In this document: piece by piece, positions 1 through 54,324 of the stretch
Numbering within the stretch: the stretch's first letter is position 1
Layout: every line of letters begins with the position of its first letter
Assembly (NCBI GenBank): GCA_947302825.1
Contig: CAMYWP010000002.1
Coordinates: forward strand, 1-54,324
Reading direction: 5' to 3'
Source of the DNA: an uncultured Bacteroidales bacterium
Lineage (GTDB): Bacteria; Bacteroidota; Bacteroidia; Bacteroidales; UBA932
Length of the DNA stretch: 54,324 bases
Made by a program: the position numbers and the translations under genes
Notes under the pieces: generated by a model
Seen by the model: the letters and a program-made list of their open reading frames with translations, nothing else
What the model was told of the DNA's origin: nothing
The model's database searches: none

Positions 1-5
1 AGCTC

Positions 6-530
6 ATGGATATTTGCAGCCTGCCTGAACACAATCTCACCGCCGAAGCAGAAGCGCCCGCCATCACGCCCATCTTCCCCGCTATCCACTACAAGAATGT
101 TTTCAACCTGTACCTGGACGGTGAGGTGTTGTATCCGCAGATCGCCGAAGATACCAGAAACAAGATTTTCGAACTTTTCGAGGCCGAAACCCTTTCCTTC
201 TGGCGCAACAGTGCCGGGCTTAACTTCCTGAACGACAAACTGAAACAGGATGGCAAGTCCCTCATCATGATTTTCAAAAAGGACAATACCATCCCCAACA
301 AGATCGGAACGCTGCTGGCCGATAATGATCCCGTGAACGGGCCCATCCTGTTTGCCTGGGAAGATGACAAAAAAATGCTCTACGGATTCGAGAGCAAAGA
401 AGATGTCAAGTACCTGCTGGAGCTGCTGGATTCCATTACGGAAGGCATGCTGCTGCTGGACAATTCCAACAATAAGTCCTTGGCCCAGAAGAACTTCCAG
501 ACCGCCTTGTCCAATCTGGAAAACCTTTAA
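6..530 (+). CDS. hypothetical protein (may be 5'-truncated by window edge)
   Basis: 174-aa ORF starting 6 nt from the window edge; no recognised family; stop overlaps the convergent stop of the next gene. Confidence 0.6.
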   Translation: MDICSLPEHNLTAEAEAPAITPIFPAIHYKNVFNLYLDGEVLYPQIAEDTRNKIFELFEAETLSFWRNSAGLNFLNDKLKQDGKSLIMIFKKDNTIPNKIGTLLADNDPVNGPILFAWEDDKKMLYGFESKEDVKYLLELLDSITEGMLLLDNSNNKSLAQKNFQTALSNLENL

Positions 531-1141
531 CGGAAGAACTGCTCAATCCAGTCCTGGTCCACCTGCGCGAAGCCGTCGGCCGGTTTCACGGAGGGATTGC
601 GGGACAGGATGCCCCGGGCGTCTTCGTACACATTGAACCCCACGTTCACCACCTGCATCTGGCCTTCCAACGGAAAGGCCAGGACCAGGTCGTTGTCGGC
701 CCCTTCCAGGCGGAGGAATTTAAGGGCGGCCTGCGCCGCGGCGGGATTTTTGGCCGATAACTCCCTGCGAGTGACCCATTTGCACATTTCCAGGACGCAG
801 TCGTCCAGGCCGGCGTCGTGGACATTTACCTTTTCAATGAGCTCCCCTACTTCCTTTACACGCCGCAGCGTGTATCCTTCCAGTTCCTTTACGGCTTCCT
901 CCACGGCCTGCGGAGGCTGATGGCCTCCCGGCAGCAGCCACACCATAAGGCGGTTATCGGGGTCGTGATACAGGGTCTGGTACAGTGCCAGGTTGCGGTG
1001 GCCGCAGTAGGGGCACTCCCACACGAATAAAGAGCCGTCCTTGACCCGGGCTTTGAGCGACGGGTCAAGGGCGACGTTAATGCTTTGACAGACTTCTATT
1101 TCCGTCTGCTGATGGCAATGATTACAGCTTACGGGCACCAT
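527..1141 (-). CDS. CpXC-domain-like zinc-ribbon protein
   Basis: N-terminal CNHC...CPYC pairs (SCNHCHQQTEIEVCQSIN...FVWECPYCGHRNL) typical of CpXC proteins; start overlaps the galK 3' end. Confidence 0.7.
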   Translation of the reverse strand: MVPVSCNHCHQQTEIEVCQSINVALDPSLKARVKDGSLFVWECPYCGHRNLALYQTLYHDPDNRLMVWLLPGGHQPPQAVEEAVKELEGYTLRRVKEVGELIEKVNVHDAGLDDCVLEMCKWVTRRELSAKNPAAAQAALKFLRLEGADNDLVLAFPLEGQMQVVNVGFNVYEDARGILSRNPSVKPADGFAQVDQDWIEQFFR

Positions 1142-2264
1142 CGCTGATTACCACGTTGTAAATCTTGGGGGCGTGACCGAACTTGAGCGTGAACTCCTGG
1201 ACGGCCTTGTTGATGAAGGACTCGTAGAGTTCGTTCTTTACCAGGTTGATGGTGCAGCCGCCGAAACCGCCGCCCATCACGCGGGAACCGGTGACCTCGC
1301 ACTTGCGGGCCAACTTGTTCAGGAAATCCAGTTCCTCGCAGGAGACTTCGTACAGGCGGGACAGGCCGAAATGAGTCTGGTACATCATTTCTCCCACGGT
1401 TTCGTAGTCGCCGCGCTCCAGGGCATCGCACACATCCAGTACGCGTTGGACCTCGCCGATCACATATTCGGCCCGGATAAAGTCTTCCTGGGAAATCTGG
1501 TCGCGGACTTCGTCCAGCCACAGACGCTTGGCATCCGAGAGGAATTCCACCTCCGGATGGTTGGCGCGGATGGCAGCCGCTGCGCGCTCGCAGGACTCGC
1601 GGCGCTTATTGTAGGCGCTATCGGCCAGCAAATGCTTTACGCAGGTGTCCAGCAGCACCAGTTTGTAGCCCTTGGGATGGAAGGGGAAGTATTTGTACTC
1701 GCCGGTTTTGCAGTCCAGGCGGATGAGGGAGCCTTCCTTGCCGAAAAGGGACGCGAACTGGTCCATGATGCCGCACTTGACGCCGCAATAGTTGTGCTCC
1801 GTGCTTTGGCCGATTTTCGCCAGTTCGAATTTTTCGATGCCGTTGCCGTTGATTTCGTTGATGGCATAGGCGAAGACGCTTTCCAGGGCTGCCGATGAGC
1901 TGAGGCCGGCGCCCAGGGGAACGTTGCCGGCAAAGACGGCGTCGAAGCCCTGTACCTTACCGCCGCGCTTGAGCGTTTCCATGCAAACGCCGAAAATATA
2001 GCGGGGCCAGTGCTGTTCCGGTTTATCTTCTTCGGTGAAGCCGAACTCTACATAATCGTTAAAGTCCAGGGAGAATACTCTCGCTTTGTTGGTGCCGTTG
2101 GGTTCGATGGCCGCCATGATGCCGAAATTGATGGCGCCGGGGAACACATAACCGCCATTGTAGTCCGTATGCTCGCCGATGAGGTTGATACGGCCCGAGG
2201 ACATGTACAGCTGGCCTTCTTTCCCGAAGAGGCTCCTAAACTTGGTTAAAATCTGATCTTTCAT
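1122..2264 (-). CDS. galK: galactokinase
   Basis: GRINLIGEHTDYNGG signature, PLGAGLSSSAALE and GSRVMGGGFGGC GHMP-kinase motifs. Confidence 0.96.
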   Translation of the reverse strand: MKDQILTKFRSLFGKEGQLYMSSGRINLIGEHTDYNGGYVFPGAINFGIMAAIEPNGTNKARVFSLDFNDYVEFGFTEEDKPEQHWPRYIFGVCMETLKRGGKVQGFDAVFAGNVPLGAGLSSSAALESVFAYAINEINGNGIEKFELAKIGQSTEHNYCGVKCGIMDQFASLFGKEGSLIRLDCKTGEYKYFPFHPKGYKLVLLDTCVKHLLADSAYNKRRESCERAAAAIRANHPEVEFLSDAKRLWLDEVRDQISQEDFIRAEYVIGEVQRVLDVCDALERGDYETVGEMMYQTHFGLSRLYEVSCEELDFLNKLARKCEVTGSRVMGGGFGGCTINLVKNELYESFINKAVQEFTLKFGHAPKIYNVVISDGARKL

Positions 2265-2294
2265 ATGGAGTGTTTTGTTTTAGTGTCTATCGTA

Positions 2295-2302
2295 CAAATA
2301 TA
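2295..2302 (-). promoter_or_regulatory. candidate Bacteroidetes -7 element (TATATTTG) upstream of galK
   Basis: caaatata on plus = TATATTTG on minus, about 30 nt upstream of the galK ATG; no clear -33 TTTG. Confidence 0.45.
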
Positions 2303-2363
2303 GTAATTTTTAAGTTTCGCACCTGCGAAAAACCATATTTCGGAGGCCTTCGGCCGACAGCTT

Positions 2364-3317
2364 TCACCTCCCAAAGGGAGGGGAAACGGGAAAGGGGTGG
2401 GAAAGCCAGATGGGACAGTGGTCGGAGGCGCCGCCCAGGTAGCGGGGACCGGAATAGGTGCGGAGGGGTTTGGTGCCGGCATGACCGGTATCCGGCGTTT
2501 GCAGAAAAGGCACCTGCAGGATTTCCATCTGGGCGGGAAGAAGGCTTTCCGAAATGAAAAACAGGTCGATGAGCTCCCATTGGCCATCGTATTTGATGGA
2601 GCCTTTCCCTTGCCGTTGAAGCGGTTCCGCCAGATTCACCAGGGTAGGGCTCAACCGCTGATACAACGGGTTATCCGGCGTATCGTTGAAATCGCCCATA
2701 GCCACCAGGTGCTGCCATCCTGCGACTGTCAGGGAATCGGCCAACTGCTTCAGGCGTTCCACGGCTATTTTTCGCCTGGGCCCCGAGGCCGATACTCCGC
2801 CGTATTTGGAGGGATGATGGTTCACCAGGACAGCGATCTCTCCTCCGGGCCCTCTGAATTGGGCCAGCAGAATGTCCCGGGTGGGAAGGATGGTGGAATC
2901 GGCCTGATACAAATGACAGGGTTTGGCGCTTTCCAAGCGGAGACGGGAGCTGCGGTAAAGCAGCGCCACATCGATGCCCCGTGGATCCGGCGACTCAAAA
3001 TGTACCACCTTATAATCCAGTTTTCGCAAGGATGTTGTCTGGATTAACTGCCTCAGTACAAAGGCGCTCTCCACTTCGGCCAGGCCGATGACATCCGGCA
3101 GGCCACCCTGCTCCGAAGCTGCCCACAGGAAGGTTTTGGCCACGGTCTGGCACTTGGCCCGGAACTTTTTGCGGCCCCAGTGCCGCTCCCCATCGGCCTG
3201 CGGAGCGAAAAAGTTCTCCACATTCCAAAACATCAGCCGCAAAGTATCGGCCTGCGGCTGTGCAGACAACAAAATCGGCCAAAACAAGCCCAAAAACATC
3301 CAAATCATCCTCTTCAT
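2364..3317 (-). CDS. endonuclease/exonuclease/phosphatase family protein (secreted)
   Basis: Signal peptide; LRLMFWNVENFF, GLAEVES, LVNHHPSK, MGDFNDTP and SDHCPI motifs. Confidence 0.9.
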   Translation of the reverse strand: MKRMIWMFLGLFWPILLSAQPQADTLRLMFWNVENFFAPQADGERHWGRKKFRAKCQTVAKTFLWAASEQGGLPDVIGLAEVESAFVLRQLIQTTSLRKLDYKVVHFESPDPRGIDVALLYRSSRLRLESAKPCHLYQADSTILPTRDILLAQFRGPGGEIAVLVNHHPSKYGGVSASGPRRKIAVERLKQLADSLTVAGWQHLVAMGDFNDTPDNPLYQRLSPTLVNLAEPLQRQGKGSIKYDGQWELIDLFFISESLLPAQMEILQVPFLQTPDTGHAGTKPLRTYSGPRYLGGASDHCPIWLSHPFPVSPPFGR

Positions 3318-3346
3318 GCCCCCAAGTTACCCCATCTCCCCCAATC

Positions 3347-3456
3347 TCCTGGCAACCAACCCTCTCACACTCAACACATTACAAAAAGTAATCGTTCAAA
3401 ATTTGAACGATTACTTTACGGTAACACGCTGTGAATCAGGTGATTAGTTGCCAGGA
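3347..3456. repeat. nested inverted-repeat intergenic element (copy 1)
   Basis: Outer arms TCCTGGCAAC 3347-3356 / GTTGCCAGGA 3447-3456; inner near-perfect palindrome AAAGTAATCGTTCAAA-A-TTTGAACGATTACTTT 3385-3417. Confidence 0.8.
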
Positions 3457-3459
3457 AAA

Positions 3460-4563
3460 TTAGACGTTGAAGAGGAAGTGCATGATGTCGCCGTCCTGGA
3501 CTACGTAGTCTTTGCCTTCGATGCCCATTTTTCCGGCGGCGCGGACGGCGGCTTCGGTCTTGTACTGCACGAAATCTTCGTACTTGATGACTTCGGCGCG
3601 GATGAAGCCGCGTTCGAAGTCCGTGTGGATGACACCCGCGGCGCGGGGGGCTTTGTCGCCGGCCACGATGGTCCACGCGCGGCATTCATCGGCCCCGGCG
3701 GTGAAGAAGGTCCGAAGGCCCAGGAGCCGATAGGCGCTCTGGATCAGGCGAACTACGCCGCTCTCCTGCAGCCCCATCTCTTCCAGGAACATCTGACGGT
3801 CTTCGTAGTCTTCAATTTCGGCGATCTCTGCCTCCGTACGGGCGGCGATGACCAGGATCTGTGCATGCTCGGAAGCCACGGCGGAGCGGACGGCTTCTAC
3901 ATAAGCGTTGCCGGTGGCGGCAGATCCTTCATCCACGTTGCATACGTACAGGACGGGCTTATTGGTGAGCAGGTAAAGGTCACGGGCCATCTGCTCCTCT
4001 TCGGGATTCTCCGGCACCACTTCGCGGCAGGAACGGCCCTGCTGAAGCACTTCGCGGTAACGAAGCAGCAGGTTCAGCAGTTTCTTGGCGTCTTTGTCGC
4101 CGCCGGTAGTAGCCTGTTTCTCAACCTTCTTGATACGGTTTTCCACCGTTTCCAGATCTTTGAGCTGGAGTTCGGCATCTACAACCTCCTTGTCCCGGAC
4201 AGGATCTACTGTGCCGTCTACGTGGACGATGTTGCCGTCGTCGAAGCAGCGCAGCACGTGCAGGATGGCATCGCATTCGCGGATATTGGCCAGGAACTGG
4301 TTACCCAGGCCCTCCCCGCGGGAGGCGCCTTTCACCAAGCCGGCAATGTCCACGATTTCAACCGTGGCGGGAATGGTGCGCTTGGGCTGGCAGATTTCCG
4401 TAAGCACCTCCAGGCGCTTGTCGGGCACATTGGTGGAACCCACATTGGGCTCAATGGTGCAGAAAGGGAAGTTGGCGCTCTGGGCTTTGCCGGAGCTCAC
4501 GCAGTTAAATAAAGTAGACTTGCCCACATTGGGCAAGCCTACTATTCCACACTTTAAAGACAT
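3460..4563 (-). CDS. ychF: redox-regulated GTPase/ATPase YchF
   Basis: MSLKCGIVGLPNVGKSTLFN, DIAGLVKGASRGEGLGNQFL, C-terminal TGS-like domain. Confidence 0.97.
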   Translation of the reverse strand: MSLKCGIVGLPNVGKSTLFNCVSSGKAQSANFPFCTIEPNVGSTNVPDKRLEVLTEICQPKRTIPATVEIVDIAGLVKGASRGEGLGNQFLANIRECDAILHVLRCFDDGNIVHVDGTVDPVRDKEVVDAELQLKDLETVENRIKKVEKQATTGGDKDAKKLLNLLLRYREVLQQGRSCREVVPENPEEEQMARDLYLLTNKPVLYVCNVDEGSAATGNAYVEAVRSAVASEHAQILVIAARTEAEIAEIEDYEDRQMFLEEMGLQESGVVRLIQSAYRLLGLRTFFTAGADECRAWTIVAGDKAPRAAGVIHTDFERGFIRAEVIKYEDFVQYKTEAAVRAAGKMGIEGKDYVVQDGDIMHFLFNV

Positions 4564-4575
4564 AGTTCCTATCTA

Positions 4576-6663
4576 TTAATAGAAACGGGCGCGGTTGTCC
4601 TCCACGGTCTTGTCCATCATGAGGGGAACCAGCATCTGGCCATGATAGGAATCGATGCGGGCCTGGGCGGCCTTGGCGTCGTCTTCCGTGAAGTAGGCGC
4701 CGGTTTCGCGGCTATTCACCTGGAACACATAGGTGCCCATGATGCCGGCCACGGGACCGCTGATAACACCCTCCTTGGCAGCAGCCACGGCACCAATCAG
4801 AGAAGGCTCAGTGGTGGGGGCGGAAGAGATGGAGAAGGTAACATCCGACAGGGTGGAAACCGTGGTTCCCAGTTTTTCGGCGATGGCCTCAAGGCTGGTA
4901 AGACCGGCGATTTCGGCGGCCACTTCTTCGCAGCGCTTCTGGGAATATTTCTCCTGATAGAGCTGAGCCTTGATGTTGTCGGCCACTTCCTCTACCTTGG
5001 CGAAACCTTCCTTATGGGCACCCTTCACGGCCACCACGAAGAAGTAATTGTTGTCCACGGTGATGATGCCGGAAGCCTTGCCGGGCTTGTTGTTGAAAGC
5101 CCAACGGGTCACTTCCTTAGCATGGCCGATAGAACCATAGGTGTCCGTACCTTCGTTGATGGTGAGGGAACGAGAGTAGATACCGGTGGAGTCGCAGGCA
5201 GCCTTGTAGTTGGTGTACTTGCCAGCACTGCGCACAGCCAGGACATTGGCCTTGTTGTAAATTTCGGCGTAGGTTTCCTTGCTGGGCAGGGAAGCTTTCT
5301 CAAACACGGCCACTTTCTTCTTGGCCAGCGGTTTGGTGGTCTTGATCACCTCCACGATATGGGTGCCGTAAACGGTGTTCAGGATATAAGGCTTGCCCAC
5401 AGAAGCCGTGAGCACGGACTCGAAGCCGGGAATCATGGCGTTCTGGGTCATCCAGCCCAGGTTGCCCTGCTCGCCGTCCACGGCGTTGCCGGTATCGGCG
5501 GAATAGAGCGTGGCCAGGGTGGAGAAGTTGTTGCCCTTGAGCACACCCAGGAGGCTATCGGCCTGATGACGGGCATCGGCGCCGGTGAGCATGATGTGAC
5601 GCACGTACACGGAATCCGGCACGTTGGCGTTCTCCATGATGCGGGCGGCGTAGAAGGTGGAACCGGACTGGACCACCGGGGAAACACCGCTGTTGTTCTC
5701 CGACACGAAGGTGTCGATGTCGCGGTTCACGATGCGGAGGTCGCCGTCCTTGTACCAGGTGTCGCTCCACTGGCGATCACTGTTGCGCTGCAGGAAGGCA
5801 CGCACATTGTCCGTGGTGGAGAATTCATCATACAAGGTGACGAATTCTTCGTTCTGGGATGCGATATCCTTGGCGGAAGGGGTTACCTCGTACACGGCGT
5901 ACTCGATGTCACGAGTGGCCTTCTGGCGGAAATTGTCCTTATGATCCTTGTAGTACTTCTGAACCTCGGCGGAAGAAATTACCACGGTGGAGTCCATAGG
6001 ATAATAAGTGTGGGGAGCCACCACGAAGCTTACGTTGGCCGTGGTGTTGTTCTCCGAAATGGCATTCTGGCTCTCCAGGGAGTTCACATAGGAAGCCGCA
6101 TTGAAGAGGTTGAAATACTTCTCGCTGTAGCGGTTGGAACGGACGGCGTTCAGGAGATAGTTGCGAAGCAGGATGCCGCGGCCGGATTCGTCGGCGTTGA
6201 CATTCTCTATGAACTCGCGCACCAGGGCGGGAGAGAAGTTGCCGTTTTCATCGGCAAAAAGGCCGGAAGAGGCCAGAATAGGGGAAATTTCCTCGCCGAT
6301 GAAAAGGTCGGTTTGTTCCTGCTGACCTACGCGGATGCCGGCTTTCTCGATGGTGGGGATCACCAGCAGACGGTCTACCAGGTTGTTCCAGGCCTGTTCG
6401 CGGGTCTGGAGCTGAGCCTGCTCGCTGGAAGCGGACTGGCCGGTGAGCATTTCGCGCACGTCGGAGAGTTCCTTCACTTCCTGCTCAAATTCCTGATAGG
6501 AAACGGATTTGCCATTAATTTTGCCGACATCGTACTTGGAAGAAGCAGACTGGATGGTCTGGATGATGTCGGACGGATTCACAAGGAAGAGTAAAAGACC
6601 GAAGGCAATGATGAGCGATGCACCAATGCCAAACTTAGTTCTGATGGTCTCAAGAGCTGCCAT
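4576..6663 (-). CDS. PpiD/SurA-like peptidylprolyl isomerase, membrane-anchored
   Basis: N-terminal TM segment plus SurA_N-like region and parvulin-type domain (VYVRHIMLTGADARHQADSLL...GNLGWMTQNAMIPGFE). Confidence 0.92.
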   Translation of the reverse strand: MAALETIRTKFGIGASLIIAFGLLLFLVNPSDIIQTIQSASSKYDVGKINGKSVSYQEFEQEVKELSDVREMLTGQSASSEQAQLQTREQAWNNLVDRLLVIPTIEKAGIRVGQQEQTDLFIGEEISPILASSGLFADENGNFSPALVREFIENVNADESGRGILLRNYLLNAVRSNRYSEKYFNLFNAASYVNSLESQNAISENNTTANVSFVVAPHTYYPMDSTVVISSAEVQKYYKDHKDNFRQKATRDIEYAVYEVTPSAKDIASQNEEFVTLYDEFSTTDNVRAFLQRNSDRQWSDTWYKDGDLRIVNRDIDTFVSENNSGVSPVVQSGSTFYAARIMENANVPDSVYVRHIMLTGADARHQADSLLGVLKGNNFSTLATLYSADTGNAVDGEQGNLGWMTQNAMIPGFESVLTASVGKPYILNTVYGTHIVEVIKTTKPLAKKKVAVFEKASLPSKETYAEIYNKANVLAVRSAGKYTNYKAACDSTGIYSRSLTINEGTDTYGSIGHAKEVTRWAFNNKPGKASGIITVDNNYFFVVAVKGAHKEGFAKVEEVADNIKAQLYQEKYSQKRCEEVAAEIAGLTSLEAIAEKLGTTVSTLSDVTFSISSAPTTEPSLIGAVAAAKEGVISGPVAGIMGTYVFQVNSRETGAYFTEDDAKAAQARIDSYHGQMLVPLMMDKTVEDNRARFY

Positions 6664-6711
6664 TTTGTTATGTATTTTTTATTATTTCCTATTTTTTTGC
6701 GTTAAGGGTTG

Positions 6712-6719
6712 CAAAAGTA
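6712..6719 (-). promoter_or_regulatory. candidate -7 element TACTTTTG upstream of the PPIase gene
   Basis: caaaagta on plus; embedded in TGCAAAAGTACGAATT, identical to the 16-mer upstream of coaX. Confidence 0.45.
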
Positions 6720-6741
6720 CGAATTTTATTCTGAATTATCA

Positions 6742-7368
6742 CTATTTTTTTAACATAGGGCCGATAAAATTGACAGAATCCACCACAACTTGGGTGCTGT
6801 CGGTCTCAATTATGAACTCATTGTTAAAGGGTCTCAGAAGGATTGCGTTACGGGCCCTTTCGTCGGAACGCATGCCATAACCCTGCATGGAACCGGAGGG
6901 TGAATACATGTGGATGTAGCAGTCGGTCCAGATTTCATGTTTCACACTGTCCCAATACAGCGTATCCGTCTCCATGGTTTCCTGCTTGAGGATATTCTTG
7001 ATCACCACTTTACCGAAAGCGCTCCAGCGCTCTTTGTCGGGCTGGGGATATTTGTCGTGGCGGGCTTTTAAGGCATCAATGGTGGTTTCCAGCGTCCCTT
7101 CTTCGCTGTACGCAAACACATGGATGCCGGAGGGGAATAAATCGTACGAAAGGGTATCGTGTTCATACACTTCCATCCGGGGAGCCTCCACGCGCATTTT
7201 TAGCTGTCCGTTTTCCGACTGCACGTAAAACATGCTGTCCACCACCTGGATGGGAATCTTCTCCAGGTCCAGTTTCTCCGCTTCCGAAAGATTTCCCTTG
7301 CAGGAAAAAACGACGAAAGCAAGCGCCGAAGCGCTTGCCATCATCTTAGCTATGCGGGTTACAGACAC
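6742..7368 (-). CDS. lptC: LPS export ABC transporter periplasmic protein LptC
   Basis: Lipobox (VVFSCKG) and LptC-like organisation (VQSENGQLKMRVEAPRMEVYEHDTLSYDLFPSGIHVFAYSEEG). Confidence 0.85.
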   Translation of the reverse strand: MSVTRIAKMMASASALAFVVFSCKGNLSEAEKLDLEKIPIQVVDSMFYVQSENGQLKMRVEAPRMEVYEHDTLSYDLFPSGIHVFAYSEEGTLETTIDALKARHDKYPQPDKERWSAFGKVVIKNILKQETMETDTLYWDSVKHEIWTDCYIHMYSPSGSMQGYGMRSDERARNAILLRPFNNEFIIETDSTQVVVDSVNFIGPMLKK

Positions 7369-8691
7369 TTACTGTACGCGTACGGTAGTGGTGGCGGTCA
7401 TGCCACCGCAGGAAACGGTGTAGCTCTGTCCCTTGGTGAGGTCGTACATGAAGGCCTCGGAGGCTTCCGGATAATAGCGGCTTACGCTGGCCAGGGAAGA
7501 AGCGGCTTCGTCGGCTACGCTGGGATCGGCGTTGCGGGCTTTCTGGTAGTAATCCGCGGCAGCCCAGTAGCGGGCCCACTTGTCTTGGGTTTCGCCGCAG
7601 GTGGCGGAGGCCCAGAGGTTGCCCATGATCAGATAGGCCTTACCGGCGAATCCATAGTCCATTTCGATGGCCTTGCGGGCAGCCTCGGAGGCCTTGCCGC
7701 GCATACCGTTCTTGTAGCAGAAGGCAGCCATTTCATAATAGTACTGGGCATCCGTTGCAGGATCGGAATCCGGGGAGTTGATGGCCTCTTCCAGGTACTT
7801 GGCAGCATCGGCCACATTGCCGCGGGCGGCATTCAGACGATACAGGCCGAAGGCACTCTTATAGGAAGGATCCAGACGATACATGGAGGTAACGGCGTTC
7901 AGGTAAAGGTCGTTGGAGGCGCAGTCGTCGGCCGTATTCATGAGCTTCACGATGTTGGAAACCAGAGCCAGGTTGTCCGGATCGGCGTTGTAACGGGGAG
8001 TGAAGATGGCGATGAGGTTCTCGCAGGAAGCCACCTTACTGTCGGCGAAGATGCTCTCGATGGTGGCCTTGGCCTTCAGGTTATCCTCTTCCTCTGCCTC
8101 GTTCTTGGGCATGGCGCCATCCACATCGGCCATTACTTTGTCGTACATGGCGATGACTTCGTCGGCGCTGAGCTGATTCTCACGATACAGGGCGATGGAA
8201 GACTGCAGCAGGTTCACGAGCAGGCCGCCGTTGGCGCTGGTGCCCAGTTCGTCCACGATCTCACCTACATTGTCGTAGATGTACTTGGCTTGGTCGCCGC
8301 GGTAGTTGATCATGTACTGACCCTTGTTGTTCAGGATGCTCACACGGTTCTTGGGATAGGTGGCCATGCGCTGGTCCTGGAGGGTGAGGATGGTGTCCAC
8401 GATGGCATCCTTGTGGGCGGGATCCTTCACCTGGTTGTACAGACGGGTCATGAGCGTGGTGCCGTGGATGAACATGTTCTGCGAAGCGGTGGCCGGGCAG
8501 AGCGAATAGGCGCGACGCCAGTTGGGCAGAGCGGAATCGTAATTCTTCTGCTTATAATACTCCGAATAATAGGAGAGGTACTTGATGCATTCCTCCCTGT
8601 TGGGGCCGGAACCGTACTTGTCTTGGGCGGTTACTTTCTGTCCGCCGAAGATGGCCATTGCGGCAAGGAGAATGAGCGTAATCTTTTTCAT
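7369..8691 (-). CDS. tetratricopeptide repeat protein (secreted)
   Basis: Signal peptide; helical repeat sequence; position next to lptC. Confidence 0.8.
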   Translation of the reverse strand: MKKITLILLAAMAIFGGQKVTAQDKYGSGPNREECIKYLSYYSEYYKQKNYDSALPNWRRAYSLCPATASQNMFIHGTTLMTRLYNQVKDPAHKDAIVDTILTLQDQRMATYPKNRVSILNNKGQYMINYRGDQAKYIYDNVGEIVDELGTSANGGLLVNLLQSSIALYRENQLSADEVIAMYDKVMADVDGAMPKNEAEEEDNLKAKATIESIFADSKVASCENLIAIFTPRYNADPDNLALVSNIVKLMNTADDCASNDLYLNAVTSMYRLDPSYKSAFGLYRLNAARGNVADAAKYLEEAINSPDSDPATDAQYYYEMAAFCYKNGMRGKASEAARKAIEMDYGFAGKAYLIMGNLWASATCGETQDKWARYWAAADYYQKARNADPSVADEAASSLASVSRYYPEASEAFMYDLTKGQSYTVSCGGMTATTTVRVQ

Positions 8692-8735
8692 AACATCAGT
8701 ATTTTTGGTTTTATTTTCTCAAGGATTGTGCCAGT

Positions 8736-10028
8736 TTATTCGTACGGTCTCTTCTGGAACCAGATGTCAAAGACATTCAGGCCCACGTTAAAGCCAAAGT
8801 AAGTCTCCTTAACCTGGGAGCTGGCCAGGCCGCGCCGGCCGAAATCCAGACCCACTGTGAGGCCGTTGTACCAGCGGAAAACCGGTAAGGTGGTACCCAG
8901 GGTGATACCGATGGTATTCACGTGCGCGCCGTCTACGGTATAATAGGATTGGTCGAAGTACACGCCTCCCCTATAGGTCCAGCGTTTCATGGGATAGCGG
9001 ATATCGCTGCGGTTAGGGGTGTAGGCAAATCCGGCCCGGATGCTTTGTCCCACCGATTGCCGGAACACGGCATCTCCTACATTGGAAAAGCCTTTTACGG
9101 CATCCAGCCTGGAACGGCTCCAGTTTGTGCGGGTGTAATCCACCTCAATCAGGAGTTTATCCGTATAGCGATAACTGAGTCCCACGCCAATTTCATCGCC
9201 CATGCCAACCTGGTTATTGCCCAGGGTGTCGTTTTCACGGGTTCGGTAATAGTCGCCCAGTTCTTCGTAGTGGATGGTATATCCGGTAAGGTTTGTGGCG
9301 AACTGATAGGTGGCACCCAGGGTAAGGAAAGAACGGGTGGACAGCGGTTGTTCGTACTGCAAACCCAGCTTGGCCGTGAAATTGTTCACCTGCAGGGAGT
9401 CTCCGGAGGCCATGTTACGGAAGGAGGCATCGTCGTAAACGATAGATGCCTTTTTGTTGATATTGCCGAAACGATAATTGGCCTGGGCGCCCAGGGAAAG
9501 CCGATTCCACAGGGTGGCGGCAAAAGCCGCAAACACCTGGTAGATACCGCCGTTGCCGCTGGAAGTAAAGGTACGGTAACCCGTATCCACATCCATTTCG
9601 GAGTAAGATATCTTATATCCTACATCGCTTACCGGTGTGATGCCCACCATCATGGCTGTATGCTTCCACAAGGGGAAGGAAATGACGAAATCGTCGATGT
9701 TGAAAGTGGTGTTCAGCGCCTTCTTATTGCCTTCCGTGAACAGGGAGATGCGGCCATCGAGGCCGAAATCCACCATTAAGGAAAGGGAATCGCGCGCCGT
9801 CATGGAAGCAGGGTTGGTGATATTGATATAGCGGTTGCTGCGGGCTGCAATACCCACGCCGCCCATGCTGCGGTTCCAGGCTGTTCCAGGCTGGTGCAGT
9901 TGACCCATGCCGAATACGGAATAGGGAGAAAAACCCGTGAAAGTTCCGTCCGTCTGCGCCGAAGCGGCCCAGCCGGAAAGAAGCAGTACAACAACCACAG
10001 CCCACTTATTCGCCCATTTTCTGAACAT
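8736..10028 (-). CDS. outer membrane beta-barrel protein
   Basis: Signal peptide, GFSPYSVFGMGQLHQPGTAWNRSMGGVGIA N-terminus typical of FadL/PorV-like Bacteroidetes OMPs, alternating strand pattern. Confidence 0.75.
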   Translation of the reverse strand: MFRKWANKWAVVVVLLLSGWAASAQTDGTFTGFSPYSVFGMGQLHQPGTAWNRSMGGVGIAARSNRYINITNPASMTARDSLSLMVDFGLDGRISLFTEGNKKALNTTFNIDDFVISFPLWKHTAMMVGITPVSDVGYKISYSEMDVDTGYRTFTSSGNGGIYQVFAAFAATLWNRLSLGAQANYRFGNINKKASIVYDDASFRNMASGDSLQVNNFTAKLGLQYEQPLSTRSFLTLGATYQFATNLTGYTIHYEELGDYYRTRENDTLGNNQVGMGDEIGVGLSYRYTDKLLIEVDYTRTNWSRSRLDAVKGFSNVGDAVFRQSVGQSIRAGFAYTPNRSDIRYPMKRWTYRGGVYFDQSYYTVDGAHVNTIGITLGTTLPVFRWYNGLTVGLDFGRRGLASSQVKETYFGFNVGLNVFDIWFQKRPYE

Positions 10029-10734
10029 ATTCGTCTGCCATTAAAGCCAAACCCATCAAAACAAGGTTACAAATTACAAAGATGGAACTTTTCATCCGTT
10101 TTGCAAAATAATTCGCATCACCGCCTGTAAATATGGCGATGTTTTCCGGATGCAGCGCCAGGTAGCCCTCCATCTCAAAAATGATGCCTGAAACCACTCC
10201 GCTGCCTATTGAGGCCTGTTCCGACAAGCCCAACAGTTCCGGTGCCTCCGGAATATCCACCAGCGGAAGAGAACGGGAATAGCGGTTAAGTGCCTTAAAG
10301 CGTGTACGGCAACCCAGGGAAATATTACCGCCGCGATACAGACCGTCTTCGCCGATAAAATCGATGGAAAGGGTGGTGCCGAAATCCACGATGGTGCAGC
10401 CACGACCCTTGAACAGATAACGTGCGGCCAGGATGGCGGCGGCCCTGTCGTAGGAAAGATAGGAGGGAAGTCCGTGGGCTACCAGCCATTCGCGGTGCTG
10501 GCCGTCCAGGATGAGCAGGAAACTGCATTCCTGTTTCAGAAGGGTTTCATCGGCCTGGGAAATGGGATACACGGAAGACACCACCATCACGGAGGGTTTT
10601 TCGCGCTGGGTGAGGGATTGGATGAATTCAATGTACTTTTCCCCTTGGTAACGGAAAGTTTTTCCCAGGGTCATCCGTTCCGACCAGGCGGCCTTCAAAG
10701 CCGTATTTCCTATTTCTACCAGTAAGTTGGCCAT
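10006..10734 (-). CDS. coaX: type III pantothenate kinase
   Basis: MANLLVEIGNTALKAAW, VDFGTTLSIDFI, GGNISLGCRTRFKAL, FTGGDA motifs. ORF track starts at 10743 but MANLL at 10734 is the likelier start. Confidence 0.93.
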   Translation of the reverse strand: MANLLVEIGNTALKAAWSERMTLGKTFRYQGEKYIEFIQSLTQREKPSVMVVSSVYPISQADETLLKQECSFLLILDGQHREWLVAHGLPSYLSYDRAAAILAARYLFKGRGCTIVDFGTTLSIDFIGEDGLYRGGNISLGCRTRFKALNRYSRSLPLVDIPEAPELLGLSEQASIGSGVVSGIIFEMEGYLALHPENIAIFTGGDANYFAKRMKSSIFVICNLVLMGLALMADEYVQKMGE

Positions 10735-10740
10735 AGGCTG

Positions 10741-10771
10741 CAAAAGTACGAATTATTGCAGTTTTTTCAAA
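10741..10771 (-). promoter_or_regulatory. coaX promoter matching TTTG-N19-TAnnTTTG
   Basis: Minus strand: TTTG (10771-10768), 19-nt spacer, TACTTTTG (10748-10741); overlaps the 3' end of mfd. Confidence 0.65.
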
Positions 10772-13700
10772 ATTTCCAGGGCCTTGCCCAGGGAATCCAC
10801 TCCGCGGGAAACGGTCCTTAGTTTTCCCCCGTCTTGATTGAATTTAAATAGAGTAGGGTTATCATTCACCCGGCCCAGTACCTTTTCAAACTGCTTGGAC
10901 TGATAATAGCCTGAGATAGGATTATTTACGAAGAACATTATAAGCATCCCGTTCTTGATGATAATCTTCTCAAAACCGGTGGTGGTACCTAAATTTCTGA
11001 TCTTGACCACCTTGAACAGATTATCCACTTCTTCCGGCATGGTGCCGAAACGGTCCGCTACCTGTGCCGCCAGCCTGTCTATCTCCCTTTCCTGCGTTTG
11101 GGCGTCCAGTACCTTATACACGCGGATCTTTTCGGCCATTACATCTATGTAATCGTCTGGTATATAGGCGGGTTTGTCGGTTTCTATGGTGCAGTCGTCC
11201 ACGTATTTTTCCGTGCCGGAACGGGTGCTGATGCCAGTTTCCATTCCAAGTTCCTCCATGGCTTCGGACAGGATCTTCTGGTAGGTTTCATAGCCCATGT
11301 CGGAGATGAAACCGCTTTGCTCGGCTCCCAGCAGGTTGCCGGCGCCGCGGATATCCAGGTCCTGCATGGCAATGTTGAAGCCGCTGCCCAGGTCGGAGAA
11401 TTCCTCGATAGCACGGAGACGCCTTCTGGCATCGTCACTGATACTTACCAGCGGTGGAACAATCAGGTAGCAGAAAGCCTTTTTATTGGATCGGCCTACC
11501 CTGCCACGCAGCTGGTGCAGGTCACTGAGGCCGATATTCTGCGCCTGATTCACTATGATGGTATTGGCGTTGGGGATGTCCAGGCCGTTTTCGATGATGG
11601 TGGTGCAAAGGAGAAGGTCGTAATCGCCGCGCATAAAGGCCAACATACGGTCTTCCAATTCCTTGCCTTCCATCTGACCGTGCGCCACGCAGATTTTCAT
11701 ATCCGGAACCAGCCGGTGCAGGATATCTTCGATGGCCGGCAATTCCTCCACTTTATTATGGAGGAAGAACACCTGGCCGCCACGGTTCAACTCATAATTG
11801 ATGATACTCTTGATTTCCTGCTCGTTGAACAGGATAATTTCCGTCTGGATGGGGATACGGTTGGGCGGAGGAGTCTGGATAATGGAAAGGTCGCGGGCAC
11901 CCAACAGGGAGAACTGTAGCGTGCGCGGGATGGGAGTGGCCGTAAGGGTAAGAGTATCAACAGAACTCTTCAGCTGGCGCAGTTTTTCTTTGGCCGATAC
12001 GCCGAATTTCTGCTCTTCATCGATAATGAGAAGGCCTAAATCCTTGAATTCAAAGCCGTTTCCTAGAATCTTATGGGTGCCGATCAGAATATCTATAGTA
12101 CCTTCCTTCAGCCGCTTTTTAATGTCGGTGATTTGTTTGGCAGTACGTAAGCGGCTTACATATTCCACCGTGCATGGGAATCCTTCCAAGCGGGATTTGA
12201 AGGTTTCAAAATGCTGCAGGGAAAGGATGGTGGTGGGAACCAATACCGCTACCTGTTTGGAATCCGAAACGGCCTTGAAGGCGGCCCGGATGGCGATTTC
12301 CGTTTTGCCGAAGCCTACATCGCCACAAACGAGACGGTCCATGGGGCAGCGGTCTTCCATATCCTCCTTAACCGCCTTTGTGGCCCGCTCCTGATCCGGC
12401 GTATCCTCGTACATGAAGGAGGATTCCAGTTCTTCCTGCAGATAAGTATCGGCCGAAAAGGCAAATCCATCCGAAGCACGGCGCTTGGCATAGAGCTGAA
12501 TCAGTTCCTTGGCAATGTCCTTGACGCGCGATTTGGCGGCCGATTTCAGGTTGCCCCAGGTCTTGGAACCCAGTTTATTGATGCGAGGCGGCTCCCCTTC
12601 CTTGGAACGGAAACGGGAAATCTTGTGCAGGGAATGCACGGATACAAAGACCACATCTCCCCCGCTGTAGGTGAGTTTCACCACTTCCCTTTCGCGACCG
12701 AAGTTGTCTTTCACCTTCACCAGACCACTGAAAATGCCTACGCCGTGGTCTATGTGTACGATATAATCGCCGCGATTGAAGGCGCTTAAATCGTTCAGGG
12801 TGAGTTGTTCACTCTTTTCTACGGTCCGGCGCAGGCGTACGCGGTGGAACCGGTCGAAAATCTCATGGTCCGAATACCAGCATACCTTGTCTTCGTGGTC
12901 GATAAAGCCGGAATGAATATTCTTTTCCTTTACGAATTCCGGAAGCAGGGCATGCTGATCCTGCAGCATAATGGAGCGCAGGCGTTCCAGCTGGCTTTCT
13001 TTCTCGCCGAAAATCAGTACCCGATAACTGTTTTCCATACGGGTACGGATATCGGAAATGAGCAGTTCGAAGTTTTTGTTGAAAACAGGCTGCGGTGAAA
13101 TATTGAATTTCACCACATGCTCCTCCGGCTGTTGCTGGAGGGGAATATCCAGGAAAACATGCCTGTGGGCCAGTAAGGAAGGGAAAAAATCCTTTTCCTT
13201 ATACATATCCGACGAATCCAGCCATACCAGGGTATCGGCAGGCAAAAGATTAGTCAGGCTTTCCCCTTCTTCGGCTTCCCTGGCGGCAATGTCGGGATAA
13301 ATATCGGCCTGCTTTAATTTTTCTATGGAAAGCTGGGTGTTGCAGTCGAAGCGATGGATCTTTTCCACTTCGTTGCCGAAAAAGCTGATTCGGTAGGGCT
13401 GGGCCGATGAGTACGAAAAAATGTCGATGACGGCGCCGCGCAGGGCAAACTGGCCGGGTGCCGATACAAAATCCACCTTTTCAAAGCCTTCCTCCAAAAG
13501 ACGGGTACGGATGCTTTCGTAGGGAATTTCCTCCCCTTCCTTTATAATAAATAAGGCATCGGAAAGTTTCCGGGCCGATGGTATTTTTTCTTCCAGCGCC
13601 TCCGGGTAGGTGACGATGAAGAGTTTTTCATCGGCCTGATGATTCAAAAGCTGGCCGATGGCGGCGGTGCGCTGGACACCCAAGGAGGATTTATAATTGC

Positions 13701-13992
13701 TTCGTTCTACGCTTTTTCCAGATTCCGGCAGGAAAAATACACAGTCCCCTTCCACCAGATTATATAAATCGGCCGAACAATATTCGGCGGATTCACGGGT
13801 GGGTAATACTATGAACTGAACTTCGGGTTTTGCTACCTGTGACAAAATAACCCACCGGGCCGACAGGAAAAGCCCGCTGCAGAAGACTTCTTCCGTACTT
13901 TGAATTTCCTGCTGGAGTTGAGCGGATGATTTTGTACTTATTAACATTCCCTTCATTTTTCCTGTTGAAAAGCTGTTAATAACCCTGTTCAT
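10753..13992 (-). CDS. mfd: transcription-repair coupling factor
   Basis: 1079 aa; CarD-like RID (NRGDYIVHIDHGVGIFSGL), DRLVCGDVGFGKTEIAIRAAF, DEEQKFGV, helicase C motifs, TRCF C-terminal domain. Exact start uncertain. Confidence 0.97.
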   Translation of the reverse strand: MNRVINSFSTGKMKGMLISTKSSAQLQQEIQSTEEVFCSGLFLSARWVILSQVAKPEVQFIVLPTRESAEYCSADLYNLVEGDCVFFLPESGKSVERSNYKSSLGVQRTAAIGQLLNHQADEKLFIVTYPEALEEKIPSARKLSDALFIIKEGEEIPYESIRTRLLEEGFEKVDFVSAPGQFALRGAVIDIFSYSSAQPYRISFFGNEVEKIHRFDCNTQLSIEKLKQADIYPDIAAREAEEGESLTNLLPADTLVWLDSSDMYKEKDFFPSLLAHRHVFLDIPLQQQPEEHVVKFNISPQPVFNKNFELLISDIRTRMENSYRVLIFGEKESQLERLRSIMLQDQHALLPEFVKEKNIHSGFIDHEDKVCWYSDHEIFDRFHRVRLRRTVEKSEQLTLNDLSAFNRGDYIVHIDHGVGIFSGLVKVKDNFGREREVVKLTYSGGDVVFVSVHSLHKISRFRSKEGEPPRINKLGSKTWGNLKSAAKSRVKDIAKELIQLYAKRRASDGFAFSADTYLQEELESSFMYEDTPDQERATKAVKEDMEDRCPMDRLVCGDVGFGKTEIAIRAAFKAVSDSKQVAVLVPTTILSLQHFETFKSRLEGFPCTVEYVSRLRTAKQITDIKKRLKEGTIDILIGTHKILGNGFEFKDLGLLIIDEEQKFGVSAKEKLRQLKSSVDTLTLTATPIPRTLQFSLLGARDLSIIQTPPPNRIPIQTEIILFNEQEIKSIINYELNRGGQVFFLHNKVEELPAIEDILHRLVPDMKICVAHGQMEGKELEDRMLAFMRGDYDLLLCTTIIENGLDIPNANTIIVNQAQNIGLSDLHQLRGRVGRSNKKAFCYLIVPPLVSISDDARRRLRAIEEFSDLGSGFNIAMQDLDIRGAGNLLGAEQSGFISDMGYETYQKILSEAMEELGMETGISTRSGTEKYVDDCTIETDKPAYIPDDYIDVMAEKIRVYKVLDAQTQEREIDRLAAQVADRFGTMPEEVDNLFKVVKIRNLGTTTGFEKIIIKNGMLIMFFVNNPISGYYQSKQFEKVLGRVNDNPTLFKFNQDGGKLRTVSRGVDSLGKALEILKKLQ

Positions 13993-14172
13993 AAGTCACT
14001 GGCGATAGGTGGGGAAAATTGGAGCTAGAACCATCCACAGGACATTCACAGGATATGAGCGGGTTTTTAACAAGGTTTTTATAGGTATAAATAATTGATT
14101 TTTATAAGATTATATTTTATTATCAACATATTAACAGCCTTATAAAAACATTAATATCTTAAAAATAAAAAC

Positions 14173-14180
14173 TATATTTG
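14173..14180 (+). promoter_or_regulatory. candidate -7 element TATATTTG upstream of ruvB
   Basis: actatatttgtatttg, 27 nt upstream of the ruvB ATG. Confidence 0.45.
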
Positions 14181-14206
14181 TATTTGAATTGAACTGACCG
14201 CAAGCC

Positions 14207-15247
14207 ATGACCGACTTTGACCCGCACAATCCGGCAGACCGCAAAGATAGTGAATTTGAAGGAATAATCCGTCCGCAGGAGCTGGATGATTTCACCGGAC
14301 AGAAGGAAATCGTTTCTAACCTGAATATATATATAAAGGCTGCCAAACTCAGGGGGGAAGCTTTGGATCATGTGTTGTTCCATGGCCCTCCCGGTCTGGG
14401 TAAGACCACCCTGGCACATATTATAGCCAACGAAATGGGCGTGAATATGAAGGTGACTTCGGGTCCCGTTCTGGATAAGCCCGGCGATCTGGCAGGACTG
14501 CTTACATCCCTGGAAACCGGCGATGTGCTTTTTATCGATGAAATCCACCGGCTTTCTCCGGAAGTGGAGGAATACCTTTATTCGGCCATGGAGGATTATG
14601 TGATCGATATCATGATCGATAAGGGACCGGGGGCTCGTTCCGTCCGAATAAATCTGAATCCTTTCACGCTTGTAGGTGCCACCACCAGGAGTGGCTTGCT
14701 GACGGCGCCGCTGCGGGATCGTTTCGGCATCAATTGCGCACTTGAGTATTACGATGTGGAGGATCTTAAGAAGATTGTGATTCGCAGCGCAACCATCCTG
14801 AATTTGGAAATCGACGACGATGCAGCCGGAGAGATTGCCCTCCGCAGCCGTGGAACGGCCCGAATCGCCAATGCACTGCTTAAGCGTGTGCGGGACTTCG
14901 CCCAGGTACTTGGAGACGGACGCATCAATCTGGAAATCACGCGTTTCGCCCTGAATAAACTCAAGATTGATAAGCGCGGTCTGGATGCCATCGACAACAA
15001 AATTCTCCGTACGCTCATCCTTACCTTCAAAGGCGGGCCTGTGGGTATCGGCACTCTTGCCACCTCCGTAAGTGAAGACGCCGGCACCCTGGAAGAAGTC
15101 TACGAACCTTTCCTCATCAAGGAAGGCTTCATCATCCGTACCCAGCGCGGCCGCGTAGCCACCGACCTCACCTACCAGCACCTGGGTATGGAATCCTATT
15201 TAGTTCAACGTAAATACAATCCCGATGAAAACGGCACTTTATTCTAG
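14207..15247 (+). CDS. ruvB: Holliday junction branch migration helicase RuvB
   Basis: [47 protein letters not shown] motifs. Confidence 0.98.
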
Positions 15248-16031
15248 TATTTTATTCCTTTTTTTGAGTATTCCTTCGTTTGCCTGTACCAGTGTGATTG
15301 TGAGTGGGAAGAATACGAAGGATGGGAAGGCGGTGATGTATAAGCACCGGGATTCCAAATGCCAGGATGTGGCGGTGGCGTATTTTCAGGGTGAGAAATA
15401 CAGGCTGATGGGGATTGTGAATGCCGATTGGCGCACCAATCCGCCGAAAGGAGTACCTGCCGGAACGGGCGAGGTATGGGCCGGAGAGAATGAGACCGGT
15501 TTTGCCATTATGAATACGGCCACCTATGATTTAAAAGATGATGATGTGCCTGCCGAACTGATGGATAGGGAAGGTGTCTTCATGTACCGGGCGCTGGAGA
15601 TCTGCGCTACCCTGGAAGATTTTGAAACCTATCTGGACACGCTTTCCAGGCCGATGTATGTAGAAGCCAATTTCGGTGTTATCGACGCCCAGGGCGGAGC
15701 GGCTTATTATGAGGTTAACAACCATAAGTGGGTGAAATATGATGTGAATAAGGAACCTTTAGGATACCGGGTGGTGACCAATTTCACCATGACGGGCCGG
15801 GAGGAAGACAGAAAAGGTGTGGATAGATATATTAAAGCGCATAAGATCCTGGCTTCTACCTATGTACCCATGCAGGAATGGGATCATACTTTCTTTATCA
15901 AGAATATTTCCTGTTCCGGAAAACCCATTTTAAGGGACATTACTTCCTGTGCAGTGGTTTTTGAAGGAAATATCATGTGGGCTTCGCTGGGAAAACCGGA
16001 TCAAGTGCCGTGTTTACCCTATAAGTTATAA
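15225..16031 (+). CDS. secreted Ntn hydrolase, C45 / acyl-CoA:6-APA acyltransferase-like (choloylglycine hydrolase superfamily)
   Basis: Signal peptide then [24 protein letters not shown]; overlaps the ruvB 3' end by 23 nt. Confidence 0.8.
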
Positions 16032-16060
16032 AAAGTCCTAAGTTATTCCGTAAAAATGCT

Positions 16061-16068
16061 TATATTTG
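16061..16068 (+). promoter_or_regulatory. candidate -7 element TATATTTG upstream of frdA
   Basis: gcttatatttgtgg, about 35 nt upstream of the frdA ATG. Confidence 0.4.
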
Positions 16069-16102
16069 TGGACTGAACGGAAAAAATCCAATTTTAAATT
16101 AT

Positions 16103-18052
16103 ATGGCAGATCCTAAATTAATTTCCAAGATTCCGGAGGGACCTATCCAGGAAAAATGGTCCAAGCGTAAAAGCTCTATCCGGGTGGTTTCTCCCAACAA
16201 CAAGCGCAAACTGGAAGTGATTGTGGTGGGTACCGGTCTTGGCGGTGCATCGGCCGCTGCATCTCTGGGTGAGATGGGCTACAACGTCAAGATTTTCTGC
16301 ATCAGCGACTCCCCCCGTCGTGCACACTCCATCGCTGCACAAGGTGGTATCAACGCTGCTAAGAACTACCAGAACGACAACGACTCCGTTTCCCGTCTGT
16401 TCTTCGACACCGTGAAAGGTGGTGACTACCGCAGCCGTGAAGCCAATGTGTATCGTCTGGCAGAAGTGAGTGCCGCCATCATCGACCAGTGCGTGGCACA
16501 GGGTGTTCCTTTTGCCCGTGAATACGGCGGTTACCTGGCCAACCGTTCCTTCGGTGGCGTGCAGGTAAGCCGTACCTTCTATGCCCGCGGACAAACCGGT
16601 CAGCAGTTGCTTCTGGGTGCCTATGCTTCCCTGAATAAGGAAATTGCAGCCGGTACCGTAAAGAGCTATCCCCGCCACGAGATGCTGGATCTGGTCATTA
16701 TCAACGGTGAAGCCAAGGGTATCATTGCCCGCAACCTGGTAACCGGTGAAATCGAGCGTTTCGGCGCCCATGCCGTGGTTCTGGCCACCGGCGGATATGG
16801 AAATACCTATTTCCTCTCCACCAACGCCATGAACTCCAATGGATCGGCCGCTATGCAGGCGTATCGTAAGGGTGCTTTCTTTGCCAATCCTTGCTTTGCT
16901 CAGATTCACCCCACCTGTATCCCTGTTCACGGTGATCAGCAGTGCAAACTCACCCTCATGTCCGAGTCCCTGCGCAACGACGGCCGTATCTGGGTTCCCA
17001 AGAAGATGGAAGACGTGATGAAACTGCGTACCCATCAGATCAAGGCTTCCCAGATTCCTGAGGAAGACCGCGACTACTATCTGGAGCGCCGTTATCCGGC
17101 CTTCGGTAACCTGGTTCCCCGCGACGTAGCTTCCCGCGCCGCCAAGGAGCGCTGCGATGCCGGTTACGGTGTCAATGAAACCGGCCTGGCCGTGTTCCTG
17201 GATTTTGCCGATGCCATCAAGCGCCTGGGTAACCAACGGGTGCAGGAACGCTATGGTAATCTCTTTGACATGTATGAGAAGATTACCAACGTTTCTCCTT
17301 GGGAAGAACCCATGATGATCTATCCGGCTATCCACTACACCATGGGCGGCCTTTGGGTGGACTACGACCTTCAGACCACCATCCCCGGCCTGTTCGCCAT
17401 CGGCGAAGCCAACTTCTCCGACCACGGCGGCAACCGTCTGGGTGCATCGGCCCTTATGCAGGGTCTGGCCGACGGTTACTTCATCCTCCCTTACACTATC
17501 GGCGATTATTTGTCCCATAAGTTTGCGGAGCCCAAGACAGATATCAACGCTCCCGAGTTTGTTGCGGCGGAAAAGGCCGTTATCGACCGGATCGAGAAGA
17601 TTCTTACTGTCAAGGGAACCGAGACCGTGGACAGCATCCACAAGAAACTCGGCCACATCATGTGGGAGTATGTGGGCATGGCCCGCAACGAGGCCGGCCT
17701 GAAGAAGGCCATCGAGGAAATCGGCGAACTCCGGAAGGAATTCTGGAAGACGGTCCGCGTCCCCGGCACGAACGAGGAATTCAACCAGGAGCTTGAAAAG
17801 GCCCTCCGTCTGGTCGACTTCTTCGACATCGGCGAACTGATGGCCCGCGACGCCCTTCACCGCAAGGAGTCCTGCGGCGGCCACTTCCGCGAGGAAATGC
17901 AGACCGAGGAAGGCGAGACCAAGCGCGACGACGAGAACTTCATGTACGTGGGTGCCTGGGAATACAAGGGCGAAGGCGTCGAGCCTGAACTCCACAAGGA
18001 GCCGCTCAAGTATGAGAACATCAAGATTGCGACCCGTAACTATAAAGACTAA
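16103..18052 (+). CDS. frdA: fumarate reductase/succinate dehydrogenase flavoprotein subunit
   Basis: [71 protein letters not shown]. Confidence 0.97.
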
Positions 18053-18060
18053 CGACGATT

Positions 18061-18804
18061 ATGGAATATAACGTGAAAGTGTGGCGTCAGAAGAACGCCA
18101 AAGCCAAGGGTCACTTCGAGACCTATCATGTCACCGACGTGGAAGAGGACGCCTCCTTCCTCGAAATGCTGGACATCCTGAACGACCAGCTCATCCGCAA
18201 GGGCGTGGAGCCCATCGCCTTCGACCACGACTGCCGCGAAGGCATCTGCGGTGCCTGTTCCCTGTATGTCGACGGCCGTGCCCACGGTCCGGACGACCAG
18301 GTGACCACCTGCCAGCTGTTCATGCGTCATTTCAAACCCGGCGCCACCATTACCGTGGAGCCTTGGCGCAGCGGCGCTTTCCCGGTTATCAAGGACCTGA
18401 TGGTGGATCGTACCGCCTTCGACAAGATCATGCAGGCCGGTGGTTTCATCACCGTACGTGCCGGTAGTGCCCAGGACGGTAACTCTATCCTGATTCCGCA
18501 CGACGATGCAGAACTGTCCATGGATGCTGCAGCCTGCGTAGGTTGCGGTGCCTGTGTAGCTACTTGTAAGAATGGATCGGCCATGCTGTTCGTGGCAGCC
18601 CGCGTGAGCTCCCTGGCCCTGCTGCCGCAGGGTAAGCCGGAAGCTGCCCGCCGTGCCCGTGCCATGGTGGCCAAGATGGATGAACTGGGCTTCGGTAACT
18701 GCACCAACACCCGCGCCTGCGAAATGGAGTGCCCGAAACACGTGACCATCGACCATATTGCCCGTCTGAACCGCGAATATCTGAAAGCCAAATTCAGCGA
18801 GTAA
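18061..18804 (+). CDS. frdB: fumarate reductase/succinate dehydrogenase iron-sulfur subunit
   Basis: [19 protein letters not shown] 2Fe-2S motif; [14 protein letters not shown] 4Fe-4S motif. Confidence 0.96.
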
Positions 18805-18823
18805 TACTCCATTTTTATATTTT

Positions 18824-18858
18824 AAAGTGCCCAACCGTAATGGTTAGGGCACTTTTTT
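18824..18858 (+). terminator. Rho-independent terminator after frdB
   Basis: aaagtgcccaaccgtaatggttagggcactttttt: GC stem with bulge followed by T6. Confidence 0.85.
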
Positions 18859-19154
18859 CGTTCTTTTTTATATATAATGTAAAAAAAATATTCTTAAAAA
18901 TTATAAGTAAAAATACGGATAAAAAAGAAGATTATAAGTTTCAAACCCTAAAAATATTTTTAAAAAAATATATTATAGGTGTAAATCCTTATTATATAGC
19001 AGCCAAACTATTTTCGAAAGGACTTGCAAAATTGAAATTGTTTTCCAAACTTTGCAACCAAGTTTCGTTTTTTGGTTACGAAGCTTGTAGTGTATTCAGA
19101 TGCAAAGACAAAAATTTGTATCAATATTTATGTTTAACTAATCTTATCGTGCTT

Positions 19155-22100
19155 ATGAAAAAAATCCGTATTTTTTTCGCAGCTATGGTAATGCTGGCCC
19201 TTTCCGTGGCCGCCGCCGCACAGAATATTTCTGTGAAAGGTACGGTGAAGGATACGGCCGGTGAAGGCATCGTGGGAGCCAACATCATCCTGAAAGGCAA
19301 CCGCACTGTCTATACCATGACCGACCTGAACGGTGCATTCACCTTGAGTGTGCCTTCAAATGGCGTGCTGGAAGTGCTGTGCATGGGTTACCAGGGACAG
19401 GAAGTTCCGGTGAACGGACGTGCTTCCATCGATGTGGTCCTTTTGGATGACAGCCAACTTCTGGACGAGACCATCGTAGTTGCCTACGGTACGGCTACCA
19501 AGAGCTCCTTTACGGGTTCTGCCGCCGTGGTGGACAGCGAGACCATCTCCAAGAAACTGTCTTCCAAGGTGACCTCCGCTCTGGCCGGTACCACCCCTGG
19601 TGTGCAGATCATCTCCTCCAGCGGTGACCCTACCGGTGGCAGCCCCACCATCCGCATCCGTGGTATCGGTTCCATGAATGCAAGCTCCAGCCCGCTCATC
19701 GTTGTAGATGGCGTTCCCTATGAAGGAGAAATCTCCGACATCAACCCGAGCGACGTTGAGTCCATGTCTGTCCTGAAGGATGCCGCTGCTTCCGCCATTT
19801 ACGGTCACCGCGGCGCCAATGGTGTTATTATCATCACCACCAAGAAAGGCCAGTCCGGTGAAGCTACCGTGCGTTTCGACGCCCGTTGGGGTTCCAACTC
19901 CCGCCTGATTCCCAATTACGATGTAATTACGGATCCGGCCGAGTACTATGAGACTTATTATAAGCTCATGTACAACAAGTACCTCTATAGCGGTCACACC
20001 GTGGCAGAGTCCTACGCCTACGCCGACAACAACCTCTTCAACGAGAAGAACGGCGGTCTGGGTTATCAGGTTTACACCGTTCCGGATGGTCAGAAACTCA
20101 TCGGTACCAACTTCAAGATCAACCCCAACGCTACGCTGGGTTATTCCGACGGTGAGTACTACTATCAGCCGGACGACTGGTACAAGGAGACCTTCCACAA
20201 TTCTTTCCGTCAGGAATACAACGTGAGCGCCAGCGGCGCCTCCGACCGCTTTAATTATTATGCGGGCGTGAGCTACCTGAACGATGGTGGTATCGTGTAC
20301 AACTCCGGTTATCAGCGTTATACCGCCCGTTTGAACGCCGAATACCAGGTGAAGGAATGGATCCGCTTCGTGACCAACATGAGCTATTCCTATTCCGATT
20401 CCAACAACGTATCCTCCGGTTCCTGGGGTTCCTCCGGCAACGCTTTCTACATTGCCAACAATATCGGCCCCATCTATCCGCTGTATGTGCGTAAAGTGGA
20501 CGAGAGAGGCAATCCTTACCTCTATCAGGAAAGCGGTCGTCAGATCTACGACTCCAATAATACCAACTTCACCCGTCCGAACTTCGTAGGTAATGCCGTG
20601 CGTGACCTCTACAACGACGTGAAGAAGTCCTACGCCGACGTTCTGGTGGGCAAGTGGGGCCTGGTCCTCACTCCTGTCAAGGGCCTCACCCTGAATGCCA
20701 ACGTGGGTCTCACCAACGACAACACCCGTTACAACAATCTGTACAGCGTGTTCGGTTCCGCTTCCGGTGTGGATGGTTCCGTTTCCGTGGGCCACAGCCG
20801 TATGTTCAGCGTGAACCAGCAGTATCTGGCCGAATACAAGTTCGACATCGCCGAAAAGAATCATTTCGATATCCTGGCCGGTTACGAGCAGTACGATCGT
20901 AAGACCCAGAGCATCGACGGTTCCAACGACCACCTCTTCAATCCCAATATCGGTGAAATCAACAACGCCGACGGTACCGAAAGCCGCGCCGTTTCCTCTT
21001 CGTCTTCCACTTATATGACGGAAGGTTTCCTGGCCCGCCTGCAGTACGACTACGATGGCCGCATCTTCGGTTCCGCTTCGTTCCGTCGCGATGCTTCTTC
21101 CCGCTTCGCCAAGGGTCACCGCTGGGGTAACTTCTGGAGCGTGGGCGGCGCCTGGCTCATCAGCAAGGAAAGCTGGTTCAACGCCCCTTGGGTGAACATG
21201 CTCAAACTGAAGATGAGCTATGGTGAACAGGGTAACGACGGCCTGGGCTCCGACTTCCCGTATTCCGACCAGTACCGTCACTCCTACGACGGCACCGACT
21301 ATGCCATCTCCCTCTCCTATAAGGGTAATGAAAACCTGACTTGGGAAACCAACATGTCCTTCAACGCCGGTGTCGATTTCGAATTATTCAACGGTTATCT
21401 CAACGGTACCCTCGAGTACTTCAACCGTGACACCAAGGACCTGCTCTATTCCAAGGACGTGCCTTATTCCGCTGGTAACCCCACCGGTAAGGTTCCCGTG
21501 AACGTGGGTTCCATCCGCAACCGCGGTTTCGAAGGTTCCTTGGACGGCGCCATCATCAAGACCCGCAACGTGAACTGGAACTGGAACATCAACCTGAGCC
21601 ACTACACCAACACCATCCTCAGCCTGGATGAAAGCGTATCTGAAAAAGGTATCCGCGGTTCCAACTTTATTTATAAGATCGGCGGTTCCCTGTACGACGC
21701 TTATATGTACAAATACGCTGGCGTAGACCAGAACACCGGTCAGGCCCTGTATTGGAAGCACATCGACGAGGTAAAGGATGCCAACGGCAACGTTACTACC
21801 GAGGCTTCCGACGAGACCACCGCCGTGTTCTCCGACGCTACCCGTTACGAACTGGGTTCCGTCCTTCCTAAGCTCTATGGCGGTTTCGGTACCAGCCTGA
21901 ACGCTTACGGCATCGACTTCTCTATCCAGTGCTCCTTCCAGCTGGGCGGTAAGTACTACGATGGTAACTACCAGCAGCTCATGTGGACCCAGGCTTCTGC
22001 CGGCCAGGCTTGGCACAAGGATGTCCTGAAGTCCTGGACTCCTGAGAATCCCAACACCGATATTCCTCGTATGGACGGTGACACCCAGGTGGCCCAGAGC

Positions 22101-22367
22101 GCCGTGGATCGTTTCTTCGTAAGCTCCAACTACCTGAGCGTTAACAACGTAACCCTTGGTTACACCCTGCCCACCAACTGGACCAAGAAGATTAAGATTT
22201 CTTCTTTCCGTGTCTATGTTGCTGGTGAAAACCTGGCTGTGGTCTCTGCCCGTAAGGGTCTGGATCCCCGCAACGCTTTCGGTCTGGGCTCCTTCACTAT
22301 GGCCCAGGGTTCCTCTTCCTACGGTGCCATGCGTACCATCACCGGAGGTATCACTCTCACGTTCTAA
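19155..22367 (+). CDS. SusC/RagA family TonB-linked outer membrane protein
   Basis: Start moved from the ORF-track 18729 to MKKIRIFFAAMVMLALSVAAAAQ; CarboxypepD_reg-like + plug (VVDGVPYEGEISDINPSDVESMSVLKDAAASAIYGHRGANGVIIITTKKG). Confidence 0.96.
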   Translation: MKKIRIFFAAMVMLALSVAAAAQNISVKGTVKDTAGEGIVGANIILKGNRTVYTMTDLNGAFTLSVPSNGVLEVLCMGYQGQEVPVNGRASIDVVLLDDSQLLDETIVVAYGTATKSSFTGSAAVVDSETISKKLSSKVTSALAGTTPGVQIISSSGDPTGGSPTIRIRGIGSMNASSSPLIVVDGVPYEGEISDINPSDVESMSVLKDAAASAIYGHRGANGVIIITTKKGQSGEATVRFDARWGSNSRLIPNYDVITDPAEYYETYYKLMYNKYLYSGHTVAESYAYADNNLFNEKNGGLGYQVYTVPDGQKLIGTNFKINPNATLGYSDGEYYYQPDDWYKETFHNSFRQEYNVSASGASDRFNYYAGVSYLNDGGIVYNSGYQRYTARLNAEYQVKEWIRFVTNMSYSYSDSNNVSSGSWGSSGNAFYIANNIGPIYPLYVRKVDERGNPYLYQESGRQIYDSNNTNFTRPNFVGNAVRDLYNDVKKSYADVLVGKWGLVLTPVKGLTLNANVGLTNDNTRYNNLYSVFGSASGVDGSVSVGHSRMFSVNQQYLAEYKFDIAEKNHFDILAGYEQYDRKTQSIDGSNDHLFNPNIGEINNADGTESRAVSSSSSTYMTEGFLARLQYDYDGRIFGSASFRRDASSRFAKGHRWGNFWSVGGAWLISKESWFNAPWVNMLKLKMSYGEQGNDGLGSDFPYSDQYRHSYDGTDYAISLSYKGNENLTWETNMSFNAGVDFELFNGYLNGTLEYFNRDTKDLLYSKDVPYSAGNPTGKVPVNVGSIRNRGFEGSLDGAIIKTRNVNWNWNINLSHYTNTILSLDESVSEKGIRGSNFIYKIGGSLYDAYMYKYAGVDQNTGQALYWKHIDEVKDANGNVTTEASDETTAVFSDATRYELGSVLPKLYGGFGTSLNAYGIDFSIQCSFQLGGKYYDGNYQQLMWTQASAGQAWHKDVLKSWTPENPNTDIPRMDGDTQVAQSAVDRFFVSSNYLSVNNVTLGYTLPTNWTKKIKISSFRVYVAGENLAVVSARKGLDPRNAFGLGSFTMAQGSSSYGAMRTITGGITLTF

Positions 22368-22385
22368 TCTAAATGAGATTGAGAT

Positions 22386-24041
22386 ATGAAACTGAATAAA
22401 TTATACTTCGCTATTGTTGCCGTAGCCGTTGCCCTTGCTTCTTGCTCCAAGATTGACCGGATCGTTCCCGAGGGCGGCACGCTGCTCGCTTCTCAGGTGC
22501 AGGAAACCAACGCGATCATCCCTTCGCGTGCTTCCGCATCCTTCAACGGCATGTTCACTGCTATCGGCCAGCCTTGCAAGATGTACGATACGCCGGACGA
22601 CTGGGAGTTCCTGATGATTCTGTTCTGCAACGATCTGGAAGGCGCCGATGCCCTGATCGCCGACAGCGGTTATAACTGGTTCTCCGTTTGCGGTGAGTAT
22701 TCTTCCCGTAACAATACCTACCGTAACCCGGCCATCCGTTATCGTGCTCCTTATAACATGATCGGTGACGTGAACACCTTCCTGGCAGGTTTCGCCGAGG
22801 ATGTGGATGATCCCGCCCTCCTGAACATGATTGCCCAGGCCCGCGTCCTGCGCGCCTATTCCTACATGATGCTGGCTCCCCAGTATCAGTTCGCTCCGCT
22901 TACCCAGACTTCTGAGGGTAAGGGCGCCGACCTCCCCTGCGTTCCGCTGGTGACCCCCAACACCGAGGATTTCACCAACAACCCCCGCGCTACCGTGAAG
23001 GAAGTCTATGACTTCGTTCTGGAAGACCTGGACTATGCCGTCGCAAATCTGGAGGGCGCCACCCGTACTTCCAAGATGTACATCGACGCCAATGTGGCCC
23101 ATGGCCTCCGCGCCCGCGTACACCTGCTGCTGGGTAACTGGGATCAGGCTTACAACGATGCCGTGGCTGCTGCCAGTGGCTATGAGCCCGCTACCATCGC
23201 CGAGGTTTCCAAGCCCGCTTTCTATGACATCAACGAGCACAACTGGATCTGGGGTTATGACATGGCCGACGGTTATCCTAACTACATTGCCAACAATGTA
23301 CGCGGTAACGGTCTGTATGCCACCACTTCTTCCTGGCTCCGTTCCTTCTCCAACAACGGTTATGCTCCTGCTTGCCAGTGCTACACCTGCATCAACAGTC
23401 TGCTTTGGAACAAGATTCCCGCTACCGACGTCCGCAAGGGCTGGTGGGTGGACGAGAACCTGGATTCCCCGCTGCTGGACGGTCTCGCATGGCCCGGTTT
23501 CCCGGATGTAGCCAACGCCGATGACGGTGACAACAAGCTGGCTTTCCTCCCTTACACCAATGTGAAGTTCGGTGCCTGGTCCATTGCTAACGTAATCAAC
23601 GAGGAAGATATGCCTCTGATGCGTGTTGAGGAAATGATCCTTATCCAGGCCGAGGCCAAGGCCCACACCGATGCCGGTACCGCCACCTCTATCCTGGAGA
23701 ACTTCGTGCAGACCTACCGTGATCCTGCTTATAAGGTTAATGCCGGTGGCCGCACCCTCCTGGATGAAATCTGGTTCCAGCGTCGTATTGAACTCTGGGG
23801 TGAAGGTTTCGGCGTGTTCGACAACCTCCGTCTGGACAAGCCCATCGTTCGTTCCCATGGCGCCGGCACTTCCAATATTGCCGATGCTTTCCGCTTCAAC
23901 CTGGATTCTCAGGATCCTTGGCTGAGGATGCGTTTCCCGCAGGGCGAAATGAATACCAACTTCGGTATCGTGGACAACCAGGGTGGCCAGCAGCCTACCA
24001 TCGATATGAACCCCGGCCTGCGTGACGGTGTTACTGACTAA
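22386..24041 (+). CDS. SusD/RagB family nutrient-binding outer membrane lipoprotein
   Basis: Lipobox (ALASCSK), immediately downstream of susC-like gene, SusD architecture (ARVLRAYSYMMLAPQY; RIELWGEGFGVFDNLRLDKPI). Confidence 0.95.
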   Translation: MKLNKLYFAIVAVAVALASCSKIDRIVPEGGTLLASQVQETNAIIPSRASASFNGMFTAIGQPCKMYDTPDDWEFLMILFCNDLEGADALIADSGYNWFSVCGEYSSRNNTYRNPAIRYRAPYNMIGDVNTFLAGFAEDVDDPALLNMIAQARVLRAYSYMMLAPQYQFAPLTQTSEGKGADLPCVPLVTPNTEDFTNNPRATVKEVYDFVLEDLDYAVANLEGATRTSKMYIDANVAHGLRARVHLLLGNWDQAYNDAVAAASGYEPATIAEVSKPAFYDINEHNWIWGYDMADGYPNYIANNVRGNGLYATTSSWLRSFSNNGYAPACQCYTCINSLLWNKIPATDVRKGWWVDENLDSPLLDGLAWPGFPDVANADDGDNKLAFLPYTNVKFGAWSIANVINEEDMPLMRVEEMILIQAEAKAHTDAGTATSILENFVQTYRDPAYKVNAGGRTLLDEIWFQRRIELWGEGFGVFDNLRLDKPIVRSHGAGTSNIADAFRFNLDSQDPWLRMRFPQGEMNTNFGIVDNQGGQQPTIDMNPGLRDGVTD

Positions 24042-24058
24042 TTAAAACTCAGACACGT

Positions 24059-26437
24059 ATGAAAAAGATTATCAATATCATTTCTTTGGTAGCAGTAGCA
24101 GCCTTCACCCTGATTTCCTGCCAGAAACAGGTGGAGCCTCATCAGCCCGGTCCGGCCGAGGTAAGCGGTTGCTATGGCGTGTACTTCCCCACTCAGGCTG
24201 CCTCTGGAAGCCATGTCTTCAGCCCAGTAGAGGATCCTAGCATTGAGATTACGCTGGCCCGTACCAATACCAGTGGCGCCATTACCGTTCCCGTGAAGAC
24301 CACCGTTTCCCAGGATGGCATCTTCACCGTGGGCGCAGCCACCTTTGCCGACGGTCAGGATGAGACCACCTTCACGGTGCGTTTCGACGGCGCCGAAGAA
24401 GGCACTACCTACAGCGCCAGCTTCGAGATCGACGACAATCAGTATGCCTCCATGTACAATTCCAACCCCATTGCTCTGGACTTTAGCGTAATGCGTGTGG
24501 AAATGAAGACCTTCAAGACTGCCGATGGATCCAAGGACGCTTCCATTACCTTCACCGATAAGGATTTTTGGGGAGAGGTTCATGACGATTGCTACATTCA
24601 ATACTACGAAGTAGACGGTGTACGTTATTGTGAAACCATCGGTGGTAAACCGGTGGGTGAAGCATCGGAAGGCATAGGTCCTTGGGGTACCGATGTCCAG
24701 CTGAAGTTCAAATGGTATACCAAGAAAACCATCACTGTTAATGATGTAGACTATCAGTGGATTGAAGTTGAGGCCCAGTATCATGGTTGGGAATCTTCCG
24801 GTAATCCAGTCTATTTTGGCGACTACTTCCACATGCGCGCCGACATGGGTCTGAGCAACGGCAGCTACACCAGCTCTTATGACAGATATGTCAATGCAGG
24901 TGATGGTTATCTGCCCAGCTACTATGATGGTAATGGTGGATTTATCTTCAACATGGCCTATTGGATCCATGGCACTACCAGCTGGTATGGTTATCAGAAC
25001 AACGCCCCTGTGGGTATCGCCGAAGGCTTTTCTCGAGTAGACTATAGTCTCAGCATCGAAGCCGATTATTCGGAGCAAGGCGAGACTCCCATTTACGTTG
25101 AAGCCGGTGTGGATGTGGCCGCTCTCAGGTATGCCGTATATGAGGGTGAACTCACCGCCACTCAGATAGCCAACAAGACCGAAGCTATCATCAGCGGTGC
25201 CGATCCCAGCGAAATTTTCTCCGACTTCGAGTATGACGAGGAAAATGAGGAACTCTATGCTGTTTTCGGCGTATCTCCTGAAACTACCGGTATCTATACC
25301 CTGGTAGCCGTGGCTTACGATGAAAGTGCCAACCCGCAGACCAGCGCCAGCGTGACCTTCACGCACATTGCCGGCGGCGACACTGAGAAATACGCCGTAG
25401 ACCTGTCCGTATTTACAGAGGCCACCCCTGCCCGCTATAAGGATTTCACCGAGTATGATTCCTTCGCTTTCGGCATCCTTGGTTCCGATATTACGGAAGC
25501 ACATGCTGCCATTGTGGAAGCATCCAAACTCTCCGCTACATTCCTGGCCGAGCTTAAGGAAGACTCCTCCTATGCCATGCCCGAAAGTGTCATCGACAGG
25601 ATTAACGGTGTTGGCGGCTACTACACTGTTGCCACCGATCTGGATCCGGGTACTCAGTATGCCGTTGTGGTTTGGGCCACCAATGGCTACGAAGACACCT
25701 TTGATTACGATGTCTATACGACCACAGCCATTCCTGAAAACTGGAATCCGATTGGAACCGGTTACTATACCGATGACTTCTTCACCACCTTCTTCAACGT
25801 GGATCCTCAGACCATGGAAGTGGAGATGGCTCAGAGCGAAGACGATCCTACCCGTTTCAAGATGATCTATCCTTACGATGGTAAGTATCCGTACAACGCC
25901 GAAGGAGACTGGGATGAAAGCAAGTCTTATGACATTGTGTTCACCATTCCTGACAGCAAGCATGTGTACATCCTTCCTCAGAAGATTGGTGTTGACTGGG
26001 GTTATGGCATGTTCTCCATCGCCAGCATGGCCGGCCGTTATGTAGCAGCCGGATACTCGGTCGACGAGATTGAAGGAGCCGGTGTTCCTTTCGGTGTTCT
26101 TGAGAACGGTGTGATTACCTTCCCGGATCCCGACGGACATTCCCTGCTCATCTCCATGGCCGGGTATAAAGATGGTGCCTGGTATTATGCCAACAGCAAC
26201 GATGCTTGCCAGATTGTGCTTCCTGAAAACGTAAGCCTGTCTTCCGCACCTGTTGCCCAGAAGGCCCAAAAGCCTGCCGGCATGGTTACCACCAACCTGA
26301 AGGTTGCCACCGATGTCCAGAGCGTGTTCGAGCGTGATCCCAAGCCCGTAAAGGCCCAGGTGAACGTTTCCTTCGAGCGCAAGCAGAATAAGAACAACAG
26401 GACCCTTGTTCCTGCTCAGAAGGACATCCGTAAGTAG
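24059..26437 (+). CDS. large surface lipoprotein of the SusC/D locus, unknown function
   Basis: Lipobox (TLISCQKQ); 792 aa; Ig/FN3-like beta-rich sequence; Lys/Arg-rich C-terminus. Confidence 0.75.
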   Translation: MKKIINIISLVAVAAFTLISCQKQVEPHQPGPAEVSGCYGVYFPTQAASGSHVFSPVEDPSIEITLARTNTSGAITVPVKTTVSQDGIFTVGAATFADGQDETTFTVRFDGAEEGTTYSASFEIDDNQYASMYNSNPIALDFSVMRVEMKTFKTADGSKDASITFTDKDFWGEVHDDCYIQYYEVDGVRYCETIGGKPVGEASEGIGPWGTDVQLKFKWYTKKTITVNDVDYQWIEVEAQYHGWESSGNPVYFGDYFHMRADMGLSNGSYTSSYDRYVNAGDGYLPSYYDGNGGFIFNMAYWIHGTTSWYGYQNNAPVGIAEGFSRVDYSLSIEADYSEQGETPIYVEAGVDVAALRYAVYEGELTATQIANKTEAIISGADPSEIFSDFEYDEENEELYAVFGVSPETTGIYTLVAVAYDESANPQTSASVTFTHIAGGDTEKYAVDLSVFTEATPARYKDFTEYDSFAFGILGSDITEAHAAIVEASKLSATFLAELKEDSSYAMPESVIDRINGVGGYYTVATDLDPGTQYAVVVWATNGYEDTFDYDVYTTTAIPENWNPIGTGYYTDDFFTTFFNVDPQTMEVEMAQSEDDPTRFKMIYPYDGKYPYNAEGDWDESKSYDIVFTIPDSKHVYILPQKIGVDWGYGMFSIASMAGRYVAAGYSVDEIEGAGVPFGVLENGVITFPDPDGHSLLISMAGYKDGAWYYANSNDACQIVLPENVSLSSAPVAQKAQKPAGMVTTNLKVATDVQSVFERDPKPVKAQVNVSFERKQNKNNRTLVPAQKDIRK

Positions 26438-26455
26438 TTTAAACTATTGATTCTG

Positions 26456-26497
26456 CGACAATTGAGACCCGGCGTGAAGTCGCCGGGCCTCTTGTCG
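26456..26497. repeat. strong intra-locus hairpin
   Basis: CGACAA-tt-GAG-a-CCCGGCG-tgaagt-CGCCGGG-c-CTC-TTGTCG between the lipoprotein and S8 protease genes. Confidence 0.75.
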
Positions 26498-26513
26498 TAA
26501 AAAAGAAAAGCCA

Positions 26514-28550
26514 ATGAAACCGTGCAAGTTGTTCTATGTGGCGGCGGTGAGCCTCTCCCTTTTCTCCTGCGCGCAGAAGGAAGGAATGGAGTTGAATCCT
26601 CCGACTCTGGCCCCCATCGTCCGTTTGGGAGAAGAGGTTCTTCCCAACGCCGTGATGGTGAAAATGAGTACTCCGCTGGACGCCACGCAGCTGCAGGCCC
26701 TGGAAAAAGAACAGGGCGTAACGTTGCAGAAAGTATTCACCTCCACTCCCGGAAAAGAGGAACTGGAACGCCAGTTCGGCCTGGACCGATGGTATGAAGC
26801 CCTCCTTCCGGAGACCAAGGGCGCCGATGATGCCGTGCGGCAACTGGCCGCCCTCCCCGGCGTGGAGCTGGTGGAATATGAGTCTGTAGCCCAAAAGGAT
26901 TGGGACGGAACGGTCTATTCCGGTCCCGATAGTGCCACCAAGGCTGAGAACCCGTCGTTCAACGACCCTTACCTGTCTTATCAATGGCATTACAAGAACA
27001 CCGGAAAAGCTTCCGTTTCCAAGACGGCGAAGGCCGGAGCCGATGTAAACGTGTCCGACGTTTGGGCCAACCTGTGCACAGGAGACCCGGACATCATTGT
27101 GGCCGTGGTGGACGAGGGCGTGAAATACTCCCATCCGGATCTGGCCGACAACATGTGGACGAATACCGGTGAAATCCCCGGCAACGGCATAGACGACGAT
27201 AATAACGGCTACATTGACGATGTGCACGGATTCAATTTCGTGACAAAAGGGCCTGTTTCCTGGGATGTGGTTGATTCAAGCGGCGAAGGGGATTCCGGTC
27301 ACGGAACCCACTGTGCCGGAACCATTGCGGCCGTGAACAACAACGGAAAGGGTGTGGCCGGTATTGCCGGAGGTTCCGGAAACAAAGACGGCTGCCGCAT
27401 CATGAGTTGTCAGATTTTCTCAGGCAAAGGCGGCGGCAGTGTAAAAATAGTGACCAATGCCATTAAGTATGCGGCCGATATGGGCGCATCCATCATCTCC
27501 TGTTCGTTCGGCTACAGCGTGGCTTTCTCCTCCGACGACAATTATATAAAGCAGCAGGGTTCGGCCGAGATTGATGCCATCCACTATTTTGAGGCGTCCT
27601 GCAACAATCCCGTCCTGGATGGCAATATCGCCATTTTTGCAGCGGGTAACGAGAACCACAACTACGCCCATTATCCGGGAGCGTTCTACGATATCATCAG
27701 CGTATCGGCTTTCGGCCCGGACGGCCTGCCCACGTATTACACCAATTACGGGCCCGGTTGCAATATATCGGCCCCCGGCGGCGAAGCCTATCATCGGGTG
27801 AATCTCTGGGACTCCATGGTGCTGAGCACCTTGCCTTCAGAGCTTCCTGAGCTTGGCATCGACGGGGCGTACAATAAAGGTTTGGACTATGGCTATATGC
27901 AGGGAACCTCCATGGCCTGTCCGCATGTGAGCGGCGTGGTGGCCCTGGGAATGTCCTATGCCAAGAAACTGGGCAAACACTTCACCCGCGATGAATTCAA
28001 ACGGATGATTCTGGCCAGCGTGAACGACATTGACCAGCGCATCGGCAGCATCAGCGAAAAAACCTATGCCTATGGCAGAGGAGCCCTGGCTATGGCCCCT
28101 TACTATCATCAGATGGGAACCGGCGCCATTGATGCCTGGCGCCTGATGATGCACATCGAAGGGCTCCCCACGCTCACTTCTACCCTTGGCAAGCAGCAGT
28201 GGATAGACCTTACTTCCATCTTTGGAACGGCTTCCACCAGCCTCACCTACCTGAGTGTGGAAGTTCCTGCCGCTACGGCTTCGTCCCTGGGACTGGAGAA
28301 AATTACCCCTACGAATACCGAAAAATATCCGGCCGTAGTGGATGGAAACGGCTACGCCTACGTACAGTTCGGCCGCTTGTATATCCACCCCACCAAGATT
28401 GGATCGGGCACCCTCACCATCTCTGCCGTAGGCGGCGGTGACCATGTAGGCGGTGGATCGAATCCCCCCGGAGGTATGACCCTTACACAGACAGTTTCCC
28501 TCATCGCCCGTGACACGGACGGTGGCAACGGTACAGGAGGATGGTTATGA
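26514..28550 (+). CDS. S8 (subtilisin-like) serine protease lipoprotein with N-terminal prodomain
   Basis: Lipobox LFSCAQKEG; Asp (IIVAVVDEGVKYSHPDL), His (GDSGHGTHCAGTIAA), Asn (FAAGNEN), Ser (MQGTSMACPHVSGVVAL). Confidence 0.94.
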   Translation: MKPCKLFYVAAVSLSLFSCAQKEGMELNPPTLAPIVRLGEEVLPNAVMVKMSTPLDATQLQALEKEQGVTLQKVFTSTPGKEELERQFGLDRWYEALLPETKGADDAVRQLAALPGVELVEYESVAQKDWDGTVYSGPDSATKAENPSFNDPYLSYQWHYKNTGKASVSKTAKAGADVNVSDVWANLCTGDPDIIVAVVDEGVKYSHPDLADNMWTNTGEIPGNGIDDDNNGYIDDVHGFNFVTKGPVSWDVVDSSGEGDSGHGTHCAGTIAAVNNNGKGVAGIAGGSGNKDGCRIMSCQIFSGKGGGSVKIVTNAIKYAADMGASIISCSFGYSVAFSSDDNYIKQQGSAEIDAIHYFEASCNNPVLDGNIAIFAAGNENHNYAHYPGAFYDIISVSAFGPDGLPTYYTNYGPGCNISAPGGEAYHRVNLWDSMVLSTLPSELPELGIDGAYNKGLDYGYMQGTSMACPHVSGVVALGMSYAKKLGKHFTRDEFKRMILASVNDIDQRIGSISEKTYAYGRGALAMAPYYHQMGTGAIDAWRLMMHIEGLPTLTSTLGKQQWIDLTSIFGTASTSLTYLSVEVPAATASSLGLEKITPTNTEKYPAVVDGNGYAYVQFGRLYIHPTKIGSGTLTISAVGGGDHVGGGSNPPGGMTLTQTVSLIARDTDGGNGTGGWL

Positions 28551-28993
28551 TGAAGCAATTAGTACTATTTCTGGCAGCAGGGATGCTGCTGCTTGGCGGC
28601 TGCAACAAACAACCCGAACCGGGTGGCGGTGGAGACAGCGGCGGTGGCGGCGGTGAAGTGGCCGTGAGCGTGGAAGGCATCTGGGAACTCACCAGCGTTA
28701 CCACCAAGGCATCCGTTGGCGGTGTGGACGTAAGTGTTTACATCACATTCGGTTCCGGCCAGTTTACCCTGTATCAGAAGATAGGTGAAGGCCGATATAC
28801 ACAATTTACCGGCACTTATTCCCTGGTCAAGAATACCCTCTCGGGAAAATATTCCACGGATAAAGCCTGGGGCCCGTATACGGTGTCCGGGAGCGGGACC
28901 AGTCTGACGCTTACCACGGCAGGCGGCAAGGAGGCCGATACTTATAAGAAGATCGGCTCCATCCCCTCTTCGGTTTTGGAGAACCTGTATTAA
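28547..28993 (+). CDS. small lipoprotein, possibly lipocalin-like
   Basis: Lipobox LLLGGCNKQ, Gly-rich linker, beta-rich C-terminus; start overlaps the stop of the S8 gene (ATGATG). Confidence 0.65.
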   Translation: MMKQLVLFLAAGMLLLGGCNKQPEPGGGGDSGGGGGEVAVSVEGIWELTSVTTKASVGGVDVSVYITFGSGQFTLYQKIGEGRYTQFTGTYSLVKNTLSGKYSTDKAWGPYTVSGSGTSLTLTTAGGKEADTYKKIGSIPSSVLENLY

Positions 28994-28995
28994 CA

Positions 28996-30321
28996 GTGCG
29001 TTTTCTTCCCGTCATCTGCGGGGCCCTGCTGGCCCTTTCCTGCGTCCGGCCTGTCTTCACCGACAGTGCCGGATTTCCTCCTGTGGTGCCGGATTACATA
29101 GGAGTGACCGTGCCGGAAGGGATGGCGGAAATATCCTTTGAAATGGCCGACGGCCGGCCTTTTAAGATAGAGAAGACGCAATCTGGGGACACCTTGTTTT
29201 ATCAGGTCCGTGCCTGGGATAAAAAGACAGGGAAGGGTGTAAGATATGCCCCCTTCCCCGTCTACGTATCCCACGATCCCATCGACCCCTATCTGGCCTA
29301 TCGGCTCATAGAGCCCGGCTATGAGGGCTGGAAGGAAATGGGGCTGTATACCCGGGAACTGGCCACTTACCGGGAGCATGCTATCGTGACCAACGATGCC
29401 GTGAATGGGGGCTGTGTGAACTGCCATAACTTCCCGGGCGGAGACCCTTCCCGCATGGTCTTCCATGCCCGCGGAGCGGGTGGCGGAACGGTTTTCCGCA
29501 CGGGGAACGAACTGAAACTGATTAATTTGACAACGGTGGGGCCGCACAAGCAGGGTACCTATCCTGCCTGGCATCCTTCGGGGCGCTATCTGGCCTTTTC
29601 TTCCAATTCCACCCAGCAGAGTTTCCCTATCCACGGCAGCCAGCAGGTAGAGGTGTACGACCATTTCTCGGACATCATCCTGATGGACCTGCAGACGGAT
29701 TCCGTGACGGCATACCCTTGTCTGGCCGAAGGTTCCCGCATGGAAACCTTCCCCGCCTGGGCGCCGGATGGAAAGAGCCTGTATTATTGCGTGGCCGACA
29801 GCACCGCCAGGGTGGTGGAAAACCGGGGTCGGATTCATTATGAGCTGGAGGCCATCGACTTCCGGGACGGGCAGTTTGTGGGCGAACCCCGGACGGTTTT
29901 TGCCAGTGACAGTCTTTCCGTATCCTTCCCGCGAGTGAACGGGAAATGGATGCTTTTCACAGGATCGGCCTATGGTACCTTCCCCATCTGGCACAAGGAG
30001 GCCGATTTATATCTGATGGACATGGAGACTGGGCAGGTGGAAGCGGCATCGGCCCTGAACAGCGACGATACGGACAGCTATCACAGCTGGTCATCGAACG
30101 GCCGATGGGTGGTCTTCAGCAGTCGGCGTCTGGACGGCCGTTATACGCGGTTGTACCTGGCCCATTTCGATGGCGAGGGGCATTTCGGAAAGCCTTTCCT
30201 GCTGCCGCAGAAGCGCTATGAGCACAATGTGCTCCGGCTCAAGTCTTACAACGTTCCCGAGTTCGTGCAGGGGGATCCCGGCACCCTCAATAAGGAAGTT
30301 TCCCAACTCTTTGGCCGATGA
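28996..30321 (+). CDS. PD40/TolB-like beta-propeller lipoprotein with CxxCH haem-binding motif
   Basis: GTG start; lipobox LALSCVRP; GGCVNCHNF; repeated PAWHPSGRYLAFSSN / PAWAPDGKSLYY / HSWSSNGRWVVFSSRR. Confidence 0.8.
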   Translation: MRFLPVICGALLALSCVRPVFTDSAGFPPVVPDYIGVTVPEGMAEISFEMADGRPFKIEKTQSGDTLFYQVRAWDKKTGKGVRYAPFPVYVSHDPIDPYLAYRLIEPGYEGWKEMGLYTRELATYREHAIVTNDAVNGGCVNCHNFPGGDPSRMVFHARGAGGGTVFRTGNELKLINLTTVGPHKQGTYPAWHPSGRYLAFSSNSTQQSFPIHGSQQVEVYDHFSDIILMDLQTDSVTAYPCLAEGSRMETFPAWAPDGKSLYYCVADSTARVVENRGRIHYELEAIDFRDGQFVGEPRTVFASDSLSVSFPRVNGKWMLFTGSAYGTFPIWHKEADLYLMDMETGQVEAASALNSDDTDSYHSWSSNGRWVVFSSRRLDGRYTRLYLAHFDGEGHFGKPFLLPQKRYEHNVLRLKSYNVPEFVQGDPGTLNKEVSQLFGR

Positions 30322-31481
30322 AAAAGTGGATCCTGCCCCTGGTGCTGTTCGCGGCCGTTTTTCTGGTGAGCTGGCTATGCCAGCCCTATACCCTCATCTG
30401 TCAGGAGTATGAGGGCCTGTTCCTGAACACCCCCGATGCCTGGACGCGGGCTTTTGCCCAGCCCTGGCCGCTCTCGGGGATTGTGTCCGATTTCCTCATC
30501 CAGTTTTACCGCGATCCTGTCTATGGCGCGCTCATTTGTGCAGCCCTGGTGGTGTTGGCGTTCCTGCTGTGCCGGGGAATTCTGCGCCGGACGGGGTTGT
30601 TGACGGAGGGACTTCCGGCCCTGCTGGCCGTCATTCTATGGGTGTTTCTGGCCAAAGCATCGGCCCCGAAGGTGGCTATTTCGGTGGTGCTATTGCTTTT
30701 TGCCGCTTGGTTGCTTTCGCTCCTGTTACCCCGGCCTAAAAAGACTTTTGCCTGGAAAGGAGACCTTCCGCTGGCCCTTGTGCCAGTTCTGGTGGTTGCC
30801 TGGGTCATTGTCCGGAATCCGGCCGTACAGCGCACCGAACGTTTTTCCCGCGTGAAGATAGATGCCCTGTACGGGGTATGGGACGATCTCCTGAAAACCG
30901 TTCCGCCTTCCGTGGCGCAGGAGGATCCTGAACTCACGCCTTTCGCCCTGCTGGCGCTTTCGGGGAAAGAACAGCTGAACGAGCGGATTATGAGTTACCC
31001 CGTCTACGAGGAAAACGACCTGGATATGGTCTACTACGACGGTCCCCGGGAATACTATACCAGCCTGCTTTTCAAGGCTTGCCTGTACCAGTATCTGGGC
31101 TGCTATAACGAGGCCATTCACAATTATTACCAGTGGGCTACGCAGCAGGAGAAAGGCACCAGTTTCATTGTGCTTCGGCGCATGGTGGAACTCTACTACC
31201 TGCAGGGAAATTATACCCTAATGGAAAAATACTGCCGCATCCTGGACCATTCGCTGATGAACGGGGCCTATGTGCGTCATTTCCGGGCACAGGCGGCAAA
31301 AGGTGAGCTGCAGGAGCCAACACCGCCCGCCGAGAGGGCGGCCATTCCGGTGATCAGCCACGACCCTCTGTACAATCTCATCTTATTGCAGAAAAACGGT
31401 TTCGATACGCCGATGCTCCGGGACCGTCTTCCCATTACCCTCCTGCTTAGAAAAGAAGAGCGGGAGTCTATTCAACCGTAA
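30318..31481 (+). CDS. integral membrane protein, possibly DUF6057 family
   Basis: Several N-terminal TM helices followed by a soluble domain; overlaps the preceding stop (ATGA). Family assignment from memory of gene neighbourhood. Confidence 0.6.
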   Translation: MKKWILPLVLFAAVFLVSWLCQPYTLICQEYEGLFLNTPDAWTRAFAQPWPLSGIVSDFLIQFYRDPVYGALICAALVVLAFLLCRGILRRTGLLTEGLPALLAVILWVFLAKASAPKVAISVVLLLFAAWLLSLLLPRPKKTFAWKGDLPLALVPVLVVAWVIVRNPAVQRTERFSRVKIDALYGVWDDLLKTVPPSVAQEDPELTPFALLALSGKEQLNERIMSYPVYEENDLDMVYYDGPREYYTSLLFKACLYQYLGCYNEAIHNYYQWATQQEKGTSFIVLRRMVELYYLQGNYTLMEKYCRILDHSLMNGAYVRHFRAQAAKGELQEPTPPAERAAIPVISHDPLYNLILLQKNGFDTPMLRDRLPITLLLRKEERESIQP

Positions 31482-33111
31482 AGCTATACTCGGCGCGGAC
31501 GGGTTTTCCATCGGCCGTCCATCCTTCCACCACGGCGCGGAACGTGCCGCTGTAGGTGGGCATGCGCAGGTGGATGAGCGCCTGGTTTCCTTCGGCGATC
31601 TCCAGTGCCGGATGCCAGTAAAGCAGCTGCCGCCGGTCGTTTTCCGTTCCTTCGGCCAGGGTGCCGGGATAGGCGATGGGGTAAGAAACGCCCTTGAAGT
31701 CCACCACACGCACGTTTTCGGGGAATTTGAGCGCCGTCACGTAATTGCGCTTGGTCACGAAATTCACCACGCCGTTGTAGGAAATACCGCCCATGGCTAC
31801 GGGCTGGCGATAGATGTCGATGTCTTCCAACAACATGGCATCAAACTTCTCCAGCAGACCGTGATCGGTGATCACTACGCCGTCCATCAGCACCAGGATG
31901 TTGTCCTGCACATATCGGCGGGAAGAAGAGCTGTCGGTGGTGAACATACGGATGCGCCAGCGGCCATCGCGGCGCACATACTGGATTTCGTGGGCGAATT
32001 CGATGCAGATTTCCCGGATGGTGGGGAAGCGGTTGTAGTCGTCCAGATGGTAATGGACAACGGGGGATCCGGAAAACAGCTGTCCTTCCCGTTTGGGCAG
32101 GAAGCGCACCAGCGTGTCCATGGGCTGGGCCTGTTGGGCCTGCAGGGATGCTTTCCGCTCCACCAGGGCGCTGCGCTGGGCCGGGCTCAGGATCAGCGCC
32201 GGCAACTCCCCTGCTTCCGGATGGGTGAAGGGACCGGCCAGGCTGATGTGGCAGGAATGTCCCTGCATGGACACCACTTCGCACACCAGTTCCCGGTCTC
32301 CGTAGATGTTGTCGGTGAAAAAGAGGATGCGCCCTTCGGCATCGCTCCGGCCGATATAGACATTGGAAGGGTCGCCGGCGGCCGAAAGGAAAGCGGTGAT
32401 TTCATCCTCTTCCTTCTTGACATTCTGTCCCAGGCCTTCCACATTGGCCTGGATGATTTCGCCTTCATACTCACCCGTGCGTTTGCCGGGAGCGGCCGGC
32501 TGGCCGTCCAGGAAGGCGGCCAGGCTCTTTCCATCGGCGGGAGCCAGGGCATCGTCGTGAAAGACGCTCACCGACACGTCCAGCTTCTGCAGCGGGGCGC
32601 TCAAAAGCAGCGTAGCTTCCTTTCCCGGAGCCAGACGGGCCGGGAGGGACAGACTGATATCCCCGGTCACGCTGTCCGGGGCGCCGGCCACGGCCTTGTA
32701 ATCCTTTTCAGGAACCAGCTGCACGCCACCGTTAACCCGGGCCGTGGAGCCCGTGTTGAAAACGGAAAGGATGCGGGAGCCTTCCGGGCAAGCCTGGCTG
32801 CGGGCCGTATAGGCCACCAGGCGATAGGTTCCGGTGGGTGTTTGGGACGGGATGCGGAAACTGCCCGCTCCGCGTCCGTTGAACAGGCCTATTTTGGCTT
32901 CTGCGGCCGTTCCGTCTCCCGAGATGAGCTCCAGGTAGGAAACGGCGCTGTAGCCGTTTTGGAGGCCTTCATCGTCCACGCAGAAGAGGGAGCAGAAGAC
33001 AAGGTCGCCGGCCAGATAGGTGTTGCGGTCGGTGGCCACATAGATATGGTCCTGCGCCCTGCCGGGAAAAGCCAGCAGCAGAAACAGCAGAAATGCAAAT
33101 ACTTTTCTCAT
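31468..33111 (-). CDS. secreted MG2-like protein with TonB plug-like C-terminal region, no beta-barrel
   Basis: Signal peptide; DHIYVATDRNTYLAGDLVFCSLF MG2-like start; DNILVLMDGVVITDHGLLEKFDAMLLEDIDIYRQ...GVVNFVTKR plug-like stretch. Confidence 0.7.
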   Translation of the reverse strand: MRKVFAFLLFLLLAFPGRAQDHIYVATDRNTYLAGDLVFCSLFCVDDEGLQNGYSAVSYLELISGDGTAAEAKIGLFNGRGAGSFRIPSQTPTGTYRLVAYTARSQACPEGSRILSVFNTGSTARVNGGVQLVPEKDYKAVAGAPDSVTGDISLSLPARLAPGKEATLLLSAPLQKLDVSVSVFHDDALAPADGKSLAAFLDGQPAAPGKRTGEYEGEIIQANVEGLGQNVKKEEDEITAFLSAAGDPSNVYIGRSDAEGRILFFTDNIYGDRELVCEVVSMQGHSCHISLAGPFTHPEAGELPALILSPAQRSALVERKASLQAQQAQPMDTLVRFLPKREGQLFSGSPVVHYHLDDYNRFPTIREICIEFAHEIQYVRRDGRWRIRMFTTDSSSSRRYVQDNILVLMDGVVITDHGLLEKFDAMLLEDIDIYRQPVAMGGISYNGVVNFVTKRNYVTALKFPENVRVVDFKGVSYPIAYPGTLAEGTENDRRQLLYWHPALEIAEGNQALIHLRMPTYSGTFRAVVEGWTADGKPVRAEYSFTVE

Positions 33112-33114
33112 GGC

Positions 33115-34254
33115 TTAATCCTCCCAGTATGACGGCCTTTCCTGCGTACCCCCCGCCTCGATGCAGTTGATACAGCGGTGGGGAACCCAGCCGATATCTT
33201 CCCCGTCCTCAAAATTGACCAGGGTGGCGGGCCGGTAATTGTTTGTAAAATAGAACCATTGAAAATCGGCCGGGGCCACTTTTTCATAGCTTACGCTGGG
33301 CGGCCTGGAAATGAGGTACTTGTAACTGTTCAAGAAGACACGCTTCTGGGCCACCCGTCCGGCCAGGACCATGCCCATCACCGGCAGTTCCGGGTCGCTT
33401 TCACAGCTCAGGTTGCCCGTGAGGGCGCCCGGGTCCGGCGAGAAAAGGTCTCCCCCTATATCGGAAATCTCCTGGGTTTGCCGATTGTACTCAAACGCTT
33501 CCTTGGAAAGGGCAAAGGCCTTGACCAGAATGGAATAGCGCTTGTGGTTGCGGCCGTCGGTGCGGAGGAAACTGCGCACGGGAAGTCCCTTGATGGGACC
33601 CTCGTTCAGAGATGTGTAGTCGAACAGCGTTACCTGGGCGGGGCTGTAGGTTCTCCAGCACCAGTAATAGGGGTACATCTCCTGGCTTTCGGCATAGCTG
33701 CCATAGGCCCACGTCCGGGGATTGATATAGTAGTCGGGATAAATATCGGAGTGGAATTCCCAGGTCTCTTCAAAGAGGAAGCCGATATAGCCCGTATTGT
33801 TCAGTCCGGGATTCAGGTCCACGGTCACGTAAACGTTATAGTCGTCCACGTTGAAGTTGACGGCGTCGATGGTGGGCGCCGGGTCCGGGGTGAGCCAGTC
33901 GGAGGTATAGGTTTGCCCGTCCACCTCCACTACAGCGCGGAAGGTACTGGGCTGGGAAGAAGCGTTCAGGAATTGGGTGCCGTAAATGTTGAAGACGCTG
34001 CCTCCGGACTCCATGGCCGGGTAGGTATTTCCCAGATCGTCCTCAATCCAGGCCTTTCCATTGGGCCAGGCCGAGAGATTGTCGCTGTTGATGGGCGTAA
34101 GATAGCCCAGGCGGACAGTGCTGATTCCGCCGATGAGGATACGCCCGTCCACCACCACGGTCTTCTCTGTCTCGGCGGGGAGTTCCGGGTCGAACGGATA
34201 GATGCAGGAAGCCACGCAGGCCGCTGCCAGGAGAGTGAGAATCCGCTTTTTCAT
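33115..34254 (-). CDS. DUF4249 domain-containing lipoprotein
   Basis: N-terminal CIYPFDPELPAETEKTVVVDGRI...; start directly follows the TonB receptor stop. Confidence 0.8.
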   Translation of the reverse strand: MKKRILTLLAAACVASCIYPFDPELPAETEKTVVVDGRILIGGISTVRLGYLTPINSDNLSAWPNGKAWIEDDLGNTYPAMESGGSVFNIYGTQFLNASSQPSTFRAVVEVDGQTYTSDWLTPDPAPTIDAVNFNVDDYNVYVTVDLNPGLNNTGYIGFLFEETWEFHSDIYPDYYINPRTWAYGSYAESQEMYPYYWCWRTYSPAQVTLFDYTSLNEGPIKGLPVRSFLRTDGRNHKRYSILVKAFALSKEAFEYNRQTQEISDIGGDLFSPDPGALTGNLSCESDPELPVMGMVLAGRVAQKRVFLNSYKYLISRPPSVSYEKVAPADFQWFYFTNNYRPATLVNFEDGEDIGWVPHRCINCIEAGGTQERPSYWED

Positions 34255-37200
34255 CAGAACAGGATATTGAGGTTGATGTAAGGAATCTGGGAGGCGAACA
34301 CGGACATCATGTAGCCGTGTGTGGTGCCTTGCTGAGAGGTGCGGAAGAACACCGAATAAGGATTCTTGCGCCCGGTGACGTTGTACACGCCGATGGTAAT
34401 GGAGGTGTGTGCAAACGCCTTGAGATAATGGCCCGGGTCAATGTTCAGGGCCAGGTCCAGGCGGAAGTAGTCGGGGATGCGGTAGGTGTTGCGGTTGGAG
34501 TAGGCCAGGCGCCAGGCTCCGTCGTAGTAATACCGGCCGATAGGCACCGTGATGGGCCGTCCGGTGGAGTAATCCACGTTCATGGAGACGCTGAAACGGT
34601 GCGTGATGGCGTAGTTGGCTACCAGCTTGAACTCGTGCGGTTTGTCGTACGGGGCGTTGTACCAGGCGCCGTGGTTGATGGTTTCGGCCCCGCGGTCCTG
34701 CATTTCCTGCAGCAGGCTGCGGGAGTAGCTGTAGGACAGCCAGCCGGTGAGTTTGCCGGCTGGACGTTTCACCATGAGCTCTACGCCGTAGGCCCTGCCG
34801 CGCACGGGAACCAGGTCATCGGCCAAAGAGGGATTCATCACCAGCAGGGCGCCGCTCTTGTAGTCCAGGGCGTTGCGGCTCTGCTTGTAATAGCCTTCCA
34901 GCGAGAAGTCCAGGCCGGGGCCCGGGAGGGTCCAGTAGGCGCCCGCCGCCCCTTGCCAGCCGGTGGTGGGCTTGATATCGGCCGAAGAAAGCCGCCAGGT
35001 GTCCATGGGCGACACCGAAGCCGTGTTGGAAATCAGGTGGATGTACTGCTGCAGGGTGTTGAAACCGGCCTTGAAGCTCAGGGTCTGCAGGGGCGAATAT
35101 TTGGCCGATAAGCGGAATTCGGGCCCCACATAGAATTTGCTGGGGTTCAGGGCCAGGAAGGAGGACAGGCGGATGCCGCCTTCCAGGGAGAACTGTTCGG
35201 CCAGGGCCCAGTCGTCGGAGGCATAAATGGCCGGCTCGATGCCCAGCTCCCTGTTCAGTCTGGCGGCCTTGATTTGGGAAGCGTCCCCAAAAGGATTCAG
35301 GATGCCCGGATCCAGGCCGTAGCCCACGATGTCCAGGCCGAAACTAAGCTTGTGATTGCCCAGCGGAAGGCGCTGGTTGGCCTTGATAAACGCTTGGCGG
35401 ATAAATGTTTGCAGGTCGTAGGCTCCGCCTTCCCAGTTGTGCACGCCCACCGTATTGGTGTAATGGTCGTAGCCGGCACTCAACTTGAAACTGTCGCCGT
35501 TCTGGCCCTTGTGCCTGTAGGTGGCCGATGCATTGATGTTGGTGTAGCGGAAGGTGGTGTCTCCGCTGAAAGAGAAGCGGTCGGTGGCGAAATAGCCGAA
35601 CACCTGCAGGGAATTGTTGTCGTCAAAATGATGCGTAAGCCCCAGGTTGGCGTCGCCGAAACCGGCCCCGCCGCCAGCGTAGGCGCTATTGGCCGGCAGG
35701 AGTTTGAGGATCCAGTCGGAATAGGCGATGCGGCCGCCGGCGATGAAATGGGTCTTCTTCCCCAGCGGGCCTTCGATGTGACCGCGGCTGGTTAGGAGGC
35801 CGATACCCAGCGAACCCTTTACCTTATTGCGGTCGCCCTCCTTGCTTTTGACGCTGAGCACCGAAGAGATGCGTCCGCCGTATTCGGCCGGAATGGAGCT
35901 CTTGTACAGTTCCACGCCATCCACCAGGTCCGGATTGAAGGAGGAGAACATGCCGAAGAGGTGGCTGGGGTTGTAGATGGTGTTGTCGTTGAAGAGGATG
36001 AGGTTCTGATCGGCCGATCCACCACGCACGTTGAAGCCGCCCGAGGCCTCGCCCACGCTCTTGACGCCCGGCAGGGTGAGCACGGCCTTGATGATGTCGC
36101 CCTCGCCGAAGGCCGAAGGAATCTTGCCGATGGTCTTCATGCTCACGCTTTCCACTCCCATGGCGGTGTTGCGGTGTTCCCGCATGCTTTCGGCCGAAAT
36201 GAGGGCGCCCTTGAGCAGGGTGATCTTTTCGGTCATGACGATGTCCAGCGTGCCGTTGGACAGGAGGTCGATCTTGAGGGCCAGGTCTTCCTTGGATTCG
36301 GCGTTGAAGTTGAGGAGGTTGCTGCCGGTGGGAAGGCTGATGCTGTACTGGCCGCGGGCGTTGCTGCGGGTGTAGGTGGCCGTATTTTCATCGTAAACCA
36401 CCACGCCGGGGAGGGGTTCTCCGCTTTCGGCCTCATAGATGACGCCGCTCACCGTGGCTTTGCCGCCCTTGGCTTTGCCGGCCTCGCCCAGGGTGTACAC
36501 TTTATTGCGGTAGGTGGCCGTGAGGGCGTTCTGGGCATAGCGGACGGTGGTGGTATCGGCCTTCTTGTCTTCAAAGAAACCTTCCGGCAGGCCGATGCCC
36601 TTGCTCAGGCTGGCCTGGGCGGGAACCTGCCCGTCGGTGTGGCTGTTGGCCGAAGGGTGCCATTGGAACATCTGCCCGTCCAGGGGGCTGGGGCCTTCGT
36701 CCGGCGCGGCCTTGAGCCTTCTTTTCATTGCCCGGGGGCGGATTTTGCGCAGCTGCCCGTTTTCCAGCACGTAGTTGGTTTCCGAACGGGCGAAGAAATT
36801 CACCACGGTGGGGTCGAAGTTGCCGTCCATATCGGCGGTTTCCCGCTGGTTCACTTCCGTGCGCAAAGACTTGCGGATGTGCCGCAGCAAGGGCTGTTTG
36901 CCATCGCGGAGCAGGAGAAGATAGCCTTCCGGAGCCTCCTGATAGCCCAGATACCGCATATTGATGAAGAGGGAGGGGCCCATGGTGAACCAGGCCACCT
37001 GCTCGCGGGACAAAACCACACCTGAGCCCAGCTCGGTGGGCCGCACGATGAGTTCCTGGAAATTGGCGTCCATGTTCAGGATCACATCCCGGTACAATTT
37101 GCCGTTGTACAGGATATTTCCCCTTCCGTAACGACGGGTTTCCACATAAAAGGTACCGTTATAGCGGATGGTGTAGGGATTGGGAATTCTGCCCCGGTAT

Positions 37201-37310
37201 AGTGTGGACAGCTCTCCCGCCTGCTGCTGGTAGTCCTGTCCCCAGCTCTTGGGAGCGGGAAGCAGACACAGTGCAAGCAGGACAGCCGGCAAGAAACACT
37301 TGACTCTCAT
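34254..37310 (-). CDS. TonB-dependent receptor with carboxypeptidase-regulatory-like domain
   Basis: Start moved to MRVKCFLPAVLLALCLLPAPKSWGQ; VSGVIYEAESGEPLPGVVV; plug (GGFNVRGGSADQNLILFNDNTIYNPSHLFGMFSSFNPDLVDGVELYKSSIPAEYGGRISSVLSVKSKEG). Confidence 0.93.
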   Translation of the reverse strand: MRVKCFLPAVLLALCLLPAPKSWGQDYQQQAGELSTLYRGRIPNPYTIRYNGTFYVETRRYGRGNILYNGKLYRDVILNMDANFQELIVRPTELGSGVVLSREQVAWFTMGPSLFINMRYLGYQEAPEGYLLLLRDGKQPLLRHIRKSLRTEVNQRETADMDGNFDPTVVNFFARSETNYVLENGQLRKIRPRAMKRRLKAAPDEGPSPLDGQMFQWHPSANSHTDGQVPAQASLSKGIGLPEGFFEDKKADTTTVRYAQNALTATYRNKVYTLGEAGKAKGGKATVSGVIYEAESGEPLPGVVVYDENTATYTRSNARGQYSISLPTGSNLLNFNAESKEDLALKIDLLSNGTLDIVMTEKITLLKGALISAESMREHRNTAMGVESVSMKTIGKIPSAFGEGDIIKAVLTLPGVKSVGEASGGFNVRGGSADQNLILFNDNTIYNPSHLFGMFSSFNPDLVDGVELYKSSIPAEYGGRISSVLSVKSKEGDRNKVKGSLGIGLLTSRGHIEGPLGKKTHFIAGGRIAYSDWILKLLPANSAYAGGGAGFGDANLGLTHHFDDNNSLQVFGYFATDRFSFSGDTTFRYTNINASATYRHKGQNGDSFKLSAGYDHYTNTVGVHNWEGGAYDLQTFIRQAFIKANQRLPLGNHKLSFGLDIVGYGLDPGILNPFGDASQIKAARLNRELGIEPAIYASDDWALAEQFSLEGGIRLSSFLALNPSKFYVGPEFRLSAKYSPLQTLSFKAGFNTLQQYIHLISNTASVSPMDTWRLSSADIKPTTGWQGAAGAYWTLPGPGLDFSLEGYYKQSRNALDYKSGALLVMNPSLADDLVPVRGRAYGVELMVKRPAGKLTGWLSYSYSRSLLQEMQDRGAETINHGAWYNAPYDKPHEFKLVANYAITHRFSVSMNVDYSTGRPITVPIGRYYYDGAWRLAYSNRNTYRIPDYFRLDLALNIDPGHYLKAFAHTSITIGVYNVTGRKNPYSVFFRTSQQGTTHGYMMSVFASQIPYINLNILF

Positions 37311-37396
37311 AACCAAATCATATAGAACTGCAAAAATACAACTTTGTTTATTATAAACCAACGGCAGGGGGAATTCTTGCACGGAAGGGCAAAAAT

Positions 37397-37510
37397 ACCC
37401 CGTGGAGGTAAATGTCTGAAAATCAGCGTATAACGTAAAATCGATTATGCGGAACGGCATAATCGATTTTACACAACTCGCTTTAAATCAAGCGTTTAGC
37501 ACCACGGGGT
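37397..37510. repeat. nested inverted-repeat intergenic element (copy 2)
   Basis: Outer arms ACCCCGTGG 37397-37405 / CCACGGGGT 37502-37510; inner arms GTAAAATCGATTATGC 37435-37450 / GCATAATCGATTTTAC 37457-37472. Confidence 0.8.
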
Positions 37511-37526
37511 TCCGTTTTGTCTGGGC

Positions 37527-37610
37527 TTAATTCCGAATCAGAGGATTGTAGTCCAGTTCCTTTTGGGGAACGAAGTAGGTCCACTTGTAGTTGGCTTCCG
37601 GTAAGGAGCT
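37527..37610 (-). pseudogene. SusD/RagB C-terminal relic (27 codons + stop)
   Basis: Minus-strand translation SSLPEANYKWTYFVPQKELDYNPLIRN*, matching SusD C-termini (the intact SusD at 41188-42759 ends NRWTWKIPKAETDYNSLISLD*); in-frame TAA and TAG immediately upstream. Confidence 0.75.
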
Positions 37611-37836
37611 TTACTAAAAGAAGAAAGATTTGTGCTAATTTAAATTTTTATGACCTCAAAATAATTGGCGTCATTTTTCCTGTTTTTAATAACATCTTGG
37701 TTTCGATTTTTGGTCCGCTCTGCCTGTAAACTGTTCGAAAAACCGCCAATTTCTTTTTTTTTTGGAAATATTCGCGTATAATTGCAAACTGAAGAAATTT
37801 TACTTTTTGTTATTCTAATTATAAACTTGACCAACT

Positions 37837-40800
37837 ATGGGTAAAAAACTTGTTTTATCTATGCTGGGCTTGATCCTGTCTCTGGGACTTGCCTTTGCAC
37901 AGCAGACCCGTACTGTCACTGGTAAGGTTACGCTCGCCGAAGACGGCTCTGCAGCCGTTGGCGCCGGCGTGGTAGTGAAAGGAACTACTATCGGTGTCAT
38001 GACGGATGTCAATGGTAATTTCGTTTTGTCCGGCATTCCCGCCAGCGCCAAGACCCTGGAAATCTCCTGCATCGGCATGGTTACCGTAGAGGTGCCCATC
38101 CAGAATGTGGTGAACGTGGCCCTGGAACCCGACAACGAACTGTTGGAAGAGGCCGTGGTCACCATCGCTTATGGTGCCGCCAAGCGCTCCACCCTCACGG
38201 GTGCCATCTCCTCGGTTAGCGCCGACAAGATTGCCAACCGTCCCACTTCTTCCGTTACCGCCGCCCTGGAAGGCGCCGTAACCGGTGTCCAGGTGAACAG
38301 CACCTATGGTAACCCCGGTTCCAGCCCGTCCATCATGATCCGTGGTAACGGTACCGTGAACGGTAGCTACAGCCCCCTGTACGTGATCGATGGCGTTCCT
38401 TTCGGTGGCAACATCGCCGACCTGAACCCCGCCGACATCGAGAGCATGACCGTCCTGAAGGATGCCGCTTCTGCTGCCCTGTACGGTAACCGCGCTTCCA
38501 ACGGTGTTATCCTCATCACCACCAAGAAGGGCTCCGAAGGCCGCTTCTCCGTGACCGCCAGCATGAACATGGGTGTTTATGAAAGAGGTATTCCCGAGTA
38601 CGACCTGGCCAATGCCAGCGAGTATATGGAAATCGCATGGGCCGGCCTGAAGAACGACCGTCAGTATTATTATGGCGATACTGCCGCGGATGCTGTCACT
38701 TATGCCAACGAAAACCTCATCGCAGAGCGTCTGTATCTGAACATCTTCGACAAGGCCGACAACGCCCTGTTCCAAAACGGCAAATTGGTTTCCGGCGCCA
38801 ACATCAAGAACGGCTACAAGGATGATATCGACTGGTTCGGCCAGGCTATCAAGCCCGGTTTCCGCCAGGAATACAACGTTTCCGCCAGCGGTGCCACCAA
38901 CAAGAGCGACTACTACATGTCCGTAGGTTACCTGGATGAGAACGGTTACCTCAAGACCTCTACCTTCGACCGTCTTTCCGGCCGCGCTGCCGTGAACATC
39001 CGTCCTACCACCTACATGAAGTTGGGCTTCAACGTGAACGTGACCCACCAGAACTTCAACAACACTTCCACCGGTTCTTCTTCCTATGTGAACCCCTGGA
39101 TGTATTGCCGTAACATCGCTCCCATCTACCCTGTGCACCTGCACGACATCAACACCGGCGAATATATCCTGGATGCCAACGGCAACAAGCAGTACGATCC
39201 CGGTTCCTACATCGACGCCAACGGCCAGACGGTGATCACCCGTAACCAGTACGCCGACCGTCACGTCATCTGGGAGAACGAACTGAACCAGGACAAGAGC
39301 GTTCGCAATACCATGAACGCCATCGCCACCGCCGAGTTCTACTTCCTGAAAGACTTCACCCTCACCATCACTGGTAACCTGGGCCTGCGCTCTGATACCG
39401 AACAGACCTATAACTCCGCTGTGATCGGCGACGGTAAGGGTAACAACGGCCGCGGCAGCCGCAACGAGTACAATTATAAGAACTACACCTTCCAGCAGCA
39501 GCTGCGCTGGAGCCACCAGTTCGGCCAGCACAACGTGAACGTGCTCCTGGGCCACGAAAACTACGCCAACTTCTACGATTATCTCTATGGCTACAAGACC
39601 AACGAGGTTTTCCCCGGCGTGAACCACCTGCGTAACTTCACGGAAATCACCAGCCTGTACAACTACGGCAACAACTACCGTACGGAAAGCTACCTCTCCC
39701 GCGTGCGTTATAATTATATGGACAAATACAACGTGGAGGCTTCCTTCCGTCGTGACGGTTCTTCCCGTTTTGCCACGAATGCCCGTTGGGGTAACTTCTG
39801 GAGCGTAGGTGCCAACTGGATGATCTCCAAGGAAGAATTCATGAAGAACGTCACTTGGGTGAACAGCCTCAAGCTGCGCGCCGACTTCGGTGAAGTGGGT
39901 AATGACTCCGGTTCCGGTTACTACGGTTACCAGGCCCTCTACACCTCCGGCCAGAACGCCAACAAGGGTGCCTACTGGATTTCCCAGCTGCCCAACTACG
40001 ACCTCAAGTGGGAAACCGGTCAGTCCTGGGGCGTGGGTATCGAATCCCGCCTGTTCAACCGCTGGAACTTCAACATCGAGTACTTCGACCGTCGTAACAA
40101 GGACCTGCTCTTCAACGTGATCCTGCCCGTGAGCGCCGGCGGTACTTCCACCAGCTCCTCCAACCCTTCCATCACCCAGAATATCGGTACCATGAGCAAC
40201 CGTGGTGTTGAAATCGAGGCCGACTTCGACATCGTCCGCAGCCGCAACTGGCGCGTGAACATCTTCGCCAACGCCACATTCCTGAAGAACCGGATCATCT
40301 CCCTGCCGGAGCAGAACCGCAAGGATGGTATCATCGACGGTACCAAGCGCTTCGTGGAAGGCGGCGACCGCTATGCCTTCTGGCTGTACCAGTATGTCGG
40401 CGTGGATCAGCTCACCGGTCTGTCCCTGTATAAGTTTGACGACGAACGCTTCTACATTACCGATGACAACACCGCCGACGGTACTGTTCTCTACGGTACC
40501 AAGGAAGATGCCGAAGGTAACGCTCACTCCCTGATGGCTGCCAGCAACTACACCATCATCAATGGCGCTCCTTATGTCTGGAACCCGGGTTCCTATGGTA
40601 AGAAGGACTGGTCCGGCACCGCCACCCCTACCGCTTACGGTAGCTTCGGCCTGAACGTGAGCTGGAACGGCCTGAGCCTGAGCACCCTCTTCACTTACTC
40701 CCTGGGCTCCAAGGTGTATGACGGTATCTATGCCGGCAAGATGGGTATCGGCGCTACCCCTAGCAGCGCCCACGTGGACAACCTCAAGAGCTGGACGGAG

Positions 40801-41175
40801 GCTCCCGCCGGCATGACCGTGGACAGCCCCAGCCGTATCGATCCCAACGGCGTTCCCATGCTGTACACCTTCAATACCTATAACATGGACGGCACGGATG
40901 TCTCCATCTCCAACAACGCCGGCACCTCCACCCGTTGGCTGGTTTCCGGTAACTACCTGGTGATCAAGAACATCACCCTCTCCTATGAGCTGCCCAAGAA
41001 GCTCCTCAAGCCGCTGCAGATGCAGGGCCTGTCCATCAATGTCACCTGCGAGAACCTGGCCACCTTCTCGGCCCGCAAGGGTTTGAACCCGCAGTATAAC
41101 TTCAGTGGTACCACCAGCAGCAACGACTTCGTTACTGCCCGCGTGATCAGCGGTGGTCTTACGCTCCGCTTCTAA
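37837..41175 (+). CDS. SusC/RagA family TonB-linked outer membrane protein
   Basis: Signal peptide, CarboxypepD_reg-like domain, plug (VIDGVPFGGNIADLNPADIESMTVLKDAASAALYGNRASNGVILITTKKG), barrel end GGLTLRF. Confidence 0.97.
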   Translation: MGKKLVLSMLGLILSLGLAFAQQTRTVTGKVTLAEDGSAAVGAGVVVKGTTIGVMTDVNGNFVLSGIPASAKTLEISCIGMVTVEVPIQNVVNVALEPDNELLEEAVVTIAYGAAKRSTLTGAISSVSADKIANRPTSSVTAALEGAVTGVQVNSTYGNPGSSPSIMIRGNGTVNGSYSPLYVIDGVPFGGNIADLNPADIESMTVLKDAASAALYGNRASNGVILITTKKGSEGRFSVTASMNMGVYERGIPEYDLANASEYMEIAWAGLKNDRQYYYGDTAADAVTYANENLIAERLYLNIFDKADNALFQNGKLVSGANIKNGYKDDIDWFGQAIKPGFRQEYNVSASGATNKSDYYMSVGYLDENGYLKTSTFDRLSGRAAVNIRPTTYMKLGFNVNVTHQNFNNTSTGSSSYVNPWMYCRNIAPIYPVHLHDINTGEYILDANGNKQYDPGSYIDANGQTVITRNQYADRHVIWENELNQDKSVRNTMNAIATAEFYFLKDFTLTITGNLGLRSDTEQTYNSAVIGDGKGNNGRGSRNEYNYKNYTFQQQLRWSHQFGQHNVNVLLGHENYANFYDYLYGYKTNEVFPGVNHLRNFTEITSLYNYGNNYRTESYLSRVRYNYMDKYNVEASFRRDGSSRFATNARWGNFWSVGANWMISKEEFMKNVTWVNSLKLRADFGEVGNDSGSGYYGYQALYTSGQNANKGAYWISQLPNYDLKWETGQSWGVGIESRLFNRWNFNIEYFDRRNKDLLFNVILPVSAGGTSTSSSNPSITQNIGTMSNRGVEIEADFDIVRSRNWRVNIFANATFLKNRIISLPEQNRKDGIIDGTKRFVEGGDRYAFWLYQYVGVDQLTGLSLYKFDDERFYITDDNTADGTVLYGTKEDAEGNAHSLMAASNYTIINGAPYVWNPGSYGKKDWSGTATPTAYGSFGLNVSWNGLSLSTLFTYSLGSKVYDGIYAGKMGIGATPSSAHVDNLKSWTEAPAGMTVDSPSRIDPNGVPMLYTFNTYNMDGTDVSISNNAGTSTRWLVSGNYLVIKNITLSYELPKKLLKPLQMQGLSINVTCENLATFSARKGLNPQYNFSGTTSSNDFVTARVISGGLTLRF

Positions 41176-41187
41176 CCCTTTAAAGAG

Positions 41188-42759
41188 ATGAAAGTCATGA
41201 AAAATATCATCAGAATCTCCCTTGTTTTTGCGGCTCTCTCCCTGGCAGCCTCCTGCGCCAAGGATTATATGGAAACCGCTCCCGAGAGCGCTGAGTCTCC
41301 CGCTACCATTTTTGCCACCACCGCCAACTGCGACCTGGCCATCAACGGTATGTGCAAGATGATGACCACCCAGTACTGGAGCCAGCAGGGTCTCAATGGT
41401 GAAGGCACCATCAAGACCTGGTACGGCAACTTTGGTAACGACCTGCAGCGTTGCAACCAGACCGGTTGGGCCGCCCTGTGGAACCACACCTACAATGAGC
41501 AGGTGAACTCCTCCTATCTCTGCTATCCTTGGTACTATTACTATAAGATCATCTCCAACGCCAACCAGGTGATCGAGAACGTAGACAATGCCGAAGGCAC
41601 CGAAGGCGACCGCGGTTTCATCAAGGCCCAGGCCCTCACTTTCCGCGCCCACGCCTACACCATGCTGATGCAGCTGTATGCGTATCGTTGGCAGGACAGC
41701 AACAATGGCGCCGCCAATGGTGTGGCCCTGCGTCTGACCAGCGAAACCAACGAGGAAGGCAAGTACGACATTCCGCTGAGCACCCAGACCGAATGCTACG
41801 CCCAGATCTACAAAGACTGCGACGAAGCCATCTCCCTGTTCAAGTCCAGCGGTAAGGACCGTGGCGCCGATGAATTCTACAAGCCTAACCTGAATGTGGC
41901 CTACGCCGTGAAGACCCGCGCCGCCTTGGTTCGCGAAGACTGGAAAACCGCAGCCGAATGCGCTCCTCTGGCCCGTGCCGGTCACCCGCTCATGAGCAAG
42001 TCTCAGTACATGGATGGCGGTTTCTCCGATGAGAACAACGAATGGATCTGGGGTGTCTATGAGGCCCAGGACCAGACCATCTACTACTACTCCTTCTTTG
42101 CCTATCAGGCCTGCAACGCCAGCTCCTCCATGCAGCGTAACTATCCGCTGGCCATCAGCAAGGAACTCTACGACCAGATTCCCACCACGGATGCCCGCCG
42201 CAAGATGTGGCTGGAGCCCACGGCTGCCGAAGCCAAGGAGCTCAATGCCGCCGGCCGTAGCACCAAGACCCTGTACAAGCGCGCTTTCGCCGAGTATGGT
42301 GACAAGCTGTACAGCACCAGCCTGGTGTATCAGTATATGCAGTTTAAGTTCTTGGCCACCTTCATGCCGGGCGGCGGTAGCTTCAACATCTACCGCAGCG
42401 CCGAAATGTACCTGGCCGAGGCCGAAGCCAAGTGCCACCTGGGTGGTCAGGACGCTTCCGTACAGGCTCTCCTGAACGAGCTGAACAAGAACCTGAACCC
42501 TTCCTACAACTGCACCAAGACCGGCGCCGACCTTCTGAAGGAAGTGAAGCTCTATCGTCGTGTAGACCTCTGGGGTGAAGGCTTCGACTGGTACGACTAC
42601 AAGCGCTGGAACGAGCCCATCGTCCGCAAGAACAAGGCCAACGGCGGCAACTTCAACGATGCCTTCGCCGTGACCATCAACGTGGAAGACGGCAACCGCT
42701 GGACCTGGAAGATTCCCAAGGCCGAGACCGACTACAACAGCCTGATCTCCCTGGACTAA
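41188..42759 (+). CDS. SusD/RagB family nutrient-binding outer membrane lipoprotein
   Basis: Lipobox SLAASCAKDY; QALTFRAHAYTMLMQLYAY; RRVDLWGEGFDWYDYKRWNEPI; C-terminal TWKIPKAETDYNSLI. Confidence 0.96.
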   Translation: MKVMKNIIRISLVFAALSLAASCAKDYMETAPESAESPATIFATTANCDLAINGMCKMMTTQYWSQQGLNGEGTIKTWYGNFGNDLQRCNQTGWAALWNHTYNEQVNSSYLCYPWYYYYKIISNANQVIENVDNAEGTEGDRGFIKAQALTFRAHAYTMLMQLYAYRWQDSNNGAANGVALRLTSETNEEGKYDIPLSTQTECYAQIYKDCDEAISLFKSSGKDRGADEFYKPNLNVAYAVKTRAALVREDWKTAAECAPLARAGHPLMSKSQYMDGGFSDENNEWIWGVYEAQDQTIYYYSFFAYQACNASSSMQRNYPLAISKELYDQIPTTDARRKMWLEPTAAEAKELNAAGRSTKTLYKRAFAEYGDKLYSTSLVYQYMQFKFLATFMPGGGSFNIYRSAEMYLAEAEAKCHLGGQDASVQALLNELNKNLNPSYNCTKTGADLLKEVKLYRRVDLWGEGFDWYDYKRWNEPIVRKNKANGGNFNDAFAVTINVEDGNRWTWKIPKAETDYNSLISLD

Positions 42760-42782
42760 TCTCCCAACTCCTCAATCAAAAC

Positions 42783-42810
42783 GGCCTCCCGCATTCCGGG
42801 AGGCCATTTT
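42783..42810 (+). terminator. Rho-independent terminator after SusC/D pair 2
   Basis: GGCCTCCCG-cattc-CGGGAGGCC followed by attttatt. Confidence 0.85.
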
Positions 42811-42819
42811 ATTCTCCGC

Positions 42820-42952
42820 GCCGCCTCGGCACCTAGAATGCATAGAAGGCCGTTTTTCTGCCGAGGTGGCAAGGAAAACGGCCCTTATCGGCGAAAATCT
42901 TGCCGCCTCGGCACACAGAACGCACAGAACCGCGATTTCCTGCAGAGGCGGC
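42820..42952 (+). repeat. 133-bp REP/BIME-like composite element, copy A
   Basis: Two 51-bp palindromic units (42820-42870, 42902-42952), each bounded by GCCGCCTCGGCA...TGCCGAGG(T/C)GGC-type arms, joined by a 31-bp linker. Confidence 0.9.
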
Positions 42953-42963
42953 ATCCCCAGCCC

Positions 42964-43881
42964 CTAGCCCAGCACCAGGCATCGTCGAATTTGATGTTGG
43001 GGAAGATGGAAATCGTAGGAAAGCGTGCGTGCAATCTTTTGCTTCTGGCTATCGGTGAGATGATAAACGGAAGTGGCTCCGTAGCTCCGTATAAGGTCGT
43101 TATCTATCAGTCGGCAGACATCCAGGTCCTGCAGGCGGGAGCGGCTGAACAGGCGACCGCTCTCGTTCTTTAGCATTTGGGCAATAGAGTGTTCATCGGC
43201 GTGCTCGATATCGGCCAGGCTGATGGGCTTGCCGCTGTTGTCTTTCAACTGCTCCTGTATCCAACTATCGTCGGTGAGCCGGTTCATTTGATACAAGTAG
43301 TTACGGGGAGAAATATAGTACTGTTCCGCACGGCGGATTTCCATGAAACTACTGCGTGCAAACACGCCCTTCTCCGTCATCTGGTATTGGTCCGGGAACT
43401 CCGCATAGCGGGGAAGGAAGGTGGCCATATAGGATCGGCTCATGGGAACGGGGAGGTCGGCCTGCAGGCCAATGTCCTGCGCAAACAACTCACGGACAGC
43501 ACAATAGGGATATCCGAGAGCTGTTGCTGACGCGGCGTGATGCAAGCCCTGTCGGAGGATATAGTTCTCCAGCACCATCTGGTGAACAGGCCCGTCCACT
43601 TTGAGCAGAAAAGTGTACTTTTCTCCCAGGCGCCCTTTCCTGTCGTACTTGTGGTTGAAATAACGGGTGTATGACATTCTGAGATTTGACGCGTAGCGCA
43701 TGGGACGTGCCGAAAAAACGTTCTGGTGCACATGCGTGGACATTTCTGCGTCGACAATGATTTCAGTGTCTTCCGCAAACCCCCGCAGCGCCATCAGGTT
43801 CACGAACATTCCGTGGTCTTCCTCATCACGGAACATTACTTCGTTGTGTGAGGTGAAGCAGATATGATACGATTCCTTCAT
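42964..43881 (-). CDS. RAYT-like Y1 (HUH) transposase with C-terminal extension
   Basis: HxH motif (MSTHVHQNVFS), RMSYTRYFNHKYDRKGRLGEKYTFLLKVD, candidate catalytic Tyr in ENYILRQGLHHA; C-terminal HTH-like LTDSQKQKIARTLSYDFHLPQHQIRRCL. Confidence 0.8.
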   Translation of the reverse strand: MKESYHICFTSHNEVMFRDEEDHGMFVNLMALRGFAEDTEIIVDAEMSTHVHQNVFSARPMRYASNLRMSYTRYFNHKYDRKGRLGEKYTFLLKVDGPVHQMVLENYILRQGLHHAASATALGYPYCAVRELFAQDIGLQADLPVPMSRSYMATFLPRYAEFPDQYQMTEKGVFARSSFMEIRRAEQYYISPRNYLYQMNRLTDDSWIQEQLKDNSGKPISLADIEHADEHSIAQMLKNESGRLFSRSRLQDLDVCRLIDNDLIRSYGATSVYHLTDSQKQKIARTLSYDFHLPQHQIRRCLVLG

Positions 43882-43917
43882 GCCGGCAAGGTATGCATAC
43901 TTGTCAGGGAATCCAAG

Positions 43918-43971
43918 AATCGTAAAAAAGATTGTGTTGTTTCAGGTGTTTTTTGTACCTTTTTTACGATT
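43918..43971. promoter_or_regulatory. 13-bp perfect inverted repeat in the RAYT/hflX divergent promoter region
   Basis: AATCGTAAAAAAG 43918-43930 / CTTTTTTACGATT 43959-43971. Confidence 0.6.
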
Positions 43972-44003
43972 TCCCTCCAAGCGTAGAATCTCCATTTTCT
44001 TCG

Positions 44004-44011
44004 TATATTTG
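44004..44011 (+). promoter_or_regulatory. candidate -7 element TATATTTG upstream of hflX
   Basis: ttcgtatatttgcag, just upstream of the ATG at 44018; no clear -33 TTTG. Confidence 0.4.
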
Positions 44012-44017
44012 CAGTCT

Positions 44018-45202
44018 ATGAGTGAATTCAAAACCAATAAGGCTGTCTTTGTGGGCGTCATCCTGGAGAAGGGTGGCGAACGCAAGGTGCAGGAATACCT
44101 GGACGAGTTGGCCTTCCTGGCCGAAACGGCCGGTGCCATCCCGGACAAGATGTTCACCCAGCGGCTGGACCGGCCGGACAAGGCCACTTATATCGGTCCG
44201 GGTAAACTGGATGAAATCAAGGAATACTGCCAGGAGAACGAGATTGAGTACGTGATTTTCGACGACGAACTCACGGGCATGCAGCAGCGTAACATCGAAA
44301 AGGTGATTGCCTGCAGCGACGTCATTGACCGTACCAGTCTGATTCTGGAAATCTTCGCCCAGCGGGCCAAGACCTCCTATGCCAAGATGCAGGTGGAACT
44401 GGCGCATTACAACTACATGCTGCCCCGCCTGGCCGGCATGTGGACGCACCTGGAACGGCAGCGGGGCGGTATGGGAACCCGCGGCGGTATGGGTGAGACC
44501 CAGATTGAAATCGACCGCCGAATCGTAAAGCAGCGCATTTCCAAGCTCAAGGAAGACCTCAAGAAGGTGGACAAGCAGATGGCCACGCAAAGGGGCAATA
44601 GAGGCTCTCTGGTGCGTTTAGCCCTCGTGGGGTATACCAATGTGGGAAAAAGCACCCTGATGAACCTGCTGGCCAAGAGCGACGTGTTTGCAGAGAACAA
44701 GCTTTTCGCCACCCTGGATACTACTGTACGTAAGGTGGTCATCGAGAACGTGCCCTTCCTATTGTCCGACACCGTAGGTTTCATCCGCAAGCTGCCCACC
44801 CAGCTGGTGGAAGCATTCAAGAGCACTTTGGATGAGGTCCGCGAGGCCGATGTCCTGGTGCACGTGGTGGACATCTCCCATCCCGACTTCGAGGAGCAGA
44901 TGGAGGTGGTGGAGAGGACACTGCGGGATATCGGCGCCGCCAACAAGCCCGTGTACGTGGTCTTCAACAAGGTGGACGCGTACACCTACGAGCCCTACGA
45001 CGAATTCTCCCTCACGCCCAAACAACCCGTGAACCGCACGCTGGAAGAACTCAAGAACAGTTGGATCGCCGAAGAGAAGACGCCCTGCATCTTCATCTCG
45101 GCCAAGGAGAAAATCGGCATCGAAAAGCTCCGCAACGACCTTTACAAAATCGTGGCCGAAATCCACGCCGGCCGATATCCCTTCAACAACTTCCTCTGGT
45201 AG
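44018..45202 (+). CDS. hflX: GTPase HflX
   Basis: YIGPGKLDEIKEY, DDELTGMQQRNIEK, RGGMGTRGGMGETQIEIDRR, ALVGYTNVGKSTLMNLL. Start moved from 43880 to MSEFKTNKAVFVGVILE. Confidence 0.97.
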   Translation: MSEFKTNKAVFVGVILEKGGERKVQEYLDELAFLAETAGAIPDKMFTQRLDRPDKATYIGPGKLDEIKEYCQENEIEYVIFDDELTGMQQRNIEKVIACSDVIDRTSLILEIFAQRAKTSYAKMQVELAHYNYMLPRLAGMWTHLERQRGGMGTRGGMGETQIEIDRRIVKQRISKLKEDLKKVDKQMATQRGNRGSLVRLALVGYTNVGKSTLMNLLAKSDVFAENKLFATLDTTVRKVVIENVPFLLSDTVGFIRKLPTQLVEAFKSTLDEVREADVLVHVVDISHPDFEEQMEVVERTLRDIGAANKPVYVVFNKVDAYTYEPYDEFSLTPKQPVNRTLEELKNSWIAEEKTPCIFISAKEKIGIEKLRNDLYKIVAEIHAGRYPFNNFLW

Positions 45203-45211
45203 ACACACCGA

Positions 45212-45344
45212 ACCGCCTCGGCGGGAAATCGCGGTTCTGTGCGTTCTGTTTGCCGAGGCGGCCGGGTTTTCGCCGATAAAGGCCGTTTTCCTTGCCACCT
45301 CGGCAGAAAAACGGCCTTCTGTGCATTCCACGCGCCGAGGCGGC
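45212..45344 (-). repeat. 133-bp REP/BIME-like composite element, copy B (inverted relative to copy A)
   Basis: Reverse complement aligns to copy A without gaps, about 12 mismatches by eye (~91%). Confidence 0.9.
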
Positions 45345-45345
45345 T

Positions 45346-48300
45346 CTAATCGAAGTACCGGAGGGTGCGGAGCATTTCGAAAATCATGTCTACATACTGG
45401 GAGGAGGTGTGGTCCCAGGCGAAGCCCAGTCGGTACAGCACCTGCATGGTGAAGTGCACGGAAGGCTGGTTCACCACCATCTCTTCCTCGGTGGGCGACT
45501 GGACATAGGCCACGATGCTGCTTAACAGCGGGGCCTTGTCCGGCTGGGCCATGACGGCCTGCATCCGGGACAGGAATTCCTGGAATTCCACGTAATCCAC
45601 TTTGTTTCCGTCGATGAGCCGCAGGCGGGAGACAATGTCTTCCATGGGCAGCAGGTGGTTGTTGGAAACGTTGAAGACGCAGTTCTCGCGCGGCGTGCAT
45701 GCCAGCAGCACCATGGCGCGGGCGCTGTCGTCGATGGGCGAGAACTCCATCTTGGAATCCAGCAGGGAATACGGGCAGGCGCCCACCAGTTTGTACGCCC
45801 GGAGGCGTCCCATGGCCGAGTTGGCGTTCAGGTTCACCTGGAACTCGCCATCGGCCGATCTGGGTGACAGGTTGCCGGCGCGCAGGATCTTGGCGTTGAG
45901 GACACCGGCGGCCATACGCTCCAGGATGTACCTTTCGGCCAGGAACTTGGAATGGATGTACTGGTTGGCCGTTATCTGGCCGAAGTACAGCTGCTGCTCG
46001 GTGAGCTGATTGGGATGGCTGCCGAGGCTCATTCCGGCTACGCTCTCCGTGGAAACGTGTACCAGGCGGGCTGCCGTGGCCTCGCAGAAGGCGCAGAGGT
46101 TCTTGACACCGCCGTAGTTAATGTCCTCGATATCCGTTCCCTTGGAGAAGTGCTTCACGTTGGCCGCGCAGTTCACCACCACGGACCAGTGCATGCCGGA
46201 GGCCTTCAGGGAGTCGAAGACGGCCGGATTGGTAATGTCACCGTTCACAATGCGGATACGCTTGCCAAAGAGCGGCCGATAATCCTTTGCGAAGTAGTAC
46301 ACCAGCATTTCTTTCAGGCGCCGTTCCGCGGAGAGGGTTCCCTTAGGCCTGAGCAGGCACCAGATTACGGTGTCTTCCGAGGTGGTCTCCAGGAGGTCAC
46401 GCAGCATGTGGATGCCCAGGAAGCCGGTGGCACCGGTAAGGAGAATCTGGCCTTCCAGGTTTTGCATTTTCCCGTTCTGCAGGGCTTCCAGCGTATTGCC
46501 GGCAAGCAGGGCATCGATGGCCGAATAGTCGTATTCGCTCACCTCGCTGTCCTCCTTGGGAGCAGGGGCGCCGCCGCCCAGGAAGGCGGCCAGGTCGCGG
46601 GCGGTGGGATGCGCGAAGACATCGGCATAGGCAAACTTGAGGCCGCGTTTTTCGGCACCCACCAGCACATTCGTCACCATGAGCGAAGAACCGCCCAGGT
46701 CGAAGAAGTTGTCCGTAGCACTTACCTTCTCCATACCCAGGACCTCGCCGAAAATCTCGCACAGGTTCTTTTCCAGATCGGTGGCGGGGGCCACGTATTC
46801 GGCGCTGGTGTCGGGCGTAGGTTTGGGCAGGGCCTTGCGGTCTACCTTCTGGTTCACGTTCAGCGGAATCTTATCCAGCTGGACGAAGGCGGCAGGGACC
46901 ATATACGGCGGCTTGCGCTCCTGGATGAAGGCTTTAGCGGCCGGGATGTCAAACTTGCCGTCAGACACCACATAAGCGGCTATGAACTTGCCGCCGGAAG
47001 GGTTGTCGAAGGCTTGCACCGTGACGTCTTTCACGCCCGGGCATTCGCGCAGCACTTCCTCCACCTCCTTGAGTTCGATACGGAAACCGCGGATCTTCAC
47101 CTGACCGTCCTGACGGCCTACGTACTCGATGTTGCCGTCCGTGCGCCAGCGCACGATATCGCCGCTGCGATAGGCCCGCATTCCCTCCTGGAAAGGATTG
47201 GGAATGAAGCACTCGGCGGTCTTGTCGGGCCGGTTGAGGTAACCGCGGCCCACGCCGGCGCCGGCTATGAGCAGTTCTCCGGCGGCCCCCATGGGCAGGC
47301 GGCGGAACTCAGTATCCACCACATACATAAAGGTGTTGTCCAGGGCGTGGCCGATGGGAATGTTGGCCTCGCGCTTCCTGACGTCGAAGATGGTGGAGAA
47401 GATGGTGCACTCGGTGGGACCGTAGCCGTTGTGGAAGCCATAGGAAGGCGGATCCATCGAAACCAGTTTCTCGCCGCCCACGGAGAGATGTTTGAGGGAC
47501 TTGTTGTCCGGATAGTTCTTGGCATACATCACGCCCACCTGAGTGGTCATAAAGCTGTGCGTAATGCCGTTATCGGTAATGAAGACATCCAGCTGGCCCA
47601 TATCGTGGCGGGTTTCCTCCGGGATGATGCACAGGCACGCCCCCGTAGTGAGGGCGGGGTACATATCCATCATACAGGCGTCGAAGCCGTAGCTGGCGTA
47701 GGCCGCCACTTTGCTCCCCGCTGTGAGCTTATAGTATTCCCGGTACCAGGCGCAGAAATTAACCAGGTTCAGGTGCTCCAGCATCACGCCCTTGGGCACG
47801 CCCGTGGAACCGGAGGTATACAGCAGGATAAAGAGGTTTTCCGGCTTGGGGCCTTCGGGAACGGGGCCTTCGGGCAGGCTTTCCAGCTGGTCGGTGGTGA
47901 GCACGGGACCCTTGTACTCCTTCAGGATGGGCAGGAGCTCCTTATCGGCAATCAAAAGTTTGGCCGATGCGTCCCCTACCATGAAGTTCAGACGCTCTTC
48001 CGGATAGGAAGGATCCAGCGGCTGATAAGCGCAGCCGGCCTTGAGGATACCCAGCGAGGCCAGCGCCATCCACTGGCTGCGGCCGATGAGCACGGACACC
48101 ACGTCCTCTGTCTTCAGACCCTTGGCGGCGATGGCGGCGGCGATACGGTCCGTGAGGGCATCGGCCTGCGCATAGGTGCAGGTGAAGTCTTCGTAGCACA
48201 CGGCGGGGGCGTCGGGCGTCTTGCGGGCCTGCTCCCGGAAGAGGCTCACGATGGTCTGGGTGGTATCTACCTTCTGGGTGAAGTGGTTGAAGCTCTCCAG

Positions 48301-51300
48301 CTCCTTGAGACGATCGCCGTCCACAAACGGAACTTCATTCAGGTTCTCATGCTTCAGCAGACCGCGCACCACGCATTCCATGGCATCGGCAAAGGCCTGC
48401 ATGAGGGCTTCGCTGTACTTGCTGTTGTCGTAGCCCAGCACGATGGCTTCCTTGCCCTCGGTGCCGTCGATATAGATGCTAAGCGGGAACTTGGGGGCGC
48501 CGGCGTCCAGGTTTTCCCCCTTCACCTGCTGTCCGTTCACGCGGTAATCGGCCAGCACGCCCACCTGATAGGCCAGCATCACCTGCGGCTGGAAGCCGAA
48601 TTCGGCGGCCACCTTGGCGAAGGGATAGTCCTGGTGCTGCAGGGTGGCCTGGAAGTCCTGGTCGCACTGCTTCAGGAAGGCCTCGGTGCTTTCGATGGAG
48701 CAGTCTCCGGCCAGGGCCAGGGTGTTCACAAACATGCCGAAACTGTCGGCGGTCTTGAGGTTGCCGCGGCCGTTGCTGATGGTGCAGATGTACACCTTCT
48801 TATTGGCGTTGTAGGCGCTCAGGGTGAGGTAGGCGGCGCCCAGGAAGAAGCTGGCGGGCGAGATTCCCAGCTGCTTGCACAGCGGGTGGATATCGGCCTG
48901 GACGAACTTCTGCAGGAACGTTTCGCGGCCGGGCTGGTCGCCGTGCTCCAGGTCCGGAATAATGGTGGAGGGGCTTTCCAGGGCGCCCAACTGCTGGGCG
49001 AAGAAATCGTGGGCCTGGGCATAGGCCTCGCTGCCTTCGGCGGCCTTCTGCCACGCGGAGTATTGGTAATAATTGTAGGCCTCGGGAGCAATCTCCTTGC
49101 CATCCAGGGCGTCGCAGATTTCCTGGATGAAAATGTCGTAGCTGCGGCCGTCGAACACCAGGTGGTGGAAGTCGCTCAGGAGGTAGGTCTTGTCCTTTCC
49201 AGGTACAATCTCCACCTTGCCCAGCGGACCTTTAGCCAGGTCGAAGGGCATGATGAAACTCTCTTTCTCTTCATCCAGATCGGCCTCCTTGATGGTGACG
49301 GGGATGGGGATGTCGGAGGGCACCTGGCACACCTGACCATCGATTTGCTCGAAGCGGGAGCGCAGGGCGGGATGGGCCGAAAGCACCTTCTGCACCGCTT
49401 CCTGCAGGGCCTGGGCCGATACTTCGCCGGGGAAGGTCCACACCATGGGGATGTTGTAGATGGTCTCCTGCGGGGCCTTCATGCAATCCAGGAACACGCC
49501 GGCCTGCTGGTTGGTGAGAGGCTGGGGACGAAGCGACATTTCCACATCGCTGGAGGCGATGGAGGAGTCTCCGGCCATCCAGATCTTGAGGATTTCGTTC
49601 TCTATGCTCTGGATGGTGGCGGTCTTGGCAAAGGAGTTCATATCGGCCTGTACGCCGTAGCGTTTGAACAGTTCGGTGGCCAGACGGAGACCACTCAGGG
49701 AGCTGAGTCCGTAGAGCATGAGGGGTTCGGTGAGCGAGGCGCCCTCGATGCCGGTGGTTTCCTTGAGCAGGGCACACAGTTCTTCCTCCAGGAGGTTCAG
49801 CGGGGCGGCCGCCTGGTTTTCGGCCTTCTGGGCCTGCGGCTTGGGAAGGGCCTTCACATCCACCTTCTGGTTCACGTTCAGGGGGATGCTGTCAATCTGC
49901 ATGGTGACGGACGGGACCATATACGGCGGCTTGCGGTCCAGGATATACGCGTTCAGGGCCGTGATATCGATGGTTTCGTCGCTCACTACGTAGGCGGCCA
50001 GGTATTTGCCGCCGCCTTCCTGGTCGAAGGCCTGTACGGTCACGTCCTTGATGCCCGGATAATCGCGGATTACGCCTTCCACTTCCTTGAGTTCGATGCG
50101 GAAGCCGCGGATCTTCACCTGGGCATCCTTGCGGCCGATATATTCGATGTCGCCGTCGGCGCGGTAGCGCACGATGTCGCCGGTGCGGTACATACGGCGG
50201 AAGGCGGGATCGGCCTCATAAGGGTTGTCGGCGAAGGATTCGGCGGTTTTGTCGGGACGGCCCAGATAGCCGTCGCCCACCTGCAGGCCGGCCTCCAGCA
50301 GTTCGCCGGCGGCACCCACGGGCACGCGTTGGCCGGCTTTATTCACTATATAGCAGTGAATGCCCGGCTGAGGAACGCCGATAGGGATGTTCATTTCCTG
50401 CTTCTTCACCTCCTTGGACACCACGTAGCAGAGGCTCTCGGAAGGACCGTAGCAGTTGAAGAGCTTGTATTTGGGCAGCGGCAGCGCGCTAAGTTTTTCG
50501 CCGCCGGTGTACAGTACCTGCAGGCCCTTGCAACTGGGATAGTTGATGGCAAACTGGGTAGCCACCTGGGTGGTCATGAAGCTGTGGGTGATGCCGTTCT
50601 GCTCGAAATAATCATGCAGGGCCTTGAGGTCCAGGCGGATTTCCTCGGGGATGAGATACAGGCTTGCACCGGCCACCAGGGCACCGTAAAGGTCGCCCAC
50701 AAAGGCGTCGAAGCCAAAGCTGGAATAGGCCGTGAGCTTGCTCTGGGCCGATATTCCCGTGCGCCAGGCGTGATGCTGGGCGAAGAGGCTCACATTGCGG
50801 TGGTTGAGCATGCAGCCCTTGGGCGTACCGGTGGTACCGCTGGTGTACAGCAGTACGAAGAGGTCGTCGGGCTTGGGGCTGGACTTGGGCTTGCCTTCGG
50901 GGAGGCCGGGAATCTCCGCGGTGGGCAGCACCGGACCTTCGAAGCCTTCCACCAGTTCCGCCAGGCCTTCATCGGCGATGAGCAGGGCGGCCGATGCATC
51001 CTTTACCATAAACTGCAGGCGCTCCTTGGGATAGGAAGGATCCAGCGGCTGATAGGCGCAGCCGGCCTTGAGCACACCCATGGGGGCAATCACGGTGTAT
51101 TCGCTGCGGCCCAGGATGATGGAAACCACGTGGCCGGGCTTCACGGTCTTTTCAATATGGGCGGCCAGGTTGTCGGACAGGATGTCCACTTCCTTGTAGG
51201 TCAGTTGTTTATCGGCGCAAACCAGGGCGATCTGGTCCGGCGCTTCTTCTACGCGCTGACGCCAGAACTCCAGCACCGTCTTTTCGGTTTCGCCCACGGA

Positions 51301-52584
51301 TTTTCCGGGGTTGAAGCCGTCCAGGATCTTGATTTGGGCGGGCGTGGCAAATTCCATCTGCCCCACGGTATCGGCCTTCTTGAGGGACAGGGTGGCGGCG
51401 GCCATGCTCTCTGCGAAATTCCTCAGGATGCCTTCCGTATACATGCTGGGCCGATACCAGAAGCGCATCATGTAAGGACCCTCCACCGGGGTGAAGAGCT
51501 CCACCGTGAGGTTGAGGCCAGGCGGATTGGTGCGCAGGTCTTCTCCCGGAACGCGTTCTCCGGCCAGGAACAGGGTGGGCGTTTCCGGTACAAACTGGCC
51601 CTGGAAACCGAAGTTGATGCCCGGGCCCAGGCCCAGGTAGGTGCCGCAGTCGGCCATGGAGAAGAACGGACGGGCCCTCAGACCCATGGTCTGTGCCTTC
51701 ATACGGTCCAGGACTTCGCTGATGGGCGTGTCCGGAGTGGCGTTCACAAAGACGGGCAGGGTGTGCACGCACATGGTGAAAGCGGTGCGGGCCGCCACGC
51801 CTTTTCGGCCGTTCCAGATGGTAGAGTAGCTGGCGGCGTTGTCGGCGTTCCAGGAAGCCAGCGTAAGGCCGAAGAGGGCGGTAAAGAGGATGCTGTCGGC
51901 GTAGCGATAGCGCTCCAGGACTTCCCGCATGGCGGCGCTGTCCAGCGGCAGCTCCACCATAAGCTCTTTATAGGCGGAAGGCTTGGCGCCAAAGACATCC
52001 GGCACAATGCGGCTTTCGGTCTCCGTGGCCGCGCCGAATTCCTGTGCGAACCACTGCTTGGCCTCTTCGAAGGCTTCGCTTTCCCGCTGTGCCTGCTCTT
52101 CGCGGGCCACATCGGCCCCGCTCATCTTCTCTGCAGCGACCTCCTGGCCGTCGTAGGCGGCAGCCAAATCCTGCAGCATGATGGGGATGCAGGCACCGTC
52201 CATGATGATGTGGTGGAAATCGGCGTAAAAATAGGCGGCATCGGGCGTTTTGAAGAGCTCCAGCCTGAATAGCCGGTCCTTATGCAGGTCCATGGTTCGG
52301 GCAAAAGTTCCTCTTACCTGGTCGATGCTGTCTATTTCCTTGATTTCGGCCTTCCAGGTCTCCTGAGATTCTTCCATGCAGGGGACACCGTCCACTTCCA
52401 CTACGTGCGAAAGGATATAGGGATGGGCCGCCACAAAGGCCTCCAGGGCCGATTTAAACTTCTGGAGGTCTATGGTGGGAGGCAGATTGTACAGCAGGGC
52501 CTGCTGGTAGTTGCCGGATTTATCGTCCAGTCCCTGGCTGGCCAGGAACATGCTCAATTGTGCTTGGGAAAGGGGAGAGGTCAT
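45346..52584 (-). CDS. nonribosomal peptide synthetase, C-A-T-C-A-T-TD (terminal thioester reductase)
   Basis: C1 HHIIMDG; A1 LLYTSGTTGTPKGCM, YRTGDIVRYRADGDIEYIGRKD; T1 LYGLSSLSG; C2 HHLVFDG; A2 LLYTSGSTGVPKGVM; T2 FFDLGGSSLMVT; TD ILLTGATGFLGIHML with YIHSK. Confidence 0.95.
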   Translation of the reverse strand: MTSPLSQAQLSMFLASQGLDDKSGNYQQALLYNLPPTIDLQKFKSALEAFVAAHPYILSHVVEVDGVPCMEESQETWKAEIKEIDSIDQVRGTFARTMDLHKDRLFRLELFKTPDAAYFYADFHHIIMDGACIPIMLQDLAAAYDGQEVAAEKMSGADVAREEQAQRESEAFEEAKQWFAQEFGAATETESRIVPDVFGAKPSAYKELMVELPLDSAAMREVLERYRYADSILFTALFGLTLASWNADNAASYSTIWNGRKGVAARTAFTMCVHTLPVFVNATPDTPISEVLDRMKAQTMGLRARPFFSMADCGTYLGLGPGINFGFQGQFVPETPTLFLAGERVPGEDLRTNPPGLNLTVELFTPVEGPYMMRFWYRPSMYTEGILRNFAESMAAATLSLKKADTVGQMEFATPAQIKILDGFNPGKSVGETEKTVLEFWRQRVEEAPDQIALVCADKQLTYKEVDILSDNLAAHIEKTVKPGHVVSIILGRSEYTVIAPMGVLKAGCAYQPLDPSYPKERLQFMVKDASAALLIADEGLAELVEGFEGPVLPTAEIPGLPEGKPKSSPKPDDLFVLLYTSGTTGTPKGCMLNHRNVSLFAQHHAWRTGISAQSKLTAYSSFGFDAFVGDLYGALVAGASLYLIPEEIRLDLKALHDYFEQNGITHSFMTTQVATQFAINYPSCKGLQVLYTGGEKLSALPLPKYKLFNCYGPSESLCYVVSKEVKKQEMNIPIGVPQPGIHCYIVNKAGQRVPVGAAGELLEAGLQVGDGYLGRPDKTAESFADNPYEADPAFRRMYRTGDIVRYRADGDIEYIGRKDAQVKIRGFRIELKEVEGVIRDYPGIKDVTVQAFDQEGGGKYLAAYVVSDETIDITALNAYILDRKPPYMVPSVTMQIDSIPLNVNQKVDVKALPKPQAQKAENQAAAPLNLLEEELCALLKETTGIEGASLTEPLMLYGLSSLSGLRLATELFKRYGVQADMNSFAKTATIQSIENEILKIWMAGDSSIASSDVEMSLRPQPLTNQQAGVFLDCMKAPQETIYNIPMVWTFPGEVSAQALQEAVQKVLSAHPALRSRFEQIDGQVCQVPSDIPIPVTIKEADLDEEKESFIMPFDLAKGPLGKVEIVPGKDKTYLLSDFHHLVFDGRSYDIFIQEICDALDGKEIAPEAYNYYQYSAWQKAAEGSEAYAQAHDFFAQQLGALESPSTIIPDLEHGDQPGRETFLQKFVQADIHPLCKQLGISPASFFLGAAYLTLSAYNANKKVYICTISNGRGNLKTADSFGMFVNTLALAGDCSIESTEAFLKQCDQDFQATLQHQDYPFAKVAAEFGFQPQVMLAYQVGVLADYRVNGQQVKGENLDAGAPKFPLSIYIDGTEGKEAIVLGYDNSKYSEALMQAFADAMECVVRGLLKHENLNEVPFVDGDRLKELESFNHFTQKVDTTQTIVSLFREQARKTPDAPAVCYEDFTCTYAQADALTDRIAAAIAAKGLKTEDVVSVLIGRSQWMALASLGILKAGCAYQPLDPSYPEERLNFMVGDASAKLLIADKELLPILKEYKGPVLTTDQLESLPEGPVPEGPKPENLFILLYTSGSTGVPKGVMLEHLNLVNFCAWYREYYKLTAGSKVAAYASYGFDACMMDMYPALTTGACLCIIPEETRHDMGQLDVFITDNGITHSFMTTQVGVMYAKNYPDNKSLKHLSVGGEKLVSMDPPSYGFHNGYGPTECTIFSTIFDVRKREANIPIGHALDNTFMYVVDTEFRRLPMGAAGELLIAGAGVGRGYLNRPDKTAECFIPNPFQEGMRAYRSGDIVRWRTDGNIEYVGRQDGQVKIRGFRIELKEVEEVLRECPGVKDVTVQAFDNPSGGKFIAAYVVSDGKFDIPAAKAFIQERKPPYMVPAAFVQLDKIPLNVNQKVDRKALPKPTPDTSAEYVAPATDLEKNLCEIFGEVLGMEKVSATDNFFDLGGSSLMVTNVLVGAEKRGLKFAYADVFAHPTARDLAAFLGGGAPAPKEDSEVSEYDYSAIDALLAGNTLEALQNGKMQNLEGQILLTGATGFLGIHMLRDLLETTSEDTVIWCLLRPKGTLSAERRLKEMLVYYFAKDYRPLFGKRIRIVNGDITNPAVFDSLKASGMHWSVVVNCAANVKHFSKGTDIEDINYGGVKNLCAFCEATAARLVHVSTESVAGMSLGSHPNQLTEQQLYFGQITANQYIHSKFLAERYILERMAAGVLNAKILRAGNLSPRSADGEFQVNLNANSAMGRLRAYKLVGACPYSLLDSKMEFSPIDDSARAMVLLACTPRENCVFNVSNNHLLPMEDIVSRLRLIDGNKVDYVEFQEFLSRMQAVMAQPDKAPLLSSIVAYVQSPTEEEMVVNQPSVHFTMQVLYRLGFAWDHTSSQYVDMIFEMLRTLRYFD

Positions 52585-52590
52585 AACTTA

Positions 52591-54324
52591 CTATCCAAAA
52601 TATTGCAGGGTTCGGAGCATTTCGAAAGTGAGGTCCAGGTACTCGCGGGAGGTGTGGTCCCAGCGGAAGCCCAGACGGTGCAGGATCTGCATGGTGTAGA
52701 CGGTGGAGGCCAGGGTCTCCACGCCTTCTGTCTCGGCGGCCGATTGCTGATAAGCCACCAGCGGTGCCATGATGCGGGTCTTGGCGGGATTGGCGTTGGC
52801 CTGCTCCACGCGGCGGGAGAATTCGGCCATCTCCACATATTCCAGCGGCTGGCCGTCTATCTTCTCCAGGCGGGTGAAGATGTCGTCCATGGGGATGATG
52901 TGGTTGTTGGAAACGTTGAACACGCAGTTCTCCAGCGGCGTCTGGGCCAGCAGCACCATGGCCTGGGCCGATTGGTCGATGGGCGAGAATTCCATCTGAC
53001 CCTCCAGCATCTGGTACGGGCAGGCGCCCAGCATCTTGAGGGCCTTCAGGCGGCCCATGGCGGCGTTGGCGTTCAGGTTCACCTGGAACTCTCCGTCTTG
53101 GGCGCGGGGCGACAGGTTGCCGGCGCGCAGGATCTTGGCCTGGAGCGTTCCGTGGACCATGTGTTCCAGGATATGCCTTTCGGCCAGGAACTTGGAATGG
53201 ACGTACTGGTTGTCAGTGAGCTGGCCGAAGAAGAGCATCTGCTCCGTGAGGGTGTTGGGGGTACTGCCCGGCGTAAGGCCGCCCACGCTTTCGGTGGACA
53301 CGTGTACCAGGAAGGCGCCGTTCTTTTCGCAGAAGTCCACCAGGTTCTTCACGCCGCCGTAGTTGATGTCCTCGATGTCCGTTCCCTTGGAGAAGTGCTT
53401 CACGTTGGCGGCGCAGTTGAACACCATGTCGATGTCCTTCAGCGGCTCCAGGGTCTGGGGCTGGGTGATGTCGCCCACCACGGGTTGGATGCGCTTCCCA
53501 AAAAGGCTGCGGTAGTCTTTGTCAAAGTAGTACACCATCATTTCCTTGAGGCGGCGCTCCGGAGTCAGGGTGCCCTTCTCACGGAGCAGGCACCAGATGG
53601 TGGTATCCGGACCGGTGGTTTCCAGTAGCTCCTTGAGCACGTGGATGCCCAGGAAGCCGGTGGCGCCGGTAAGGAGGATGTTCTTGCCCAGGCGGATAGG
53701 TTTGCCCTTCAGGAAGGACTCCAGGTTGTTCTGTTGCAGGAGGGCGTCGATGGCCGAATAATCGTAGTCGGTGATGTTGCTGTCCTGGGCCTGAACGCCC
53801 GCATCGCCTTTCAGGAAGGCTGCCAGGGAACGGGCCGAAGGATGGGAGAAGACATCGGAATAGGCGAAGTGCAGTCCCTGTTTTTCGGCGTTTACCATCA
53901 CGTTGGTAACCATGAGGGAAGAGCCGCCCAGGTCGAAGAAGGATTCGGTGGCACCCACTTTCTCTACACCCAGGATTTCAGCGAAGATGGCGCAGAGGGC
54001 CTTCTCCGTCTCGCCCACGGGGGCGATATATTCACCCATATTGGTGGGAACGGCTTCCGGCAGGGCCTTTCGGTCCACCTTCTGGTTCACGTTCAGCGGG
54101 ATGGCATCCAGCTGCATCCAGGCGGCGGGCACCATATACGGGGGCTTGCGTTCGCGGATGAAGTCGGCGGCGGCCTTGGTGTCGAAGGTGCCGTCGGCCA
54201 CCACATAAGCGGCGAGGAATTTGCCGCCGGACGGGGCGTCGAAGGCCTGTACGGTCACGTCCTTCACGCCGGGGAATTCCTGCAGCACGCCTTCCACTTC
54301 CTTGAGTTCGATGCGGAAGCCGCG
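52591..54324 (-). CDS. nonribosomal peptide synthetase, 3' part: ...A-T-TD (continues beyond window)
   Basis: A-domain end (RKPPYMVPAAWMQLDAIPLNVNQKVDRKALPE), T FFDLGGSSLMVT, TD NILLTGATGFLGIHVLKELLETT with YVHSK; open to the window edge. Confidence 0.93.
   Translation of the reverse strand, partial: RGFRIELKEVEGVLQEFPGVKDVTVQAFDAPSGGKFLAAYVVADGTFDTKAAADFIRERKPPYMVPAAWMQLDAIPLNVNQKVDRKALPEAVPTNMGEYIAPVGETEKALCAIFAEILGVEKVGATESFFDLGGSSLMVTNVMVNAEKQGLHFAYSDVFSHPSARSLAAFLKGDAGVQAQDSNITDYDYSAIDALLQQNNLESFLKGKPIRLGKNILLTGATGFLGIHVLKELLETTGPDTTIWCLLREKGTLTPERRLKEMMVYYFDKDYRSLFGKRIQPVVGDITQPQTLEPLKDIDMVFNCAANVKHFSKGTDIEDINYGGVKNLVDFCEKNGAFLVHVSTESVGGLTPGSTPNTLTEQMLFFGQLTDNQYVHSKFLAERHILEHMVHGTLQAKILRAGNLSPRAQDGEFQVNLNANAAMGRLKALKMLGACPYQMLEGQMEFSPIDQSAQAMVLLAQTPLENCVFNVSNNHIIPMDDIFTRLEKIDGQPLEYVEMAEFSRRVEQANANPAKTRIMAPLVAYQQSAAETEGVETLASTVYTMQILHRLGFRWDHTSREYLDLTFEMLRTLQYFG

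Follow-up and report, generated by a model that had tools for sequence, protein, structure and literature searches.

What is known of RAYT-REPIN systems comes mostly from Proteobacteria. REPIN or BIME elements with their RAYT (TnpAREP) have been described in P. fluorescens SBW25 and E. coli (PMC3116915, PMC6006769). Among the TnpAY1 proteins, subclass 2.6 of Bacteroidetes goes with "atypical secondary structures" and has a median length of 179 aa and the motifs NH[LIV]H and YIH[QN]NP, and subclass 2.4 goes with "double foot" REPs bearing the feet GT[AG]G/C[TC]AC and has a median length of 194 aa and the motif NH[IFV]H (PMC6006769). CGTC-tagged REPs, which often form head-to-head dimers, have been reported without a linked transposase (PMC3733652). 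Here, we describe two nested palindromes from an uncultured Bacteroidales bacterium that very probably represent two families of REPIN-like non-autonomous elements, mobilised by cognate RAYT-like Y1 (HUH) transposases and tolerated at gene ends.

The window, that is, the whole analysed stretch of 54,324 nucleotides, corresponds to contig C2 of a MAG of 2.03 Mb with 76% completeness (G000, the host genome). An earlier sequence-only reading had proposed that the palindrome at 37397-37510 shares its geometry with another at 3.35 kb. The former is confirmed, with 9-bp outer arms, 29-nt spacers, 16-bp inner arms, and a 6-nt loop, and the geometry is the same overall at both sites, except that the outer arms of the 3.35-kb element have 10 bp and one of its spacers has 28 nt. 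The spacers of the two elements are related, as had been noticed: ACNCGCTNNNAATCANNNNNTTA fits 3424-3446 and 37476-37498, both on the plus strand, with 0 mismatches. A minus-strand stop codon does adjoin each element, that of ychF (3460-3462) at 3 nt and a TAA at 17 nt. The features are as follows.

3347-3456, no strand: family B element; core 3348-3455, outer arms TCCTGGCAAC/GTTGCCAGGA, core sequence AAAGTAATCGTTCAAA, CM match of 72 bits
3385-3417, no strand: family B central stem; 16-bp arms, 1-nt centre
3460-4563, minus strand: ychF GTPase gene, from Pfam YchF-GTPase_C and ortholog comparison; its stop abuts the family B element
37397-37510, no strand: family A element, near-palindromic; core 37400-37507 (108 bp), CM match of 86 bits, 1.3e-18
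37397-37405, no strand: family A left outer arm ACCCCGTGG; its partner is 37502-37510
37406-37434, no strand: family A left spacer; motif TAA..CTGA..TCAG..TTA
37435-37472, no strand: family A central stem-loop; 16-bp stem, 6-nt loop, family core AAATCGATTA
37435-37450/37457-37472, no strand: inner arms of the 37.4-kb element, 16 bp
37473-37501, no strand: family A right spacer; inverted copy of the left-spacer motif
37502-37510, no strand: family A right outer arm CCACGGGGT, 9 bp
37527-37529, minus strand: TAA that ends a short open frame; distance to the 37.4-kb element 17 nt

The 54-nt arms of the 37.4-kb element are 72% complementary overall, and the complementarity of 37/54 positions is above the highest value, 33, that 100 Markov shuffles of the full window gave. 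A detector based on outer arms and a central stem found exactly these two elements in the window and none in three shuffled windows. Folding of the elements as single-stranded DNA gave z-scores of -9.0/-8.5 and -7.9, and an Rfam search of the window returned nothing above the gathering score.

The two palindromes belong to two families with one architecture of about 108 bp: an outer stem encloses, in order, a spacer of 25 to 29 nt, a central stem-loop, and a further spacer. Family A, with the half-unit GYGTGGAGRTAAGT..CTGA..TCAG..TTAC-AAAATCGATTA, has 13 copies in the host genome by DNA search, each exactly 108 bp without an indel, at a mean pairwise identity of 64% (n = 13). For family B (CCTGGCAAC..TAA, core AAAGTAATCGTTC), the count is 35, with lengths of 105 to 108 bp. 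R1, a covariance model drawn from 57 copies that span many families, matches the host genome 142 times counting both strands, or at about 71 places, and an independent profile finds 70 elements. The suggestion of an element family thus holds: rather than two copies without covariation, the genome carries about 70, and covariation is present in their outer and central stems. A single genome has several families whose arms are unrelated. Among 24 other genomes of the same genus, R1 yields from 0 to at least 93 matches, with some in 23 of them, and in 16 genomes from other families of the order it yields none or one weak match. The window also contains another kind of repeat at 43909-43972, about 65 bp long and with inverted ends of 13 bp (43918-43930/43959-43971), which has many matches in the genome of a sister species (RUG11937, here G077) at 77 to 90% identity.

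The outer and central stems covary both within and between families. Variable central pairs of family A are compensated, as at columns 49/60 (CG in 4 copies, GC in 4, and UA in 4; n = 13), and across families the two stems hold 474 double-change cells versus 147 in shuffles; the percentage paired in the multi-family alignment is inflated because its copies were chosen by complementarity, so that pairing there is partly by construction. The central stem has a conserved pattern of A-tract, GC-stem, and T-tract. No pairing covariation was detected in the spacers under either folding tested, and for a REP-type half-unit hairpin there is none within the halves, whose consensus is only pseudo-palindromic. 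The spacer consensus TAA..CTGAnnnTCAG..TTA therefore looks like a motif that would be read as sequence. With that refinement, the earlier idea that structure is recognised applies to the outer and central stems alone. RNA structure was rejected as the main reading, since neither a continuous long hairpin nor a three-hairpin cloverleaf is supported by the evolution of the spacers, despite good folding.

The sequence-only reading had also considered a transposase or recombinase site, and this is supported, the linked enzyme being a Y1 HUH transposase of the RAYT type rather than a tyrosine recombinase. Five matches to Y1_Tnp (PF01797) are present in the host genome, and the domain is frequent in the genus, where the Y1 proteins split into two groups. 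The element-linked clade consists mostly of proteins of 310 to 337 aa in which HxH, the catalytic Tyr, and NN(P) are invariant or nearly so, mostly as DHxH and Y[VLI]xNNP, in keeping with a HUH fold. Its best family is NCBIfam REP_Tyr_transpos, at 29 to 43 bits (E down to 4e-11), with the maximum of 43 bits below the curated cut-off of 80. Since searching the PDB by sequence yielded nothing beyond non-significant IS200-type matches, a structure model was built. The AlphaFold2 model (pLDDT 88) combines a HUH domain at the N-terminus with a C-terminal domain made up entirely of helices; in the PDB it is matched best by 4er8, the RAYT-REP complex of E. coli, then by ISDra2 and IS608. The best 80 relatives in GTDB genomes all come from uncultured Bacteroidales or Bacteroidia, largely from rumen samples. 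A phage or plasmid origin was rejected, as there was no phage match and a single weak match to a Rhodospirillum plasmid. The second Y1 group, of about 290 to 350 aa, is common in the genus (e.g., L045, L063, L071, and L098) and is not flanked by elements; it was discarded as a source of the cognate transposase on that ground.

Elements and RAYT genes are closely linked. At 92 of 103 RAYT-clade loci an element lies within 450 nt, on both sides at 59, and few elements lie near ychF loci or loci of the other Y1 group. Across genomes of the same genus, those with the RAYT clade have 12 to at least 93 matches versus 0 to 28 in those without it (p = 4e-5). In the host genome, a family A copy sits directly upstream of the RAYT gene on contig C53, and the ortholog of this RAYT in the sister species (L122; 87% identical) has a family A copy on each side. 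The C53 protein ends in EIGRAHV, the peptide that an Illumina adapter would specify (L051 27-60, at the start of the contig); the contig end looks like adapter read-through, with the true C-terminus missing. The RAYTs on C81 and C102 are flanked by copies of other families. For family B, the RAYT on C21 of the sister species has two B-type copies as flanks, and its syntenic ortholog in the host genome, on C108, is 70% identical and has no adjoining element. Since the link runs through the ortholog, the C108 RAYT is assigned to family B as probable only. This gene shows 67% DNA identity between the two species versus 88% in the adjoining DNA (L061 501-1514, L319 1861-2784), which suggests rapid change or the replacement of an allele.

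Copies on the 5' and 3' sides of one RAYT agree at 0.51 in the outer arms and 0.60 in the central arms, compared with 0.32 and 0.37 between RAYTs, and the spacers differ little in this respect (0.41 within versus 0.36 between). The outer and central arms are thus specific to each RAYT, and the spacer motif is common to all.

The elements are concentrated at the ends of genes. A long reading frame ends -16 to +15 nt from one end of 51 of the 64 testable elements in the host genome (about 80%), and 30 (47%) lie between two stop codons, often of convergent genes; random re-insertion outside long frames places 16% at one such end and 0% at both. The pattern is the same in the sister species, where 18 of 45 elements have frame ends on both sides. 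Several genes now terminate at the element's own conserved TAA.

Comparison of genomes, as the sequence-only reading had advised, turned up empty sites at ychF and at one site in the sister species. The interval 3' of ychF holds family B in the host genome, another family in G054 and G053, and no element in G019, where gene order is unchanged. At the second site, a family B element is replaced by 17 bp in the sister species. No target duplication is apparent at either empty site, a comparison limited by diverged flanks. At the 37.4-kb site, the element is absent from the sister species, in which the neighbouring gene content differs. An ordinary terminator-like hairpin takes the place of the element in G003 and, at the 37.4-kb site, in the sister species. 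Among closely related strains, no case of transposition was caught. Compared with the sister species, the stretch bounded by two family B copies (L202 1450-4623) is inverted, and both of its breakpoints fall at elements; another family B copy (L213 1513-1619) has its two flanks on opposite strands there, which suggests another rearrangement at an element.

Elements in the two species can be matched at 28 candidate sites. Because the sequence taken from the sister species was that surrounding its own elements, sites that it has lost are under-counted. Where both flanks of a family A copy could be matched, the spacers are mostly 0.84 to 1.00 identical. By an arm-based classification, the central arms of family B are of type TAA (27 copies), TTT (3), and minor types in the host genome and of type TCC (22) in the sister species, and TTC, a minor type with two copies per species, is the only one present in both. 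At 13 orthologous family B sites, the element is in the same place and the central arms all differ, on both sides (TAA or a minor variant versus TCC), and spacer identity is 0.63 versus 0.54 at unrelated sites (0 of 500 permutations). Either these elements were rewritten in place or the sites were re-occupied. It is conceivable, and in our judgment rather unlikely, that resident elements at fixed sites have their recognition arms rewritten genome-wide as their RAYT changes; this would amount to concerted transposase-driven editing of resident elements, beyond the insertion of new ones. Between the two sister species in which the arms would differ through rewriting, the probable cognate RAYT retains about 70% identity. 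One family B copy lies in frame within a long transporter-like gene (about 515 codons) in both species (L203 1529-1637; counterpart L364), and its left central arm keeps the species-typical TAA/TCC difference despite being coding sequence.

We infer a mechanism in which each family is served by its own RAYT, whose gene lies elsewhere in the genome, flanked by copies of that family. The element would fold in vivo through its outer stem and central stem-loop on the single-stranded lagging-strand template, and the cognate RAYT would read the family-specific arms plus the common spacer motif. Its catalytic tyrosine would cleave at the element ends, and the RAYT would then move or copy the element as single-stranded DNA, with no target duplication. 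New copies would survive mainly at stop codons or within a few bases of them because insertions there leave genes unbroken. To judge from its A-tract, GC-stem, and T-tract, the central hairpin may perhaps act as a two-way terminator between convergent genes.

That last property raises the question of whether the elements are primarily bidirectional terminators or 3'-end RNA structures of the host, with the RAYT link secondary through domestication or hitch-hiking. The squeezing of nearly half of the elements between two stop codons, the conserved tract pattern of the central stem, and the ordinary hairpins that stand in for elements at the same places are what such a role would predict. A terminator has no use, however, for an outer stem and spacers, and the specificity of the arms to the flanking RAYT, the several families of unrelated arms per genome, and the tracking of copy number with RAYT presence all point to the transposase; a simple terminator scan did not call the central stem of the 37.4-kb element. 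We consider a primary terminator role improbable.

Mobility by other enzymes fares worse against the same linkage. Classical MITEs, whose terminal inverted repeats are moved by a DDE transposase, would share the inverted ends, fixed size, dispersed copies, and presence/absence differences seen here, but the matching copies flank the Y1 RAYT clade, a covarying central stem is unneeded by MITEs, and the empty sites show no duplicated target as far as their diverged flanks allow; we regard this origin as very unlikely. Tyrosine recombinase sites, whether integron attC-like, Xer-like, or of the invertible-promoter kind, come to mind since folded imperfect palindromes with variable arms recall attC and the two species differ by an inversion bounded by family B copies. 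Recombination between repeats also explains that inversion, however, the linked proteins are Y1 HUH enzymes, and the copies stand singly at the ends of ordinary genes, with no cassette-like gene arrays seen, so we give such sites hardly any credence. Chance palindromes or assembly artefacts might be suspected in a fragmented assembly from a MAG, but we dismiss them given some 70 copies of fixed geometry, their absence from shuffled sequence, and the recurrence of the architecture in dozens of independent MAGs. RAYT-mobilised, REPIN-like elements tolerated at gene ends remain by far the best account.

An uncultured, mostly rumen genus of Bacteroidales thus appears to hold a rich, multi-family version of the RAYT-REPIN system with a distinct transposase clade. 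Its element is modular, in that the specificity arms vary around a constant spacer motif. Dozens of natural enzyme/substrate pairs make the co-evolution of RAYT specificity and element sequence testable, as is the question of whether elements are retained because they terminate transcription where genes converge, and the family B sites offer a clear setting in which to ask whether resident elements undergo rewriting in place.

Compared with REPIN/BIME, the elements are likewise dispersed, extragenic, hairpin-forming inverted doublets of about 110 bp; each family has one RAYT with copies on its flanks (a REPtron), a genome has several families, and the enzymes share the HUH/Y1 fold, with 4er8 as the nearest solved structure. 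Unlike REPIN/BIME, they have no conserved GT[AG]G foot, and their common end is closer to SCGT: in the multi-family alignment, the canonical foot is absent from most families, with GTGG in some and GTCG, GTGA, GTAA, GTTT, or CTGG in others. Their half-units are unsupported as hairpins, variable and covarying central and outer stems flank a near-constant spacer motif, and the RAYT has about 310 to 337 aa with an all-helical C-terminal domain, compared with about 165 aa in REPIN/BIME. Subclass 2.6 is similar in phylum, in flanking structures without GT[AG]G, and in having copies elsewhere in the genome, but differs in protein length and motifs (here about 310 to 337 aa, mostly DHxH, and Y[VLI]xNNP). 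With subclass 2.4, the clade shares a YIxNNP-like tyrosine motif, occurrence in Bacteroidetes, and REPs with inverted feet at both ends, but the feet GT[AG]G/C[TC]AC were not found across families here, and NH[IFV]H and 194 aa belong to subclass 2.4. Some families start with CGTC, as CGTC REPs do, but CGTC is only one variant here (alongside CGTG, CGTA, and CGTT), and the RAYT linkage is strong. Because the elements lack a conserved GT[AG]G foot and covariation support for hairpin half-units, and the enzyme departs in motifs and length from the Bacteroidetes-rich subclasses, we call this a new variant: the system works like REPIN-RAYT, yet in a variant form distinct from canonical REPINs.
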